Shown here: one piece after another, positions 1-64,000 of the stretch
How the letters are laid out: each line of letters starts with the position of its first letter
How positions within the stretch are numbered: the stretch's first letter is position 1
Source: Lacrimispora xylanisolvens
GTDB taxonomy: Bacteria; Bacillota; Clostridia; Lachnospirales; Lachnospiraceae
Length of the DNA: 64,000 nt
Assembly: GCA_017084465.1 (NCBI GenBank)
Contig: CP070896.1
Span: 310,001 to 374,000, forward strand
Direction of reading: 5' to 3'
The notes under the pieces: generated by a model
Database searches by the model: none
What the model saw: only the letters and a program-made list of their open reading frames with translations
Told to the model about the DNA's origin: nothing
Translations under genes and position numbers: made by a program

Positions 1-105
1 GTCCAAAATAATGGCAACTGCGGCAAACATGGCTGCGGCAGTGATTGTTCTTACAGATTTCAGCTCTCTGTAAGAATCGGTGAACAAAGTGACGAATTTT
101 TTCAT
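1..105 (-). CDS. folT: Folate-type ECF transporter S component, N-terminal fragment
   Basis: Only the first 35 codons lie in the window. The ATG at 105 follows an AAAGGAGG ribosome binding site. The visible residues start MKKFVTLFTDSYRELKSVRT and run into an alanine-rich hydrophobic stretch, as in clostridial folate-family S components, the membrane proteins that bind the vitamin and dock on the shared EcfA/T energising module. The THF riboswitch directly upstream is the stronger support. Identity rests on a short fragment plus that riboswitch. Confidence 0.7.
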   Translation of the reverse strand, partial: MKKFVTLFTDSYRELKSVRTITAAAMFAAVAIILD

Positions 106-168
106 AAAAAAAATACCTCCTTTGCAGACCTCAGACTACGACCGGAGATAAGACACCTATCTTCTGGT

Positions 169-264
169 GCAGCGGGATGCGACTCGTGTACCGCAAGAAA
201 ATCTTTTCGTCCTGCTGACAACTCCCTGTTCAGCTGGCACTTAACGCACACAAGTCTACTCTGC
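169..264 (-). promoter_or_regulatory. THF (tetrahydrofolate) riboswitch upstream of folT
   Basis: Read on the minus strand, the segment has the hallmarks of the folT-type THF aptamer: a GAGUAGA element, GCGUUAAGUG, GGGAGUUGUC, a GCGGU block, and a 3' GCAUCCCGCUGC that pairs with the 5' GCAGAGUAG. It lies about 65 nt before the folT start codon. It should lower folT expression when reduced folate is plentiful. Confidence 0.8.
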
Positions 265-316
265 GACTTTTATTTAGTTTTGTATCGCCATCAGTATAAC
301 ATACATTCTTAAGAAA

Positions 317-850
317 TCAAATGTTTTTTTCAACACAAGTATTTCTTTCTATTAAGTGGTGTACCAATAAGGCAATACTAATCCCAAGAACAGCGCCTCC
401 AAGCACATCGGTTGGAAAGTGAACAAATAAATACATTCTTGAAAATGCAATCAGTACAGCCAGGATGAGAAAAGGAATTCCAAGCTTTTTATGATAGAGC
501 CAGATGCTGATTGCTCCTTCAAAGGAAGCCAGTGTATGACCGGAAGGAAAGGAAAAGTCTCTGGGGTTCTGAATTAAAAGAGGTATGGAGGTATCAATCC
601 AGCAGGGTCTGGGCCTTTCTACAAGGTTTTTCAGTATCATATTTCCAAGGAGAAGTCCTACCCCCAGGCTTAGCAATACCCCGATTCCCATTTTTCTGGT
701 CTTGGGAATGCAAAACAGTACCACACCAATTAAAATCCAGATAAATCCATGGTCTCCCAGACTTGTAATGCGGACCATGACCGGATCAAGCCATGGATTA
801 TGCAGAGACTGCAGTGCATATAAAACAGCAAATTCTATTTGATATAGCAT
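317..850 (-). CDS. PAP2-family membrane phosphatase
   Basis: A 177-residue integral membrane protein with five to six hydrophobic segments. The three PAP2 phosphatase motifs are all present: K74 to R81-P82 (KNLVERPRP), PSGH at 102-105, and S137-R138 with H144 and D148 (SRMYLFVHFPTD). Family members remove phosphate from lipid phosphates such as undecaprenyl pyrophosphate or phosphatidate at the outer face of the membrane. Size fits a minimal PAP2 enzyme. The gene is single, with an IS110 element upstream. The substrate cannot be told from sequence. Confidence 0.88.
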   Translation of the reverse strand: MLYQIEFAVLYALQSLHNPWLDPVMVRITSLGDHGFIWILIGVVLFCIPKTRKMGIGVLLSLGVGLLLGNMILKNLVERPRPCWIDTSIPLLIQNPRDFSFPSGHTLASFEGAISIWLYHKKLGIPFLILAVLIAFSRMYLFVHFPTDVLGGAVLGISIALLVHHLIERNTCVEKNI

Positions 851-989
851 CGTTTCATACTCCTCGTATTATAAGTTTATAGACCTTAATCATAGAGGCT
901 ATAGACTTATTTTTTTCTAATGATATAGGTATTAGATGAATTGTTGGTCATCTTGTCATACCTACATTGTTAATAAGTTGCTTTATAGT

Positions 990-1222
990 CATGGTCCCAG
1001 ATGTTACAATTAAGTTCACAAGAACTGTAGCTGTGGTCACTGCTCTAATACTCCAGCAAAACATTTTGTTATTGCCAAAAAAAGCTTGCAGCCCTAATAC
1101 TACGCTAAGACTTATTACACAAATGCTGCATCCCGGTATCTAGCCACCAGCAGGGTATTTCTTACCGGAGAATGCTAATAACGCGAGGGTTAGGCCCGCG
1201 TAGTGATCTGGGACAAGCCATG
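990..1222 (+). ncRNA. Candidate IS110 bridge RNA region
   Basis: This is the non-coding stretch before the IS110 transposase. It holds two clear stem-loops, CCGGTA...TACCGG (1133-1168) and ACGCG...CGCGT (1181-1201). It is bracketed by inverted copies of CATGG-TCCCAGAT at 990-1002 and 1206-1222. IS110-group elements encode a guide (bridge) RNA in this position, so a structured RNA here is expected from the family. The exact RNA ends and the target and donor loops are not assigned. Confidence 0.5.
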
Positions 1223-1264
1223 ATTACATTCTTTTTATTCTGCTATGAAAGGTGGTGACTATCC

Positions 1265-2545
1265 GTGAAAGAAAAAATCGATTACCTCTCAACGCTTTTT
1301 GTTGGGATTGATATTGCATCCCGTATTCATGTTATTTCTGCACTTGATTTTAATCAGCAGTACTTTATAAAAATGAAATCTGTTGAAAATACTCAGGAAG
1401 GTGCAGTTCTTCTTGAAAGTCTGATTGTTGATGTCCTTACTGCAAATCATCAGTTCAAATACGTTGTAATCGGCATGGAATCAACTGGATTTTATGGAGT
1501 TCATCTGGCCAATTTCCTTTCCTCCAGTGAACTTTTAACTCCTTTTTCTGTCCGTGTTTATTGCCTCAATCCGAAGGAAGTGAAAAATTACAAGAAATCC
1601 TTCAATGATATTGGAAAAAATGATGGCATTGATTCCGTTGTTATCGCTGACTTTGCCCGTGTAGGGCGTATCAGCAGCAAGCCTTGGCGTGGTTCCCAAT
1701 ACCTTGCCTTACAGCGCCTTACCAGACATCGTATGCACATCACTGAATGTATTGCCAGAGAGAAAACATACATGCTAAATAACATCTTTCTGAAGTTCAG
1801 TGAGTATGCCTTATTACGCAATGGAGAGCATCCTTTTTCAAATAAATATGGTGCTACAGCCGAGGCTATTCTTACAGAGTTCACAACAAATGAGGACATA
1901 GTAAATTCCTCTATTGAAGACCTTGTTGCATTCATTAGCTCTAAAAGCAAAGGGCGCATCGCTGATCCCGAAGAAACAGCTAAGATAATACAGGCTGCAG
2001 CTCGTAATTCATACAGGCTGGATAAATGCCTATATGAGCCGCTTACGATATCAATTGCTTCCTCATTTAACTGCATCAGCTCTTTTGAGAAGGAATTAAA
2101 AGCAATTGATAAAGCAATCCTTCAAACTGTGCAAGGGTTAAATCCCGAGGAATATACAGTGCTTAATTCTATTCCTGGAATTGGCAAGGTTTACTCTGCT
2201 GCAATTCTTGCTGAAATTGGTTCTGCTAAAGTTTTTCAAAGTGCTGACTCACTCGCAAAATACTGCGGTATTGTTTGGAACGATAATGATTCAGGCGATT
2301 TTGAATCAGAAGACAAACATATGAGTAAGGCTGGCAACCGTTACCTACGGTATTACATCATTGAAGCAACTGGAAGTGTTATAAGACACTGTCCTGAATA
2401 TGAACGCTTTTATCATAAGAAATATGCTGAAACAAGAAACCATCAGCACAAACGTGCACTCGCGTTGACTTCCCGTAAATTTATACGTCTGCTCTATGGT
2501 CTGCTGGACAAGGGCCAACTCTACTCTCCGGAAAAGAGTAGGTAA
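1265..2545 (+). CDS. IS110-family transposase (bridge-RNA-guided DEDD recombinase)
   Basis: A 426-residue protein starting at GTG behind an AAAGGTGG ribosome binding site. The N-terminal RuvC-like DEDD domain shows FVGIDIAS (Asp16), GMESTG, and an NDGIDS segment. The C-terminal transposase_20 domain has NSIPGIGKVYSAAILAEIG, the helix-hairpin-helix-like signature of IS110/IS1111, followed by AGNRYLRYYI. Length is normal and the frame is intact, so the element may be active. It catalyses recombination through a tyrosine/serine composite site directed by the element's own RNA. Confidence 0.93.
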   Translation: MKEKIDYLSTLFVGIDIASRIHVISALDFNQQYFIKMKSVENTQEGAVLLESLIVDVLTANHQFKYVVIGMESTGFYGVHLANFLSSSELLTPFSVRVYCLNPKEVKNYKKSFNDIGKNDGIDSVVIADFARVGRISSKPWRGSQYLALQRLTRHRMHITECIAREKTYMLNNIFLKFSEYALLRNGEHPFSNKYGATAEAILTEFTTNEDIVNSSIEDLVAFISSKSKGRIADPEETAKIIQAAARNSYRLDKCLYEPLTISIASSFNCISSFEKELKAIDKAILQTVQGLNPEEYTVLNSIPGIGKVYSAAILAEIGSAKVFQSADSLAKYCGIVWNDNDSGDFESEDKHMSKAGNRYLRYYIIEATGSVIRHCPEYERFYHKKYAETRNHQHKRALALTSRKFIRLLYGLLDKGQLYSPEKSR

Positions 2546-2784
2546 TCCATATCTCATTCCTAATCTACGTTTTTTGTTATGAAAGCCGTAGGTCTATTAA
2601 AGTTACCTTTCTGTATGAAAAACAAATCAAAATACTTCTTGACTATCTACCAAATTGCTTTGTTATGGAAAAACCCACATTTATTTACAATCTTAATTTT
2701 TCTAAAATCATTTGACAACGGAAAGATTTGCGTATAGGATTAAGCATAGTTGAATTTTCGACAGGAAATACAGGAGGCTTTGTC

Positions 2785-3168
2785 ATGAAACACATAAGAC
2801 AATTCGGCATTATATTATTTATCTCACTTGCAGGAGAAGTGATCCATCTGTTTGTACCACTTCCCGTACCTGCCAGTATCTATGGTCTTATTCTTATGCT
2901 TTTAGGCTTAAAAACCGGACTGATTCCCCTTGAAGCAGTTGAGGATGTCAGTGATTTTTTACTGGAAATTATGCCCATGCTATTTATACCTGCGGCAGTC
3001 GGACTTTTGGATTCGTGGGGCTCCCTACGGCCAATTCTCATACCTTTTCTGGTTATAACACTTTTCTCCACGGTTATTGTTATGATAATGACAGGAAAAG
3101 TAACTCAGTTTTTTATTGAAACCGATAAAAAGAAGGAAGGAACGGATCATGAATCAGACAATCGGTGA
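2785..3168 (+). CDS. lrgA: LrgA/CidA-family holin-like membrane protein
   Basis: A 127-residue protein with four hydrophobic segments and the LrgA/CidA core PVPASIYGLILMLLGLKTG. I chose the ATG at 2785 because CAGGAGG lies 8 nt before it. The upstream in-frame ATG at 2728 has no such site. LrgA and LrgB form a paired membrane system tied to control of murein hydrolase activity or to small-molecule export (pyruvate in Bacillus PftAB). It overlaps lrgB by 20 nt, so the two are translationally linked. Confidence 0.85.
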   Translation: MKHIRQFGIILFISLAGEVIHLFVPLPVPASIYGLILMLLGLKTGLIPLEAVEDVSDFLLEIMPMLFIPAAVGLLDSWGSLRPILIPFLVITLFSTVIVMIMTGKVTQFFIETDKKKEGTDHESDNR

Positions 3169-3841
3169 TTTTTTATTTTTCGGCTCTGTTTTAAGCCTTG
3201 TCAGCTATGAAATGGGGGTTCAGCTTAAGAAACGTTTTAAACTGGCCATCTTTAATCCCCTGTTAATCTCAATTCTAATTGTAATGGCATTCCTGTCCGT
3301 CTTTCAGATTGATTATACGGTCTATAATGAGAGTGCAAAATACATCAGTTATCTGTTAACTCCCGCAACCGTATGCCTGGCTGTGCCATTATACCGTCAG
3401 TTAAATCTGTTAAAAAAACATTCCAAAGCAATTATAGCAGGAACGCTGACAGGCGTACTCACCACTATGTGTACCGTATTGCTTCTTGCATTAGTGTTTG
3501 GCTTAAACCACCAGGAATATGTAACCTTTTTACCAAAATCCATAACAACTGCCATTGCAATGGGAATTTCAGAGGAGATGAAAGGGTTTGTAACAATCAC
3601 GGTTGCCAGTATTATTGTAACCGGTATTTTAGGCAGCATTATCGCAGAATCGGTATGCCGGATGTTTAAAATTACAGATCCGGTTGCAGTAGGTATTGCC
3701 ATCGGATCTGCATCACATGCAGTAGGCACTACAAAAGCAATGGAAATTGGTGAAATTGAAGGTGCCATGAGCAGTCTTGCCATCGCCACTTCCGGGCTTT
3801 GTACGGTTGTATTCGCTTCTATTTTTGCAAATTTTATCTAA
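3149..3841 (+). CDS. lrgB: LrgB/CidB-family antiholin-like membrane protein
   Basis: A 230-residue polytopic membrane protein with the LrgB signature region: FLPKSITTAIAMGISEEMKG followed by a glycine-rich GIAIGSASHAVGTTKAMEIG. The start at 3149 follows AAGGAAGG and lies inside the end of lrgA. It is the second gene of the lrgAB pair. No regulator of the LytTR type is adjacent. Length matches the family. Confidence 0.9.
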   Translation: MNQTIGDFLFFGSVLSLVSYEMGVQLKKRFKLAIFNPLLISILIVMAFLSVFQIDYTVYNESAKYISYLLTPATVCLAVPLYRQLNLLKKHSKAIIAGTLTGVLTTMCTVLLLALVFGLNHQEYVTFLPKSITTAIAMGISEEMKGFVTITVASIIVTGILGSIIAESVCRMFKITDPVAVGIAIGSASHAVGTTKAMEIGEIEGAMSSLAIATSGLCTVVFASIFANFI

Positions 3842-3936
3842 CTATGCAATTCCAGTAAAATCGCCCGCTGCAAAAAAGATTAATTCTCCATACTTTTCGC
3901 AGACTGGGCGAACAAAAAGCTTATCTTATATGATTC

Positions 3937-5098
3937 TTATAATACCCTGAGTATTTCTTTCAGCCCATAGGTTTTTTCTGTCCGAAAGGCGTTCTCCAGT
4001 GCATTAAGATTTTGATCCGAATGCTCAATTTCCCTGGAAAACCGATGAACCAGCCGTACAAACTCGTCAAAAGTAAGACTGCCTCCGTTTTGAATATAAA
4101 CTGCCTGAGCCAGTTCTGCTATGAATATGGTACAGACAACAGTCATCTTCGCTTTTACATAAGGCTGCTCATCGTAAACAGCTCCGCAAAAATACGTATA
4201 TATGAAGTAAACCAGAAGCTGCTCCATCCACTGATTCCACTCCCTCTTTCTTTCTGGCTCAGAATCCAGATATTCATAGAAATTCTCTCTTGTTTTTCCA
4301 TAATACTCTGGCCCCTTATCAAAAAGCAAGGCTTTTAACTCCCCAATATAAACCGGCCATTCCTGGTTTAAAACTTCCAGCTTGTCTAATAGAGGAAACC
4401 AGTTTTTCACTATACCATAGCGTTCCCTGCCAGAAACCCTATATTCCCGCCTTTTCATACCAAAAAACTCTTCACACGGAGCATTGCTGTATCTGGCAAT
4501 CAGTTCCTCTGTCTGATACAGCTTCCCATCCCTGATCCTTCTTTGTAAATCATGGACCAGAACCAAAACCATAGACGCTCTTAAGGGGATGTCCCTGCTT
4601 CGGTTCTGTAAAAAGAGAAATAACCTCCTCTCTTATATCCATAAGCTTTGAAAAAAGAAAGAAATCAAATTCAGGATAAGTTTCTTCCCGGTCATCTTCC
4701 TTTGTAAGAAAACGAACCGGTTCTTTCAGCCCCAGAATCAGCCTGGCCGCTTCTTCACAGGACATTGACAGGGAAAACTCCCGTACATCTTCGTATTCTT
4801 CCGTATGCCTGGGGTATTGTCTGCAGGTCTTACAAAGCATGGAAGGTCCAGCATCGGAGTAAATATCACAAAGATTTGCTTCGTTTAAAAAAGCACATCT
4901 GCCAGACTTCTGTTTAAAACAACCTTTCTTCCAATCCACTCCATTTAAAAGTTTTTCACCCAGGGCATCGGTTTGAGCCCTGTATTTTTTAATCGATTGA
5001 TCATCTATCATAATTGCCCAGCCTGCACAGCAGGTGTCACTGCACCGGTCTGCAATACACCGGAAACTATGATAATAGTGAGGTATTGTAAACTGCAT
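3937..5098 (-). CDS. FliB-like lysine-N-methylase / Cys-rich radical-type protein (frameshifted)
   Basis: Two adjoining reading frames form one protein of about 386 residues. The N-terminal part has a cysteine pattern RCSDTCCAGW followed by more cysteines in LCDIYSDAGPSMLCKTCRQYPR, the signature of the FliB (flagellin lysine-N-methylase) family, thought to bind an Fe-S cluster. The C-terminal helical part begins VLVLVHDLQRRI. The break is at a GGGG run on the plus strand (4585-4588): one base fewer restores a continuous frame. It starts 3 nt after the HxlR gene ends, so the two are an operon. No flagellar genes are nearby, and the substrate is unknown. Confidence 0.75.
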
Positions 5099-5101
5099 AA
5101 T

Positions 5102-5443
5102 CTACTCCAATCCCAGAATTTCCTGATTGATGCGCTGCGCTCCCCATTCTGACATCAGATTCAAAATAGGGGCAAGAGTTTCCCCATCTTTGGTAAGGGA
5201 ATATTCCACTCTGGGCGGAACTTCATTGTATTGCTCCCGATGGACTAATCCATCCGCTTCTAACTCCTTAAGCTGTTTGCTTAAGGTTCTATGGGCGATG
5301 GGTTGTAGTTCTTCCCATAACCGGTTGTATCTTAGCACGTTAGATTTACAAAGTTTATATAGAATAACCCACTTCCATTTTCCTTCAATTTTTGATATTG
5401 TATAATATATTGGACAATTTCCAAATTTATTATTAAAATCCAT
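5102..5443 (-). CDS. HxlR-family winged-helix regulator
   Basis: A 113-residue protein with the HxlR core: CPIYYTISKIEGKWKWVILY, then a recognition segment with RTLSKQLKELEADGLVHREQ and the wing PPRVEYSLTKDG. These regulators respond to aldehydes, quinones or oxidants, often through an N-terminal cysteine (Cys9 here). It is divergent from a nitroreductase gene 122 bp away, a common regulator-target pairing, and co-directional with the FliB-like gene. Control of the nitroreductase is inferred from position. Confidence 0.88.
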   Translation of the reverse strand: MDFNNKFGNCPIYYTISKIEGKWKWVILYKLCKSNVLRYNRLWEELQPIAHRTLSKQLKELEADGLVHREQYNEVPPRVEYSLTKDGETLAPILNLMSEWGAQRINQEILGLE

Positions 5444-5565
5444 GTCTTCTCCTCAATACTAACCAAAAGTTTAGTATATAACATAAATGTTCATACTTGA
5501 AGTATGTAATATAATCATATATACTTTCCATGTAAATGTCAAATATCAGTCAACGGAGGTTTAAT

Positions 5566-6111
5566 ATGAAATTCTTAGAATTGGCAAAGGATCGCTACTC
5601 TGTCAGAAAGTTCAGCGATAAGAAAGTAGAAAAAGAGACGTTGGATCTTATCCTGGAAGCAGGCCGTACTGCACCTACCGCCTGCAATTACCAGCCACAC
5701 CGGATTCTTGTGCTTGATAATGAAACTGATTTGGCCGGGCTCAGTCTTTGTATGCCTTTTAAATTCAACCATCAGTTGGCACTTCTCACCTGTTACGATA
5801 AAAACGTAAGCTGGAAACGGAAATTTGATGAAAAAGATGAAGGGGAAATCGATGCCGCCATTGTCACAACCCATATGATGCTGCAGGCATCTGAATTGGG
5901 AATTGGCTCTACATGGGTTGGATATTTTGATCCGGAAAAAGTGAAAAAAACTTATCACATACCAGAACACATTGTGCCTGTTTCAATCCTGCTGATGGGA
6001 CATCCGGCAGATGATGCAGAACCCAACAAATTACATGATGAGCGTCTGGATCTTACACAGACTGTTTTCCATGGTTCTTTCCCTGATACAGAAGAAAATA
6101 CGAATCAATAA
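5566..6111 (+). CDS. Nitroreductase-family FMN oxidoreductase
   Basis: A 181-residue protein. I chose ATG 5566 because ACGGAGGT sits 6 nt upstream. The ATG-like upstream extension lacks a site. The N-terminal DRYSVRKFSDKKVEKETLDL and AGRTAPTACNYQP match the FMN phosphate-binding region of nitroreductases, and the C-terminal LLMGHPADDAEP is also typical. These enzymes reduce nitroaromatics, quinones or flavins with NAD(P)H. It is divergent from the HxlR regulator and ends in a strong bidirectional terminator. Confidence 0.9.
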   Translation: MKFLELAKDRYSVRKFSDKKVEKETLDLILEAGRTAPTACNYQPHRILVLDNETDLAGLSLCMPFKFNHQLALLTCYDKNVSWKRKFDEKDEGEIDAAIVTTHMMLQASELGIGSTWVGYFDPEKVKKTYHIPEHIVPVSILLMGHPADDAEPNKLHDERLDLTQTVFHGSFPDTEENTNQ

Positions 6112-6130
6112 TTGCCATTACCATTAAACA

Positions 6131-6166
6131 TAAAAAACGGGAATGCAGTGCATCCCCGTTTTTTAT
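6131..6166. terminator. Bidirectional intrinsic terminator
   Basis: AAAAAACGGG-(A)ATGCAGTGCATCC-CCGTTTTTT forms a GC stem flanked by A and T runs. It serves the convergent nitroreductase and PTS operon. Confidence 0.85.
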
Positions 6167-6168
6167 GT

Positions 6169-7680
6169 TTATTTACAAAGTTTCTCAAATTCTTCTGCAA
6201 CAAATTGTACCTGAGTTCCAACCACAACCTGCACACTGGTTTTTCCAGGTCTGATTACTCCGGCTACACCTGCTGACTTTATCTTCTTTTCATTTACCAG
6301 AGTATAATCCTTTACTTCCAGTCTGAGTCTGGTGATACAGTTATCAATGCTTACAACGTTTTCTTTACCGCCGATTCCTTCCAGAATAACAGAAGCAACG
6401 TATGTAAAATCGTTGTTCTTTAATACAGCTGCAGACTCATCCAGATCATCATCTTCCCGTCCTGGTGTTTTAAAATTAAATTTCAAAATAGCAAATCGGA
6501 ACACTGCATAGTAGATCCCACCATAGATAAGACCAATCGGAATAATAAGCAGAGGATTAACAGCCATAGGTGCCTTTAAGCTAAGAAACCAGTCAACAAA
6601 TCCAGCGCTGAAATTGAATCCGGCACGTACCGGAAGCATTGCACAGATGGTTAAGGATATTCCAGTCAGGATTGCATGGATTAAATATAATCCGGGTGCA
6701 AGAAACATGAATGCAAATTCAAGCGGTTCTGTAACACCTGTGAAAAATGAACAGACTGCTGCTGCCAGCAAAAGACCATAAGCCTGTTTTTTCCTTCCCG
6801 GTTTCGCCGTATGGTACATGGCAAGAGCTGCAGCCGGAAGACCAAACATCATAACTGGGAAGAAGCCTGTCATATACTGACCAGTCTGACCCAGCACACC
6901 TTTTCCGGTCCAGAAGTTTCCAAGATCATTGACTCCGGCAACGTCAAACCAGAAAACAGAGTTTAAAGCATGGTGAAGACCAAATGGTATAAGAAGACGG
7001 TTAAAGAAGCCATAGATACCTGCTCCTACTGCACCAAGACCCAGTATTCCTTTACCGAATATTACCAATGCGGTATAAATTACCGGCCATACGAAAAACA
7101 GTACCAGGCAGGCAATCAGGGAAAACAGTGCCGTAACTATGGCAACAGAACGTTTTCCACTGAAAAAAGCCAGTGCATCGGGGAGCTTTGTGCTCTTAAA
7201 CCGATTATAGCAGCTGGAGCCAATTAAACCAGAAACAATACCAATAAACTGGTTATTGATTTTTCCAAATGCCGGATTCACAGTAGTAACGTCAATACCT
7301 TTTAACATTGCAACTACTGCTGGAGAAAGAATTGTCTGAATCATCAGCCATGATACCAGGGCTGCCAGAGCGGAAGTACCTTCATGATCGTCTGACATGC
7401 CTACACCAACACCGATGGCAAATAGAATCGCCATATTATCGATAATGGCTCCGCCTGCCTTAATCAGAAAGGCAGCAATGGCGCTGTTTGCCCCCCATCC
7501 CGTTGGGTCAATCCAGTAACCAATTCCCATCAGGATCCCTGCTGCCGGCAGACACGCTACCGGAAGCATCAACGACTTACCTAGTTTTGCAAATACTTCA
7601 TCATAAAAAGAAACCCCTTTCTTTTTTTGTCCTGCCGGACATTTTTTATCCTCACCTGCATGTAAGCAGGTTACGATCAC
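6169..7680 (-). CDS. PTS EIICB transporter, N-acetylglucosamine/glucose family
   Basis: A 503-residue fused IIC-IIB permease that imports and phosphorylates a sugar. The IIC part has about ten membrane segments with the conserved PFGLHHALNS motif and TEPLEFAFMFLAP. RAGFNFSAGFVDWFLS points to the NagE/NagP (GlcNAc) side of the family. The IIB domain (about 430-503) has the phosphocysteine motif IDNCITRLRLEVKD. It starts at GTG overlapping the HPr stop by 4 nt (GTGA). It is the last gene of licT-IIA-HPr-IICB, which together make a complete local PTS except EI. GlcNAc rather than glucose is an inference. Confidence 0.88.
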   Translation of the reverse strand: MIVTCLHAGEDKKCPAGQKKKGVSFYDEVFAKLGKSLMLPVACLPAAGILMGIGYWIDPTGWGANSAIAAFLIKAGGAIIDNMAILFAIGVGVGMSDDHEGTSALAALVSWLMIQTILSPAVVAMLKGIDVTTVNPAFGKINNQFIGIVSGLIGSSCYNRFKSTKLPDALAFFSGKRSVAIVTALFSLIACLVLFFVWPVIYTALVIFGKGILGLGAVGAGIYGFFNRLLIPFGLHHALNSVFWFDVAGVNDLGNFWTGKGVLGQTGQYMTGFFPVMMFGLPAAALAMYHTAKPGRKKQAYGLLLAAAVCSFFTGVTEPLEFAFMFLAPGLYLIHAILTGISLTICAMLPVRAGFNFSAGFVDWFLSLKAPMAVNPLLIIPIGLIYGGIYYAVFRFAILKFNFKTPGREDDDLDESAAVLKNNDFTYVASVILEGIGGKENVVSIDNCITRLRLEVKDYTLVNEKKIKSAGVAGVIRPGKTSVQVVVGTQVQFVAEEFEKLCK

Positions 7681-7931
7681 TTTTTATCTAAAACAGACCG
7701 TATTGCGTAGTATGCAGCATCTTCATCCTCTCCATCAAATCGGAAGATGACTTCATCCCCTTTTTTTGCTCCAAGTCCCATGATGGCCAGAAGACTTTTG
7801 CAATCGGCTTTTTGTAAATTCCAATAAGCTTCTATGGAACACGTGTATTTCCCTGCTTCTATAAAAATCACGGAAGCGGGTCTGGCGTGAAGTCCCATCG
7901 GATCTTCCACTACATAACGATACTCTTTCAT
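7677..7931 (-). CDS. HPr-family phosphocarrier protein of the PTS operon
   Basis: An 84-residue HPr-like protein. The phospho-accepting histidine lies in DPMGLHARPASV. The second site, the regulatory serine in CKSLLAIMGLG, is kept but in an unusual context (canonical form AKSIMGVMSLG). It carries phosphate from EI to the IIA encoded just upstream (8-nt gap). A dedicated HPr inside a sugar operon, in addition to the divergent HPr at 50961-51224, suggests a private phosphorelay. Confidence 0.88.
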   Translation of the reverse strand: MKEYRYVVEDPMGLHARPASVIFIEAGKYTCSIEAYWNLQKADCKSLLAIMGLGAKKGDEVIFRFDGEDEDAAYYAIRSVLDKK

Positions 7932-7939
7932 TCAGCCAC

Positions 7940-8431
7940 CTACAATTCAATGATTGGTTCCAGCTCCATAATATGCTTTCCAACATGACATTTCATATCG
8001 GGATACTCCATGGTATTTAAAATAATGACCGGAGTAATCAGGTCATACCCTTTTGCCTGAATCCCTTTCAAATCAAATTCCAGCAGAAGTTCTCCTGCCT
8101 TTACCCGCTCCCCCTGTTTTTTAAAGGATTGAAACCCTTCTCCTTTTAATTTTACCGTATCAAGGCCTACATGGATCATTACTTCCGCTCCGTTATCTGC
8201 CGTAATACTGACTGCATGCATTGTCTCAAACATCACTGACAGCACTCCGCTTACCGGTGCCACAATTCTGCCTTTTGAAGGAATGATAGCCATTCCTTTT
8301 CCCAGGATCTCCTGACTAAACGCAGGGTCTTTCACTTCACTTAACGGAACTGCCAATCCTTCCACAGGCGCCAGAATTTCCTCCTTGTTACCGCCCCCTC
8401 TTTTTAAATACTTCTTCCACGCTTCAAACAT
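7940..8431 (-). CDS. PTS EIIA component, glucose (Crr) family
   Basis: A 163-residue single-domain IIA. The active-site histidine is in VMIHVGLDTVKLKGEGF, and the other conserved elements, ILAPVEG, GKGMAIIPSKG and PVSGVLSVMFETMHAVSI, are present. It receives phosphate from HPr and passes it to the IIB cysteine of the permease two genes downstream. It follows licT by 21 nt. In many Firmicutes this domain is fused to the permease; here it is separate. Confidence 0.92.
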   Translation of the reverse strand: MFEAWKKYLKRGGGNKEEILAPVEGLAVPLSEVKDPAFSQEILGKGMAIIPSKGRIVAPVSGVLSVMFETMHAVSITADNGAEVMIHVGLDTVKLKGEGFQSFKKQGERVKAGELLLEFDLKGIQAKGYDLITPVIILNTMEYPDMKCHVGKHIMELEPIIEL

Positions 8432-8452
8432 GCCGACTGGTACCCCTTTCTT

Positions 8453-9280
8453 CTAAAGCCTCATTCTTTTGATATGGACTGCCAGATATGCAGTCTCTTC
8501 TTCTGTTACATCATGATGATAGGATTCTAAAATAAATTCTTTGATTTTCAGACTGCACTCATACTCTTCCGGATACATTCCCGCTATAATATTACTGAAT
8601 TCTGTATTTCCGCTGTTTAACAACTCTCCTGTCAGAATGCGCTGGGCAAGAAATCGCAGGTGGGTGATAAACCTCTGATAACTTAAAGATCCCTCGTCCG
8701 GTTCCATGGAAAAGAATTCTTTTACTATTTTGACTCCGTTCTGAATCAGCTTTGTCATATCCATCGTCTTATTCATAGCCGTATTAAGTTCTGCATTTAC
8801 AATATGCATTGCTATAAATCCGGCCTCATCTACGGGAAGCCGTACTCCCACACTTCTCTCAATCAGCGCAACCGCATATTCGCCCACTAAGTACTCTTCT
8901 TTATAAAATGTCTTAATCTCGCTAAGAATGGGATTAGAAAAAACCATGTTCTCCTTAAAACGGTGGATAGCGAAATTAATATGATCCGTCAGTGTGATAT
9001 AGATATTCTGGTTCAAAGTTCTGTTAAGTACACTTTTTGCATAGGCAATGATTTCAGCCGATGCCTTTAAGTGTTCAAGCGGAAGCTTCACAAGCAGTTC
9101 TTTAAACTGATCCAGACTGTTCTGGCTGTCTAACCGGAAGGTTTTCTCAATTTTGTTCTCTGCAATCGGGCGTCCCGCCTTTGTGCCAAAACCAATTCCT
9201 CTGCCCATGATGACGACTTCCTTGCCATCCGGCTCAATTGCAGTTACAATATTGTTATTAATAACTTTATCAATATTCAT
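8453..9280 (-). CDS. licT: BglG/LicT-family transcription antiterminator
   Basis: A 275-residue protein. The RNA-binding CAT domain (1-55) starts MNIDKVINNNIVTAIEPDGK. It is followed by two PTS regulation domains with conserved histidines (TDHINFAIHR and MHIVNAE in PRD1; ITHLRFLAQR and AVHIKRM in PRD2). It binds the RAT hairpin in its own leader (9351-9378) and stops the overlapping terminator from forming when the cognate sugar is being imported. It is the first gene of the PTS operon, giving autoregulation. The symbol denotes the family, not the sugar. Confidence 0.92.
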   Translation of the reverse strand: MNIDKVINNNIVTAIEPDGKEVVIMGRGIGFGTKAGRPIAENKIEKTFRLDSQNSLDQFKELLVKLPLEHLKASAEIIAYAKSVLNRTLNQNIYITLTDHINFAIHRFKENMVFSNPILSEIKTFYKEEYLVGEYAVALIERSVGVRLPVDEAGFIAMHIVNAELNTAMNKTMDMTKLIQNGVKIVKEFFSMEPDEGSLSYQRFITHLRFLAQRILTGELLNSGNTEFSNIIAGMYPEEYECSLKIKEFILESYHHDVTEEETAYLAVHIKRMRL

Positions 9281-9297
9281 AAATTACCTCTTATCAA

Positions 9298-9378
9298 TAA
9301 AAAAACCAACTTTGACTATGAAAATAACATGTTATTTTCTCAATCAAAATTGGTTTTGCCTGCTTTCCAGTAACAATC
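9298..9378 (-). promoter_or_regulatory. RAT antiterminator overlapping an intrinsic terminator
   Basis: On the minus strand 9378-9351 reads GGATTGTTACTGG-AAAGCAGGCAAAACC, an almost canonical ribonucleic antiterminator site. Its last bases (AAAACC) are the start of the terminator stem AAAACCAATTTTGA...TCAAAGTTGGTTTT with a T run (9298-9356). The two structures therefore exclude each other, which is the LicT switch. Confidence 0.92.
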
Positions 9379-9434
9379 CGAATTAATATTCATTTACCTA
9401 ACTATAGCAAATTTTTTTTATGTTGTCAATAAGT

Positions 9435-10055
9435 TTAAAGCTTACTAAATGCAAGAAATAAAAACAGAACGCCGCTGAGCCAGGACAAATCCCAGCCTTT
9501 TAATGCAGCAAGCCGCTTTCCCAGGAAAAGTCCGGCATACATCACGGCAATTCCCACTAAAAGCGCTGCCAGAGTTGCATACCCCGGATTAATCATAAGA
9601 AAACCGGACAGGGCGCCAGCCACCAGACTGTCAATGGACATGGCAAATGCAAACATAATCATCTCTTTCCATGACAGGGTCTTTGAATCATCCCAGTCAG
9701 CTGCCATAGGATTGCCGTATATGTTAATAATAATGCTAAGTCCCGAAATAGAAAAAGTCAGGTCTTTGTGAACATGAACATGGTTGTTAATGTATTTTTT
9801 TATGGTATAGTCCAGCAGCTTCATTACTCCCAAAAAGAATAAACAGGTAAATCCTACTCCTTTTGCGAACACTTCCGGCACAAAATTATCGATCACGTTG
9901 CCGAATAACAGGGCTGCACCCAGACAGCCGCTGCAGATTGCATTAGCCGCAATTACCTTTATCCATGAAATGCCTACCCTGTTTGCTCCATAGGCAATGC
10001 TGGCAACAAATGTATCTGTACTCAGCGCCAAAACCAAAATGAAAATATTACGCAT
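9435..10055 (-). CDS. ytaF: Sporulation membrane protein YtaF (MntP-like)
   Basis: A 206-residue protein with two related halves, each starting with a hydrophobic helix carrying an Asp-Ser pair (ALSTDTFVASIAYG at 8-21 and FAMSIDSLVAGALSG in the second half). This is the pattern of the MntP/YtaF family of small cation-transport-like proteins. A soluble loop with NNHVHVHKD and an Asp-rich segment (MAADWDDSK) separates the halves. It is next to lepB and sigK, in keeping with a sporulation role. The transported ion is unknown. Confidence 0.82.
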   Translation of the reverse strand: MRNIFILVLALSTDTFVASIAYGANRVGISWIKVIAANAICSGCLGAALLFGNVIDNFVPEVFAKGVGFTCLFFLGVMKLLDYTIKKYINNHVHVHKDLTFSISGLSIIINIYGNPMAADWDDSKTLSWKEMIMFAFAMSIDSLVAGALSGFLMINPGYATLAALLVGIAVMYAGLFLGKRLAALKGWDLSWLSGVLFLFLAFSKL

Positions 10056-10121
10056 ATTTTATCGAACTACCCTTTTTATTTTAATATATTCAAAGGCTTT
10101 TGGTTTGGCACCTTATAATTA

Positions 10122-10688
10122 CTAACTGATTTTTTTTATTCCTGGATAATAGCGGAACAAAACTTTTGCAAGTATCTTATCTTCCGGTACATAGGGATCA
10201 CTCCAGTATCTGGCATCGGCAGAATTATTCCGGTTATCCCCCAGCATCAGATAACATCCTGCAGGCACGGTGAAGTGATAATCCTCTGACTCCATGGGTT
10301 CCCTTAAGTATGGTTCTTCAAGAGGGGTCTGGGACTGATTGATATAAACATGGTTATTTTTAATGTCTACAGTCTCTCCCGGCAATCCGATAATCCGCTT
10401 AACCAGATGAATCTCTTCATTACCAGGGCCGGTCATGTGATCAAATATAATGATATCACCCCTTTGGGGTTCACCGCCAAACCGGTAAGCCAGCCTTGAT
10501 CCAATTAAACGGTCACCTGTCATAATTGTGGTCTCCATGGATCCGCTTGGCACCTTGCTGTTGGCAATAAGAAACGTATTAATAAAAAATGCAATCGCTG
10601 CTGCAATGACAATAATCTTCAGCCATTCAAACAGCTCCCTCTTTAAATTAAGAGGCTCTTCCACTTTACTGTCCTTTTTTACGCTCAT
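10122..10688 (-). CDS. lepB: Type I signal peptidase
   Basis: A 188-residue membrane-anchored protease that cleaves Sec and Tat signal peptides. One N-terminal membrane helix (about 22-42) is followed by the catalytic serine in SKVPSGSMETTI (Ser50), the general-base lysine in HLVKRIIGLPGE (Lys98) and the box E motif GDNRNNSADARYW. It follows the 3' part of sigK by 58 nt in the same direction, so it could be read through from that region. Length and motifs are typical of Gram-positive SipS-type enzymes. Confidence 0.95.
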   Translation of the reverse strand: MSVKKDSKVEEPLNLKRELFEWLKIIVIAAAIAFFINTFLIANSKVPSGSMETTIMTGDRLIGSRLAYRFGGEPQRGDIIIFDHMTGPGNEEIHLVKRIIGLPGETVDIKNNHVYINQSQTPLEEPYLREPMESEDYHFTVPAGCYLMLGDNRNNSADARYWSDPYVPEDKILAKVLFRYYPGIKKIS

Positions 10689-10746
10689 ATTTTTTCCTTT
10701 GACTGTTTTTTATTATTGTACCAAATGGACAGGGCAGAATCAACGT

Positions 10747-11115
10747 TTATATCCCATTTCTTTTTAATTCTGTCCTCAGCCTTTCCAGCGCCTTTTTTTC
10801 CAGTCTTGATACATAGGATCTCGAAATTCCCATGAGATCTGCGATCTCCCTCTGGGTGTACTCCCTGCCGCCATGAAGTCCATAGCGCATCCCTATAATT
10901 GTTTTTTCATTGTCTTTCAGGCAGGAATCGAAAACTTCATAAAGTTCCTTGATGTCCTGTTTAAGTATGATGGTCTCTAACGTCTCTTTATTCTCCATCT
11001 CGATTACATCCAGAAGGCTTACCGTTTCTCCATCCTTGTCTACACCGATGGGTTCATATAAAGACACCTCTTTTGAATATTTTTTATTAGCACGAAGGAG
11101 CATTAGGATCTCATT
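10747..11115 (-). CDS. sigK: 3' part of split sigK (regions 2.4 to 4 of mother-cell sigma K)
   Basis: The reading frame leaving the AATGA core encodes NEILMLLRANKKYSKEVSLY, then the region 3 and 4 part ending EYTQREIADLMGISRSYVSRLEKKALERL, the sigma K/sigma E region 4.2 helix-turn-helix. It lacks regions 1.2-2.3 and its apparent ATG lies upstream inside the skin element, so it is not a free gene. Joined to the 5' part at 18892-19160 it gives an uninterrupted 210-residue sigma factor. Sigma K directs late mother-cell transcription in sporulation. Confidence 0.93.
   Translation of the reverse strand, partial: NEILMLLRANKKYSKEVSLYEPIGVDKDGETVSLLDVIEMENKETLETIILKQDIKELYEVFDSCLKDNEKTIIGMRYGLHGGREYTQREIADLMGISRSYVSRLEKKALERLRTELKRNGI
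11111..11115 (-). other. Left recombination core of the skin element (AATGA)
   Basis: AATGA on the minus strand within GCAAATGAGATCCTA. It codes for Asn-Glu of sigma K in one frame and supplies the TGA stop of the recombinase in another. Confidence 0.85.
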
Positions 11116-12782
11116 TGCTAGAGTCACAAGGTGGCTCCTTAGAGCCATACAGATAGAGATGGACAGTCTCTCCATCCCAGACAACCCGTTTTACCAGAAT
11201 CCGGATTGCGGCCCGTTTCTGTTCTACATCCATAAAATCCACAGTCTTTTCAAAAATGGACAGGGTCTCTTTCAGCAGATCAAATTCCAGATCAGTCAGT
11301 TCTTTCCCCATGGCAGTTTCCTTACAGACTTCAATCTGGGACAGGATCTGTTCTTTCTTTTTGTGCAGTTCATCAATCTGTCTGACTATATAGTCGTATG
11401 CCGCCGTTCCCCCCGGCAACCTTGATTGACGTCACAAGACCATCAATATCTTTTTCAGTTAGAGATAATTCCTCTTCCAGGCGGCTGACATCCTGTTCAT
11501 AATCCTGCTTTTCTTCCTTAAGCAGCTTTCTGCCTTCCTCTAACTGCCTGGTGAATTCTTTTTTGTCTTCAGAAATCTTTTTTAGTTCTTCAATCACCAG
11601 TCTGTCTAACAGATTTCCATCGGCATTTTTTATTGCACAGCACTTCATACGGCTTTTCTCTTTCATGGAACAGAGGTAGGAATAGATCTGCTCTCCCCGG
11701 TCATTATATCTGCCGGAAAGCTTGGGCCGCATATAGTGATTGCAATTTCCGCAGACAAGAATACCGGAAAGAAGTGCCACATTACTTCTGGGTCTGCGGT
11801 AATTTTTTGATTTATTCCGCTCCAGCTGACGCTGGACACTGACCCACTCCGCTCCAGAAATCAGCCCCTCATGTTTACCGATTGCCACAATCCATTCTTC
11901 CATCTCTTTCATTTCATGGGCCTTTCCCTGCTTTTGTAACGTCCGGTTATATGCAATAATACCATGGGTTCCTTTAAAATCAGCAGGGTCAGCAAAAAGT
12001 TCTACTTTTTTTTCTTTCAGATACTGATAGGCTTCCTGATCTGCAATCATATACACCGGGTTTGAAAGTATGGCCTTAATTGCAAAACGGCTGAATAAAC
12101 GTCCCTGCTTTGTTTTGTATCCATTTTGTATGAGATAAGTCTCTGTCTGTGTCAGGGAACCGGTTTCCAGAAATTTTTCATAAATCCGCTTTACCAGCTT
12201 TGCCTCCTGGGGAATCCGTTTCAGTTTATATGCCTTTTTCTGCTTCCCGTCAATGGTTATGGAAGTTACCCGTTCCGACTGATACCCGGTTGGGGTATTT
12301 CCGCCAAGCCATCTTCCGCTTTTGGAAAGTTCATGCATATTGTCCCGGATCCGTTCTGCAATGGTTTCTCTTTCCAGTTGGGAAAATACAGAAGCAATAT
12401 ACATCATAGCTCTTCCCATAGGAGATGATGTATCAAACTGCTCTTTAATTGAAATAAATGAAATTTCCAGATGGTTCAGTTCTCCGATCAGATTGGCAAA
12501 ATCTCCAATATTACGGCTGATCCGGTCAAGACGGTAGCATACAATCGCTGAAATCTTCTTTTTCTTTGCTTCTTTCATCATCTGCTGAAACTGGGGGCGC
12601 TCTAAATTTCCACCGGAAAAACCCTCATCCTCAAAAATCAGGGCACTGTCTGCAAAGGATTCTCCGTAATGGGTTAAGATATATTGTCTGCAAAGCTCGA
12701 TCTGATTGCCGATGCTTTCCCCTTTTCCGGTAAATTTGGATTTTCTTGAATATATGGCAAACGGCTGATTTCTGTCTTCCAT
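11111..12782 (-). CDS. spoIVCA: Large serine recombinase of the skin element (SpoIVCA-like; frameshifted)
   Basis: ATG 12782 is preferred because AAGGAGGA lies 8 nt upstream. The upstream ATG has no site. The N-terminal resolvase domain has FAIYSRKSKF (catalytic Ser15 of this start), SRNIGDFANL and SPMGRAMMYIASVFSQLERE. A recombinase domain (PTGYQ) and a zinc-ribbon (LVCGNCNHYMRP...CSMKEKSRMKC) follow, then a long coiled coil. The frame breaks at a G6 run (plus-strand CCCCCC, 11409-11414); with five G the protein continues through DYIVRQIDELHKKKEQILS to 556 residues. The stop TGA lies in the recombination core. It should excise the element to rebuild sigK. Confidence 0.9.
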
Positions 12783-12886
12783 CACACAAATCCTCCTTGT
12801 TTTCACATGGAAAGCGCGTCCTCAAACATACCGGACACGCAGAATAACATACAAATATAGTAACCCTGAATTTCAAGGTATTCTCT

Positions 12887-13054
12887 ATGAACATGATCGT
12901 ATATAATCCTCAAACGGAAGAAGATAAAAAAGAACTGGGCAGAAGGGCGGCCGTCATTCACAATCAGGTGCTAATGCAGTCAGTCCGCCTGCTTCACTGC
13001 CCAAATGACCAAAAGAAATTACTTTTAGATGCAATAAAAGCAGAAAGCACTTAG
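12887..13054 (+). CDS. Small hypothetical protein inside the skin element
   Basis: A 55-codon frame begins MNMIVYNPQTEEDKKELGRR and ends LLLDAIKAEST. It is charged, helical in character and has normal codon use. A weak AAGGT lies 8 nt before the ATG. It is divergent from the recombinase (about 100 bp apart) and its stop comes 4 nt before the end of the convergent hydrogenase large subunit gene. Small proteins of this kind next to a serine recombinase can act as directionality factors, but there is no direct evidence for that here. I do not recognise the family. Confidence 0.5.
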   Translation: MNMIVYNPQTEEDKKELGRRAAVIHNQVLMQSVRLLHCPNDQKKLLLDAIKAEST

Positions 13055-13058
13055 GCAG

Positions 13059-14435
13059 TCAGACAACCGGAATAATTTTAGTGGTTTTTCCGGGGATGAT
13101 TACATGAGTGGCACAGGAAACGCAAGGGTCAAAGGATCTGATAATTCTTCCTATTTCAACTGGCATAGATTCATCTTTCACCGGTGCGCCCATAAGCGCC
13201 TGTTCTGCTGTTCCTTTTCTCTCTCCTGTCTGAGTGGATAAATTCCACGCAGATGGAGTGATAATCTGGTAGAACAGGATTTTTTCATCCTCAATTGTCA
13301 GCCAGTGTCCCAGTGCTCCTCTGGTAGTATCAACGAGTCCTTTTCCATTCGCCTGAGCTGGTACCACATATTCCTGCTGCATGGGTACACCTGGAATTAA
13401 ATTCTCCAAAAGAGTATTCATGATCTGGGTTATTTTTTTCGCTTCCAGAACCCGTGCAATGGTTCTGTCCATGACAGATATTCCATGTCTGTACTCTCCT
13501 GACAACCATTGTCTTGCCAACGGACCCACTTCAAAAGGGACCCCGTTGTATCTGGGAGCCCTGATCCAGGAATAAGCTTCTGGTTTCTCCCTGTCTGGCT
13601 CATTGGCTTCATTAAACCAGGCATATTCATCTGACTGGGTTATGAGGTCCGGATCAAAATGGGAATACTGTTCATTTGTATAAATATACGGATCTACATA
13701 TAAAGTCCCCAGCTCCTTATAATGCTGAAAACAGCCATAGGTTAAAAGATTTCTATTACCTCCCCCAAAATGATAATACTCCGAATAGTAAGCCGCAATT
13801 TCGTATACATCCGGCAGCATTTTTTCAGTAATAAATTTTTCTATCCCAAATAGTATGGATTTAATGGCTATAATCATATCTGCCGTTACAGGTGATGTGA
13901 TTCCTCCTATAAAAACGCCATGATTGTGAGGTGCCTTTCCTCCCAGAATTGCCAGCATTTTATGTGCATTCCTGCTATATTCCATTGATTCAAAATAATC
14001 ATTTACCATACGTTCATTAACATTGTCAGGCAATCGGTAATCGTTGTGATCCGTTTTAAAAAGAGGGTAGCCTTCCGGAAGCTTTATATAGTCTGGAAGT
14101 GTATACTGATAGAGATGCCTTAAATGATTCTGGAGAAATTCACATGCATGAAGCAGATCCCTTAAATATCTTCCCTGCTCTGAGGGTACAATCCCCAGAG
14201 CGTCTTCAAGGGCCAGGGCGGAAGCCATGGAATGGGCAGTAGAACAGATTCCGCAGATCCGCTGTGTAAAATAAACTGCATCCAACGGTGCTCTGCCTGT
14301 CAGCATTTTTTCAAAGCCCCGGAACATAAGGCCTTTGGTACGTGCATCAGTAATAACATTATTTCCTACTTCTGCTGCTATCTCCATGAATCCGTTGATT
14401 CTTGTAACTGGATTGATGATAATTGTGTCCGCCAT
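13059..14435 (-). CDS. [NiFe] hydrogenase large (catalytic) subunit
   Basis: A 458-residue protein. It has both nickel-binding motifs: RICGICSTAH (Cys61, Cys64, His68) near the N-terminus, and DPCVSCATH (Cys438, Cys441, His444) at the C-terminus. After His444 come 14 residues that the maturation protease should remove, matching the protease gene upstream. It is shorter than typical periplasmic uptake enzymes (about 550-600 residues). It starts within 2 nt of the small subunit stop, with the ribosome binding site inside that gene. Together they oxidise or produce H2. No hyp maturation genes lie in the window, so those must be elsewhere. Confidence 0.93.
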   Translation of the reverse strand: MADTIIINPVTRINGFMEIAAEVGNNVITDARTKGLMFRGFEKMLTGRAPLDAVYFTQRICGICSTAHSMASALALEDALGIVPSEQGRYLRDLLHACEFLQNHLRHLYQYTLPDYIKLPEGYPLFKTDHNDYRLPDNVNERMVNDYFESMEYSRNAHKMLAILGGKAPHNHGVFIGGITSPVTADMIIAIKSILFGIEKFITEKMLPDVYEIAAYYSEYYHFGGGNRNLLTYGCFQHYKELGTLYVDPYIYTNEQYSHFDPDLITQSDEYAWFNEANEPDREKPEAYSWIRAPRYNGVPFEVGPLARQWLSGEYRHGISVMDRTIARVLEAKKITQIMNTLLENLIPGVPMQQEYVVPAQANGKGLVDTTRGALGHWLTIEDEKILFYQIITPSAWNLSTQTGERKGTAEQALMGAPVKDESMPVEIGRIIRSFDPCVSCATHVIIPGKTTKIIPVV

Positions 14436-14436
14436 A

Positions 14437-15333
14437 CTACTCCTTCCTCATGGTATCATAAGTGATGAATGGTTCCATGGCATCTGGAAATCCAAACTGG
14501 GCGCAGCCAATGCAGGGCGTATCGTCACCAATCGGCCAGTTTACGTGCCCATTCCATTTGCGGATAGGACAGTCTGTCTGTGTCACAAGTCCCCGGCATC
14601 CCAGCATGTACATACAGGTTTCTTCTCCCAGCTTTGTTGCAAATATTCCAGAATCATAATAGGATCTTCTTGGACAACGGTCATGAATTGTTATGCCATA
14701 AAACATCAGCGGCCGGTCCACTTCGTCCAGGGGAGGTTCCCCATACAGAATTAAATAAGCCACGGTTCCCATGAGCCAGTCCGGGTGACAGGGACATCCG
14801 GTAAGCTTGATTACTTTCCGGTTGACAACATCTGAAATCCCGGTACAATCTGACGGATTCGGTCTTGCCGCCGATACTCCGCCGTAGGAGGCGCAGTCAC
14901 CAACTGATATCACGTGGGCAGCACGTTCTCCCAGCCTCATTGCTGCTTCAAGGCCTGTTATTTCTCTTCCCTCATGACGTCCGATGATGTGATAGAGTCC
15001 GTTGTCCCTTCTGGAAACAGCACCTTCTACTGCTAATATGTATTCATCTCCAATGATATCAAACAGCTGATCCATCGCCTGATCCCCTTCGGATGCGATC
15101 AGGCTGTTACTGTAGATAAAGTTGGTCATCTGAGTCATAAGGTACTGGAAATCCGGATCCTGACCATCCAGCATGGAAATGGTATTTCCTGTACACCCGT
15201 TTAATTCCAGCCATACCAGATTGGGTTTGGTACGTTTCTGAGTTTCAATTTCTTCCATTGCTCTGGTTACCAGCTGTCTGGTTTCCTTCCATTTCATTTC
15301 TTGAAAAGGACAAAATGCACGCTTTTTCTCCAA
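14437..15333 (-). CDS. [NiFe] hydrogenase small (electron-transfer) subunit
   Basis: A 298-residue Fe-S protein that starts at TTG behind GGGGGAG. Candidate ligands: proximal cluster Cys47, Cys147 (VGDCASYGG) and Cys180 (LTGCPCHPDW); distal His217, Cys220, Cys240, Cys246; medial Cys255, Cys274, Cys277. The position normally filled by the second proximal cysteine is Asn50 (NGCTGNT). There is no twin-arginine signal and no C-terminal membrane anchor, so the enzyme is probably cytoplasmic. It passes electrons between the NiFe site and a partner, perhaps the b5-like protein encoded just upstream. Confidence 0.92.
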   Translation of the reverse strand: MEKKRAFCPFQEMKWKETRQLVTRAMEEIETQKRTKPNLVWLELNGCTGNTISMLDGQDPDFQYLMTQMTNFIYSNSLIASEGDQAMDQLFDIIGDEYILAVEGAVSRRDNGLYHIIGRHEGREITGLEAAMRLGERAAHVISVGDCASYGGVSAARPNPSDCTGISDVVNRKVIKLTGCPCHPDWLMGTVAYLILYGEPPLDEVDRPLMFYGITIHDRCPRRSYYDSGIFATKLGEETCMYMLGCRGLVTQTDCPIRKWNGHVNWPIGDDTPCIGCAQFGFPDAMEPFITYDTMRKE

Positions 15334-15348
15334 AGGTAATCGCTCCCC

Positions 15349-15999
15349 CTATTCCTGAACCATATATCCTACAACAGGCAATACACTCAGTACCATTGCG
15401 CCAGGGTGACAGGAGGCAAACTCTGCACTTAAATCTCTGCCTGCTGAAAGCCCCCAGAAATGATTGCCTCCTGCCCATAAACGGTTATTGCTGACATTAT
15501 AAACCACTCCATTCACTGCAACATAAGCCGGGGCACCATTTTTCCCATCATATTGTGCCAGTTGCTCCAGAGTAAAATAGGTCAGAGGCTGTGGCTGCCC
15601 ACCCTCCTCCGGCTGTGGCGTACCGGTTGGACTGCCCGTTGCGCCTCCGGTTGGACCGCTTACACCTCCGGTAGGACCAGTTACGCCTCCGGTAGGGCCA
15701 GTTACGCCTCCGGTGGGGCCAGTGATTCCTCCGGTGGGGCCAGTGATTCCTCCGGTGGGGCCTCCCATTCTGCCGCCTGTCTGATCATTCATCTGACTGG
15801 CAGCCAGCCCCTGCCCGTTTTCCTGCATCTGGCTTAATTGTCCGAAATAATAAACATGATTCTGAAGCATAATTAATTCACTGCTTAAATGATCCAGCAC
15901 ATCATTGCTGTTGTATAAATTGGAGCGCAGCTTTTCCACATCAGCATTTAATCTCTTTAAACTGCTGCCAAGATACGTCATGAGTAAATCCAAATCCAT
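15349..15999 (-). CDS. Cytochrome b5-like protein with a GPTGG-repeat linker, in hydrogenase operon
   Basis: A 216-residue protein in three parts. Residues 1-70 are helical (coiled-coil-like). About 75-125 is a low-complexity linker of near-perfect 7-residue repeats GPTGG(I/V)T. About 138-216 is a cytochrome b5-like heme/steroid-binding domain starting TYFTLEQLAQYDGKNGAPAY, with histidines in GGNHFWGL and CHPGA as candidate heme ligands. The ATG follows AAGGAGG at 7 nt. It sits 15 nt before the small subunit gene, so an electron-carrier or scaffold role for the hydrogenase is a reasonable inference. No signal peptide is seen. Confidence 0.78.
   Translation of the reverse strand: MDLDLLMTYLGSSLKRLNADVEKLRSNLYNSNDVLDHLSSELIMLQNHVYYFGQLSQMQENGQGLAASQMNDQTGGRMGGPTGGITGPTGGITGPTGGVTGPTGGVTGPTGGVSGPTGGATGSPTGTPQPEEGGQPQPLTYFTLEQLAQYDGKNGAPAYVAVNGVVYNVSNNRLWAGGNHFWGLSAGRDLSAEFASCHPGAMVLSVLPVVGYMVQE
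15641..15773 (-). repeat. Tandem 21-bp repeats encoding GPTGG(I/V)T
   Basis: Six to seven copies of a 21-bp unit. The units differ mainly at third positions (GGTAGGACC, GGTAGGGCC, GGTGGGGCC). The last two copies are almost identical, a sign of recent slippage. It lies inside the b5-like gene and keeps the frame. Confidence 0.9.
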
Positions 16000-16089
16000 A
16001 ATGTAACCTCCTTAGCTAATCTGTTAGAATATATGAGCAAGCCTGGTTTTTAAGCCCATTTTCCAGGGCATTTATAAAAGTAGCCCGAT

Positions 16090-16551
16090 CTAATTACTTT
16101 TTTTTAATTCTTTTGACAAAATTTCTCTTATAATATCTTCTGTCTTTCTGCAAATATGGGGAAACTGCCTTTTTAACACAGTACTTAGCTCACAGCCTGG
16201 TACAATTATGGCAGCCTCAATTCCAATTAAGTATCCTCTTACAGGAAAACGGTACAGTCTTATCATGTCAAGAAAACTCATATCATGCTGCATAATGGGA
16301 TTGGATACCTGCTCCATAATCTCCTCTAAGGAAAAGATTTTAACAGAGCCCGGCCGGTCCCCAGATGACATGGCATCCAAAATCAGTATAAAATCATCGG
16401 GATTCAGAGAATAAAAGCACGCCTCACTATCCGTTTCCCCATAGATTATTTCAAGTTCTCTGCGAAGGAACCGTTTTTCAAGTTCTTCTGCGACTAAAAG
16501 TCCAATCCCGTCATCCTTCATCAGCCGGCTGCCAATAGCGATCAGTTTCGT
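16090..16551 (-). CDS. [NiFe] hydrogenase maturation endopeptidase (HyaD/HupD-like)
   Basis: This enzyme clips the C-terminal tail of the large subunit after nickel insertion. Residues LIAIGSRLMKDDGIGLLVAE form the conserved N-terminal strand and metal-binding loop. ILILDAMSSGDRPGSV and later MSFLDMIRLY carry the other metal-site region. The frame reaches back past the first ATG (16521) to an ACG at 16551, which sits 8 nt after GGGAGG and gives the expected N-terminus TKLIAIGSRL. An ATG at that place would differ by one base. Starting at 16521 would delete the essential first strand. It leads the b5-small-large operon, about 90 nt upstream. Confidence 0.82.
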   Translation of the reverse strand, partial: TKLIAIGSRLMKDDGIGLLVAEELEKRFLRRELEIIYGETDSEACFYSLNPDDFILILDAMSSGDRPGSVKIFSLEEIMEQVSNPIMQHDMSFLDMIRLYRFPVRGYLIGIEAAIIVPGCELSTVLKRQFPHICRKTEDIIREILSKELKKSN

Positions 16552-16587
16552 TCTTCATCCCTCCCTGTCCTATTTTTTAAATATATG

Positions 16588-16624
16588 AAAAAGACATGGG
16601 ATTATTCACACTCCCATGTCTTTT
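16588..16624 (-). terminator. Terminator after the GH27 gene
   Basis: AAAAGACATGGGAG...ATCCCATGTCTTTTTC on the minus strand: an 11-bp stem followed by a T run, just after the glycosidase stop. It separates that gene from the hydrogenase genes. Confidence 0.85.
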
Positions 16625-16628
16625 AAAA

Positions 16629-17921
16629 TCAGGTTTCCTCGTAACGGCAGATCTTTGCCCCATGTCCGGGCACCTTTAATACCAGATCTTTTGATGTATT
16701 GGTGAACATTTCACCTGTCCAGAGTTCTGTGAAACAAATACCGTTCCAATCTTCTTTTTTAAGCAAACCGGCTGAAATAACAATTTCTCTCTCTTCTTCT
16801 AATAAATTGAAGACCGCCAAATAGTGAGTACCACTCTTTTGGTTACTGCTGTGCCAGATACAATGCTTCTCATCCCGGGCAAGCTGAATTGCTTTGCAGT
16901 CATCACTAAGAAGATCTAATACATCCGGGTTTGTAAGCAGAGTTTTTGTCCATTCATCCAACCGGGTAAGCTCCGCTCCAATCATTAAAGGAGACCGGAA
17001 TATGCACCAGAGTGACATCATTGTAATCTGTTCATCCCTGGTAAACCGGGTCTGACGTTCCTCTCCAAAGCCTTTCCCCAACATACCCACAGGAAGCATA
17101 TCACAATCCGGATAATTTCCCTGCCCCACATGGTTCTGCCAATGCTCACACCGTTCAAACATCTGCTTTAACAAATTCCAGTCGTCCCAAAAATCATCGG
17201 TAATCCGCCACATATTAGCGTAAGTCTCATAATGCCATGCCTCTTTCAGCCGGGCGGGTCCCGGTGAAAGGCTAAGTACCATCTGCCTTCCGCTTTTATT
17301 GATTGCTTCATGTAGCATACGGATTTCTTCTTTTGCAGACGCTGCATCCATGCGGCAGATATCATCACATTTGATAAAATCCACCCCCCACTGGGCATAC
17401 AGCTGGAAAATAGAATCATAATACGCCTGTGCTCCCTCTGCCTCAGGGTTCACCCCATACATATCCGGATTCCATGAGCAGATGGAATAAGGATTTGAAA
17501 TCCAATCGGCAGTACGATCTGTTCCCCATATCTTCATCTTATTATGAGCTGCGATACGTGGAACCCCTCTCATGATGTGAATCCCGAATTTTAAACCCAG
17601 CCCATGGATATAATCAGCCAGTGGTTTGAAACCATGACCGCCCACAGAAGATGGAAAGCGATCCGGACACGGCCAAAGTCTGGAATATTCGTCTATTTCA
17701 ACCTGACCGAAGGGAATATACTGGCACTCCTGTCGTCTGGTTCCGGCATTATGAGCATACCACTGTATATCAACCACAATATATTCCCAGCCATATTCTT
17801 TTAAATTCTGCGCCATATATTCAGCATTGGCCCGAACCTCTTGTTCTGTTACTGCCGTATCATAATAGTCATAGCTGTTCCACCCCATAGGGGGTCTTCC
17901 TGATGATAAATATCTGCTCAT
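16629..17921 (-). CDS. Glycoside hydrolase family 27 (alpha-galactosidase-like)
   Basis: A 430-residue TIM-barrel enzyme. The N-terminus RPPMGWNSYDYYDTAVTE is the standard GH27 opening. The nucleophile is likely Asp186 in DFIKCDDICR and the acid/base Asp243 in MWRITDDFWDDW. A C-terminal beta domain closes the protein. No signal peptide, so it is cytoplasmic and acts on imported oligosaccharides. It is divergent from an AraC regulator 101 bp away, a typical regulator-enzyme pair. GH27 also includes alpha-N-acetylgalactosaminidases and other specificities, so the exact substrate is open. Both genes sit inside the skin element. Confidence 0.9.
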   Translation of the reverse strand: MSRYLSSGRPPMGWNSYDYYDTAVTEQEVRANAEYMAQNLKEYGWEYIVVDIQWYAHNAGTRRQECQYIPFGQVEIDEYSRLWPCPDRFPSSVGGHGFKPLADYIHGLGLKFGIHIMRGVPRIAAHNKMKIWGTDRTADWISNPYSICSWNPDMYGVNPEAEGAQAYYDSIFQLYAQWGVDFIKCDDICRMDAASAKEEIRMLHEAINKSGRQMVLSLSPGPARLKEAWHYETYANMWRITDDFWDDWNLLKQMFERCEHWQNHVGQGNYPDCDMLPVGMLGKGFGEERQTRFTRDEQITMMSLWCIFRSPLMIGAELTRLDEWTKTLLTNPDVLDLLSDDCKAIQLARDEKHCIWHSSNQKSGTHYLAVFNLLEEEREIVISAGLLKKEDWNGICFTELWTGEMFTNTSKDLVLKVPGHGAKICRYEET

Positions 17922-18022
17922 CTGATATCCTTTCCTGGTAATTTATTGATTAATCTGATATCATTATAGCAACTGAACAATCTATTACAAGAGTAAGAAC
18001 ACGATACAGGGAGGGTAATTTT

Positions 18023-18884
18023 TTGATTAACGGATCTTGCCAGACATTTGGTTTTCTGGATCTTGACAGACAATGGAATGCACCACTGTTTCTCCTGGAT
18101 TTTGGCTTGGAGCAGAGAAAAAATGAAACCTATGATTTTCAAAATAATAATCGAGGCAGTTATTCTGGTTTTCTGATTCAGTACACATTAGATGGATTGG
18201 GAATGTTTGAATCAGAGGGGCAGACAACCATTCTTTCTCCTGGTGATGCTTTTTTTATCACATTTCCAGATAGAAGCAGATACTATCTGGCTGAGAATAA
18301 TTCATGGAAATACTTTTACATACATTTTGACGGCGAAATGGGGCAATATTTTTTTCAGCGGATACAGGCAATGACGGGAAAAACCTTTACCATCCCCAAT
18401 ACAAGTCAGGCCATCTTACTGTTTTTAGAGGAATTCCAGGCAGTGAAATCAGGGAAAAAATACGGGCGTTATGACAGTGGGATCTTTTTATACCAATTCC
18501 TTACCATTCTTATGAGAGAACTGGAAACCCCAATAAAATCAGTTAAAAATGCCTGTGTGGAAGATGCCGCAAAGTGGATGCAGACAAACTATAAATATCA
18601 GATGGGGCTCTCTTATATGTGCCGGGAGCTTGACGTGAGCCTTCCCCATTTAACAAGGCAGTTTCATTTGCAGACAGGGCTCTCTCCCATAAAGTATTTA
18701 ACCAGTCTGCGCCTGGAACATGCATTATCCCTTCTTCTAAATACGTCAATGGGTCTTGAGGCCATAGCGACGGAATGCGGATATTCCAACAGCAATTATT
18801 TCTCAAAGGTTTTTTAGGAAAAACATGGGGGTTTCACCTGCTCAATACAGAGACCGGCATAATGGGCTTCAAAAGCCGTTATGA
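18023..18884 (+). CDS. AraC-family regulator next to GH27 (frameshifted near its end)
   Basis: It starts at TTG 18023 behind AGGGAGGG. The N-terminal cupin-like sugar-sensing domain (about 1-150, with ILSPGDAFFITFPDRSRYYL) is followed by the two AraC helix-turn-helix motifs (LSYMCRELDVSLPHLTRQFH and LEAIATECGYSNSNYFSKVF). The frame stops at a T6 run (18810-18815); with five T it continues FRKNMGVSPAQYRDR to a stop at 18884, giving about 286 residues. The end lies 8 bp from the right recombination core. It probably activates the divergent glycosidase gene. Confidence 0.87.
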
Positions 18885-19160
18885 TAGTATATCATTCTCC
18901 ACACATTTCGCCGCATAAGTGGCCAGCCTTGATCCTCTGTCTGGATGAAAGGTATTAACAGCCTTGATTAAACCGATAGTTCCTACTGACAGAAGATCTT
19001 CCATATCATAGTCTGTATTCTGATACTTTTTTGCCACATGGGCTACAAGACGCATATTACGCTCGATGAGTGTGGCTCTCGCCTCCTGATCCCCTTCCTG
19101 GTATCGTTCCAGACACTCTCGTTCCTCTCGCGCAGTTAAAGGTTTGGGAAAAGTTTTCAA
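18879..19160 (-). CDS. sigK: 5' part of split sigK (regions 1.2 to 2.4)
   Basis: A TTG at 19160 follows AAGGTGG at 6 nt. Encoded residues include RNMRLVAHVAKKYQNTDYDM, EDLLSVGTIGLIKAVNTFHP and RGSRLATYAAKCVEN, the core-binding and -10 recognition regions of sigma K/E. The frame leaves sigma homology at the AATGA core (18892-18896) and stops 4 codons later inside the element. No ATG, GTG or TTG lies further upstream before a stop, so the protein has no pro-sequence, unlike B. subtilis pro-sigma K but like C. difficile SigK. It needs excision to be completed. Confidence 0.93.
   Translation of the reverse strand: MKTFPKPLTAREERECLERYQEGDQEARATLIERNMRLVAHVAKKYQNTDYDMEDLLSVGTIGLIKAVNTFHPDRGSRLATYAAKCVENDILS
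18892..18896 (-). other. Right recombination core of the skin element (AATGA)
   Basis: AATGA on the minus strand in GTGGAGAATGATATACTATC. It matches the left core and is the point where sigma K homology ends. Confidence 0.85.
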
Positions 19161-19189
19161 AGAAAGCCACCTTAAACTTACTTACTCTT

Positions 19190-19217
19190 ATTTTATGCCG
19201 CCCTTATCTTTATAGTG
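19190..19217 (-). promoter_or_regulatory. Possible sigma-E-type promoter of sigK
   Basis: On the minus strand CATAAAAT (19197-19190) resembles the sigma E -10 element, with CACTATA 13 nt upstream as a weak -35. It ends about 30 nt before the TTG start. A perfect 11-bp inverted repeat lies further upstream at 19269-19295. Confidence 0.35.
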
Positions 19218-19306
19218 CTTTTACAAAAAATATTAGCTGGTACTTATTTATTTACAAAATTCTCTCTATTACTTTACATAATATTTTTATGTAAAGTAAC
19301 TCCCAC

Positions 19307-19338
19307 CATAAAAAAGGACCGGACAACAGTCCGATCCT
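19307..19338 (-). terminator. Terminator after the purH-type gene
   Basis: GGATCGGACTGTTGTCCGGTCC followed by TTTTTT on the minus strand, 17 nt after the stop codon. Confidence 0.85.
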
Positions 19339-19355
19339 TTACATCTCATATTTTA

Positions 19356-20534
19356 TTAATGGTGGAACAGGCGGATTCCATTAAATGCCATTACCATACC
19401 ATATTTGTTACAAGTCTCAATCACCTGATCGTCTCTGACAGAACCTCCTGGCTGAACAACATATTTCACGCCGCTTTTATATGCCCGGTCGATGTTATCC
19501 CCAAATGGGAAAAACGCATCGGAGCCAAGAGATACATCAGAAAGCTGATCAAGCCACTGTCTTTTTTCTTCTCTTGAGAATACGGGAGGTTTCTCCTTAA
19601 ATACCTGCTCCCATCTGCCATCTGCCAAAACATCCATATCATCTTCACCAATATAAACATCTATGGCATTATCCCTGTCCGCCCGTCGGATATCATCAAG
19701 GAATGGAAGTTCCAGCACCTTGGGTGCCTGTCTTAAATACCAGTTGTCCGCCTTGCTTCCTGCCAGTCTGGTGCAATGAACACGGGATTGCTGTCCGGCT
19801 CCGATTCCAATTGCCTGTCCATTCTTTGCATAGCAGACGGAATTGGACTGGGTATATTTTAATGTAATCAGAGAGAGGATTAAATCGATTTCAGCAGTTT
19901 CAGGAATCTCCTTGTTCACAGTTACTCTGTTTTCCAACACTTCTCGACCAATTTTAATCTCATTTCTTCCCTGCTCAAACGTAACTCCATAAACCTGTTT
20001 TTTCTCTATGGGCTCTGGAGTATATTCCGGATCAATAAGAATGACGTTATAATTACCATTTTTCTTAGACTTTAATATGTCCAAAGCTTCCGGGGTATAG
20101 CCAGGTGCAATCACACCATCTGAAACCTCTCTCTTAATGATTTTCGCTGTATCTTCATCACAAATATCAGATAAGGAAATGTAATCACCGAAGGAAGACA
20201 TGCGGTCTGCGCCTCTGGCTCTGGCATAAGCGCAGGCAAGAGGGGAAAGTTCTCCCATATCTTCAACCCAGTAGATTTTCTTTAAAACCGGACTTAAAGG
20301 AAGTCCAACTGCCACACCAGTTGGAGAAACGTGTTTGAAGGAAGCTGCCGCTGGCAATCCAGTGGCCTCCTTTAATTCTTTTACCAGCTGCCAGCCATTT
20401 AATGCGTCCAGAAAATTAATATAACCGGGTTTTCCGCTCAATACGGTTATAGGAAGATCTGATCCGTCTGCCATATAGATTTTTGATGGTTTTTGATTGG
20501 GATTACACCCATATTTCAGCTCTAATTCATTCAT
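19356..20534 (-). CDS. purH: AICAR formyltransferase (stand-alone PurH C-terminal type)
   Basis: A 392-residue protein that lacks the N-terminal cyclohydrolase domain of ordinary PurH. It carries the transformylase core: LKYGCNPNQKPSKIY, AAASFKHVSPTGVAVG with the Lys-His catalytic pair, ACAYARARGADRMSSFGDYI, and IGIGAGQQSRVHCTRLAGSK. It uses 10-formyl-THF to convert AICAR to FAICAR, the penultimate step of IMP synthesis. It follows the purO-type cyclohydrolase by 14 nt. The two complete the pathway as separate enzymes. Expression is controlled by the ZTP riboswitch upstream, which senses the substrate of this enzyme. Confidence 0.92.
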   Translation of the reverse strand: MNELELKYGCNPNQKPSKIYMADGSDLPITVLSGKPGYINFLDALNGWQLVKELKEATGLPAAASFKHVSPTGVAVGLPLSPVLKKIYWVEDMGELSPLACAYARARGADRMSSFGDYISLSDICDEDTAKIIKREVSDGVIAPGYTPEALDILKSKKNGNYNVILIDPEYTPEPIEKKQVYGVTFEQGRNEIKIGREVLENRVTVNKEIPETAEIDLILSLITLKYTQSNSVCYAKNGQAIGIGAGQQSRVHCTRLAGSKADNWYLRQAPKVLELPFLDDIRRADRDNAIDVYIGEDDMDVLADGRWEQVFKEKPPVFSREEKRQWLDQLSDVSLGSDAFFPFGDNIDRAYKSGVKYVVQPGGSVRDDQVIETCNKYGMVMAFNGIRLFHH

Positions 20535-20548
20535 CTTCTGTACTCCTG

Positions 20549-21262
20549 CTATTCATTCTTATTTATTATACGGGTCTCAAAGGCACCTGTTTCAAGATCA
20601 ATATAACGTACAAACAGCGATACCTTGTTCTCTTCATTCAGGCTGTCCCAGATCAGGGTAATAAACTCATCCGGATCCCCTAAGACTTCCACCAGTTTTG
20701 GCTCCCCTTCAAAGCTTTTAAGAGGATTGCCGTCATGCATGTAGGTATGGATAAAATGAGCTTCTCCAGGCACAGGATTCTCATAGGCAAAGGTAAAGCG
20801 GTTGCAGGAGGACGGATCCCCGTTATTACTCTTTAATATAGACATGGCGTAGTTAAATCTTCCATCTTCCACATGCATAATGCCGGAGATTCGGGGTGTA
20901 TAATTGGGGCTGTCCGGCTCAAATTCCCTGCTGCGAAGAGCCTGTTCAAATGTGAGCTGAATATCCATGCCCTGGTATATGGTATCCGTCTGATCTCCGT
21001 TTGTTACAATGGTTTTGTTGCCCAGCACACGCACTGGAGCATAAATAATCAGACTGGGATCTGATAATTTTGAAGGATCGTAAGCCTGGGTACGGATTCC
21101 ATCCCCATCTTCCACAAATACGCGGTTACGGCTGTTCACACTTCTTCCCATGATAAAATAAGCAGTTACTGCCTTCCTTCCATCCGGGGTTTTGCCAATA
21201 ATTATCCCCCTTCCAGGATAGGAATTGTTTGTTAATTCATCCTTCAAAGAAACCAAATTCAT
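20549..21262 (-). CDS. purO: IMP cyclohydrolase, PurO-like
   Basis: A 237-residue protein similar to the archaeal-type IMP cyclohydrolase: NNSYPGRGIIIGKTPDGRKA near the N-terminus, then MGRSVNSRNRVFVEDGDGIR and NYTPRISGIMHVEDG. I chose ATG 21262 because GGAGGA lies 9 nt upstream. A longer frame runs through the riboswitch and cannot be coding. It closes the ring of FAICAR to give IMP, and the transformylase partner is next. This split arrangement is found in many Lachnospiraceae. Confidence 0.85.
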   Translation of the reverse strand: MNLVSLKDELTNNSYPGRGIIIGKTPDGRKAVTAYFIMGRSVNSRNRVFVEDGDGIRTQAYDPSKLSDPSLIIYAPVRVLGNKTIVTNGDQTDTIYQGMDIQLTFEQALRSREFEPDSPNYTPRISGIMHVEDGRFNYAMSILKSNNGDPSSCNRFTFAYENPVPGEAHFIHTYMHDGNPLKSFEGEPKLVEVLGDPDEFITLIWDSLNEENKVSLFVRYIDLETGAFETRIINKNE

Positions 21263-21294
21263 GACTTTCAGTCCTCCATTCTCAATAAAGACGC

Positions 21295-21400
21295 AAAAAA
21301 CCGCCTGGGCATCCCATAGCGGTGCCCAGGCGGTCGGCTTCAAAACGTAACGTGCTCCCCGTGGTTTTCTCCACTTATCCGCCAGTTGCACGTACCATGT
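21295..21400 (-). promoter_or_regulatory. ZTP (pfl) riboswitch with expression-platform terminator
   Basis: The minus strand shows AACTGGCGGATAAGTGG, then AACCACGGGGAGCACG, then CCGACCGCCTGGGCA, the conserved blocks of the ZTP/ZMP aptamer. The CCGCCTGGGCA block doubles as the 5' arm of a terminator that ends GCCCAGGCGG-TTTTTT (21333-21295). Ligand binding should block the terminator. It lies about 35 nt before purO. Confidence 0.93.
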
Positions 21401-21458
21401 CTAAAATAATATATGATTCTCCCTAAAATTGCAAGCTCTTTTTTAATTGTTCCAGTTT

Positions 21459-22820
21459 TTATTCGTTGCGAATGGCAGCCAGAGGACTGAGCTTCATGGC
21501 TCTGAGGGAAGGGAAAAATCCCGCAGCCATACCTACAAAAACAGAAAATCCTACAGCAGCCAAAGACAGCCACAATGGTATTCTGGATAAATCTCCTGGC
21601 ATATCGGGCATAAAACGTCCTGCCAGAAACCGGTTTATAAGAAAAGAAACCCCGTAACTGAAAGTAATACCCGTGATGCCGCCAAGGAAGCCAATAAATC
21701 CGGATTCAATTAGAAACATGTCTCTGATATGATTCATATCAAGCCCCAGTACCTTCAAAATTCCGATCTCCTTGGTTCTTTCATAGATGGACATCATCAT
21801 CGTGTTGGCAATCCCGATGGCTGCGACAAATAAAGATACTGTTCCGATTCCTCCAAGCAAAGCCTGAACCATCTTTGCCTGCTTCTGGGATTGTTCCAGC
21901 CATTCCATATTGCTGTTTGCCTGATATCCCATATCTGTAATCGCCTTCTGTACCGCGGTTACATTCGCCATATCGTCCACCTCTACCACTGCCTGATCAT
22001 AGATAAAGTAGTTATAAGGCTTGCCTTTTTTATTGGTAGGCTGGTTGGGAATCGGCTTTTTCTTATATATCTGTTTTAACTGGGATTTGAGTGCATCCAA
22101 ATCAACATAGACATTGTAGCTGTAATTACTCCAGTCCTCTACACCTCCTGCTACCAGCCCTGCTGTCTTCAGCAGATATTTTTTAGGCGGCTTCACTGGA
22201 GTTTTTCCATCTTCTCCTGTCCCACCGTTCTGAGACTGATAATATGCTTCGGTGTCAAATACCACAAATACAGGTCTGTTCATAAAATCAATATCCGGAA
22301 TCTTGGTTGGGTCATCGTAATAATCCTGATTTCTGCTTTTGGGATTACTAAATTGCCTGGGCACCATATTTCCTACTACCATCTGAAGCTCTTTCGTCCC
22401 TTTATCGGGAAGATGCCCCTGTTTTAGTGATATATTATCCATGTATTCGGGGGTTACTCCAATTACGGTGATATTGCCCTGATATGCCCCCTGGCTCATG
22501 ATTGTGTCTGTCTGTAAAAGCGGAGAGGCCGACTTGACATGATCCAGGCCGGCAAACTGGGCAACCACATTATCTGTCATATAATTAGGTTCTTTTTTCC
22601 CTTCTCCCCCGTAGGATTGATTGGAATACACAGTGATCTCAGTCAGACTTCCATAAGAGGCATACTGTTCCATGGTAAGTTCATTAAAACCGATTCCCAG
22701 AGATACCATAACAACAATGGAAGCAGTACCAATTAAAACTCCAAGAACAGTTAAAAATGTTCTCATCTTTCTTCGTCTTAAATTGTTCACACTCATGGAA
22801 AGCAAATCACTAAATTTCAT
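21459..22820 (-). CDS. MacB/FtsX-family ABC transporter permease
   Basis: A 453-residue membrane protein of MacB topology: one N-terminal helix (RTFLTVLGVLIGTASIVVMV), a large extracytoplasmic MacB_PCD domain (about 50-320), then three helices of the FtsX domain, ending LRAMKLSPLAAIRNE. IYERTKEIGILKVLG is the classic FtsX loop. It overlaps the upstream CARDB-type gene by 11 nt and belongs with the ATPase at 24631-25401. Such systems export peptides or act as mechanotransmission pumps. The substrate is unknown. Confidence 0.9.
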   Translation of the reverse strand: MKFSDLLSMSVNNLRRRKMRTFLTVLGVLIGTASIVVMVSLGIGFNELTMEQYASYGSLTEITVYSNQSYGGEGKKEPNYMTDNVVAQFAGLDHVKSASPLLQTDTIMSQGAYQGNITVIGVTPEYMDNISLKQGHLPDKGTKELQMVVGNMVPRQFSNPKSRNQDYYDDPTKIPDIDFMNRPVFVVFDTEAYYQSQNGGTGEDGKTPVKPPKKYLLKTAGLVAGGVEDWSNYSYNVYVDLDALKSQLKQIYKKKPIPNQPTNKKGKPYNYFIYDQAVVEVDDMANVTAVQKAITDMGYQANSNMEWLEQSQKQAKMVQALLGGIGTVSLFVAAIGIANTMMMSIYERTKEIGILKVLGLDMNHIRDMFLIESGFIGFLGGITGITFSYGVSFLINRFLAGRFMPDMPGDLSRIPLWLSLAAVGFSVFVGMAAGFFPSLRAMKLSPLAAIRNE

Positions 22821-24644
22821 CGTTTATTTCCTCTAGGGCAGCCAGCTTCTTCTGCTTTCTTCTTTTCCAGATAAAAAAGGCTGCACCTGCGCCTGCCGCA
22901 AGCAGGACAATAACAGAAGGTATCAGGATCTTACCATACTTTGCAAACCCTGTAGGCTGTACATCTACAGGCTCCTCGCCCATATTCCCGTTATCAGCTC
23001 CTGTTTCTTCCGGCTCCGTTACCATCAATGTGACTTCTTTTTCTATGGGATCAGAAACTACTCCGTTTTCATCCTCATAGGTAATTAAAATCTTTATTTT
23101 TCCGTCATCTGCAGTTGGTGTGGTTCCGGTAATCATGGCATCCACATTCTGTGTTTCTCCAGGCTTAATATTTCCTATGTAGGTACTGGACTGCTGTATG
23201 GAATCTCCCACAAATGACACCATGACATTATAGAGAAGAACCTTTCCTGTATTGTTAACCGGGAACATAATATTGGTTTCTGAACCTGCTACAATTGATT
23301 CCGGCATGATATCGATGGTACCTGTATTTAAACGGGCCACCTGTTTTACCGGAATATTCACAGTTATTTTTTCTTCTGCATTTTATATTCCGGGCTGTCG
23401 AATTTTTCATTAATTGTCAGCCCATAGGTTCTTTGATCCACCCATGCACCGGCACGAAGCTTAACCTTGACATCTGTGGTCTGGCCTGCTCCAAGGGAAT
23501 TCACAACAACGGAGGAACTACCTTCATCCGTTGTAAACACGGCACTATCCGTTACCTTCTCAGATTCCAGATTAAATAATATATTGGTTGCAGGAACGCT
23601 TTCTGATGCATTCTTCATGTGCAGGATAAGTTCAAACTCCTCGCCGGCAAAAACCTTCTCCGGAATGGTTTCAAAACCGTCAACAACGATCCTGGCTTTA
23701 GTTCTGTCATTGATGTTAAACTCTTTGGTCGCCTCTTCCTTCTCTTTGTTTTGTACTTTTACAAAAAACGTCTCTTCGGATTTCTGAATGTCTCCATCGC
23801 TGCTGTCCCGGTATTCGATGTTAAATGTAATGGGATAATAACCGCTGTACACATCCTTTCGGATCATCATGCTGTAAGGAATGGAAATCGTCTCCCCGCC
23901 TCCGATTCGGTCGAAGTGTTTGGTATAATTTCCATCGTTAATATCAAAAGGGAACTTTGTGCTGTCCTGGTTTACTCCCATTCGGACATTGACGTCAAAG
24001 GCAGTTAAATTAGAAGAATTACGGACATTCATGTTATAGTTCATCACTTCTGGATAAGTTCCGAAAGGAGTGTTCTGACCCTCGCCAAGTTCGAAACTGA
24101 TGGTTCCTTCATTGGCTCCGGAAGAGGTTGTTGCGGATGATTTTGTAATCCAGATATTTACCTTTTCATAGGATGCATGAGCACCATCATCTTTTTTCTT
24201 TGCATCAGTAACAACTTCTACCGGTACCAGATAATATCCCTCGGATACATCTCTCCGGATCCTGGCAGTGAGGCTGAAGGTTTTAGAGCTTCCGCTCTTT
24301 ACATCGCCCAGTTTTTTATTGTCAAATGTATTGGAAGAGATTTCGAAAGGAAAAACAGATCCGGTGTATGTTGTGGTCTCTTCTGCATCTTCGGTTGCTC
24401 TGTACTCCTGTTCCGGTATATCTCTGTCAAATCTGACAGCAACATCCTTTAAATCATTACCTGTATTATTGGTAAAAACCATATTGATGGTAATATTCTC
24501 CCCAGTCTTTCCAGATGGAGTTTTTTTCACATCAATATATGTGTTTTTACTTAGATCATATTGTGCAAACACTGTTGCCGGAATGGCAGTAACCGCCATA
24601 ATTACAGCCAGCAGCCCTACAATCTTTCTCTTAAATCTGTACAT
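22810..24644 (-). CDS. Secreted, membrane-anchored NEW3/CARDB-like protein of the ABC exporter (frameshifted)
   Basis: ATG 24644 starts MYRFKRKIVGLLAVIMAVTA, a signal peptide with cleavage near TVFAQ. Several beta-sandwich repeats of the CARDB/NEW3 kind follow (GENITINMVFTNNTGNDLKDV; VFAGEEFELILHMKNASESV; IVAGSETNIMFPVNNTGKVL). A C-terminal membrane helix (ILIPSVIVLLAAGAGAAFFI) and a basic tail end it. The frame breaks at a T4 run (23391-23394, plus strand); one more base gives EYKNAEEKITVNIPVKQV and a continuous protein of about 611 residues. It sits between the ATPase and permease genes with overlaps at both sides, so it is probably their extracytoplasmic partner. Confidence 0.78.
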
Positions 24645-25401
24645 TTTCCATATCCCCCTTAGTCTCCTCGTGGTGCTGTTCTTCAATTTTAAATATCTTT
24701 CCATCTACTATGTGGAACTGTCTGTCTGCAAACTTGGCAATATAATTGTCGTGAGTTACCATGACAAGAGTCTGGTTCTGCTCTTTTACAATCTTCTGCA
24801 TCAATGAAAGAACCTCTTTTGTGGTTTTGGAATCCAGATTTCCGGTTGGTTCATCTGCAAAAATAATCTTGGGATCTACGGCAAGTGCTCTGGCAATTCC
24901 CACCCGCTGCTGCTGGCCTCCTGACATCTCATTGGCCATATGGTTCATCTGTTTTTCCAAGCCTACCAGTTTTATGTATTTTTTTGCTTTTTCATTCCGG
25001 ATCTTTCTTGGTACACCACGAAATGACAGGGGAAGTGCAACATTCTCTACTGCATTCAATGTCTTAATCAAATTATAGGACTGGAAAATAAAACCCACAT
25101 GCTTTCTTCTGAATGCAACCAGCTGATTCTCCGAAAGCTTTTCGATGTGATTGCCTGCAATGACAATCTCCCCTTTTGACGGTTTCTCCAACCCCGCCAT
25201 CATGTTTAAAAGTGTGGATTTTCCCGAGCCTGACGGGCCCACTATGGCGCAAAATTCGCCTTTATATATCGTAAAGTCTACTCCGTTCAGTGCGTAGACT
25301 TTGGTATCCCCCACCTTATACACCTTATAAAGATCCTTAACCTGAATCATGGGTGTTTTGTTTTCCACCACTGCAGCTTCCTCCTTGAAATATTCACGCA
25401 A
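24631..25401 (-). CDS. ABC transporter ATP-binding protein (MacB/LolD type)
   Basis: A 256-residue ATPase. Walker A is GPSGSGKSTLLN, the signature motif MSGGQQQRVGIARAL, Walker B KIIFADEPTGNLD, and the H-loop VMVTHD. TGNLDSKTT after Walker B is typical of the MacB/LolD group. It overlaps the next gene by 14 nt. It powers the exporter formed with the FtsX permease and the CARDB-like protein. Confidence 0.95.
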   Translation of the reverse strand: MREYFKEEAAVVENKTPMIQVKDLYKVYKVGDTKVYALNGVDFTIYKGEFCAIVGPSGSGKSTLLNMMAGLEKPSKGEIVIAGNHIEKLSENQLVAFRRKHVGFIFQSYNLIKTLNAVENVALPLSFRGVPRKIRNEKAKKYIKLVGLEKQMNHMANEMSGGQQQRVGIARALAVDPKIIFADEPTGNLDSKTTKEVLSLMQKIVKEQNQTLVMVTHDNYIAKFADRQFHIVDGKIFKIEEQHHEETKGDMENVQI

Positions 25402-25593
25402 TCACATTATACAACAGGATTGGAAAATCCGATATTCTTTATTTTCTTAATCTTCCTTACATATTCCTTACACGCCCAAAAGTCTTTTACAAACCCGTAA
25501 AAAATATTTTAAAAAAGAGTGGAAATATTTTAAACTATGCTTTATAATGGGATAGAATTTTAAACCATAACTCAGTGGACAAAGGAGATTCTT

Positions 25594-26517
25594 ATGAGAC
25601 ATTTACTTAACCCGTTAGATTTCAGTCTGGAAGAAACCGGACAACTGCTTGATCTGGCAAAAGATATTGAAGATAATCTTCCGGAATATTCTCATGTATG
25701 CAATGGAAAAAAACTAGCGACACTTTTTTATGAGCCAAGTACAAGAACCCGTTTGAGTTTCGAGGCTGCCATGCTTAATTTAGGAGGCAGCGTACTTGGC
25801 TTTTCCTCTGCCGATTCAAGTTCTGCTTCTAAAGGAGAAAGCGTCGCTGATACCATTCGGGTCATCTCCTGTTACGCAGATATCTGTGCAATGAGACACC
25901 CCAAGGAAGGCGCACCATTAGTTGCTGCAAACTACTCCGGTATTCCAGTCATTAATGCAGGAGACGGCGGACACCAGCATCCAACACAGACACTTACCGA
26001 TTTACTCTCTATTCGTTCCTTAAAAGGCCGTCTGAACGATTTAACTATTGGTCTTTGCGGTGATTTAAAATTTGGCCGTACTGTTCATTCTCTTATCAAT
26101 GCTCTTGTTAGATACGAAAACATCAAATTCATCTTAATTTCCCCCCCTGAACTGAGGGTACCTGAATACATCCGGGAAGATGTCCTAAGGGCCAACAACA
26201 TTGAATTTATTGAAATGGACAGTCTTGACGATGCCATGCCGGATCTTGATATCCTGTATATGACACGCGTACAGAAAGAACGTTTCTTCAACGAAGAAGA
26301 CTACATCCGTTTAAAGGACTGCTACATTCTGGACAAGAAGAAAATGAAGCTGGCAAAGGAAGATATGTATGTTCTTCACCCCCTTCCCAGAGTCAACGAG
26401 ATCTCTGTAGAGGTTGATGATGATAAACGGGCCGCCTACTTTAAACAGGCACAGTACGGTGTTTATGTACGTATGGCTCTTATCATGACATTACTGGAGG
26501 TAAATAAACCATGTTAA
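25594..26517 (+). CDS. pyrB: Aspartate carbamoyltransferase catalytic chain
   Basis: A 307-residue enzyme of pyrimidine synthesis that condenses carbamoyl phosphate with aspartate. Carbamoyl-phosphate motif [13 protein letters not shown], the second-subunit loop [23 protein letters not shown] and HPLPRVNEI are all intact. The ATG follows AAAGGAG. It overlaps pyrI by 7 nt. A TATAAT at 25543-25548 could be the -10 of its promoter. Presence of pyrI implies the allosteric, two-chain form of the enzyme. Confidence 0.97.
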
Positions 26518-26937
26518 ATATCGGCGGATTAAAAGAAGGTATCGTATTAGACCATATCGAAGCAGGAAAGAGTCTGGAAATCTACTATAATCTTGGACTG
26601 GACAAGTTGGACTGCCAGGTAGCTATTATTAAAAAATGCAAAAAGCAATAAAATGGGAAAGAAAGATATTATTAAAATAGAAGGCGGCATGGATCATATT
26701 AACCTGGAGATCCTGGGATATATTGATCACAACATCACAGTAAACATTATCCGGGATAATGAAATTGTAGAAAAGAAGTCTCTCAGCCTTCCAAAAAAGA
26801 TCACCAACATCATACAGTGCAAAAATCCACGCTGCATCACTTCCATCGAGCAGGGGCTTCCCCATGTTTTTTATCTCTCAGATGCTGAAAAGGAAACATA
26901 CCGCTGCATGTATTGTGAAGAAAAATACAGCAGATAA
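26511..26937 (+). CDS. pyrI: Aspartate carbamoyltransferase regulatory chain (frameshifted)
   Basis: The first 40 codons start [19 protein letters not shown] and the rest continue [20 protein letters not shown] in another frame. An A6 run at 26631-26636 is the break: with five A the protein reads [19 protein letters not shown] without interruption (about 141 residues). The zinc site with four cysteines is present (CKNPRC and CMYC). PyrI binds nucleotide effectors and feeds back on PyrB. Confidence 0.92.
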
Positions 26938-27087
26938 CAGAACAGAGGGTAACGCCAAAATCACCGAATATGTGATAGGGTGGTACCCTCTAATTAATTG
27001 TCTAAATATTTGGATCGGCTACAATTAACTAGACAGAAATTTTAAGGGCATATATGATAGTCTTAATAAGGAAAGGATGATGCCCCT

Positions 27088-27384
27088 ATGTCTAAAAACA
27101 AAGAACCAAGACCACGTCGTACATTTACACCTGAATTAAAGCAACAAATCGTTGATCTCTACCGAGGTGGAAAAAGAAAATGCGATATTATCAGGGAATA
27201 TGATATTGCAAATTCACTCCTTGATAAATGGATTGCCCAGGCAGATAACAGTGGTTCCTTTAAGGAAAAAGATAACCGTTCTACAGAAGATGCAGAGCTG
27301 ATCAGGCTTCGCAAAGAAAACCAGCAGCTTAAGATGGAGAACGATATTTTAAAACAAGCAGCGCTGATCTTAGGACGAAAGTAA
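27088..27384 (+). CDS. IS3-family transposase OrfA
   Basis: A 98-residue DNA-binding protein. The N-terminal helix-turn-helix is RTFTPELKQQIVDLYRGGKR with IIREYDIANSLLDKWI. The C-terminal leucine-zipper coiled coil is LIRLRKENQQLKMENDILKQ. It ends AALILGRK, as usual for the class, 2 nt before the OrfB start. Confidence 0.93.
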   Translation: MSKNKEPRPRRTFTPELKQQIVDLYRGGKRKCDIIREYDIANSLLDKWIAQADNSGSFKEKDNRSTEDAELIRLRKENQQLKMENDILKQAALILGRK

Positions 27385-27386
27385 AT

Positions 27387-28220
27387 GTGATCAAGGCAAA
27401 TGCCCACAAATACTCTGTGTCAGCAATGTGTAGAGTCCTACAAATTCCAAGAAGCACCTTTTATTACGAAGCAAAAGCAAAGCAAGACGAATCTGAACTG
27501 ACAGTAAACATAATTGATATATTTAAGGCGAGCCGCAATAATTACGGAACGCGGAAAATAAAATCCGATCTAAAGGATAGAAATCTAATTGCTTCCCGCC
27601 GCCGCATCGGAAGAATTATGAAGCAGGAAGGACTTGTTTCAAGTTATACGACTGCCCAGTTCCGTCCGCAGAAAGATACCTGCAACGAGTCAAAAATTGA
27701 AAACGTCGTTGACCGCCAATTCAATAAACAACCATATAGAAATAGTGTTGTAAGCGATCTAACATATGTCAGGGTCGGCATGAGCTGGAACTATATATGT
27801 GTCCTTGTTGACCTCTTTAATAGAGAAATAATTGGTTACAGTGCCGGACGCAACAAAACAGCAGAGCTTGTAAAACAGGCATTTCAATCCGTAAAGGGAA
27901 ATCTGAAAGATATCCAGATATTTCATACGGATCGTGGTAACGAATTCAAGAATCAAACGATTGATGAAACTCTGAAAGCATTTGAAATTCAACGTTCCCT
28001 CAGCCATAAAGGCTGTCCTTATGATAATGCAGTCGCAGAAGCAACATTTAAAATAATCAAAACAGAGTTAGTCAGGAACCAGACCTTTAGCAGCTTATAC
28101 CATCTTCAGATTGAATTGGCTGATTATGTAAATTGGTTTAACAACCACCGGATTCATTCTTCACTAGGATATTTGACACCGATGAAGTATAGAATGATTA
28201 CCCTTAAAAAAGTTGTCTAG
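27387..28220 (+). CDS. IS3-family transposase OrfB (DDE integrase)
   Basis: A 277-residue integrase. An HTH_21 region (ASRNNYGTRKIKSDL) precedes the DDE catalytic core: Asp in VVSDLTYVRVG, Asp in IFHTDRGNEF and Glu in NAVAEATFKIIKTE. It ends SSLGYLTPMKYR. In IS3 elements an OrfAB fusion made by -1 slippage is the active transposase, and AAAA-type slip sites before the OrfA stop are plausible. Intact. Confidence 0.94.
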   Translation: MIKANAHKYSVSAMCRVLQIPRSTFYYEAKAKQDESELTVNIIDIFKASRNNYGTRKIKSDLKDRNLIASRRRIGRIMKQEGLVSSYTTAQFRPQKDTCNESKIENVVDRQFNKQPYRNSVVSDLTYVRVGMSWNYICVLVDLFNREIIGYSAGRNKTAELVKQAFQSVKGNLKDIQIFHTDRGNEFKNQTIDETLKAFEIQRSLSHKGCPYDNAVAEATFKIIKTELVRNQTFSSLYHLQIELADYVNWFNNHRIHSSLGYLTPMKYRMITLKKVV

Positions 28221-28504
28221 AAAACTGTTGACAATCCAATTTGTCAGCGTCCCATCCAAATTCACCCAAAAATCTTTCCGAAAACAGCCTATTAATTTTT
28301 TATTATCACTTTCCTTTTCATTATTTTCATTTTCAGCTTTGTTTTTTATTTTTCCTATTGTTTTTTCCTGTATTTCTTCCTGCACATTTTCACTTTTTAT
28401 CCTGCTGCCACTTCAGCCCAATAAATATCAGTTTTTGGCCTCATTATATTTTCTTAGATCAGCTTTAAGAAAGTGAGCATTATGCTGCTTTTATGTACAA
28501 TGAA

Positions 28505-29155
28505 TCATTCATATTTATCTATCCAGTTTTCTCCATCATATTCTTCTATCTGTTTAACTATTTTAGTGATGTAATTTTTGGCTTCATCTGATTTTAAATT
28601 AACCGGAAACCACACATTTGCATTTCCAATACCATAACCCTGCTCATTTGCCCTAGGAGCCCACCAAAGAGTACGACGCATTCTTAATCCACCTGGAAGC
28701 AAAACTGCATTTTCTTTTCTAGTTGTTATATTAAAAGCTTGTTCAAATTCTTCAGTCTCGGTACACAATGTAATGTACTGATAATTTCTGTAAACGGTTG
28801 CATGCCAATACCAACCCACAACATTAGTATTACTTTTCTCATTACCTCTATCAGGCCTTGCACAAAAAACAACAAGAACATCATCGACAGATTCTTCTTT
28901 TTCCAAATTTTTGCAACCTTGTATTTTTTCTATATGTAGTTCATTTGGATTTTTCCCATTTGTTGATTTTGTCTCAACAGATCCATAGCAAAAATAATCT
29001 CCATTCTCATCCTCTAACGGAAGAAAATTAAATTCTTCATTAGCCGTTTTGGTCTTTTTTACATGAGAACCACCATTTACTGGTACGTCATCAGGGTTTG
29101 CACCTTTATAAGATTTCATCCATGCTATGTTACAAAATAATATTCTCAATGGCAA
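28505..29155 (-). CDS. Unknown protein, N-terminal module seen with HNH-type nucleases
   Basis: A 216-residue cytoplasmic protein starting MPLRILFCNIAWMKSYKGAN and containing VNGGSHV, FNFLPLED and VVGWYWHATVYRNYQYI. From memory this resembles the N-terminal region of some bacterial HNH or restriction-like nucleases (NI-WM-YKG, NGG, VVGWY..ATVYR), but no nuclease motif is visible here, so the protein would be that module alone. AT-rich, in the accessory island, with an HNH gene nearby. Function not known. Confidence 0.6.
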   Translation of the reverse strand: MPLRILFCNIAWMKSYKGANPDDVPVNGGSHVKKTKTANEEFNFLPLEDENGDYFCYGSVETKSTNGKNPNELHIEKIQGCKNLEKEESVDDVLVVFCARPDRGNEKSNTNVVGWYWHATVYRNYQYITLCTETEEFEQAFNITTRKENAVLLPGGLRMRRTLWWAPRANEQGYGIGNANVWFPVNLKSDEAKNYITKIVKQIEEYDGENWIDKYE

Positions 29156-29341
29156 ACTCCTCCTATTAACTACATAAAAGAGAATAGTGACAAATAGTTC
29201 CTAATATAAATTTCTAGTTAATAAAATTATAGACACAATTCTAGTCTAACTTTCAAATAGCCATTTAATAGATCAAAGTCTGCAACATAATTCTTGTATT
29301 CTGTAGTTAATTTGCTATAATAAAATTATGGAGGTGTGCCC

Positions 29342-29976
29342 ATGAAACATAAAATTATTAATAGTCTAAATACTATTTATAAATTCGAAAACAAACGCTA
29401 TACTACAAGACAATGTTCTATCTTAGATTTATTTCTTATTGATTTCTATTTCTATATATTTTTTTGCGCTCTACCAATGGTAGCAAAGACAGTAGATACT
29501 ACATTATTCCTGAGATTATTGTATTTTTAGATGCACAAAAGCATAATACTTCTTCTCTTGTTGAACAGAAAAAGTTAATCACAAATAAATGGAATGAATC
29601 GCATTTTCCTAAAATTAATATAAAAAAAGTTCCCATCACTAGTCTCCAAGAAAAAAAAGAAATAAACAGCAAAATCAGACATTTAATAGATTCAACTTTA
29701 AATGGCGCCATTATATGGAAAGTAGAAGTTAACAGGCATTTGCCAAGAGACATCAACCAACGCTATTCAACAAATCTTTCAGGCGTGAAATATACATTTA
29801 CTTTAATTGCATACAAAAATGCAGACGCAAACTGGGTAACCCATAGCGAATTATCTGCATCTGATAAATCCATCCCTCAACGCCATAGTAAAATACATCA
29901 TAACGAATTATACCAAGCAATTATGAAACATTCTGTTGATTCGGCAAACAAAACTACCAGCAATACTAAAATATAA
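29342..29976 (+). CDS. Hypothetical protein of the AT-rich island (frameshifted)
   Basis: ATG 29342 follows GGAGGTG. The frame runs MKHKIINSLNTIYKFENKRY and breaks at a T7 run (29459-29465). With six T it continues YIFLRSTNGSKDSRYYII and IIVFLDAQKHN to LYQAIMKHSVD, about 210 residues. Basic and without membrane segments. It is followed at 55 nt by the zinc-finger-like gene on the same strand, so the two may be a unit. No family recognised. Confidence 0.55.
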
Positions 29977-30030
29977 AAAAAGAAAGATATAGGCGTTAAG
30001 CACTATAATATTACCCAAAAAGATTTTATA

Positions 30031-30579
30031 GTGAAAACCTCTATTTTCCGTTGTATAAATAACACTCATATGTTAGAAGAAATACTAGGTCACATTTTTG
30101 TTGTCACGCCCAAGGGAAAACTTTTAGAAAACACAGTTCCGGCAACACGCTGTCCAGAATGTGGCTATTATTATATTTTAAAAAGTGAATTTGATAAGCT
30201 TTCCGCAAAAGGTCGTTTGCTATGCCAATTACTTGAAAAAGATGAATACTACAAAAATGGACTTCCTGGCAATTCTTATACAAATGGTGAATCGGTTTTA
30301 ATGAGAAACGGTTATAATGTTAAGAAGAATAATGGTTTAACCCAAATACAAAGGCAAGTCATACTTGAAAATATTGTATCAAATGGTATCTTAAGTCCTC
30401 ATAAAATAGCCTCATATCTTTCTACATTTATTGCCCAAAAAGATAGTTTGGTTCAATATAAGGAGGCTGTCGCTAAATGGGATATTGACCGTAGCTTCGT
30501 GTTAAATTATAGAAACTCTACAAAAGAAGTGGTAAATATTAATTCTATACAAAAAACTACTCATAAAACCATTAAATAA
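30031..30579 (+). CDS. Hypothetical protein with CxxC and a C-terminal helical domain
   Basis: A 182-residue protein starting at GTG. It has one CPEC pair (RCPECGYYYILK) near residue 40-45 and a C-terminal region GLTQIQRQVILENIVSNGIL ... IASYLSTFIAQKD ... AVAKWDIDRSFVLNYR. That C-terminal pattern recurs in other uncharacterised Firmicute proteins as far as I recall. The single CxxC may join another chain to bind zinc. Probably co-transcribed with the gene at 29342. Function unknown. Confidence 0.6.
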   Translation: MKTSIFRCINNTHMLEEILGHIFVVTPKGKLLENTVPATRCPECGYYYILKSEFDKLSAKGRLLCQLLEKDEYYKNGLPGNSYTNGESVLMRNGYNVKKNNGLTQIQRQVILENIVSNGILSPHKIASYLSTFIAQKDSLVQYKEAVAKWDIDRSFVLNYRNSTKEVVNINSIQKTTHKTIK

Positions 30580-30666
30580 TTAATTAAGCTTAATGCTATA
30601 GCCTAAATAAAGCAATCATTTTACGTCATAAATCAATACTTATTTACATAGCATAATGTCCAAGTA

Positions 30667-31455
30667 TTATACTTTCTTAGAAAAACCAGGGACAAATCTC
30701 GCTCCATTATTAAAAGGCAGTTCAATAATTACATTCTGCTCGCTGTCATACGGAATCTCGGAAAAATTTGTCAAACCACAGCCAAACAAATACGGCTCAA
30801 TGTTACAGGGTGAATATAAATCATATAAAATCATACCAAGTGGCGATGTTACAATTTCCGCCACATTAAGGTATTCGTTATTTTTCAATATAACTTTAGT
30901 TAATCCCGTTGATCCACACCTGGAACTGGTATTTATGTAAATACTGACCAGCCATCTTTTACGATCAAAAATCAAACTCTCTTTATCAATCAAAAATGTG
31001 CGGAATTCATCTCCATAAGTATCAACCCTTGATGTAGAACAAAACATGGAAATTATTTGTTTAAATATTGCCAATGGTTTTATCTTTTTTGAAACTAATT
31101 TTAGCTTAGGATAAAAGCCTTTCTCCATAGATTTGTTATTCTTGTAATCGGTATATTCTGTTTCTAACAGTTGGTACAATGAGTTAACAAAGCTATTATA
31201 GTGATCCGCATAATACGAGCCGGTATTATTATTACATTCACTGCACAAAGTATATCCACCTGAACCTCGCTGCTGATTCCGATATTCCAGCCCATATGTG
31301 TCTGGAGTGATCTTTTTTTGTTGCTGCATTATAATGTTTGTTCCTGAATACTTTTTTACTGGCGCATAATTTAATGCGGCTTTTGGAGGAACGTGTTCAT
31401 AAGTTAAATTTGAATATCGGCCACATATGTGACAATTTCCTTCATGCTTTCCCAT
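30667..31455 (-). CDS. HNH-endonuclease-like zinc protein
   Basis: A 262-residue protein. ATG 31455 is preferred because AAGGAG is 6 nt upstream. Motifs: CHICGRYSNLTYEHVPPKAA at the N-terminus, then LCSECNNNTGSYYADHYN. These give a CxxC...EHxPP...CxxCNNxxG pattern of an HNH-like treble-clef fold. The remaining 180 residues are not recognised. In AT-rich islands such proteins are often part of restriction or other anti-phage systems. That role is inferred from position only. Confidence 0.68.
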   Translation of the reverse strand: MGKHEGNCHICGRYSNLTYEHVPPKAALNYAPVKKYSGTNIIMQQQKKITPDTYGLEYRNQQRGSGGYTLCSECNNNTGSYYADHYNSFVNSLYQLLETEYTDYKNNKSMEKGFYPKLKLVSKKIKPLAIFKQIISMFCSTSRVDTYGDEFRTFLIDKESLIFDRKRWLVSIYINTSSRCGSTGLTKVILKNNEYLNVAEIVTSPLGMILYDLYSPCNIEPYLFGCGLTNFSEIPYDSEQNVIIELPFNNGARFVPGFSKKV

Positions 31456-31496
31456 ATCCATCTCCTTATTGTAAAAAGCTTCACACTACAATTATT

Positions 31497-32213
31497 TTAT
31501 ACCTTTACCTCATCCCTTTTTAACTTAATTAGAAATCTTATAAAACTACCGGTTAAGTAAAGCAAAAAATCAATTTCTTGCTCCTCTGCAGTATTATTAT
31601 GTTTCGCTTCATTATTATTATACGTTGTATAATAGGTAAAAAGTGTGGTATACATATTTAAAAAAATGCTTTGAAACATTTTGTAATGTTAAATATTCTC
31701 CTATTAAACTCTTTTGGTTTTCTAGTGATTTTTTCATTATTAAAAAAATTCTTTCATAAATAATTCAAGTGACAATCTTAAATTGTCAATCGAGTCTCTA
31801 GGAGCTGCTTGATTTAATATCATCTTTAATGTCTTATCATATTGTTCCTTCGTCCGTGGATAATCGTTAAGCCAATTTAAAACGTCCATGATCACAGATT
31901 CGTCAAATAGAGGTTCTGTAGCCGGATAAAATTCATAACCAGAGAATTTTTTATATAATGCTGCATTAATATTGGAAGTTAAAAGATCTTCTGCTATGCC
32001 ATTTATAAAAGTTACTCGACTTTCGTATTCCATTAATGTTTTGTTCTTTTCAATATATTGCAAAAGAAGTTCACACGCCATTAAAACGGGAAGTAGTTTA
32101 CACTTATCACTACTGACTTTTAATAAATCATGCAAAAGCGAAAGTTGATAAGAATATTTGTCATTTCCATCATAATAAGGCCAGCCTAAAATTTGATAAA
32201 TAGGATACGTCAC
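31497..32213 (-). CDS. Possible abortive-infection-like protein (several frameshifts)
   Basis: Three frames join into one protein of about 237 residues: a first part ending DSIDNLRLSLELFMKEF, a middle reading KSLENQKSLIGEYLTLQNVS, and a last part MYTTLFTYYTTYNNNEAKHN ... TGSFIRFLIKLKRDE. The breaks are at A7 (31742-31748), T6 (31729-31734) and A7 (31660-31666), each cured by removing one base. The NNNxAKHN segment looks like a HEPN-type motif known from abortive infection proteins, but this is a weak resemblance. Start is GTG 32213; no strong ribosome site is seen. Confidence 0.45.
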
Positions 32214-32228
32214 TTCATGTTTTACATA

Positions 32229-32400
32229 TTAATAATTATAACTGTTAAAGAAATCGTTAAAGCGATTATCTATTTTAATCGCAAAGCTTCCAATATTATT
32301 TCTTTCATTATTCACATATCCAAATCTATTAATATATTTTTTGCAGTATCTGAACATTTTTATTTGATGAAGCATCAATCTTTTCATGAGTCCCTTCCAT
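32229..32400 (-). CDS. Small hypothetical protein upstream of the Abi-like gene (frameshifted)
   Basis: ATG 32400 follows AAAGGAGC at 8 nt. The first frame reads MEGTHEKIDASSNK, then, after removing one A from an A5 run, MFRYCKKYINRFGYVNNERN to a TAA at 32229 (56 residues). It ends 16 nt before the next gene. Basic and AT-rich, no family recognised. Confidence 0.35.
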
Positions 32401-32608
32401 CAATATCAGCTCCTTTGAATTCATAAAATATTCTCTTTAAAGATATACTATATTTTATCATAGGTTATTTAAAAAAGCATTATATTAAATTATTTTTTAA
32501 TTTCTATATCAAAAAAAGAGCTAGTCCAGCCCTTTTTTGATAACTTTTCCTATGAATACTTATTTTTCTATATTATCTTTTTTGTTATCTGATCTATCTC
32601 TCTTCTCT

Positions 32609-32803
32609 TCATGACAACTTCAGGATCGAATTCCCGTTTTTTATAATTAGAATTTTTCTTAGCTTGTCCACGTCAAGTGCACAGTCTTCATTGTTTTTGT
32701 TGTCATAGACATCCTTTAATAAATCATGCCTTAGTACCGTACAGTTTTGGATAGTGTTAGGTAATGTTAAGATTTCATCTATACTATTCAATCTCACTAT
32801 CAT
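32609..32803 (-). CDS. Small hypothetical protein
   Basis: A 64-residue frame, MIVRLNSIDEILTLPNTIQN onward, with AAGGAG a few bases upstream of the ATG. Leucine- and asparagine-rich; no motif seen. It lies between unknown genes in the AT-rich island. Confidence 0.4.
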   Translation of the reverse strand: MIVRLNSIDEILTLPNTIQNCTVLRHDLLKDVYDNKNNEDCALDVDKLRKILIIKNGNSILKLS

Positions 32804-32926
32804 ATACTCCTTCTTTTTTATAGATAGTATGATTGATTTATAGGTAGTATAAGTATATACAGGACAGGCTCTGCCTTATTATGACCTGTAAACAAAAGCA
32901 AAGGATCGAAGTATGATAATGACAGG

Positions 32927-33630
32927 TTAGTAATAATCTAATCCATTAGTTATCTTCTGAACAAACTTCTCCATTTCAGCTGTAATAGAAAATACCTTAT
33001 GCGTAGTGCCAGGAAAATTAATTTCAACACTGTAAAGCAATCCTGTGCTCACTAAAGCGCTTAATTTTCCAGATATAAATCCTTTGCTATACCCGTATTT
33101 ACTGGATATCTTCTGCATATATATTTCTTCCAATTCCATATATGTATCGGTTTCTTTTATATCCCTATAAGATTTGCAAATTTCATACATATCTTTTAAC
33201 AATAAAATTTCCCGATAGGATAAAGTCTCTATCAAATTAAGCCACTCGTTAAATTCATCTGCATCATATACCTCCGGTTCTACATATTCATTTTTGAATA
33301 AATTTCCTATAAAAAATACTTTATCACTTTTTTCTAATTTTAAAACTGCAGTAACAGCTTTCTTAAACTGCATAATGACTTCATTACTCTTTAATACTTC
33401 AAAATCGTGTATTCGCTGGGAGGCGTTAATGATATCGAACAATAGCTGCAGCTTTTCTTTCTGATATTCCCTTATTTGATTATTTACCATATCGTGAATA
33501 TCATTAATACTACTAATAATCGGAATGTTACCTAGTCTATTCTAATAATTCCAGTTGCTGTATTCTCAGACATTGCAAGAGATTTCTCAGTCTTATTGAT
33601 ATCATCGTTTAATTCTTTGATATTATTCAT
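32927..33630 (-). CDS. Hypothetical winged-helix-like protein (probable frameshift near the N-terminus)
   Basis: The long frame (187 residues from 33490) has SYREILLLKDMYEICKSYRD and QKISSKYGYSKGFISGKLSA followed by GLLYSVEINFPGTTHKVFSI, which reads like a winged helix with a beta wing. Upstream, ATG 33630 behind AGGAGG begins MNNIKELNDDINKTEKSLAM, and adding one base in AGAATAGA (about 33540) joins it to GNIPIISSINDIHDMVNNQI in one 234-residue protein. It is likely co-transcribed with the two genes upstream (33750 and 34371). Confidence 0.55.
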
Positions 33631-33749
33631 ACACCCTCCTCTTTATTGTACAAGCTTATTAAGATATTGCATATTTATAAATCAGCTTTTTTCATATATG
33701 TATATTTCTTCAACTAAAACCAGCATATTGATAAATTAATAATTTTTTT

Positions 33750-34337
33750 TTACTTAGATTCATCTTTCTTTTCCATCTGCATTTTAGCATAATCCTGGAC
33801 TGTCTTTATCTCCACCTTTTCCGTTTCACTGTCATACATTAAGAATAACTGCTGATAATCGGTTTTCGTTTCTTTCTGTTCTTTGTTAACTTTCATAAAT
33901 GAGTTTTTTATCATATCCATATATGCGGAAAACTGAGTATCACTTAATCCGCTCGGTATTGGCGCATAGATATCGGCATTGTTGATTTTAAGTCTAAATG
34001 CTACTCCACTTTCGTTCTTTTCTTTTAAATGTTTCCTGGATGATATTTTCATAACCATGTAATGGAGACATTCTTTGAATACATCATAAACTGCCGGCAT
34101 CATGAAACCGCTAATTAGTAAATTAGTAATATCAGGATTTAAAAAAACTGGAATGGAGTCAAAAACCGAATTAACAATAGCTCTATATTCAAGAAAACAT
34201 ACATCTATCCCATATTTATTTATCATTTCATTTATTTTTTGTTGTTCGCTTGGCTTTAAAGGTGCATTTTCTAATACAATTGATAAACCTGTTTCGCTGG
34301 GTATCCGCAAAGTAGTATAGTTTTCATCATAGCTCAT
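33750..34337 (-). CDS. Hypothetical protein of the AT-rich island
   Basis: A 195-residue soluble protein starting MSYDENYTTLRIPSETGLSI. It has an alpha/beta middle part (VNSVFDSIPVFLNPDITNLL, VFKECLHYMVMKI) and a lysine-rich C-terminal tail (KTVQDYAKMQMEKKDESK). No known motif. It is 33 nt downstream of the next gene (34371-34841), same strand, which suggests an operon of three unknown genes. Confidence 0.6.
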   Translation of the reverse strand: MSYDENYTTLRIPSETGLSIVLENAPLKPSEQQKINEMINKYGIDVCFLEYRAIVNSVFDSIPVFLNPDITNLLISGFMMPAVYDVFKECLHYMVMKISSRKHLKEKNESGVAFRLKINNADIYAPIPSGLSDTQFSAYMDMIKNSFMKVNKEQKETKTDYQQLFLMYDSETEKVEIKTVQDYAKMQMEKKDESK

Positions 34338-34370
34338 AATAATACCTCCGTATTCATGAAAATCAGTTAA

Positions 34371-34841
34371 TTAACTTTCCAAAAGCCCAAAAGTATTTAC
34401 TAAATATCGTTCAATCTCTCTTGCCTCTTCTTCACTACCTTTTTTATCCTCTTTCTTTGGTTTTATAACTAATATCTCTGTTTGACACCACTCCTTGTTA
34501 TTATCACGTAGCCATTCTTTAGCCGCACCTTCATACGGATAAATACGGAATCTAACGTCACTCCCACTACCATTAACATTATATGATCCGGTTTTCCCAG
34601 CCACTAAAGCATACTTTTGACCGTTATCTAAATAAAACTTGATATATGCAAAATAATTTAAGCCGCCATCTACTAATGACATCTCAAACTCGTGGTGTTT
34701 TCCATATTTCCATCCATCTTCATCTTGTCCAAGTTTAGTCTTATATATTTGGTAGTCATTCCTATATTCGGAATCTTTTAGTTCACGAATTATTTCCTCT
34801 TTGCTTATTTTATACATACCTTTCTCTTTTTCATTCACCAT
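34371..34841 (-). CDS. Hypothetical protein, first gene of a three-gene unit
   Basis: A 156-residue soluble protein. ATG 34841 is chosen because GGAGGG lies 7 nt upstream. Features: WKYGKHHEFEMSLVDGGLNY and a beta-rich middle with YALVAGKTGSYNVNGSGSDV and FRIYPYEGAAKEWLRDNN, then an acidic and lysine-rich tail. The GKTGS stretch is not a complete Walker A. I do not recognise the family. It precedes two other unknown genes with short gaps. Confidence 0.6.
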   Translation of the reverse strand: MVNEKEKGMYKISKEEIIRELKDSEYRNDYQIYKTKLGQDEDGWKYGKHHEFEMSLVDGGLNYFAYIKFYLDNGQKYALVAGKTGSYNVNGSGSDVRFRIYPYEGAAKEWLRDNNKEWCQTEILVIKPKKEDKKGSEEEAREIERYLVNTFGLLES

Positions 34842-35107
34842 AATAATACCCTCCACACGAATTAATTTCTTAAATTATATCAGACTTCTAAAATAAAATA
34901 AAGTAGCGTATAGACTTTCATTTTCTATACACTGCTTTATGAAACAACTATTAATTTTAATCACTAATTAGATTTACAAATCATATTCTCTATTATATAA
35001 CTTGGTCTGTAGTATACTTGATCTTTTATATCTACAATAAATAATCCTATAATCCAGATGGAAAGGAATAATAAAAACCAGAATATTTGTATTAAGGAAG
35101 TTAGCAA

Positions 35108-35910
35108 GAAGTCAATACCACCGGCTTAGCCGGTGGCTTGCTCAACCCCTATAAGGGGTTTATTTCCTGCTTGCGCCCGGAAGGCGCTCCGAAAGTCTGC
35201 CTACTGCACCACATTCTCAGCTGCCCTTAAAAGGGCTTAATCGGAGCTGCCTTACTCCGGCGCAGCCCCAAAAGGGGCTTGCTGGTTTGCTTTGATTTCT
35301 AACTGACTCTTAAGAGTCTTATCTCTTGTTTTTCTTCACCGGCTCACCCGTAAACGGGTCTATATACTCTACTAGTGACATCTGATCGTATTCTAAATCT
35401 TCTTTTATCTGGTTTTGTATGTATTCCTTAATCGCAGCTGTATTCTTTCCTACTGTATCGACGTAAGATCCACGACACCAAAAAATGCCGATTTCCATAT
35501 TTATATTTTAAATTCGCATGCTTTTCAAATATCATTAGCGAACTTTTTCCTTTTAAGTATCCCATTATTTCTGATACTGAGTATTTTGGTGGAATTCGTA
35601 TTAACATGTGTACATGATCTGGCATACATTGCGCTTCCATTATCTCGATTCCTTTTCTCCGGCATAAACTCCCTAAAATTTGACCAACATCTGCCTTTAT
35701 ATCTTTGTAGATTACTTGCCTTCTATATTTTGGTGCAAAGACTATGTGGTACTTGCATTCCCATTTAGTATGGGCTAAACTATTAATGTCCATTATGGAT
35801 CTCCTGTGCTTTTATTTGTGGTTTGCAGACCTACATTTATTTTAGCACAGGAGTAACTTATATCTAAAGATCAGCCCTCCCCCTGCATAGCAGGGGGTTT
35901 ATTTTTTACT
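35108..35910 (-). mobile_element. IS200-family insertion sequence (ends approximate)
   Basis: It has a tnpA gene only, with no tnpB. Subterminal hairpins are present at both sides: CCACCGG-CTTAG-CCGGTGG (35118-35136) and CCCCCTGC-ATA-GCAGGGGG (35879-35897). IS200/IS605 transposases recognise such hairpins on single-stranded DNA. Between the left hairpin and tnpA (35137-35318) are further small repeats (AACCCCTATAAGGGGTT, GCCCTTAAAAGGGC, GCCCCAAAAGGGGC), the usual long structured leader of IS200. Confidence 0.85.
35319..35793 (-). CDS. tnpA: IS200-family TnpA (HUH-Y1 transposase; frameshifted)
   Basis: The first frame reads MDINSLAHTKWECKYHIVFA, PKYRRQVIYKD and the metal-binding HUH motif MPDHVHMLIRIPP. 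A break occurs at an A6 run on the plus strand (35480-35485): with one base fewer it continues FWCRGSYVDTVGKNTAAIKE, which holds the catalytic Tyr (KEYIQNQ), and ends EYIDPFTGEPVKKNKR. Full length is about 157 residues. The annotated frame alone would lack the nucleophile. Confidence 0.9.
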
Positions 35911-35924
35911 GTCACACAAATAAA

Positions 35925-35958
35925 CAGAGCAGTAGGAATATTAATCCTACTGCTCTGC
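35925..35958 (-). terminator. Hairpin downstream of rnpB
   Basis: CAGAGCAGTAGGA...TCCTACTGCTCTG is a perfect 13-bp stem about 80 nt after the 3' end of RNase P RNA. On the minus strand it is followed by TTTATTTG, a weak T run. Confidence 0.6.
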
Positions 35959-36039
35959 TTAGAGTCATTCTCTTTTTGGTCTGTTTTCAACCGGATTATT
36001 GGTGTATAATCATCCTGATATTAATATATTAAATGCTTT

Positions 36040-36380
36040 GAGTAAGACGATAAGCCGGGTTATGTCATTGAATGGCCATCTATCTAGGCCTGCCGTCGCC
36101 AGCAGGCTCAAGCGACCTACCCGGAAGCAGACGGGCCGCCTTATGCTTCCTGTTCGGTCTTGCTTCGAATGGGGTTTACATGGACCCCTCCTGTTACCAG
36201 AAGAGCGGTGGTCTCTTACACCACCTTTCCACCCTTACCGCAGATGCGGCGGTTTATTTCTGTTGCACTTTCCCCTGGAGTCACCTCCGCCAGACGTTAT
36301 CTGGCATTCTGCCCTGTGAAGCCCGGACTTTCCTCACCTGCAGCCTTTCGGCTTTGCAGCTGCGGCCATTTGTCTTACTC
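36040..36380 (-). ncRNA. rnpB: RNase P RNA (bacterial class A)
   Basis: On the minus strand the 5' half contains GAGGAAAGTCCGGGCTTCAC and CAGGGCAG, the P4/J3-4 signature. The 3' half contains GATAGATGGCCATTCAATGAC and the terminal AACCCGGCTTATCGTCTTACT, which pairs with the 5' AGTAAGAC. About 341 nt, normal length. It is the catalytic RNA that matures tRNA 5' ends. Reading frames predicted here on the plus strand are artefacts. Confidence 0.96.
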
Positions 36381-36428
36381 AAAACCATATAAGTTTATCA
36401 TAGTTCCAGCCATTTGTAAAGCTGCCTT

Positions 36429-37046
36429 TTAACTGATCTGATTTTTTGCATTGTACATCTCCTGATCCGCCTGCTTAATTAATGCCTCTCCATCCGACTG
36501 ATCTTCCGGATATCTGGCATATCCGCAGCTTGCCTTGGGATAAAGAATAGACGGTTCCATAACGAACGGCTCGCCAATGGCATCTTTAATGGACTTTTTT
36601 AAGGATTCATAATATGCTTTCTCTTTTTTCTCCCGGATTAGTATGGCAAATTCATCCCCGCCAATTCGAAAGGCCATATCGTTTTTACCTATCTGTCCAC
36701 GCATCCGGGCAGCAATTTCAATTTTAGTTACCACTCCATTGGGCGCCAGCTGTATGCTGCGTATGGAAGGATCATCGGCATATATTTTTTCCGCAATGCT
36801 GTTAAAGTCATTCATGGTGCCTTTTTGCTCAATCAATATTAACCGAAGAATTTCTGTTTTTACGATACGGGAGTCAATGGCATACTGGAGTTTATTAATC
36901 TCTTCCGATGCCACATATCCCGCATGTTCCATTCTTGTCTGCTTTCTTTTAACCACATAATTCATTACGTAAAGTACAGAAACTGCGACACAAATGAGCC
37001 AGACAATCAGTATTGCTGTAACTCTTTTATTAATCAGTGTATCCAT
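36429..37046 (-). CDS. GGDEF-domain protein with an apparent internal deletion
   Basis: A 205-residue protein. Residues 1-35 hold a membrane helix (VTAILIVWLICVAVSVLYVM). About 40-105 looks like a CHASE-type extracellular sensor (IYADDPSIRSIQLAPNGVV). Then, without the second membrane helix or the first half of a GGDEF domain, it goes straight into IEIAARMRGQIGKNDMAFRI, GGDEF and the C-terminal half (EALIKQADQEMYNAK). The Mg/GTP-binding NDxxGHxxGD part is missing. It was probably a diguanylate cyclase and is likely inactive now. Confidence 0.75.
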   Translation of the reverse strand: MDTLINKRVTAILIVWLICVAVSVLYVMNYVVKRKQTRMEHAGYVASEEINKLQYAIDSRIVKTEILRLILIEQKGTMNDFNSIAEKIYADDPSIRSIQLAPNGVVTKIEIAARMRGQIGKNDMAFRIGGDEFAILIREKKEKAYYESLKKSIKDAIGEPFVMEPSILYPKASCGYARYPEDQSDGEALIKQADQEMYNAKNQIS

Positions 37047-37061
37047 ACTAACCCCGCTTAC

Positions 37062-38722
37062 TTACACCTTAAAACAGCTTCCTCCAATAAATTCCCGTAC
37101 AATGGAGTTACGCGGAATGTCTTCACTGTTAACTCCCAAAAAATAATCCAGGAACTTTAAAAGCCGTTTCGCTTCCATGTATTCAGGGGATTCCCTTGGT
37201 ATTCCAAACAAAAGCGGTTCTGCGTACTGCTTTAAAACGGATAATTCATATACTGTGGCAGAATTAAACATCATATCTGCAGATTCCTGGAATGGAAAAA
37301 TATAGGCTTCCTCACCCTCTCTCACAGTGGGCCACATACGAATGGTATCCTGGGCTGATGCACCTCTGGTTCTGGCATCCCGCACCATGCGTCTGATCAG
37401 GCGGCAGTCGGTTGTCGGTATCCGGTTGTGCTCATCAATATTTAACTGGGTCAGTGCACTGACATAGACACGGAATTTACTTTCTTTTGGAAGTGAATAG
37501 GATAACTTATCATTCAGACAGTGAATTCCTTCGATTACCAGAATATCGTCATTGCCCAGCTTTAAGTAATCTCCCCGATATTCCCGTTCCCCTGTTTTAA
37601 ACTGGTATCTTGGCATCTCAACCGTTTCGCCAGCTAAAAGAGCCGTCATATCCTTATTAAACTGATCGATGTCCAGACATTCCAGCACTTCATAATTATA
37701 GCTTCCGTCAGGATTTTTCGGACTGTTAACTCTGTTCACAAAATAATCATCCACTGCTATGGGGTGTGGAATCATCCCCTGGGCCTTTAACTGTATGGAT
37801 AATCTGTGAGAAAATGTAGTTTTTCCAGAGGAAGACGGACCTGCTATCATAACAAATTTTTGCTTCTGTCAGAACCAATCCGTGCTGCGATTTCAGCAAT
37901 CTTTTTCTCCTGCAATGCTTCCTGAATCAGAATCAGTTCATTGATATTACCTGCTGCTATGCCTTCGTTTAATGCTCCGACATGGGAAACATTCAGACGT
38001 TCTCCCCATTTAACGCTTTCCTTTAACACGGTGAAAAGCTTCTGTTTTTTTTCTGCCTCAAAAACAGGTACTTCCTCTGGATTTTCCTTCTGAGGGAGCA
38101 TGAGCATAAATCCTTCATCATAAGGAATGATATCAAAATATTTAATATATCCTGTATTCTGTACCATATAGCCGTAAAAATAATCTTCAAAGCCACCGAT
38201 GCTGTATAAATTCACGCGGGATACTCTGCGGTAGCGGAAAAGCCGTTCTTTGTCATACATCCGGTGCTTATGAAATAATTCAATGGCATCATCTGTATTG
38301 ACGCTTCGCTTCATAATGGGAATCTTCTGATCCACGTATTCCCTCATGCGTGTCAGTACTTTGTTTAACAGTTCTTCCGTCAGTTCTACGGTTCCATGGG
38401 GCTGAATGTAATAGCCCTTTCCCAGGGAAAAATCAACTGTCACTTTTTCAATATTCTCGGAACCAGCCACATCATAAAATGCTTTCATCATGAGAAAAAT
38501 TGCACTTCGGTGATAAGTCTGAATTCCCGGCTGATCTTTACCGGTATAAAATTGGAGTATACAGTCAAACTGAACAGTCTTATGAAGCTCTCTTAATTTA
38601 CCGTTAATCCCAACCAGCAGAATCTCATTTTCAAACTGGGTCTGATATTCCTTTGCTATATCCTGATAAGTCGTTCCAATTGGATATTGTTTCTTAGTTC
38701 CATCTATTGTTACAATCGCCAT
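37062..38722 (-). CDS. Nucleoside kinase with TGS/SAD N-terminal domains (frameshifted)
   Basis: The N-terminal frame (37847-38722) has a TGS domain (MAIVTIDGTKKQYPIGTTYQ) and a threonyl-tRNA-synthetase-like second domain. The C-terminal frame (37062-37850) is a uridine-kinase/PRK-type P-loop kinase with MIAGPSSSGKTTFSHRLS and VIEGIHCLND. In clostridia these parts form one protein of about 550 residues. The break is at a T5 run (37857-37861, plus strand); one more base gives a continuous SDRSKKFVMIAGPSSSGK. The family is usually annotated as uridine kinase-like; the nucleoside is not certain. Confidence 0.85.
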
Positions 38723-38733
38723 TCTTTTCCTCC

Positions 38734-39555
38734 TTATAAAAATGTCTCAGGAAATCTCACATCTGCCTTGCCAATCTCCAGTTCTTCCCCTGCATTAGCC
38801 TTTAGAAAATCTTCCATAAAATTCAGAAAAAGATATTCCAGTCCATAATGGCCTGCATCGATCACTGCCATATGATTTGCTGCTGCGTCAGTTCCGCTGT
38901 GATGACCGATATCACCGGTAATCAGTACTTCCACTCCTGCTTTTAACCCAGGTTTTATCATGCTGGAACCAGCGCCCGGGCTGATTCCCACAAAGGTTAC
39001 CGGCTCTTTTATATCCTGTTCTCCGTATATGGTAACGAATGGAAGTTTAAACCGCTCTTTTACCAGACCAGCCAGTTCTCTCACTGTCATGGGCTGTTCT
39101 AAATAACCGGTCTTTCCAATCCCATATGGAAGTTCTTTGATACCTTCCGGTGTTTCAAACGGAATAATTCCATCTTGTTCCAATACCTGGGTTTTTTCTA
39201 ATCCTAACATTCCCGCGGCAGCATCCGCCATACAACCAGGTGCTGAATCAAAGTTGGTATGCATGGCATAACAGCAGATATCATGCTTTATCAGCTTCAT
39301 CAGTCTTTCACCAATAAAATCACTGTCGGTAATTCTGCTTACAGGCTTAAAAATCAGGGGATGATGGGTCAAAAGAAGATCAGCTCCATACTGCACTGCC
39401 TCTTCTATTGCTCTCTCATCCCCGTCCAGCGCGATAAATACTTTTTTTATCTCTTTTTTATTCCGTCCCACAAGAAGTCCTACATTATCCCAGTCACAGG
39501 CACATTTAACAGGCGCCAGCTGTTCCAGTATTTCAATCAGTTTGCTGCATTGCAT
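38734..39555 (-). CDS. Nif3-like dinuclear metal-centre protein
   Basis: A 273-residue YqfO/NIF3-family protein. It starts MQCSKLIEILEQLAPVKCACDWDNVGLLVG and has the metal-binding histidines in LLLTHHPLIFKP, YAMHTNFDSAPG and DIGHHSGTDAA. The family is broadly conserved. A GTP cyclohydrolase activity has been claimed for some members, but the role is unsettled. It overlaps trmK by 23 nt, the standard arrangement in Firmicutes. Confidence 0.92.
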   Translation of the reverse strand: MQCSKLIEILEQLAPVKCACDWDNVGLLVGRNKKEIKKVFIALDGDERAIEEAVQYGADLLLTHHPLIFKPVSRITDSDFIGERLMKLIKHDICCYAMHTNFDSAPGCMADAAAGMLGLEKTQVLEQDGIIPFETPEGIKELPYGIGKTGYLEQPMTVRELAGLVKERFKLPFVTIYGEQDIKEPVTFVGISPGAGSSMIKPGLKAGVEVLITGDIGHHSGTDAAANHMAVIDAGHYGLEYLFLNFMEDFLKANAGEELEIGKADVRFPETFL

Positions 39556-40243
39556 CTTGTGCCTCCTTATTCCACTTCAGTTCCAGTTCCAGTTCTTCGA
39601 TTCTGCTCTCTGCGTTTTTTGTTCCGCTTGACTGAAGTCCTTTTAGAATCTCACCAATCTGTATTTGTTCTTTCTGTAAAAATTCTTTTAAAACCGTATT
39701 TTTTGAATCTAATAAGTCTTTTCCGTACCGGTATACCAGTTCCGGATCCCTATCTTCCGAAATCATAGAATCTCTGGTAACACCCATGACAGAATAATAT
39801 TTCCCGTCTTCTTTTATCATAGTCTCTCTTCCGATAGAAAATTCATGTTCTGCAAGAAACTTACGAACTTTATAAAGCTCCGAATGAGGTGACAGAACCC
39901 AGTATGAGATACTGTCCCATAAATGCCGTCCCTCCTCCAATATATGTATGATCAGTTCTCCGCCCATGCCAGCAATAACAACACAGTCAGCCTGATTTTT
40001 CTCTAACTTTAAAAGCCCGTCGCTTAAACGGACTTCAACCAGATCGGTAAGACCTGCCTCTTTTATGTGAGTCTGGGCCCTTAAAAGAGGCCCTTTTCTC
40101 ACATCCATGGCAATTGCAGATTTTGCAATCCCTTCCTGTACTAAATGAATCGGGATATAACCATGATCGGTACCGATATCAGCCACACGGCTGCCACCAG
40201 GTACAAATGAAGCGATCATTCCCAAACGTTTTGATAATTTCAT
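39533..40243 (-). CDS. trmK: tRNA (adenine-22 N1)-methyltransferase
   Basis: A 236-residue SAM-dependent methyltransferase. Motif I is ADIGTDHGYIPIHL, followed by AIAMDVRKGPLLRA, DCVVIAGMGGELIIHIL and WVLSPHSELYKVRKFL, which match TrmK. C-terminal coiled coil from about 170. It methylates A22 in the D-loop of several tRNAs. It lies between rpoD (20 nt upstream) and nif3. Confidence 0.93.
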   Translation of the reverse strand: MKLSKRLGMIASFVPGGSRVADIGTDHGYIPIHLVQEGIAKSAIAMDVRKGPLLRAQTHIKEAGLTDLVEVRLSDGLLKLEKNQADCVVIAGMGGELIIHILEEGRHLWDSISYWVLSPHSELYKVRKFLAEHEFSIGRETMIKEDGKYYSVMGVTRDSMISEDRDPELVYRYGKDLLDSKNTVLKEFLQKEQIQIGEILKGLQSSGTKNAESRIEELELELKWNKEAQDAMQQTD

Positions 40244-40263
40244 AGTAAACTCCGTATTATTTC

Positions 40264-41468
40264 TTAGTCGTCCAGATAATCTTTCAGCTTTTTGCTTCTG
40301 CTGGGATGGCGCAGTTTACGCAAAGCTTTTGCTTCGATCTGTCTGATCCGCTCTCTTGTAACATTAAATTCTTTTCCAACCTCTTCTAAGGTTCTGGGGC
40401 GCCCGTCATTTAAACCAAACCGAAGTTTTAACACTTTCTGCTCCCGCTCTGTCAGAGTATCAAGAACTTCCATCAGCTGTTCATGAAGCATGGTAAATGT
40501 TGCCGCATCTGCCGGAACCGCCACCTGATCGTCCTGGATAAAATCACCTAAATGGCTGTCTTCTTCCTCGCCGATGGGTGTTTCTAAAGAAACCGGTTCC
40601 TGGGAAACTTTCATAATTTCCCGTACCCGCTCCACCTGCATATCTGCTCTTGCCGCAATCTCTTCCGGAACAGGTTCTCTACCCAGTTCCTGTAAAAGCT
40701 GTCTGGATACACGTACCAGACGGTTAATGGTCTCCACCATATGAACAGGGATCCGGATTGTACGAGCCTGATCTGCTATGGCCCTGGTAATTGCCTGTCT
40801 GATCCACCAGGTTGCATAGGTGCTGAACTTATAGCCTTTCCGGTAATCAAACTTTTCTACCGCTTTAATCAGTCCTAAATTTCCTTCCTGTATCAGATCT
40901 AAAACTGCATACCACGCCCCACATAGCGCTTGGCGATACTGACTACAAGGCGGAGGTTGGCTTCTGTTAATCTTTGCTTTGATTCTTCATCCCCAAGCTC
41001 AATCTTTTTCGCAAGTTCAATCTCATCTTCACTGGAAAGAAGGGGGACTTTACCGATCTCTTTTAAATACATGCGGACCGGATCTTCTACGCTGACACCT
41101 TCCGGAACAGATAAATCGATGCTTTCCATATCGATTTCTTCCTCTTCCTCGATGTCTTCTTCCAAAAACAGATCTTCGTCTAAATCCAGTTCTTCTCCGC
41201 CCATGGAAAGCACATCTACTTTGCTGCTCTCCAGAAAATCATAGATCTGATCCAGACGGTCTGAATCCAAACTTTCTCCAATAAAGAAATCAAGTACTTC
41301 CTGGTTTTCCAGGACATTTCTCTTTTTTCTCGCCAATAAGAGAAGCTGGCTTAACTTCTCCTCAAACGCCGCTGTTGACTCTTCCTGCCTGCTGCCAAAA
41401 ACCTGTTCCTCTTCTGTCTTTCCTGAACCCACCATCTTATCTGCTGTCTTCTTAACATTCTCGTCCAT
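40264..41468 (-). CDS. rpoD: Primary sigma factor RpoD (frameshifted in this sequence)
   Basis: The N-terminal frame starts at ATG 41468 ([20 protein letters not shown]) and includes region 1.2, [20 protein letters not shown], and the start of region 2, [16 protein letters not shown]. It stops at an A4 run on the plus strand (40901-40904). One more base gives [20 protein letters not shown] and leads through [20 protein letters not shown] to the C-terminal frame with region 3 and 4.2 ([20 protein letters not shown]). About 401 residues. The gene should be essential, so the break is almost certainly a sequence error. It sits 39 nt after dnaG. Confidence 0.95.
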
Positions 41469-41507
41469 GTTTTTCCATCCTTCCACAGCCTGCCTATAGT
41501 GTACACC

Positions 41508-43280
41508 CTAATCCAGCGAAATATTCAAATCCCTCAGCGCAGCCTGTTCCTTTATAATTCTTTGCAGTTCTTCTATCCCTGCTGCATGACGGCTGGCATG
41601 ATCCAGACTGTTTTTTTTCACTTTCATTATTGTTTCCGAAAACGCTTTTTTCTGTTCTTCATTATCAAGAGACTCTTTTAAGCTCGCATGGAAAAGACCT
41701 GCGACAGTCCGGTATTGATCATCATCATCGATGAAATGATTCAAAATCTCGGCCGGATTCAGTGTTCCGGCAGCGTGTCCGTCAAAAACCATCTGTGCCA
41801 CCTTATGATACAGTTCTTCTATAAAATCATCAGGAGTAATGACCCCTTTAATCTTATCAAATAGTACAGGATTTTCAATCAGCCAGGTAAGCAGCAGTCT
41901 TTGAGACTGCATGACCCCATCTTCTTTTTCTTTTTTCCGCTGATTCTTCCCGTTCTCTTCCTCTTCTCCCCTTACTGAGGACCGGACAGGTCCAAGTGTG
42001 GCTCCCAGCCGGTTAACCAGGCGTTTTAAATCCTGGTAATTAATGAAAAATTCTCTGGAAACAGCTTCTAAATAGTTTTCCCGCTCAAGCGCTTCCGGAA
42101 ATTCCAGAAGCTTTCTTGCCGTTTGATTATAAAACTCTGTTTTCTGTTCCGGATCATCCATCTTGTAATTCTTTCTCAGAACTTCAATCTCAAAGAGAAA
42201 ACTGTTTTGTGCCTGTTCAATTCTCTGTTTAAATTCTTCCGCTCCCAGATTCTTTATAAATTCATCGGGATCCTTATAAGGCTCCATGTTCAGAACTCGA
42301 ATGGAAACTCCCGCATCCCTTAAAATAGGAATCGCTCTCAGTGCCGCTTTCTGACCTGCTCCGTCGCTGTCATAGGTAAGGATCACTTTGTCCGTATACC
42401 GCTTTAACAACTGGGCATGCTGGGTGGTAAAGGCCGTTCCCAGGGAAGCCACCGCATTGGTAAAGCCTGCCTGATGCATGGCAATTACATCCATATACCC
42501 TTCGCAGATCAATATGTATTTTTCCCGTGACAGTCTGGCATAGTTCAGTCCATATAAGTTTCTGCTTTTATCAAACAGCTTTGTCTCCGGTGAATTTAAA
42601 TATTTAGGCTCACCGGCCCCCATAACTCTTCCGCCAAAACCGATGACCCGGTTATTCACATCCATGATGGGAAACATCACCCGGTTCCAGAACTTATCAT
42701 GACTTCCCTTTTCCTCAATCGTCACAAGTCCTGACAGCTTTAATACAGAATCATCATACCCCTTGCCTCTTAGATATCGGTATAAATCGTCACTGGTTTT
42801 ATTGGAGTATCCCAGTCCAAAGCGGACTATGGTTTCATCACTTAACTGCCTGTCCTTTAAATACCGGTAACCTGCTTCGCCCTGAGGCTTCTTCAGCTGA
42901 TAATAAAAATAGCTGGCAGCCAGCTTATTCATCTCCAGAAGAGCGGCCCTTAAATCTTCCTGCTCCCTTGCCTCTTTGCTGTATTCTTCCACCGGTAGTT
43001 TTACTCCTGCCCGGTCTGCCAGCATCTTAAACGCTTCTGAGAAGGAATAATTCTCATACTCCATAACAAAGGTAATAACATTACCGCCTGCACCGCAGCC
43101 AAAGCAGTAATACATCTGTTTGGCCGGTGACACGGAAAAGGAGGGAGACTTTTCATTATGAAACGGGCATAAGCCAAAATAATTGCTGCCCTTTTTTTGC
43201 AGTTTCACGTACCCTGATACGATATCCACAATGTCATTCCTTACGCGGACTTCTTCAATTATGTCTTCCGAATATCGCAT
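41508..43280 (-). CDS. dnaG: DNA primase
   Basis: A 590-residue protein that makes RNA primers for replication. The N-terminal CHC2 zinc domain has CPFHNEKSPSFSV and YYCFGCGAGGN. The TOPRIM domain follows with ILICEGYMDVIAMHQAGF and VILTYDSDGAGQKAA. The C-terminal helicase-binding region extends past an acidic/lysine-rich linker (EEEENGKNQRKKEKED). Frame intact. It is flanked by dgt and rpoD, the conserved macromolecular-synthesis cluster of Lachnospiraceae. Confidence 0.97.
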   Translation of the reverse strand: MRYSEDIIEEVRVRNDIVDIVSGYVKLQKKGSNYFGLCPFHNEKSPSFSVSPAKQMYYCFGCGAGGNVITFVMEYENYSFSEAFKMLADRAGVKLPVEEYSKEAREQEDLRAALLEMNKLAASYFYYQLKKPQGEAGYRYLKDRQLSDETIVRFGLGYSNKTSDDLYRYLRGKGYDDSVLKLSGLVTIEEKGSHDKFWNRVMFPIMDVNNRVIGFGGRVMGAGEPKYLNSPETKLFDKSRNLYGLNYARLSREKYILICEGYMDVIAMHQAGFTNAVASLGTAFTTQHAQLLKRYTDKVILTYDSDGAGQKAALRAIPILRDAGVSIRVLNMEPYKDPDEFIKNLGAEEFKQRIEQAQNSFLFEIEVLRKNYKMDDPEQKTEFYNQTARKLLEFPEALERENYLEAVSREFFINYQDLKRLVNRLGATLGPVRSSVRGEEEENGKNQRKKEKEDGVMQSQRLLLTWLIENPVLFDKIKGVITPDDFIEELYHKVAQMVFDGHAAGTLNPAEILNHFIDDDDQYRTVAGLFHASLKESLDNEEQKKAFSETIMKVKKNSLDHASRHAAGIEELQRIIKEQAALRDLNISLD

Positions 43281-43329
43281 AAAGCCATCATCCTCCTTTC
43301 ACAAAGATTTATGATAAAATGCTTATTTG

Positions 43330-44340
43330 TCAAATTGCTTTCCATGCCTTTGGTACAAACAGTTCTTCAAACCGGTCAATGGCATAGCTGTCACTCATAC
43401 CGGCAATATAATCACAGACAGCACGCTCCTTATCTGCAGTACCTTTTTCCATTAAATAACGGTATTCCTGGGGAAGCTTATCCGGATGATCCATATAATA
43501 CTCAAAAAGCATGGCGATCATCTTCTGTGCTTTTCCTTCTTCTGCTTTTGGAATCTCATTCTTATAAACATGCTGAAACATCCAGGTTCTAAGTCCCTGC
43601 ATGGCTGCTTCCATATCTGAAGACATGATGATCTCATTCTTCTCATAGCTGTTATTGATAATATCGTGAATGAGATTATTCAGTCTCTCCCTGACGCTGT
43701 GTCCTAAAATATCCGTATAGCAGCCGGGTAGATCCTCCTCCACAAACATCTTTGCCCGGATTGCATCATCGATGTCATGATTAATGTAGGCAATTTTGTC
43801 AGACAGCCGGACAATGGCGCCCTCTAACGTGGAGGGATGACCGCTGGTCCGGTGATTTAGGATACCATCTCTCACTTCCCATGTGAGATTTAAACCCATT
43901 CCGTCTTTTTCCAGGATTTCAACTACCCGTACGCTCTGCCTGTAATGGGCGAACCCCTGGGAGCAGATCTCATTAAGAATTGCTTCTCCGGAATGGCCAA
44001 ATGGAGTATGTCCAAGATCATGCCCCAACGCAATCGCCTCTGTTAAATCCTCATTCATGCGCAGGGACTTGGCAATGGTTCTTGCTATCTGGGAAACTTC
44101 CAGTGTATGGGTGAGTCTTGTCCGGTAATGGTCACCTTCCGGTGCCAGAAACACCTGAGTCTTGTGCTTCAGCCTTCGAAATGCTTTACAGTGAATGATT
44201 CTGTCACGGTCCCGCTGGTAAGCGGTGCGGATATCACAGGGTACTTCTTCCCGTTCTCTGCCTTTGGTATTCTTGCTAAATGCAGCATAAGGACTTAAAT
44301 AAGCTTCCTCCCACTGTTCAGTGGATTCTCTGATATTCAT
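43330..44340 (-). CDS. dgt: HD-domain dGTP triphosphohydrolase-like protein
   Basis: A 336-residue protein. The HD motif is seen as RTRLTHTLEVSQIARTIAKS and ALGHDLGHTPFGHSGE, with a later Asp in KIAYINHDIDDA. The N-terminal DRDRIIHCKAFRRLKHKTQV is typical of the dGTPase family. It hydrolyses dNTPs to nucleoside and triphosphate, in some species needing an activator dNTP. Located 49 nt upstream of dnaG. Confidence 0.93.
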   Translation of the reverse strand: MNIRESTEQWEEAYLSPYAAFSKNTKGREREEVPCDIRTAYQRDRDRIIHCKAFRRLKHKTQVFLAPEGDHYRTRLTHTLEVSQIARTIAKSLRMNEDLTEAIALGHDLGHTPFGHSGEAILNEICSQGFAHYRQSVRVVEILEKDGMGLNLTWEVRDGILNHRTSGHPSTLEGAIVRLSDKIAYINHDIDDAIRAKMFVEEDLPGCYTDILGHSVRERLNNLIHDIINNSYEKNEIIMSSDMEAAMQGLRTWMFQHVYKNEIPKAEEGKAQKMIAMLFEYYMDHPDKLPQEYRYLMEKGTADKERAVCDYIAGMSDSYAIDRFEELFVPKAWKAI

Positions 44341-44426
44341 TCGATCACATCCTTCGCAAAGTTATGGTACATTATATCATATTTTCAGTAATTTTAACAC
44401 CCTATATTAAATTATTTGCACTGTGC

Positions 44427-45257
44427 TCATCTGGTGCTGCTGATGTGTTTCCTGTATTCACTGGGCAGACAGCCATATCGTTTCTTAAATGCCTTGGCAA
44501 ATGCCCTGCTGTCAGGAAATCCATGCCTCATGGCAATTTCCCCGATCTCATGATCCGTTCCCATGAGTTCACGAACTGCATATTTGACACGCAGGTCAAT
44601 TAAAAAGGTACGATAATTAACCTGCGCATACTTTAAAAAAATTCTGGATAAATAGGTGGGACTGAATCCAAAGCGTAACGCCACCGAGTCCAGTTTTAAA
44701 TCCTGATCATAATTTTCCCTCATATACTGGGTTACATCAGAGAGTTTATCCAGCTGTTTTTTTTGGCGAATGATCTCTTTATCCATATTTTCTGTTTTAA
44801 ACTCTGTTACCAGAAGATACAAAAGCTGATAGAACTGGCTTTTTACCTGAAAGCTATATCCATACTCCTGTTTGTCATAAGTAAAAAAAAGAGAAGTCAC
44901 AAGATCCTTCAGCCTGCGGTTTGCCTCTTCTCCTTTTCTTTCAAAGTTCACATAGGAATCTTCTCCCATGTAATCTTCAAAGGTCTCTCCCGGAATCTGC
45001 AGGACAATGGTAATATTGGGATTGGGGCATTCGATGGAATGCACTTCGTTGGAATTGACCAGTACAAACTCATCTCTGGTAAGCTTAAGATGATTGTTAT
45101 TGATATAAAAATCAATCTCTCCCTCCAGTACCAGAAAAATCTCTACCGAATGGTGCCAATGCTTTGTCACTTTATAGTTCCCTTCCCTGCCTTCGAAAAT
45201 AAACAGCCGGAAAGGAAGATCATTATTGGGAATTACCAGCTCATGCCTGATTTCCAT
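44427..45257 (-). CDS. AraC-family regulator with cupin sensor
   Basis: A 276-residue protein. ATG 45257 is preferred because GGAGGTG is 6 nt upstream. The N-terminal cupin (about 15-100) has HWHHSVEIFLVLEGEIDFYI. The C-terminal AraC domain has two helix-turn-helix units (LDSVALRFGFSPTYLSRIFL and IGEIAMRHGFPDSRAFAKAF). Such proteins sense sugars or similar ligands. No adjacent metabolic gene points to its target; the neighbours are dgt and a Csp-like protease. Confidence 0.92.
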   Translation of the reverse strand: MEIRHELVIPNNDLPFRLFIFEGREGNYKVTKHWHHSVEIFLVLEGEIDFYINNNHLKLTRDEFVLVNSNEVHSIECPNPNITIVLQIPGETFEDYMGEDSYVNFERKGEEANRRLKDLVTSLFFTYDKQEYGYSFQVKSQFYQLLYLLVTEFKTENMDKEIIRQKKQLDKLSDVTQYMRENYDQDLKLDSVALRFGFSPTYLSRIFLKYAQVNYRTFLIDLRVKYAVRELMGTDHEIGEIAMRHGFPDSRAFAKAFKKRYGCLPSEYRKHISSTR

Positions 45258-45329
45258 TTCACACCTCCGTAAAGTACTGTATCCATTATAAAACATTTTT
45301 GTCTGTTTTCCAACGGATTTTCTTTTGTA

Positions 45330-47032
45330 TTACACTGGAAGACTGTCACTGACACATAAAACCCCATATCCCAGTTCCGGATTGGGATACTGGGTGATTC
45401 CGGGAAGCTTTCTTGCCCCGCGGATCAGATATGCTTTTATTTTTTCCCCGAAAAGGAACGGATCTCTTCCATCCACAATCCCCCACTCCATGAGAAGTGC
45501 GGAGCTGCCAGTGACAAAAGGTGTGGCAAACGAAGTTCCTGTAACCGAATCATAACCTCCTCCTGCATATGCGGCAATAATTCCTACTCCCGGTGCAGCC
45601 AGATCAGGCTTTACCTGATTGGTTCTTCTGGTGAAACCCCTTCCTGAAAAATCAGCGTATGATTGGTAGGTATCATCGTATGCTCCCACCGAAATAACTT
45701 TTGATGCTGTGGAAGGAATGGTCAATGTGGTTTCCGGAGTTGCCCGCAAAAAACGGGTGGACTGATTTAACACACCAGAGGAGGGCAGCCATAAATCGTA
45801 TTTCCCCTCAACAATCTGTCTGGGCGTCAGCCGGAATTTCCAGATTCCACTGTCAACATACGTGTCTGCAGGAAGAAAGTCTAAATAAATTTCCTGTGCC
45901 ACACTGTATGGTCCAGGTTTTCCGTAATACAGAAGGATTTGGGTATTTCCGTACCGGATGGTCTGGGGACCAAGACGGCTGCTGATAGGACCTATCACTT
46001 CTCCGGATGGAGTCACAATGCTGATATCGAACAAATCCGCATAGGATTTCCAAAGCTGGACGCTGAAGCTCTGCTGAAAATTCCCCACACTTAGTTCTAT
46101 CTCCTGGGGACTTGCCATGGTCAACGTTCCTGAAATATGTCCGGCACCAACCCCTTCATTTCCTGTACCAACTACAATTACAGTTTTTCCATAATTAGAG
46201 ATATCATCAAGAAATGTTTCCAAAAGACTGGTTCCGTCATGAGATCCATAAGTATTGCCAAAGCTTAAATTAACCGCAACCGGCATCTGATTATCAACTG
46301 CTTCTTTTACTGCAAAATTCACTGCACGCATTAGTTCTGTAGTCCTTGGAAACCCGTTTTCCTGAGGCACTCCCAGCTTCACCACCAACAGTGGGCTTTC
46401 ATATGCAATTCCTCTGTACTGCCCCCGGTTTTCCCTGCCGTTACCCGCTGCAATGGAGGCTACCGCAGTTCCATGACCGGTAATATCAACGGATGGAACC
46501 AGTTTGTTTGCCTCTGCTCTGCTTCCCGTTGCCAGAGCCGCATCAATCTCCTCTTTTGTAAATACTCTGTCCAGGGTCTGATCCCACAGTTTTACAATCC
46601 GGGTGGTTCCATCCGGGTTTCGAAAATCATCATGGTAATAATCAATTCCGGAATCAATAATGGCTACAAGAACACCTTTCCCGGTCAGATTATTCGTTCC
46701 CTGCTGGACCAGATTGACGCAAGAGGCCGCTTTTGCCTGATTTATGCAAAAAACAGCCTCTTTGGTTTTTCCACATATTCAATCTGGGGAAGATCACTTA
46801 ACTGGTCAATCAGGGACTCCGGTACATTCAAGATGGCATACTCATTTAACATTGGCTCCACCTTGATTCCTATCTCCGTAAGAAAACCAATATCTCCGGA
46901 ATGCTTTACAATGACATCCCATGTTTTTTCCACCGGATTATATCCTACATTCAAGTTACCTGACTTCTCCCGCTCCTCCGGAGTGGAACTGAGAGCGAGA
47001 TTAAGCAGATTCTCCAATTTTTGATCCTGCAT
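45330..47032 (-). CDS. Csp-like subtilisin-family serine protease (frameshifted)
   Basis: The N-terminal frame (46742-47032) is an inhibitor/prodomain-like region, and an A6 run on the plus strand (46748-46753) breaks the frame. One more base joins RLFF to CINQAKAASCVNLVQQGTNN. The catalytic triad is complete: Asp in VLVAIIDSGIDYYHDDF, His in DITGHGTAVAS, Ser in SVTGTSFATPFVTGS. An insertion domain lies between His and Ser. About 567 residues. It resembles Csp proteases, which in clostridia process the spore cortex hydrolase SleC during germination. Downstream of a SpoIID-domain gene. Confidence 0.82.
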
Positions 47033-47078
47033 ACAACATCCTGTGCTTTTTTTACATTGTACGCAGGAAGACTCTCTC

Positions 47079-49356
47079 TCATTCCTTTACACTGTCTGCC
47101 TCGCATACCCGTACACCATGATAAAAAAACTGCAGGATATCTTCAAAAGATTTTCCATCCTTTGCCATAGTCTGGGCTCCGTTCTGGCTCATCCCCACTC
47201 CATGACCAAATCCGCCTCCGTAGATATGAAACGTAGTGATGTTTTTTTCATCAACTCCCTGATTTTCTATGGCCAGATAAGCGCTGGGAAGGGAATCAAA
47301 ATTTTTCATCTGGGTTCCGTCTTTTTTTGTAAGTGTCATATATTTATTACCGAGTTTGGCTCTGACCTGACCCTCTCCGCTTATGGTCATAACGCCCTCA
47401 GAACCTTCGACTCTTAACTTCTTTACGATACCCCCCAACTCCTCTTTCAACCACTGTAATGTTTAAGATGGAGCCTACCTCAGTAATCTCTTCTTCCAGC
47501 TGCCGGTTGGTTACTGTCGTCTCCCACCGATACATGGGAAATGAGGAATCAAAAGCAGGATAATCCTTATTCTTTATAAATTGTTCAAAATCAGAATTAG
47601 TGGACAGATTTAACACTGCCCCTCCATCCTGAAGCAGACTCCCGTCTAAATAAGGAAACTGGGCCGGATCTCCTCCCCACACACTGCCATCTGTGGTATG
47701 GCCGCAGGAGGTGGAAAAATAGAATGCTTCAATGGGAGTATCTCCATAAAACAGCAGTTTCCCGTAAGTTTCCCGAACTGCATCTTCTGTCTTTTGCGCA
47801 GTAGGAAGATTGTTGTACACTTGAAAACGTGTGCTGTCGTCTACATGGGCACCATATTTGCTGTAGGTATTACTTTGTATCTGGCGGTATGCGTAGGTTC
47901 TTGCACACACAGCCTGTGCCTTCAGCGCTTCCTTTTCATAGCTGTCCGGCATCTCACTTGGAACAACTTTTGTTAAGTAATCCTCCAGATACAGTTCATT
48001 AATCAGAAGTAATCCATCAGAATCTTTTCTGATCTCAATGCTTCCGCCATAAGAAGGTGTCCCATAGGAACGGCTTATGGAATTCACCTCTATGGACCCG
48101 CCTTTTTCCAGAGGAGTTGCTACTATTCTGCCGCTCTTTAACCTTTCATCGGATGGTTCAATGATCACTTCTGCTTTTGGAGGTACCTGAACAGTCTCTT
48201 TATCGTAAGTCAGTGTAAGACCTGTTTCAGAAGAGAGTGTAACCGATGGGTGAAAGATGGACTGGAAATTTGTGTTCATTAAAAGCACCCGTATGGTCTT
48301 TGCATCAAATTCACGTACAAGCAAAGCTGCACAAAGCTTTCCATGGGCTACTACAAAATCCTGAATGTCATAGCCAACTAAAATATCGGTAACGGCCCGT
48401 TCTTCAAACTGGCCATACAGACGATATACTTTAAAGTCCTTATCAAACTTCAGCTTTCCATAATTCTCAATTTCTATATAAGAATCGGTAATGGCTAGTA
48501 CCTTCCCGGATATTCTCTTTTTCTTCAAAGTAACTTTTTCAAGATTTCCCCGTTTCAGACTGATATCTGCCAGATTATTAACCAGATCCTCCGTCTGCCC
48601 TAATGATGTATCAAGAGGAAACGTTCTGATAACAGAACCAAAGTGTACCTGGAATGTCTGATTATCCCCAGCGGTCAGCCAGACATTCTTATATGTAACA
48701 GAATCACTTACTACTTCTTTTAGTGCAATGATCTCACTGCCCTTTACCAGAATCTTTATTTCCCAGTCAATATAGGAATCCAGACTGATTCCTTCAAACC
48801 CGAATGTGCCTTCACTGGTATAAGCAGTCCATACAGATGAAGGATTTATGTTCGAAGGCGTTCCGTAAAGTAGTACATCCATTGTTTTTATCTGATTTTC
48901 TTTATCTAGTGCTTTTTTTAAATCGTCAAACAGATTCCACCATTCATCAGCGGTTATGTGTTTGCTCTTATTCTTTCTTCCTGCATGAATGTTGGTTCCA
49001 GAACCTGGAACCAGCGCTTCTGCCAGGCTTTCTGCTTCCTGGTAAGTTAAAAAACCCTGTGCAGTTTCTTTGTCTGCAGGCATAAGCCCAGCATCAAGAT
49101 AGCCATTGGCATATAGGTAATCCATATATTTCGCATACCAGAGGCTCTGATCCTGTTTGGAGAAATATTGCTGTTTTTGATTTTCCGGCATTTTTTCCAA
49201 GCTTTCTCTGTCTGTAAGAAGGAGAGCTGCTGACTTGCATGCCAACCCCCTTGAGATCCCCTCTGGTTCCGGCTCATTTATCAATATAATGATAATGAGA
49301 AAGATAACCAGGAGAGGAATTCCGACGACAAATCCGATCAATGACTTTTTATTCAT
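47079..49356 (-). CDS. SpoIID/LytB-domain protein (frameshifted)
   Basis: It has an N-terminal membrane helix ([20 protein letters not shown]), a long N-terminal part of unknown function (about 40-400), then the SpoIID domain with [46 protein letters not shown] and, after the break, [20 protein letters not shown]. The break is a C6 run on the plus strand (47431-47436); five C join ERGVGG to [10 protein letters not shown]. About 758 residues. SpoIID is a lytic transglycosylase active in engulfment; this larger form may be a related cell-wall enzyme. Confidence 0.85.
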
Positions 49357-49365
49357 GCGCTCCTC

Positions 49366-50604
49366 TTATTTCATATATGTTTTTTTCTCTTCTTCAATCC
49401 GATCCAGATTCAGATAATCTTCTGTTTTTAAAGACAGATTTTTCTTTGAAAGTGACCCGTTCACCAGTCTGGTAATCACACTGTATATCACGGCAAATGT
49501 GGGCACGGCAATAATCATTCCCACAAATCCAAACAATCCGCCAAACAGAAGAATGGAAAACAGCACCCAGAAACTGGGCAGTCCGGTGGATTGTCCAAGA
49601 ATTTTAGGTCCGAGTATATTACCATCAAACTGCTGCAAAAGCAAAATGAAAATCAGGAAATAGAGACACTTTACCGGGCTGACTAAGAGTATTAAAAATG
49701 CACTGGGAATTGCCCCAATGAAAGGACCAAAAAATGGTATTACATTGGTAACGCCCACAATTACGCTGACTAATAGTACATAGGGCATCTTCATTGCATT
49801 GAGCAGCACAAAGCACATAATTCCGATTATTAAAGAATCTAATAGCTTACCAGTAATAAATCCACCGAATACACGGTGTACAAAACGAATTTCTTCAATT
49901 GCCTGATTCGCTGTTTTTAAGGAAAATATGCTATAAATGATTTTTTTCCCCTGAGCAGAAAGCGTCTCTTTGATATTAAGAATATAAACCATAACAATTA
50001 CACCGATTAATATATTCTTAAAAACCAGTACAACACTTAACAGACCGCTGGATAAGCTGCCGATTAAAGAAGACATATTGGGGACTAAATCAGTGGCCAT
50101 CCAGTTCTGAAGCCGGCTGGCAACCTGATCATAGATAGGGATTATGGCTTTTTCAAAAGCAGGATTATCCTGAAACATCTTTTGTAGTCCAAGTGCAATA
50201 TTGTTGATGTTATCCCCGAAATTATTCTGTATCCCCATAATGCTTGTATAAATTTCGGGTATAATCATTGAGAAAAGTCCTATGACAATCACAAACAAAA
50301 AAATCAGGCTGACAAGAGTCGCCAGAGCTCTTGAAATGGAGCGAATTGTTTTCTTGTTATGAAACACCGAATTCAGCATACGGGCTGCCATATCTCTTGT
50401 TTTGTTATAGACCGGCAATAAAAGATATGCCAGAACTGCGCCATAAATGACAGGCATTAAGATTTCCAAAATCAAACCAATCGTACCTTTTACCGATTCA
50501 AACCGGGAAATAAAAAAAGCAAATGCAATGCTTAATGCAATTACTGCAAGAGCGGTTACTCCCAAGCAAACGTAACTGCGGTATTTAAAATCCTTCATGT
50601 TCAT
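49366..50604 (-). CDS. AI-2E family membrane permease
   Basis: A 412-residue protein with eight hydrophobic segments and the family motif region LLVSVIVGVTNVIPFFGPFI followed by GAIPSAFLILL, then QQFDGNILGPKILGQSTGLP. The family (YtvI/TqsA-like) exports autoinducers or, in other members, ions. It ends near the SpoIID gene (about 10 nt). Transported substrate unknown. Confidence 0.9.
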   Translation of the reverse strand: MNMKDFKYRSYVCLGVTALAVIALSIAFAFFISRFESVKGTIGLILEILMPVIYGAVLAYLLLPVYNKTRDMAARMLNSVFHNKKTIRSISRALATLVSLIFLFVIVIGLFSMIIPEIYTSIMGIQNNFGDNINNIALGLQKMFQDNPAFEKAIIPIYDQVASRLQNWMATDLVPNMSSLIGSLSSGLLSVVLVFKNILIGVIVMVYILNIKETLSAQGKKIIYSIFSLKTANQAIEEIRFVHRVFGGFITGKLLDSLIIGIMCFVLLNAMKMPYVLLVSVIVGVTNVIPFFGPFIGAIPSAFLILLVSPVKCLYFLIFILLLQQFDGNILGPKILGQSTGLPSFWVLFSILLFGGLFGFVGMIIAVPTFAVIYSVITRLVNGSLSKKNLSLKTEDYLNLDRIEEEKKTYMK

Positions 50605-50699
50605 CTCCTATATGGTGGAATTAATATATGTCTTATCATACTTTACCATATTTTACCATAAAGTTAAAGCAGCGATTTCTCGCTGCTTTTTTCTTTTGT

Positions 50700-50875
50700 A
50701 ACCCCAAAATGCCGGTTCTTACTTATTGACGCCTAGCTAAGCTAGGTGGGCAACCTCACTCAGGCATCTGCCTTCCACTACAACGGAGGCCTGACATCCG
50801 CCTGAAAATATTGGAATCCCTTATGTCATAATGTAGGTTCAAAAAAGGTAAGATTATCGCACATCTCAGGAATTA
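50700..50875 (-). ncRNA. ssrS: Probable 6S RNA
   Basis: On the minus strand the segment starts ATTCCTGAGATGTGCGATAA and ends CCGGCATTTTGGGG; these ends pair. TCTTAC pairs with GTAAGA inside, leaving a central bulge, and a long apical stem is formed by CAGGC...GCCTG and GCCTCC...GGAAGGC. This rod with an open centre is the 6S fold, which mimics an open promoter and binds housekeeping RNA polymerase. Primary sequence resembles Firmicute 6S RNA only in part. A stem GCAGCGAGAAATCGCTGC (50670-50687) follows. Confidence 0.6.
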
Positions 50876-50960
50876 CAGTCTTAATTTTCTATGGCTTCAG
50901 TATACAACAATTCCAGAGAATTTTCAAGTTCCTTTTCCTGTCAGTTTTTTAATTCACTAA

Positions 50961-51224
50961 TCAGAAAACAATATTCTTACCGCCAAGAAGTCTTCCGTGT
51001 TCCACATATAAATCCAGCCGGTTTAGGAGGGAATCACAGGATTCTTCCTGTATAATCAGTTCAACCGCTTCAGCAGTTACCAGGGAAAGAACAGATAAAA
51101 GTGATTTCGCATTCACAATGCAGTCTCCATTCATCAATTCCATCTTTTCTTTACGTTTACCGGCTATGGTCACAAATTCCAATATGGAGTCCATGCCCCA
51201 AAAACCGATTCTAACCTTTTTCAT
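50961..51224 (-). CDS. HPr-like protein lacking the active-site histidine
   Basis: An 87-residue protein with the HPr fold pattern and the Ser-46-like segment CIVNAKSLLSVLSLVTAEAV. The N-terminal phosphohistidine loop (GxHARPA) is replaced by GMDSILEFVTIAGK. It may thus be a regulator similar in spirit to Crh rather than a phosphocarrier. Located upstream of the probable 6S RNA. Confidence 0.75.
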   Translation of the reverse strand: MKKVRIGFWGMDSILEFVTIAGKRKEKMELMNGDCIVNAKSLLSVLSLVTAEAVELIIQEESCDSLLNRLDLYVEHGRLLGGKNIVF

Positions 51225-51254
51225 CTGCTGTAATCCTCCTGATTTTTCTTGCGT

Positions 51255-52050
51255 CTAATACAGTCCATTCTCCAGATTTCCAAGTCTGTATACCTGATAT
51301 TCTTTTTCAAAAATATAACCAAGCTTTTCCGCCAGTCCGGCGGCAGGAATGTTGTCCGCATCCCAGGTTGGAAAAATCTCCTGTTTTAAACAGGATAAGA
51401 TTAATCCTGCACTGCATGCCAGAGCAAGACCCCGGCGCTTATATTCCTTGTGTGTGGCAACTTTTACCACAATCTTCTCTTCACTGATCGGATAGGCCGA
51501 ACAACCGGAAACCAGTCTCTCACCGTCCAGTGCTGCGAATCCAAAACCGCGATGGATAAAATCCTTCTGGGTTTCAAAATCAGAACAGATTTCTCTGCTC
51601 CACTCTGAACTCATGGCTTTCTAAAAAAGACCCTCATTCATTTTAGTAATTTGAATTCCTTCAGGAATGGAGTTCAAATAATTATTCAGAGTCTCCTTAG
51701 AGAAAAGATCTTCATCTGTTCTCATGGCATAACGGGACATCATCCGGCAACTGCCTCCAAACGTCTCTTCCAGCCATTCAGACCAGCGTTCGTCGGAAGG
51801 GGTAATAAAACCCTTACTGCAGTTTTTTAATTAAAAGTTCCCTGAGCTCAAGAGCCTGCTCTCCCTTGGGACAAATTCCGGCCAGATATACAAAATTACC
51901 CGAATGAATCAAACAAAAGGACGGATTATCCCGCTCCGGGACCCAGACTTTTCCGATACGCCCTTTTGCAACAGCAGAGGGTATCACCTCTTTGCTCATG
52001 CTGCAAAGTTCTCTTACAATCTGTCTCTCATCTCTTTCCAATTCAATCAC
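51255..52050 (-). pseudogene. GNAT-family acetyltransferase gene with a frameshift and an in-frame stop
   Basis: The first frame (GTG 52050 behind AAGGAG) reads VIELERDERQIVRELCSMSK to LRELLIKKLQ. A shift near 51819 leads to GFITPSDERWSEWLEETFGG and, after an in-frame TAG at 51620-51622, to KAMSSEWSREICSDFETQ and the acetyl-CoA region VKVATHKEYKRRGLALACSA. Together they look like the GNAT_acetyltran family of about 264 residues. Two separate lesions, one a stop codon, make real decay more likely here than in the other broken genes. Confidence 0.7.
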
Positions 52051-52134
52051 AATAATTCTCCTTCCGCTGGTGCTTCGTCTTCCAAATACCGATATCAAAA
52101 GGACTGTTTCCTGTTAAAGACCTAGTATAGCACA

Positions 52135-52780
52135 CTAGAAAAGATTCTGCAAACCAAAAATTGATTCTACCAGAAAATCTGCTCCTGCCTTAGTGAGTTC
52201 CTCCCTGCTCCCATATCCATACAATACCCCCACAGATTCCATTCCAAACTCTTTTGCACCCAGAATGTCATGTTTTCGGTCGCCGATCATCACTGTTTTT
52301 GATATATCACGGATTCCGCAGGTATCAAGCACATAACGGATCACATCTGCTTTTTTCACTCGGATTTCTTCAAAATCCGCTCCTCCCATAAACTCAAAAT
52401 AAGAATCCAGTTCAAAATGCTTCAATATCATTCTTACAAAGACTTCCGGTTTTGATGAAGCAACATAAAGTTTTTTCCCAGATTTCACAAGTGCTTCTAA
52501 AGACTCTCCGGTTCCCTCATATACTTTGTTCTCAAAGATTCCCTGTGAGGAGAAATATTCCCGAAAGATCTCCACTGCCTTTTGGGCATCTGATTCTGTA
52601 AAACCATAGTACTCCATAAAGCTGTCTTTTAAAGGTGGTCCGATAAAACAGCATAAATCATCGAGATTTTCCGCTTCGATTCCAAAAGCATGGAGAGCAT
52701 GGCGGACCGATTTTGTAATCCCCCTCTTTGGGATCGGTCAGCGTTCCATCTAAATCAAACAGCAAATAATCTTTTTTCAT
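52135..52780 (-). CDS. HAD-superfamily phosphatase, Gph/PgmB-like (frameshifted)
   Basis: ATG 52780 follows GGAGGAG. The N-terminus is MKKDYLLFDLDGTLTDPKEG with the nucleophile and general-acid Asp pair DLDGT. A C5 run on the plus strand (52720-52724) shifts the frame; with four it continues ITKSVRHALHAFGIE into the frame starting MEYYGF. Motif II is KLYVASSKPE and motif III/IV KTVMIGDRKHDILGAKEFGM. About 214 residues. Likely acts on a small phosphorylated metabolite such as phosphoglycolate or a nucleotide. Confidence 0.88.
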
Positions 52781-52802
52781 AACATCTCCTCCACTTACTT
52801 AA

Positions 52803-52840
52803 AAAACAGAGACGAAAAAGTTCTCCTTTTTCGTCTCTGT
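52803..52840 (-). terminator. Terminator after pckA
   Basis: CAGAGACGAAAAAG-GAGAA-CTTTTTCGTCTCTG followed by TTTTTT on the minus strand, just past the pckA stop. Confidence 0.92.
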
Positions 52841-52845
52841 GACAA

Positions 52846-54537
52846 TTACTTCAATTGATCAACAACCTTCTGGATTGCCTCTAACGCATCATCAGGAAGC
52901 TTATCGTATCCTTCTTTTGCAACTGACATATTGGCAACAAATTTTACACGATCCTGCATACGAGCCTTTAACTGCTCTGCATAAGCCGGATCATTCAGAT
53001 CGGGAACGAATCCTTCCCACTCAAAGATATCAATATCTGTAAATGGTCCCCACTGTTTGAACTCTGCCTTTTTATCAACAATTGCTTCCAGAATTCCAAG
53101 TGTATCCTTAGGCTGAACCTTCTTGCCCATAAAATCACCGGTATTAATAATATAACAGTCTACGTTCTTTTCTTCAACCAGTTTTTTGAATTTTTCATAA
53201 TCATTAACAAGAGGATAGGTTCTGAATGGGTTTGCATAAGGAACCACTACCAGCGCGTTAGGATCTGCTCCCGGAGCAAGTCTCTCTGCAGTGGATCTCT
53301 TGGTTGCAAGGGTTGCACCCATAACAGATGCCAGTGATGATCCTTTTAATTTAACTACTGGTGGAATGGTAGGATCCTTCATAATCCAGAAGATCGCATT
53401 AACAGGAGATTCAATCTTATCCACACGGTTTGGTGACCATAATTTAGACTTAATTGCACGTCCGTTACCGTTTCTGATATCTTCTGTTACCAGCTGGATC
53501 TTTCCGTCTTCATCCAGAGTACAGGAGCAGTTCTGTGCAGTGAGTAAGTACTTGTTGTCCTCACATCCGGTAGGATAATCCTGTGTCTTATCAAAATATG
53601 TAGGTTCAATCGCAACAGATGCGCAGGTATCGGTGTTAATGATAAATGCATCGTCATGAAGTACGGTTACGCCGTATTTACCACCATGTTTTGCATGTGT
53701 AATGGTGGATTTACCGGATCCGGATAATCCAAATACAGATGCAACATACTTGGAACCATCAGAAAGGGTATACTCCTTTTGTCCGCCGTGGCAGGAAGCA
53801 TAGCCGTTTCGATTGGCAAGTGCCCATACCATGGTAAGCGTACCTTTCTTATGCTCTCCAAAATATCTCATGCCGAGAATTGCAGCGCAGTTTTGTTCCG
53901 TGTTAAAATAACATAGACATTTAGGATCGCTTAAACAGGACAGATCTACACCAGGGCGGTCAGAACCATTCCACTGGGGATCAGAGAAGATATAGATATC
54001 AGGCTCTTTGCCATCTCCTACCGGTTTAGAAGCCTTATACATGTTGACATACTGATCAGACATATACTGGAAGTTCAGCATCCAGTTATATAAGATATTC
54101 TCCTCGCCTTCTGGAATGAGAAGATGCGCCTTTACCATATACTCCGGATCAAGGCCAGCGTATACCTCTGCATGATACATGGTTTTCCACCGTGTCTCAT
54201 AAACAGCATCCATAACAACTTTGTCAAGAGCAGCACAGTTTACTCCAGGTTCCCCTGCAATTCTTCTGGCTGTTGCATACCGTCCGGTAATTGCACCATC
54301 ATTAAACAAAAGTACTTTTGCATCCTTATCCAGACCGAATTCTTCTCCTCTATAAACCGGCATATCTGTGACAATCGTTCCTGGTGAGTTTTTTGCCAAT
54401 TCATATGCCTCACGAAGCGTATTAACTTTAATAACGTTATTCCCATAGAATGGTGCCTCGATAATTGAACGTGTCGTTGCAAAGCCAGGCTTTCCTTTTC
54501 CAATTTCATTAATTGGGTAATAAGCTTTTGTTGACAT
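52846..54537 (-). CDS. pckA: Phosphoenolpyruvate carboxykinase (ATP)
   Basis: A 563-residue enzyme interconverting oxaloacetate plus ATP and PEP plus CO2 plus ADP. The P-loop kinase-1a motif is VFGLSGSGKSTITHAKHG, and the metal-binding kinase-2 motif is VLHDDAFIINTD, with ALVVVPYANPFRTYPL toward the C-terminus. It belongs to the larger clostridial variant of the ATP-dependent family. Single gene with its own promoter and terminator. In fermenting clostridia it can work in the anaplerotic direction. Confidence 0.93.
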   Translation of the reverse strand: MSTKAYYPINEIGKGKPGFATTRSIIEAPFYGNNVIKVNTLREAYELAKNSPGTIVTDMPVYRGEEFGLDKDAKVLLFNDGAITGRYATARRIAGEPGVNCAALDKVVMDAVYETRWKTMYHAEVYAGLDPEYMVKAHLLIPEGEENILYNWMLNFQYMSDQYVNMYKASKPVGDGKEPDIYIFSDPQWNGSDRPGVDLSCLSDPKCLCYFNTEQNCAAILGMRYFGEHKKGTLTMVWALANRNGYASCHGGQKEYTLSDGSKYVASVFGLSGSGKSTITHAKHGGKYGVTVLHDDAFIINTDTCASVAIEPTYFDKTQDYPTGCEDNKYLLTAQNCSCTLDEDGKIQLVTEDIRNGNGRAIKSKLWSPNRVDKIESPVNAIFWIMKDPTIPPVVKLKGSSLASVMGATLATKRSTAERLAPGADPNALVVVPYANPFRTYPLVNDYEKFKKLVEEKNVDCYIINTGDFMGKKVQPKDTLGILEAIVDKKAEFKQWGPFTDIDIFEWEGFVPDLNDPAYAEQLKARMQDRVKFVANMSVAKEGYDKLPDDALEAIQKVVDQLK

Positions 54538-54573
54538 ATAAAAATCCTCCTTATAAAATTCAAATTTGCTTTC

Positions 54574-54602
54574 ATTATCTCATTTTGTTAAGAAAAAGTC
54601 AA
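54574..54602 (-). promoter_or_regulatory. Promoter of pckA
   Basis: TTGACT (54602-54597), a 17-nt spacer, and GATAAT (54579-54574) on the minus strand, about 37 nt before the ATG with AAGGAGG between. Confidence 0.75.
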
Positions 54603-54689
54603 TATTTTCTATTGCATTTTCCACAAAAATTGTTTATATTTAATGTGCATTATGCATCATGTATACAACAACTAGAAAGAAGGTCAAAT

Positions 54690-55655
54690 ATGATACACAT
54701 TTCCAAAGATGGCACCGGAGATTTTGAAAGCATACAAAAAGCGCTTGACTCATTGCCCCAGAATGGCACAGCTGAATATACTCTTTTTATACACAAAGGA
54801 GTTTATGAGGAGCAGATCACAATCACCACCCCACACGTAACCTTTCTTGGGGAAGACAAAAATCAAACTATTTTAACATATGGCTTATATGCCCATATGC
54901 CTATGGAAGACGGTATGAAGCGGGGAACGTTTCGAACCTATTCCTGTTTAATCGATACTTATGATTTTACAGCAAAAAATATTACGTTTGAAAATAGTGC
55001 CGGAAAAGGAATTGATGTAGGACAGGCTCTTGCTGTTTATGCAGACGGCGATCGTCTCTCCTTTGATAACTGCCGTTTCCTTGGCAATCAGGACACCATC
55101 TTTACTGGTCCGCTGCCGCCAAAGGAAATCGAGCCAAACGGATTTATCGGACCAAAGCAGCACGCTCCCCGAATCAATGGCAGGCATTATTATAAGGACT
55201 GCTATCTGGAGGGTGATATTGATTTCGTTTTTGGAAGTGCTACTGCCTACTTTGAGAACTGCACATTCTTTTCCAAATATACCGGAAAAGAAATCAGCAG
55301 CTATGTAACTGCCGCATCGACTCCGGAAGGCCAGGAATACGGTTATGTAATGGAAAACTGCCGTTTTGAAGGAAACTGCCCTCCCGATAATGCTTACCTG
55401 GGACGTCCGTGGAGAGAATTTGCAAAGACGGTTTTGATTAATTGCTACATTGGCGACCACATATGCCGGGAAGGCTGGCATGACTGGAACAAAGAGGGCG
55501 CTCATAAAAATGCCTTCTATGCCGAATATGGAAGCTACGGACCCAAAGGAGACTTAGATCACAGACCCGACTGGATTTACAGACTGAAGAATACTGATCT
55601 TGCCAAATATACAAAGGATGCCGTACTATCCGGTTCTGACGGCTGGAAGTTTTAA
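54690..55655 (+). CDS. Pectinesterase (carbohydrate esterase family 8)
   Basis: A 321-residue right-handed beta-helix enzyme that removes methyl esters from pectin. Start at ATG 54690 behind AGAAGGT; the longer upstream frame has no ribosome site. Catalytic motifs: GQALAVYADGDR, GNQDTIF, GDIDFVFGSA and YLGRPWREFAKT, containing the Gln, Asp, Asp and Arg residues of the family. No signal peptide, so it would act in the cytoplasm on imported oligogalacturonides. It is divergent from pckA and convergent with the YhcH-family gene. Confidence 0.93.
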   Translation: MIHISKDGTGDFESIQKALDSLPQNGTAEYTLFIHKGVYEEQITITTPHVTFLGEDKNQTILTYGLYAHMPMEDGMKRGTFRTYSCLIDTYDFTAKNITFENSAGKGIDVGQALAVYADGDRLSFDNCRFLGNQDTIFTGPLPPKEIEPNGFIGPKQHAPRINGRHYYKDCYLEGDIDFVFGSATAYFENCTFFSKYTGKEISSYVTAASTPEGQEYGYVMENCRFEGNCPPDNAYLGRPWREFAKTVLINCYIGDHICREGWHDWNKEGAHKNAFYAEYGSYGPKGDLDHRPDWIYRLKNTDLAKYTKDAVLSGSDGWKF

Positions 55656-55700
55656 AAAACGGGATTCTGTTCCTTAGAAAAGAACAGAATCCCGTTTTTT
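55654..55700. terminator. Bidirectional terminator between pectinesterase and YhcH-family gene
   Basis: AAAAAACGGGATTCTGTTC...GAACAGAATCCCGTTTTTT, a perfect stem with A and T runs on either side. Confidence 0.92.
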
Positions 55701-56164
55701 TAATTTTCTTTGATTTTAACAATTACTTTCTTAATTGGAGCTGGTTCTCCGGCTGCAGCTTTTGGTTTATGGCCATCCCAGGGATTAAAAATCATATATT
55801 CTCCAGACTTTACTACCGCTTTTAAGCCTGGGTTTTCATTGTCGTAAAATACAACATCTTTTTCATCGTTATATGGTACTTTTTCATTCAGTTCATCAAT
55901 TCTTGCGTAGGTCATAATCTCAGAACCGGAAATCACATACTGAATATCTGTATAATTATGGTGAGCTTCATATTTCGCTTCTTCCCATGGAATTGTTGTA
56001 TATTCTACTACATTGGCAAAAACGTTCTTGCCGTCAATCTCATATTTACCTGGCTCCAATTTCTCCAGATCAGTATTCTTAAGAAAATCTACCGCCTTGG
56101 CATATCTGTCTTCCACACCAAGGTTTTTGTAAAAATCAAGGTTTTTTGCTGTGTCAAAAATCAT
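55700..56164 (-). CDS. YhcH/YjgK/YiaL-family protein
   Basis: A 154-residue cupin-like (DUF386) protein. Family features include the N-terminal EPGKYEIDGKNVFANVVEYT, the metal-site region EAHHNYTDIQYVISGSE, and the C-terminal MIFNPWDGHKPKAA. Members are often near sugar acid or sialic acid genes and may open sugar rings or act as anomerases. The nearby pectinesterase fits a uronate or pectin context, but that is inference. Confidence 0.9.
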   Translation of the reverse strand: MIFDTAKNLDFYKNLGVEDRYAKAVDFLKNTDLEKLEPGKYEIDGKNVFANVVEYTTIPWEEAKYEAHHNYTDIQYVISGSEIMTYARIDELNEKVPYNDEKDVVFYDNENPGLKAVVKSGEYMIFNPWDGHKPKAAAGEPAPIKKVIVKIKEN

Positions 56165-56243
56165 TTGAATACTCTCCTTTTATGTATCAGTATAGTTATT
56201 TAAACTATAGTATACACCAAAAACAGAATATTTAACAATGTTT

Positions 56244-57131
56244 TTATTTAAAAAATTCATGGTTTCCGTGCTGGAATAAATAAGTCAAATGGGAATCAAA
56301 CCAGCTGATAGCACCGCTCCTTGAACCCCTTCGATTCATAAAATACAAAGCTCCGTTTGAATAGTCCTCACCTTCCAGTGCCCGTTTCACACAATCAATG
56401 GTATTGCTGGTAACCTTTACGGAATTAATGCTTCCATTGGATACCGGGGAAAACTGGGAGGGTGAATAAACAACTCCTTTCACTGTACTTGGAAATTTAC
56501 CGCTTTTTACACGATTTAAAATCACATTTGCTACTAGAATCTTTCCTTCATCATCACAAACTCCGGCTTCTGCCTGCACAATTTTTAACAAGACATTATA
56601 GTCTTCATCCGACAGAGACGTGGCACGTGCTGCTTTTTCCTCTTCTGCCTTCTTGGCAGCTGCTTCTTCCGCTTCTTTCGCCTTCTGGGCTTCTTCCGCG
56701 GCTATCTGCGCCTGCTTTTTTGCTTCCTCCTCCAGTGCAATCTGTTCATTCATGCGCTGGATTCTGGTAAAGGATTCTTTTTCCAGTTCCTGCTTTTGTA
56801 TGACTTCTTTTTCCAACAGATTTCCAGCAAGTTGCTGTGCCTGCATCTTGGGATCGGTAAGGTTAATTTGTACTTTTGCTTGTGAAGCTGTTTCCTCTTC
56901 TTCAACGTTCTCATCATCTGTAGCGTCTTCTAAAGCCCGTGTTTCTGCAAATGCCGTTAATGCATTTTTTCCGCTGCTTCCAAAACCTGTGGAAGTAAAA
57001 GCAATCACTGTAATTACTGCGGCACCTGCCATAAAAACTGCTGAGGAACGATACATTCGCTTCGTGACCCTTACGGACATTCCTCTGAAGAACTGACTAA
57101 TCTGCTGAAGGATAGAGCGTAGTGTAAGCAT
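56244..57131 (-). CDS. SleB-type cell wall hydrolase
   Basis: A 295-residue protein. ATG 57131 behind AAAGGAG is preferred over the upstream frame. A membrane segment (SSAVFMAGAAVITVIAFTST) near the N-terminus anchors or exports it. Residues about 110-180 form a charged, alanine-rich coiled coil (EEAQKAKEAEEAAAKKAEEE). The C-terminal Hydrolase_2 domain includes LLKIVQAEAGVCDDEGKILV, ANVILNRVKSGKFPSTVKGV and GALYFMNRRG, as in SleB cortex-lytic enzymes. It could act in spore germination or in vegetative wall turnover. Confidence 0.88.
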   Translation of the reverse strand: MLTLRSILQQISQFFRGMSVRVTKRMYRSSAVFMAGAAVITVIAFTSTGFGSSGKNALTAFAETRALEDATDDENVEEEETASQAKVQINLTDPKMQAQQLAGNLLEKEVIQKQELEKESFTRIQRMNEQIALEEEAKKQAQIAAEEAQKAKEAEEAAAKKAEEEKAARATSLSDEDYNVLLKIVQAEAGVCDDEGKILVANVILNRVKSGKFPSTVKGVVYSPSQFSPVSNGSINSVKVTSNTIDCVKRALEGEDYSNGALYFMNRRGSRSGAISWFDSHLTYLFQHGNHEFFK

Positions 57132-57206
57132 AAATACTCCTCTTTCTCTAATCTCATTTGCGTGGGCTTCGGACCGTTCCGTACCCGTTTCTTTGTGTCG
57201 TCCGTA

Positions 57207-57236
57207 ATTATAGAAGAATCCCGTTAAAAAAGTCAA
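57207..57236 (-). promoter_or_regulatory. Promoter of the SleB-type gene
   Basis: TTGACT (57236-57231), an 18-nt spacer, TATAAT (57212-57207) on the minus strand, about 75 nt before the ATG. The rest of 57237-57441 is AT-rich DNA in which I see nothing specific. Confidence 0.7.
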
Positions 57237-57441
57237 TGGTCATTTAACATTTTTGTGATAATTTAACTTCTTAATTTTTTTCCATTTTTATTTTTTTGTT
57301 AGTTATATACTATTTTTACTTGTACTTATGTGATTTTTTTGTATTAAACATGTGTTAACTTTTTACAATAGTATTACATTTCTGTTAATTATTCACCTGC
57401 ACACTACTGGCCTGTCTACCTGTTTAAATGTTTTATGTAAA

Positions 57442-57915
57442 CTAATTCACGATAAGTGAGGCGAAATTACCTCTAATAAAGACAACCAGTTTCCGTGGAG
57501 CAATGACAATTTGCTGCCCCCTGATCCCGGCACTTACTACAATATCAGTATAATTTTCCGCAGAAGCATCAATCCATGTAGGAAACTGCTTTTTCATTCC
57601 CACAGGTGAACACCCGCCTCTGATATAACCGGTAACAGACTGTAAATCTTTTACAGAAATCATTTCAACTTTTTTATCACCTGTAAGCTTTGCTGTCTTT
57701 TTTAAATCAAGCTCAGCGTCAACAGGGATACAACAGACAAAATAACCAGTTTTATCTCCTTTTAATACAAGAGTTTTAAATACACTTCCATGGTCCACAC
57801 CCAGCATATCGGCTGCATGGCTTCCTGATAAATCCTGTTCATCAACGGTATACTCCCTTGTATCATAGGAAATCCCCGCTTTATCAAGCATTCTCATCAC
57901 ATTTGTTTTTATCAT
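57442..57915 (-). CDS. ybaK: Cys-tRNA(Pro)/aminoacyl-tRNA deacylase YbaK-like
   Basis: A 157-residue single-domain editing factor. ISYDTREYTVDEQDLSG, VFKTLVLKGDKTGYFVCCIP with the conserved Lys, and GYIRGGCSPVGMKKQFPTWI follow the YbaK/EbsC pattern. It hydrolyses mischarged tRNA (Cys-tRNA-Pro). Single gene, divergent from lysR by about 215 bp. Confidence 0.93.
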   Translation of the reverse strand: MIKTNVMRMLDKAGISYDTREYTVDEQDLSGSHAADMLGVDHGSVFKTLVLKGDKTGYFVCCIPVDAELDLKKTAKLTGDKKVEMISVKDLQSVTGYIRGGCSPVGMKKQFPTWIDASAENYTDIVVSAGIRGQQIVIAPRKLVVFIRGNFASLIVN

Positions 57916-58131
57916 ATCAGATCACTCCTGTCCTTTTGTTTTATGAAATACATCATAATAAGAAAAACTCTGTTTGTCCAGCAAAAGCTTCTGCAGTCTT
58001 TCCTTCCATGCCAGACCAATTGCCTCCCTGATTTTCCTGCTTTACATTCCGATATTTTTCCTGATATAATATCAATATATAGTATTGTGTATTATTATAA
58101 TGAATGGTTATAAAATGAAAGGATTTTTAAT

Positions 58132-59031
58132 ATGGATCAGAATCTTTCCCAATATAAAATTTTTTATGAAGTAGCAAAAGCTGGTAATATATCCAAAGCT
58201 GCGAAAGAACTTTTCATCAGTCAGCCCGCAATCAGCAAGTCCATCAGCAAGCTGGAGGACAATTTAGGTGTGGCATTATTTACCCGAAATTCCAGAGGCG
58301 TCCAGCTTACGGAAGAGGGAAAACTTCTGTTTCATCACACAAAAACAGCATTCGAAGCCATAAACAGAGGGGAACTGGAACTTAAGAGAGTAAAGGATTT
58401 TAATATCGGGCACTTAAGAATCGGTGTGAGCAATACCCTGTGTAAATATATTCTTCTTCCTTATTTAAAGGGATTTATTGAAAAGTATCCTCATATTAAA
58501 ATTACCATAGAAAGTCAGTCCACCACCCATACGGTTGCCATGTTAGAGCAACAGCAGATAGACTTGGGATTGATCGCTGAGCCCTCCAACCGCCGTCCCC
58601 TTTTATTTAATCCGGTTATGGAGATTCAGGACATCTTTGTATCGACCAGTGCCTATCTGGAAAATTTATATCTGAGAGAAGGAAAAAATGCAGATTTATT
58701 TCAAACCGGCAACATCCTTTTATTGGATAAAAATAACATGACCAGGAAGTATATTGACGAATATTTAAATGAAAATCAGATCATTCCCAATCAACTCTTG
58801 GAAATTACTACGATGGATCTGCTGATAGAATTCGCAAAAATCGGTCTGGGGATCGGCTGTGTGATTAAAGAATTTGTCCAGGATGAGCTGGATAAAAAAG
58901 AACTGATTGAAGTCCCCATGATAGCTGGTATAAAGAAACGAACAGTTGGATTTGCCTATAACCCGGGATCTGTATCCACAGCAATGGAAATTTTCTTTGA
59001 AGCAATGCAGAAAGCTGGAATCAGAGGCTGA
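58132..59031 (+). CDS. LysR-family transcription regulator
   Basis: A 299-residue regulator. The N-terminal winged helix is YKIFYEVAKAGNISKAAKEL with LFISQPAISKSISKLEDNLG and TRNSRGVQLTEEGK. The C-terminal periplasmic-binding-like domain (about 90-295) senses a co-inducer. It is convergent with ilvC across a shared terminator, so it need not control it. Target unknown. Confidence 0.93.
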   Translation: MDQNLSQYKIFYEVAKAGNISKAAKELFISQPAISKSISKLEDNLGVALFTRNSRGVQLTEEGKLLFHHTKTAFEAINRGELELKRVKDFNIGHLRIGVSNTLCKYILLPYLKGFIEKYPHIKITIESQSTTHTVAMLEQQQIDLGLIAEPSNRRPLLFNPVMEIQDIFVSTSAYLENLYLREGKNADLFQTGNILLLDKNNMTRKYIDEYLNENQIIPNQLLEITTMDLLIEFAKIGLGIGCVIKEFVQDELDKKELIEVPMIAGIKKRTVGFAYNPGSVSTAMEIFFEAMQKAGIRG

Positions 59032-59040
59032 TACGCATAA

Positions 59041-59097
59041 AAAGGCTGATAGAAAAGAGAATTCGTGTTAACCACACTCTCTTTTCTATCAGCCTTT
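59041..59097. terminator. Bidirectional terminator between lysR and ilvC
   Basis: AAAGGCTGATAGAAAAGAGA...TCTCTTTTCTATCAGCCTTTT, a 20-bp stem with flanking A and T runs. Confidence 0.9.
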
Positions 59098-59118
59098 TAA
59101 CATATTCTAAAATTATAT

Positions 59119-60216
<1,098 letters not shown>

Positions 60217-60238
60217 CTAGCTAACAACAAAAGACTGC

Positions 60239-60739
60239 CTATGGCAGATAGCGGATATCGTCTGATCCTCTGGAAAGTCCTGTGAGACCAGTCCTTGCCA
60301 ACTCTAAAATCTCATAATCTCCAAGGAGGTTAATCAGCGCGTCCAGTTTCGACTGGTCGCCTGTCAGCATGACGGTTAAAGAATCTCTTCCCACATCAAC
60401 GATGGTAGCCCTGAATATATCTGCAATGGCACTGATCGCCTGACGCTCACTGGCATTGGCGCGGACCTTTACAAGAATAAGTTCACGGTAAACAGAACGT
60501 CCGGGCTTCAATTCCTTAATATCCCTGACATCCTCCAGCTTTCTCAGCTGCTTTTCAATCTGATCCAAGATCTCCTGTTCACCCACAGAAACCACTGTCA
60601 TCCTCGAATATCTCTCATCCGCAGTTACTCCTACCGTAAGGCTCTCAATGTTATAGCCACGGCGGCTGAACAGTCCGGCTACACGGCTTAAAACGCCGGC
60701 AGTGTTATCAACCAACAATGATAATACGATTCTTTCCAT
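60239..60739 (-). CDS. ilvN: Acetolactate synthase small (regulatory) subunit
   Basis: A 166-residue ACT-domain protein: MERIVLSLLVDNTAGVLSRV, AGLFSRRGYNIESLTVG and later LILVKVRANASERQAI and IVDVGRDSLTVMLTGD. It binds valine and regulates the catalytic subunit, whose gene is not in this window. It is the first gene of an ilvN-ilvC unit with its own promoter. Confidence 0.95.
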   Translation of the reverse strand: MERIVLSLLVDNTAGVLSRVAGLFSRRGYNIESLTVGVTADERYSRMTVVSVGEQEILDQIEKQLRKLEDVRDIKELKPGRSVYRELILVKVRANASERQAISAIADIFRATIVDVGRDSLTVMLTGDQSKLDALINLLGDYEILELARTGLTGLSRGSDDIRYLP

Positions 60740-60770
60740 TCACATCCCTGCCTTTTTGTATAATATTTAA

Positions 60771-60799
60771 ATGATAACAATGTAACTGTTATTTGTCAA
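60771..60799 (-). promoter_or_regulatory. Promoter of ilvN with an inverted repeat in the spacer
   Basis: TTGACA (60799-60794), a 17-nt spacer, TATCAT (60776-60771) on the minus strand, about 32 nt before the ATG. The spacer region holds ATAACA-GTTACAT-TGTTAT, a possible operator overlapping the polymerase site. Confidence 0.72.
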
Positions 60800-60850
60800 C
60801 TAAATAATAGGAATGTGTATTATAATCTGGAGTTATACCTATAGACATAT

Positions 60851-61771
60851 TTAATCATTTTCTTCCATATCAAGTACGGGATTCACGTGAACCATGCAAT
60901 GCTTTACATCAGGAAAGTGTTCTTCTATGCACAGATGCACCTTTTCTGCTATTTCATGTGACCTTACCAGTTCCAGTTTTCCTTCTGCTGCAATTTCGAT
61001 ATCCACATATACTTTTGCACCAAACATTCTGGTCCTGATATCGTCAATCCGTTTTACCCCAATAACTGACATTGCAAATTCCTTCATTTTTTGAACCGTA
61101 TCCTCATCACAGGATTTATCGATCATTTTGTCCATGGAATCACGAAATATATCAATAGCTGCCTTACCAATGAAAAAACAGATCACAATACTGGCCAGAG
61201 GATCTAAAACAGGAACTCCCATTCTTGCACCGCCAATTCCGATCATGGCTCCCACAGAAGACAACGCGTCAGAGCGATGGTGCCAGGCATCTGCCATAAC
61301 GGCACCTGAATTGATCTTTTTGGCTGCTGCTCTTGTGTACCAGTACATCCATTCTTTTACGACGATTGATAAAACTGCCGCAATCAAAGCAACTAATCCG
61401 GGTATTTCTGCTGTCTTTCCATTGAGCCCTATTATAGCTTTAAAACCACTGATGCCAATCACAACGCCTGTAGCCATTAATAAAGAAGCAAGGATGGCAG
61501 AAGCAACGCATTCCATCCGGTCATGACCGTAGGGATGCTCTTTATCTGATTTTTTATCTGCCAGCTGCACACCGATCATAACAATAAATGTGCTGAATAC
61601 ATCAGAAGCAGAATGAACTGCATCCGAAATCATCGCTCCAGAATGACCAAGCATACCTGCTGCCAGTTTAAATGCAGAAAGCATTAAATTAATGACAATG
61701 CTCACCACCGATACGTGCATGGCAATACTTTTTCCATCCTTTTCTTTCTTTAATCCAGTGATACGTTTCAT
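60851..61771 (-). CDS. Cation diffusion facilitator (divalent metal efflux)
   Basis: A 306-residue protein with six membrane helices. Metal-site motifs are SHSGAMISDAVHSASDVFST in helix 2 and MADAWHHRSDALSS in helix 5 (HxxxD and DxxxD pattern). The cytoplasmic C-terminal domain (about 215-300) ends HCMVHVNPVLDMEEND. It exports Zn2+, Fe2+, Mn2+ or similar by proton antiport. The metal is not assigned. It lies downstream of BMP and metallophosphoesterase genes. Confidence 0.93.
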   Translation of the reverse strand: MKRITGLKKEKDGKSIAMHVSVVSIVINLMLSAFKLAAGMLGHSGAMISDAVHSASDVFSTFIVMIGVQLADKKSDKEHPYGHDRMECVASAILASLLMATGVVIGISGFKAIIGLNGKTAEIPGLVALIAAVLSIVVKEWMYWYTRAAAKKINSGAVMADAWHHRSDALSSVGAMIGIGGARMGVPVLDPLASIVICFFIGKAAIDIFRDSMDKMIDKSCDEDTVQKMKEFAMSVIGVKRIDDIRTRMFGAKVYVDIEIAAEGKLELVRSHEIAEKVHLCIEEHFPDVKHCMVHVNPVLDMEEND

Positions 61772-61845
61772 ACCTATCCCCCCAGTTTGATCAGTTTCCA
61801 GCTGCTGATAAATAAAAAATGCACCTGTGGAACAATTAGAGTTAA

Positions 61846-61947
61846 CTACTGTCCCACAGATGCTTTCAAATCATCTGCTGTTGCAAAAGCAACCCGGCTT
61901 ACAGCTGTTAAAAGCTGACGCCTGCTCAGTTTGTACTGTAGAGTCAT
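61846..61947 (-). other. Possible small reading frame or remnant
   Basis: A 33-codon frame MTLQYKLSRRQLLTAVSRVA to SVGQ. The same frame is open further upstream (VYGIKLIALH), and a neighbouring frame gives MVTFTAIRSYPITEARLRD from about 62017, so a 58-residue protein with one frameshift is possible. No family recognised. Otherwise the 61772-62024 gap shows nothing clear. Confidence 0.25.
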
Positions 61948-62024
61948 GTGCAGTGCAATGAGTTTAATCCCGTAAACGGGCTTCTGTAATAGGATATGAA
62001 CGTATCGCTGTAAAAGTTACCATA

Positions 62025-62619
62025 TTACGTGTAATCAATAATGCAATATTCATAAGCATTGATCACAACGGTGCTTCCATACTGATCTTCTCTCTTAAAA
62101 GCGTTGCCATAATTAGCATGGATATGGCCGTGAAGAAAATACCTGGGAGCATACTTATCCATTAACATCTTAAAGCAGGAAAAACCCCGATGAGGAAGAT
62201 CCGGCAGATCATTCAGTTCAAAAGCAGGCGCATGGGTTACCAGTATATCGAACCCCTTATTTTTCTTTAACTTCCACCACATGCGCTTAATTCTCTGTTC
62301 CATCTTTTTCTGTAAACTGGTTGGGGGAACCCGGAATATATTCCATGGAACCACCCAGCCCCAAAATTCTAACTCCATTGAAGGTAACAATCTCATCTTC
62401 AATGCAGACACACCCCTCCGGAGGACATCTGTCATACTGACAATCATGGTTTCCCCTTACGTAATAAACCGGCGCGTGAGAACAGGTGGCAAAAAACGTC
62501 AGATAATTTGCTCTCAAATCTCCGCAGGAAATGATTAAATCAATATCTTTTAGCTTCTCCGGTGTATAGAATTCGTAGAGCGACTTGGACTCATGATCCG
62601 CCAGTACCAGAATTTTCAC
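62025..62619 (-). CDS. Calcineurin-like metallophosphoesterase (frameshifted)
   Basis: Start is GTG 62619, 8 nt after GGAGG inside the end of the BMP-type gene. Motifs: VKILVLADHES, LIISCGDLRANYLT, YYVRGNHDCQYD (GNHD), and after the break DILVTHAPAFELND and YFLHGHIHANYG (GHxH). The break is a T5 run on the plus strand (62305-62309); four T restore a continuous protein of about 197 residues. The family removes phosphate from proteins or nucleotides. Its position at the end of the BMP gene suggests coupled expression. Confidence 0.87.
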
Positions 62620-64000
62620 GCTGAAGTTCCTCCGTATCCATGTTCTCGTATATTGTCTGACCCTGAAGACGAACCAATGACCGGGCTTCTTCCGTTAACT
62701 CTTCAAAATCAGGTATCTGCCCTACAACGTTTTCCGTAAGCCAGTTCATCGTAGTAATCTCCTCCGGTGTAAGACTTAACCCTTCTTCACACTGAATTAT
62801 GCCATCCTGAGAGTAAATGGTTCCAACAAATGGCTGGAAGCTTCCTGCCCGAATGGAATTTTTCAAAAATGTAATCAGCCGGTTTGTGCCGTGAGGGAGA
62901 TTCTGGGAGCAGATCACATCTATGACATCTGCAGACATGCCCCACCAGTAGTTAATCGCCTGCTTCCCTTTCATTTCTTTCCTGTCAACAGAACCGTGGC
63001 AGGTGAGGTTCACGATTCTTTCATAAAACTTACCCCAATGCCAGATTGGGAGTAGCCAGGTTTCTCAGGCTTCCATCTGCAGCTTTCTGATAAAGACCGT
63101 ATTCTCTTGTAGGTGCCTGAGGAGTAATCATATCATCACCGGATATAAAGCGGATTCCTTCTTTCTCAAGCTCCGCCTGAGCATCCCGCCCTGTTATCCT
63201 TGACCACTCCAGATAAACCTTTGCATAAGGATTAATCATCCTTGCTCCCAAAGCGAATGCATTAATATTGGCAATGGTTCCGTATATGGGATAATCAGCA
63301 ATATAACCAAGTTTATCATCCCCGTGACATGGAAGCAGCTAACGCTCCCATTAAAAACTTTGATTCGTACATTCTTCCATAATAGGTGCAGACTGAAGAA
63401 TAGGACATATTGACCGAACAGTTGAACACTTTGATTTCCGGATGGTCAATGGCAGTCTTTACACTTAAATTAATCATCTGGGAAGCAGTTGTAAAAATCA
63501 TGTTGCAGCCGGCTGCAATGGCAGCATCAAATGCCTTGGCCGTCTCCGCTTCCGAGTCTGCATGGAAAAAGACCATGGTCTCCGTCTTTCCGTCAAATGC
63601 CTGCTCCAGATACATCCTGCCCAGTTCATGACCGTAAGTCCAGCTGGAAGTTTCCGCTGTCTTTGCGTGAATAAATGCTATTTTAAGCATGGAAGGGTCA
63701 AGACCTGGATTGGGAAGCAGCCAGTTGATCAGCTTCATTGTGGTGTTATCCGATCCCTCTAAAGCCTCCTCCGGCTGCTCTAACAGCGCAATCTTATTGC
63801 CTCTGGAAGACAGAAGTAGTTCATCCTTAATCTTAACCAGATCCTTCTTTATCTGCTTTTCCACCCGGTCTTTAACCGATTTATATCCCAGCAGTTCCAC
63901 ATAGACCAAAAAACGCATCGGAACAGGTCATGTCATAATCATCACCGCCGAATGCGTGAAATGCTTTGGAAAAGCGGTCATATGCAGACTTAAACACCAG
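62591..64000 (-). CDS. BMP-family substrate-binding-like protein, N-terminus outside the window (three frameshifts)
   Basis: Four frame segments join into one protein: YDRFSKAFHAFGGDDYDMTC, then VYVELLGYKSVKDRVEKQIK ... IAFIHAKTAETSSWTYGHEL ... FTTASQMINLSVKTAIDHPE, then GTIANINAFALGARMINPYA, then IVNLTCHGSVDRKEMKGKQA. The breaks are at A6 (63908-63913), C4 (63320-63323) and C4 (63033-63036); one base less in each gives a continuous frame. The middle matches the Bmp/PnrA lipoprotein family that binds nucleosides, here with long N- and C-terminal extensions. The start is beyond the edge. Confidence 0.8.

Follow-up and report, generated by a model that had tools for sequence, protein, structure and literature searches.

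A compact skin-like element carrying a [NiFe] hydrogenase interrupts sigK in Lacrimispora

How a bacterium obtains sigma-K when its sigK gene lies in two pieces is the question raised by a stretch of 64,000 nucleotides from Lacrimispora xylanisolvens, referred to here as the window. Gene-splitting elements that are excised in a terminal cell are known from cyanobacterial heterocysts, where the hupL element interrupts a hydrogenase gene itself. The skin element of Bacillus subtilis is a defective prophage of 48 kb (PMC13141910). It splits sigK and recombines at AATGA (PMC10745906), in line with the crossover that the original prediction had given for it, and employs the serine recombinase SpoIVCA together with Skr, a small recombination directionality factor of 64 aa (PMC6957869). 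Insertions in sigK are also known in C. tetani, C. botulinum, C. perfringens, the B. cereus group and Alicyclobacillus (PMC6957869, PMC5025042, PMC10745906, PMC13141910).

In the window, both parts of sigK lie on the minus strand, with 7,781 bp from core to core (Table 1), in agreement with the 7.8 kb first proposed, and the SigK models TIGR02846/NF004471 are the top NCBIfam match for each of them. A scripted join of the halves at the AATGA that they share produces the predicted open frame of 633 nt, encoding 210 aa, in which CVENEILMLLRA spans the junction and which aligns without gaps, at 75-87% identity, to intact sigK from four other Lachnospiraceae genera. The pro-sequence is judged to be missing because the profile match of the 5' part starts at position 24. 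A second intact sigK, which by the original prediction would refute it, was not found when the window genome was searched with each half and with the joined-core pattern; the next-best match to the 5' half is 51% identical, and is read as sigE. The short core repeat, the in-frame halves and a serine recombinase of its own confirm that sigK is interrupted by a skin-like element, as had been claimed, and that the gene can be restored in frame.

Table 1. Features of the split sigK locus, in window coordinates
Feature	Position	Strand	Remarks
sigK 3' part	10747..11115	-	SigK profile match
attR core AATGA	11111..11115	-	element-side arm at 11132-11136; contains TGA stop of recombinase 3' frame
Recombinase 3' part, different frame	11111..11419	-	relatives have intact copies
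Serine recombinase main frame, 477 aa	11373..12806	-	resolvase, recombinase and zinc-ribbon domains; start probably at 12782
Footprint upstream of 55-aa ORF	12826..12859	+	ACATA, GGACA and CATA invariant in 22/22 elements
55-aa ORF, candidate recombination directionality factor	12887..13054	+	divergent from recombinase
[NiFe] hydrogenase large subunit	13059..14435	-	
[NiFe] hydrogenase small subunit	14437..15333	-	
Cytochrome-b5-like protein	15349..15999	-	collagen-like GPTGG linker
Hydrogenase maturation protease	16090..16521	-	HycI family
Alpha-galactosidase-like protein	16629..17921	-	Melibiase_2
AraC-type regulator	18023..18817	+	shorter than in relatives
attL core AATGA	18892..18896	-	element-side arm CGGCT at 18874-18878
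sigK 5' part	18892..19160	-	TTG start; pro-sequence absent
Conserved region upstream of sigK	19190..19243	-	conservation; contains CATAAAAT

In a survey of 25 Lacrimispora genomes, the 5' half of sigK was recovered from 24, at 97-100% identity and in open frames of 87-126 aa that are too short for sigK. In 23 of these it passes directly into the element at the same core, and in the remaining one (L. defluvii, G007) the contig ends at that point; the 25th genome (G010, 67% complete) yielded neither half at the thresholds used. Both halves lie on one contig in 19 genomes and on separate contigs in three (G007, G015, G017), the 5' half alone being found in two (G001, G016). The recurrence of the same two halves and core throughout the genus indicates that the split is not due to chance. 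A joined core was found in none of the 25 assemblies, and is thus absent from all 24 that carry the 5' half. Among 250 genomes of the wider family, 123 match the 5' half at an E value of 1e-30 or better, and 110 of these have a frame of at least 208 aa, so that an intact sigK is the norm there; the other 13, including the window genome itself, have frames below 170 aa, although some of the 12 from other genera may be contig ends.

The original claim of a shared AATGA core holds in the window but not across the genus, where attL reads AATGG or AATGC in many relatives, so that the identity between attL and attR is reduced to AATG. In 19 genomes, the attP arms form a dyad whose best centre lies between the two A of AATG, with a mean of 9.3 of 18 complementary pairs versus 4.9 over all centres. 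In 16 of the 18 listed copies the recombinase frame stops on the TGA within the attR core, and in G019 and G008 it stops slightly earlier.

The proposal of programmed excision is in keeping with the serine recombinase, which matches the XisF model below that model's cut-off and which is open, at 556-596 aa, in 21 of 22 sigK-element copies from the genus (dN/dS 0.08); it is the window copy that is broken, at ~477-482 aa, within a run of G. This break could signify that the window strain has truly lost excision, the frameshift being real and sigma-K no longer being made here, while relatives still make it. However, the window genome, a single contig of 5.63 Mb, is only 89.5% complete, and the AraC-like frame of the element is shortened too (264 aa, versus 282-291 in three relatives). 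The frame of the recombinase of the feoB element is also broken. Such low completeness, along with these other broken frames, makes the frame break look like a sequence error, which it probably is, and a genuine loss of excision in this strain is considered unlikely.

The serine recombinase of skin works with a small partner, and the best candidate for such a role here is the ~55-aa ORF divergent from the recombinase, whose position, size and conservation suggest that its product is probably the recombination directionality factor. Wherever a genus element extends this far, the ORF is present (22 of 22), with a median dN/dS of 0.10, and its product is predicted by AlphaFold2 to form two helices (mean pLDDT 90); it has no family in Pfam, NCBIfam or PHROGs. 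Upstream of sigK, CATAAAAT may be a sigma-E type promoter, and the footprint that precedes the small ORF is a possible mother-cell promoter. In a scan scored against shuffles, with a sigma-E consensus, matches at P <=0.05 were obtained for 5 of 10 sigK regions and 2 of 12 cytochrome-b5 regions, a weak result overall, and for none of the 11 small-ORF and 11 recombinase upstream regions, whose scores did not rise above shuffles. The proposal for the small-ORF footprint draws on conservation, the promoter score giving no support there.

The assemblies offer an indirect sign of excision. In L. defluvii PI-S10-B5A, the element forms a contig of its own, 7,842 bp long (JAAOXG010000072.1, G007:C120), with AATGA at both ends, and of its flanks the left contig ends at AATGA and the right contig begins at AATGA. 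The locus is split or cut off in five genomes (G001, G007, G015, G016, G017), and in two of the five the break falls at the core, the second case being G017, where a contig terminates on the core and overlaps by ~99 bases with the next contig, which crosses attR. The L. defluvii breaks would be explained if excised and integrated DNA were present together, given that integrated, joined and circular forms would break an assembly at this point and that a 5-bp repeat is no evident cause, although the pattern could have another assembly cause. The circle junction, which the original prediction had proposed to look for, gave no match in the 25 genus assemblies or in viral contigs, and neither did a joined sigK. 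Conservation across the genus, together with purifying selection and the way the L. defluvii contigs break, speaks for real excision, and programmed excision of the element appears very likely.

Related recombinases beyond the genus occupy comparable positions. A scan of contigs gave 452 recombinase relatives, of which the best 80 were kept (14 from Lacrimispora, 66 from elsewhere), and in 58 of these 66 a sigma 3' part starts at the same codon within 260 bp. Of 61 matches that begin at the junction residue, two of them on viral contigs, 53 are closer by score to the window sigK and eight to sigE. The small ORF accompanies 10 of the same 66 loci, three matches (L145, L113, L110) with E values of 0.3-0.6 having been left out of the count; in L148, L151 and L159 it lies antisense and less than 200 bp from the sigK 5' half, and that of L159 has no match among phage records. 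Seven non-genus elements have both halves within ~10.5 kb, and they carry varied other genes, with no hydrogenase detected in them by tblastn.

On two viral contigs, a recombinase relative adjoins a sigma 3' part. In PHROGs, the window cargo and recombinases match integration, regulator and unknown-function families. No phage structural or replication families were found among the window proteins searched, the exceptions being weak tail/head matches of the recombinases (E 0.007-0.015). This result speaks against a prophage or defective prophage, and the cargo is, as judged from these families, non-viral. All 1,066 phage records matching the recombinase are below 60% identity, the best-ranked at 40.7%; relatives in IMG/VR are nearer, at up to 61% over the full length and 69% over part of it.

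The cargo of the window element includes both subunits of a [NiFe] hydrogenase and the maturation protease, genes that identify it as a putative [NiFe] enzyme. The large subunit is present as one copy each in 17 of the 25 genus genomes, in all 17 cases inside the sigK element, the sole location found for this hydrogenase type in those genomes; HypD is encoded in 21 of the 25 and in 16 of those 17. In the wider family only 2 of 250 genomes match the large subunit, that of the window and G091, in which the order is cytochrome-b5-like gene, small subunit, large subunit and protease, a cluster not located in a sigK element as far as seen, and in which the sigK frame is 216 aa. The large subunit resembles [NiFeSe] enzymes. 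The lone internal TGA, in G021, was considered as a selenocysteine codon, but it lies far from the active-site cysteines, and the gene is therefore read as broken. The hydrogenase small subunit of G004 is broken as well. The 19 elements contained in one contig span 2,654-11,508 bp and all include the cytochrome-b5-like gene, whose product has two invariant histidines in six aligned sequences. Of the genes sought, the elements of G011 and G012 have only this one, the recombinase and the small ORF, and the element of G019 additionally has HypF, HypC, HypD and a HypE-like AIR-synthase protein.

Selection was estimated in a set of 21 genomes into which G001, G010, G015 and G016 were not entered, and from which the large subunit was missing in seven, the small subunit in seven, the cytochrome-b5 gene in six and the sigK 5' part in one (absent, broken, or missed by the search pattern). 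Median dN/dS values are 0.066 for the large subunit, 0.081 for the small subunit, 0.118 for the cytochrome-b5-like protein, and 0.008 and 0.016 for the two sigK halves, indicative of strong purifying selection on the latter. In trees of 20, 21, 12 and 21 genomes, with splits counted at support >=0.9, 8 of the 8 supported sigK splits recur in the recombinase tree and 4 of 4 in the hydrogenase tree, with no conflict; the recombinase and hydrogenase trees each have one conflict with the small-ORF tree. On the basis of these shared splits, the element and its hydrogenase have been inherited with the host across the history of the genus, under purifying selection.

These results bear on the idea that the element is a mobile one with passenger genes that simply tolerates the sigK site, excision being random or stress-driven and independent of sporulation. 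Although such an idea accommodates the varying cargo among species and the two viral contigs, it is at odds with the agreement of the element and sigK trees, with the presence of the element in every genus genome that has the 5' half, and with the lack of phage structural and replication families among the window proteins searched, and it is regarded as improbable. That the insertion has become fixed, with sigma-K no longer made and the halves mere relics, would account for the missing joined gene and the broken window recombinase, but is very improbable in view of the selection on the halves, a core that stays in frame and the 21 open recombinases.

We therefore hold it highly probable that a skin-like element, with its recombinase and a putative small directionality factor, is excised in sporulation, restoring sigK. 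The serine recombinase and the ~55-aa protein would recombine attL with attR during sporulation, with a crossover inside AATG, probably at AA; the element would exit as a circle, and the in-frame gene for a pro-less sigma-K would be restored. The forespore chromosome would retain the element, so that the next generation inherits it. We infer the mother-cell timing of excision, the role of the small protein, any use of the cargo, and excision as the cause of the L. defluvii contig breaks.

This element resembles skin in splitting sigK at AATGA and in its serine recombinase and small candidate factor. However, the Lacrimispora elements, at 2.65-11.5 kb, are far from a 48-kb prophage, appear non-viral and can carry a hydrogenase, and the skr gene overlaps that of the skin recombinase, whereas the Lacrimispora candidate is divergent. 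The skinCd element of Clostridioides difficile also interrupts a pro-less sigK, and encodes a recombinase and a 72-aa directionality factor (CD1231, CD1234) under sigma-E and SpoIIID (PMC5025042); skinCd measures 14.6 kb (PMC10745906), has 19 genes and is described as inserted at a site other than that of B. subtilis (PMC5025042). The gin element, which splits gerE in Bacillus cereus ATCC10987, is likewise non-viral, and a serine recombinase with an extra factor restores the gene in sporulation, with cleavage predicted at AA; unlike the Lacrimispora element, which lies in sigK genus-wide, gin has 31 genes and three recombinases and occurs in some strains, with no hydrogenase reported for it (PMC5595907). 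A literature search of titles and abstracts, with few subscription papers covered, listed no report of a hydrogenase with sigK elements, of Lacrimispora sigK, or of skin elements in Lachnospiraceae, Sporomusa or Oscillospiraceae.

A compact, non-viral skin-like element that carries a hydrogenase is a new variety of a known element type. Its most unusual features, this cargo and the conserved candidate directionality factor, were absent from the original prediction. In contrast to the hupL element, which interrupts a hydrogenase gene, that of Lacrimispora carries one as cargo. A tentative reading, for which we would claim only a modest chance, is that of a domesticated two-state switch in the terminal mother cell, in which the sigK and element promoters drive the hydrogenase/cytochrome operon until excision ends or circularises this state and starts sigma-K. 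If true, one DNA rearrangement would couple hydrogen metabolism to late sporulation, and this coupling would be the reason why the hydrogenase is kept in one place. A 2016 paper described skin elements as an exception in clostridia (PMC5025042); in Lacrimispora, all examined genomes with the sigK 5' half have one. Minimal elements of 2.65 kb, and elements with and without a hydrogenase, occur side by side among its species, and the reason why such elements persist in sigK thus becomes testable.

The split in sigK appears to have a counterpart in feoB. An open frame of just 250-295 amino acids was found for the FeoB C-part in all eight Lacrimispora genomes searched, of which one alone, G004, carries a second FeoB frame, of 728 amino acids. 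Upstream of the C-part, both G005 and the window's own genome, G000, carry the N-part of FeoB together with unrelated genes and a serine recombinase; in some other genomes a different recombinase, 45% identical to that of the sigK element, adjoins the C-part at another codon. The two parts were labeled from FeoB motifs. This arrangement could represent a second programmed rearrangement, here in a non-sporulation gene.

Several frames, including both element recombinases, are broken in the window genome relative to its relatives. These breaks fit the 89.5% completeness of the single-contig assembly, and frameshifts there are to be distrusted.

Within the window, structured RNAs were identified by Rfam matches, and the proximity of a nickel/cobalt riboswitch to the nickel hydrogenase of the sigK element is possibly of interest. 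The linker type of the cytochrome-b5-like protein (window 15349-15999) varies from species to species, consisting of GPTGG repeats in the window and of acidic/proline-rich stretches or QPQEGS repeats elsewhere.

Locations of the features discussed
Feature	Location	Remark
THF riboswitch	window 168-265	Rfam
ZMP/ZTP riboswitch	window 21317-21399	Rfam
RNase P RNA	window 36035-36381	Rfam
6S RNA	window 50697-50875	Rfam
NiCo riboswitch	window 61847-61939	Rfam
feoB locus	L266 1869-10735	G000:C1 3815491-3824357
feoB locus	L267 255-10735	
feoB locus	L073 3992-6405	
Broken frame	window 11111-12806	sigK-element recombinase
Broken frame	window 18023-18817	AraC-type regulator
Broken frame	L266 8259-9877	feoB-element recombinase
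Recombinase relative and sigma 3' part	L178 505-2246	IMG/VR contig
Recombinase relative and sigma 3' part	L179 1-1796	IMG/VR contig

On two IMG/VR contigs, a relative of the sigK-element recombinase is followed by a sigma 3' part, an arrangement suggesting that the insertion site of the sigK element may also be in use by phage-like elements.
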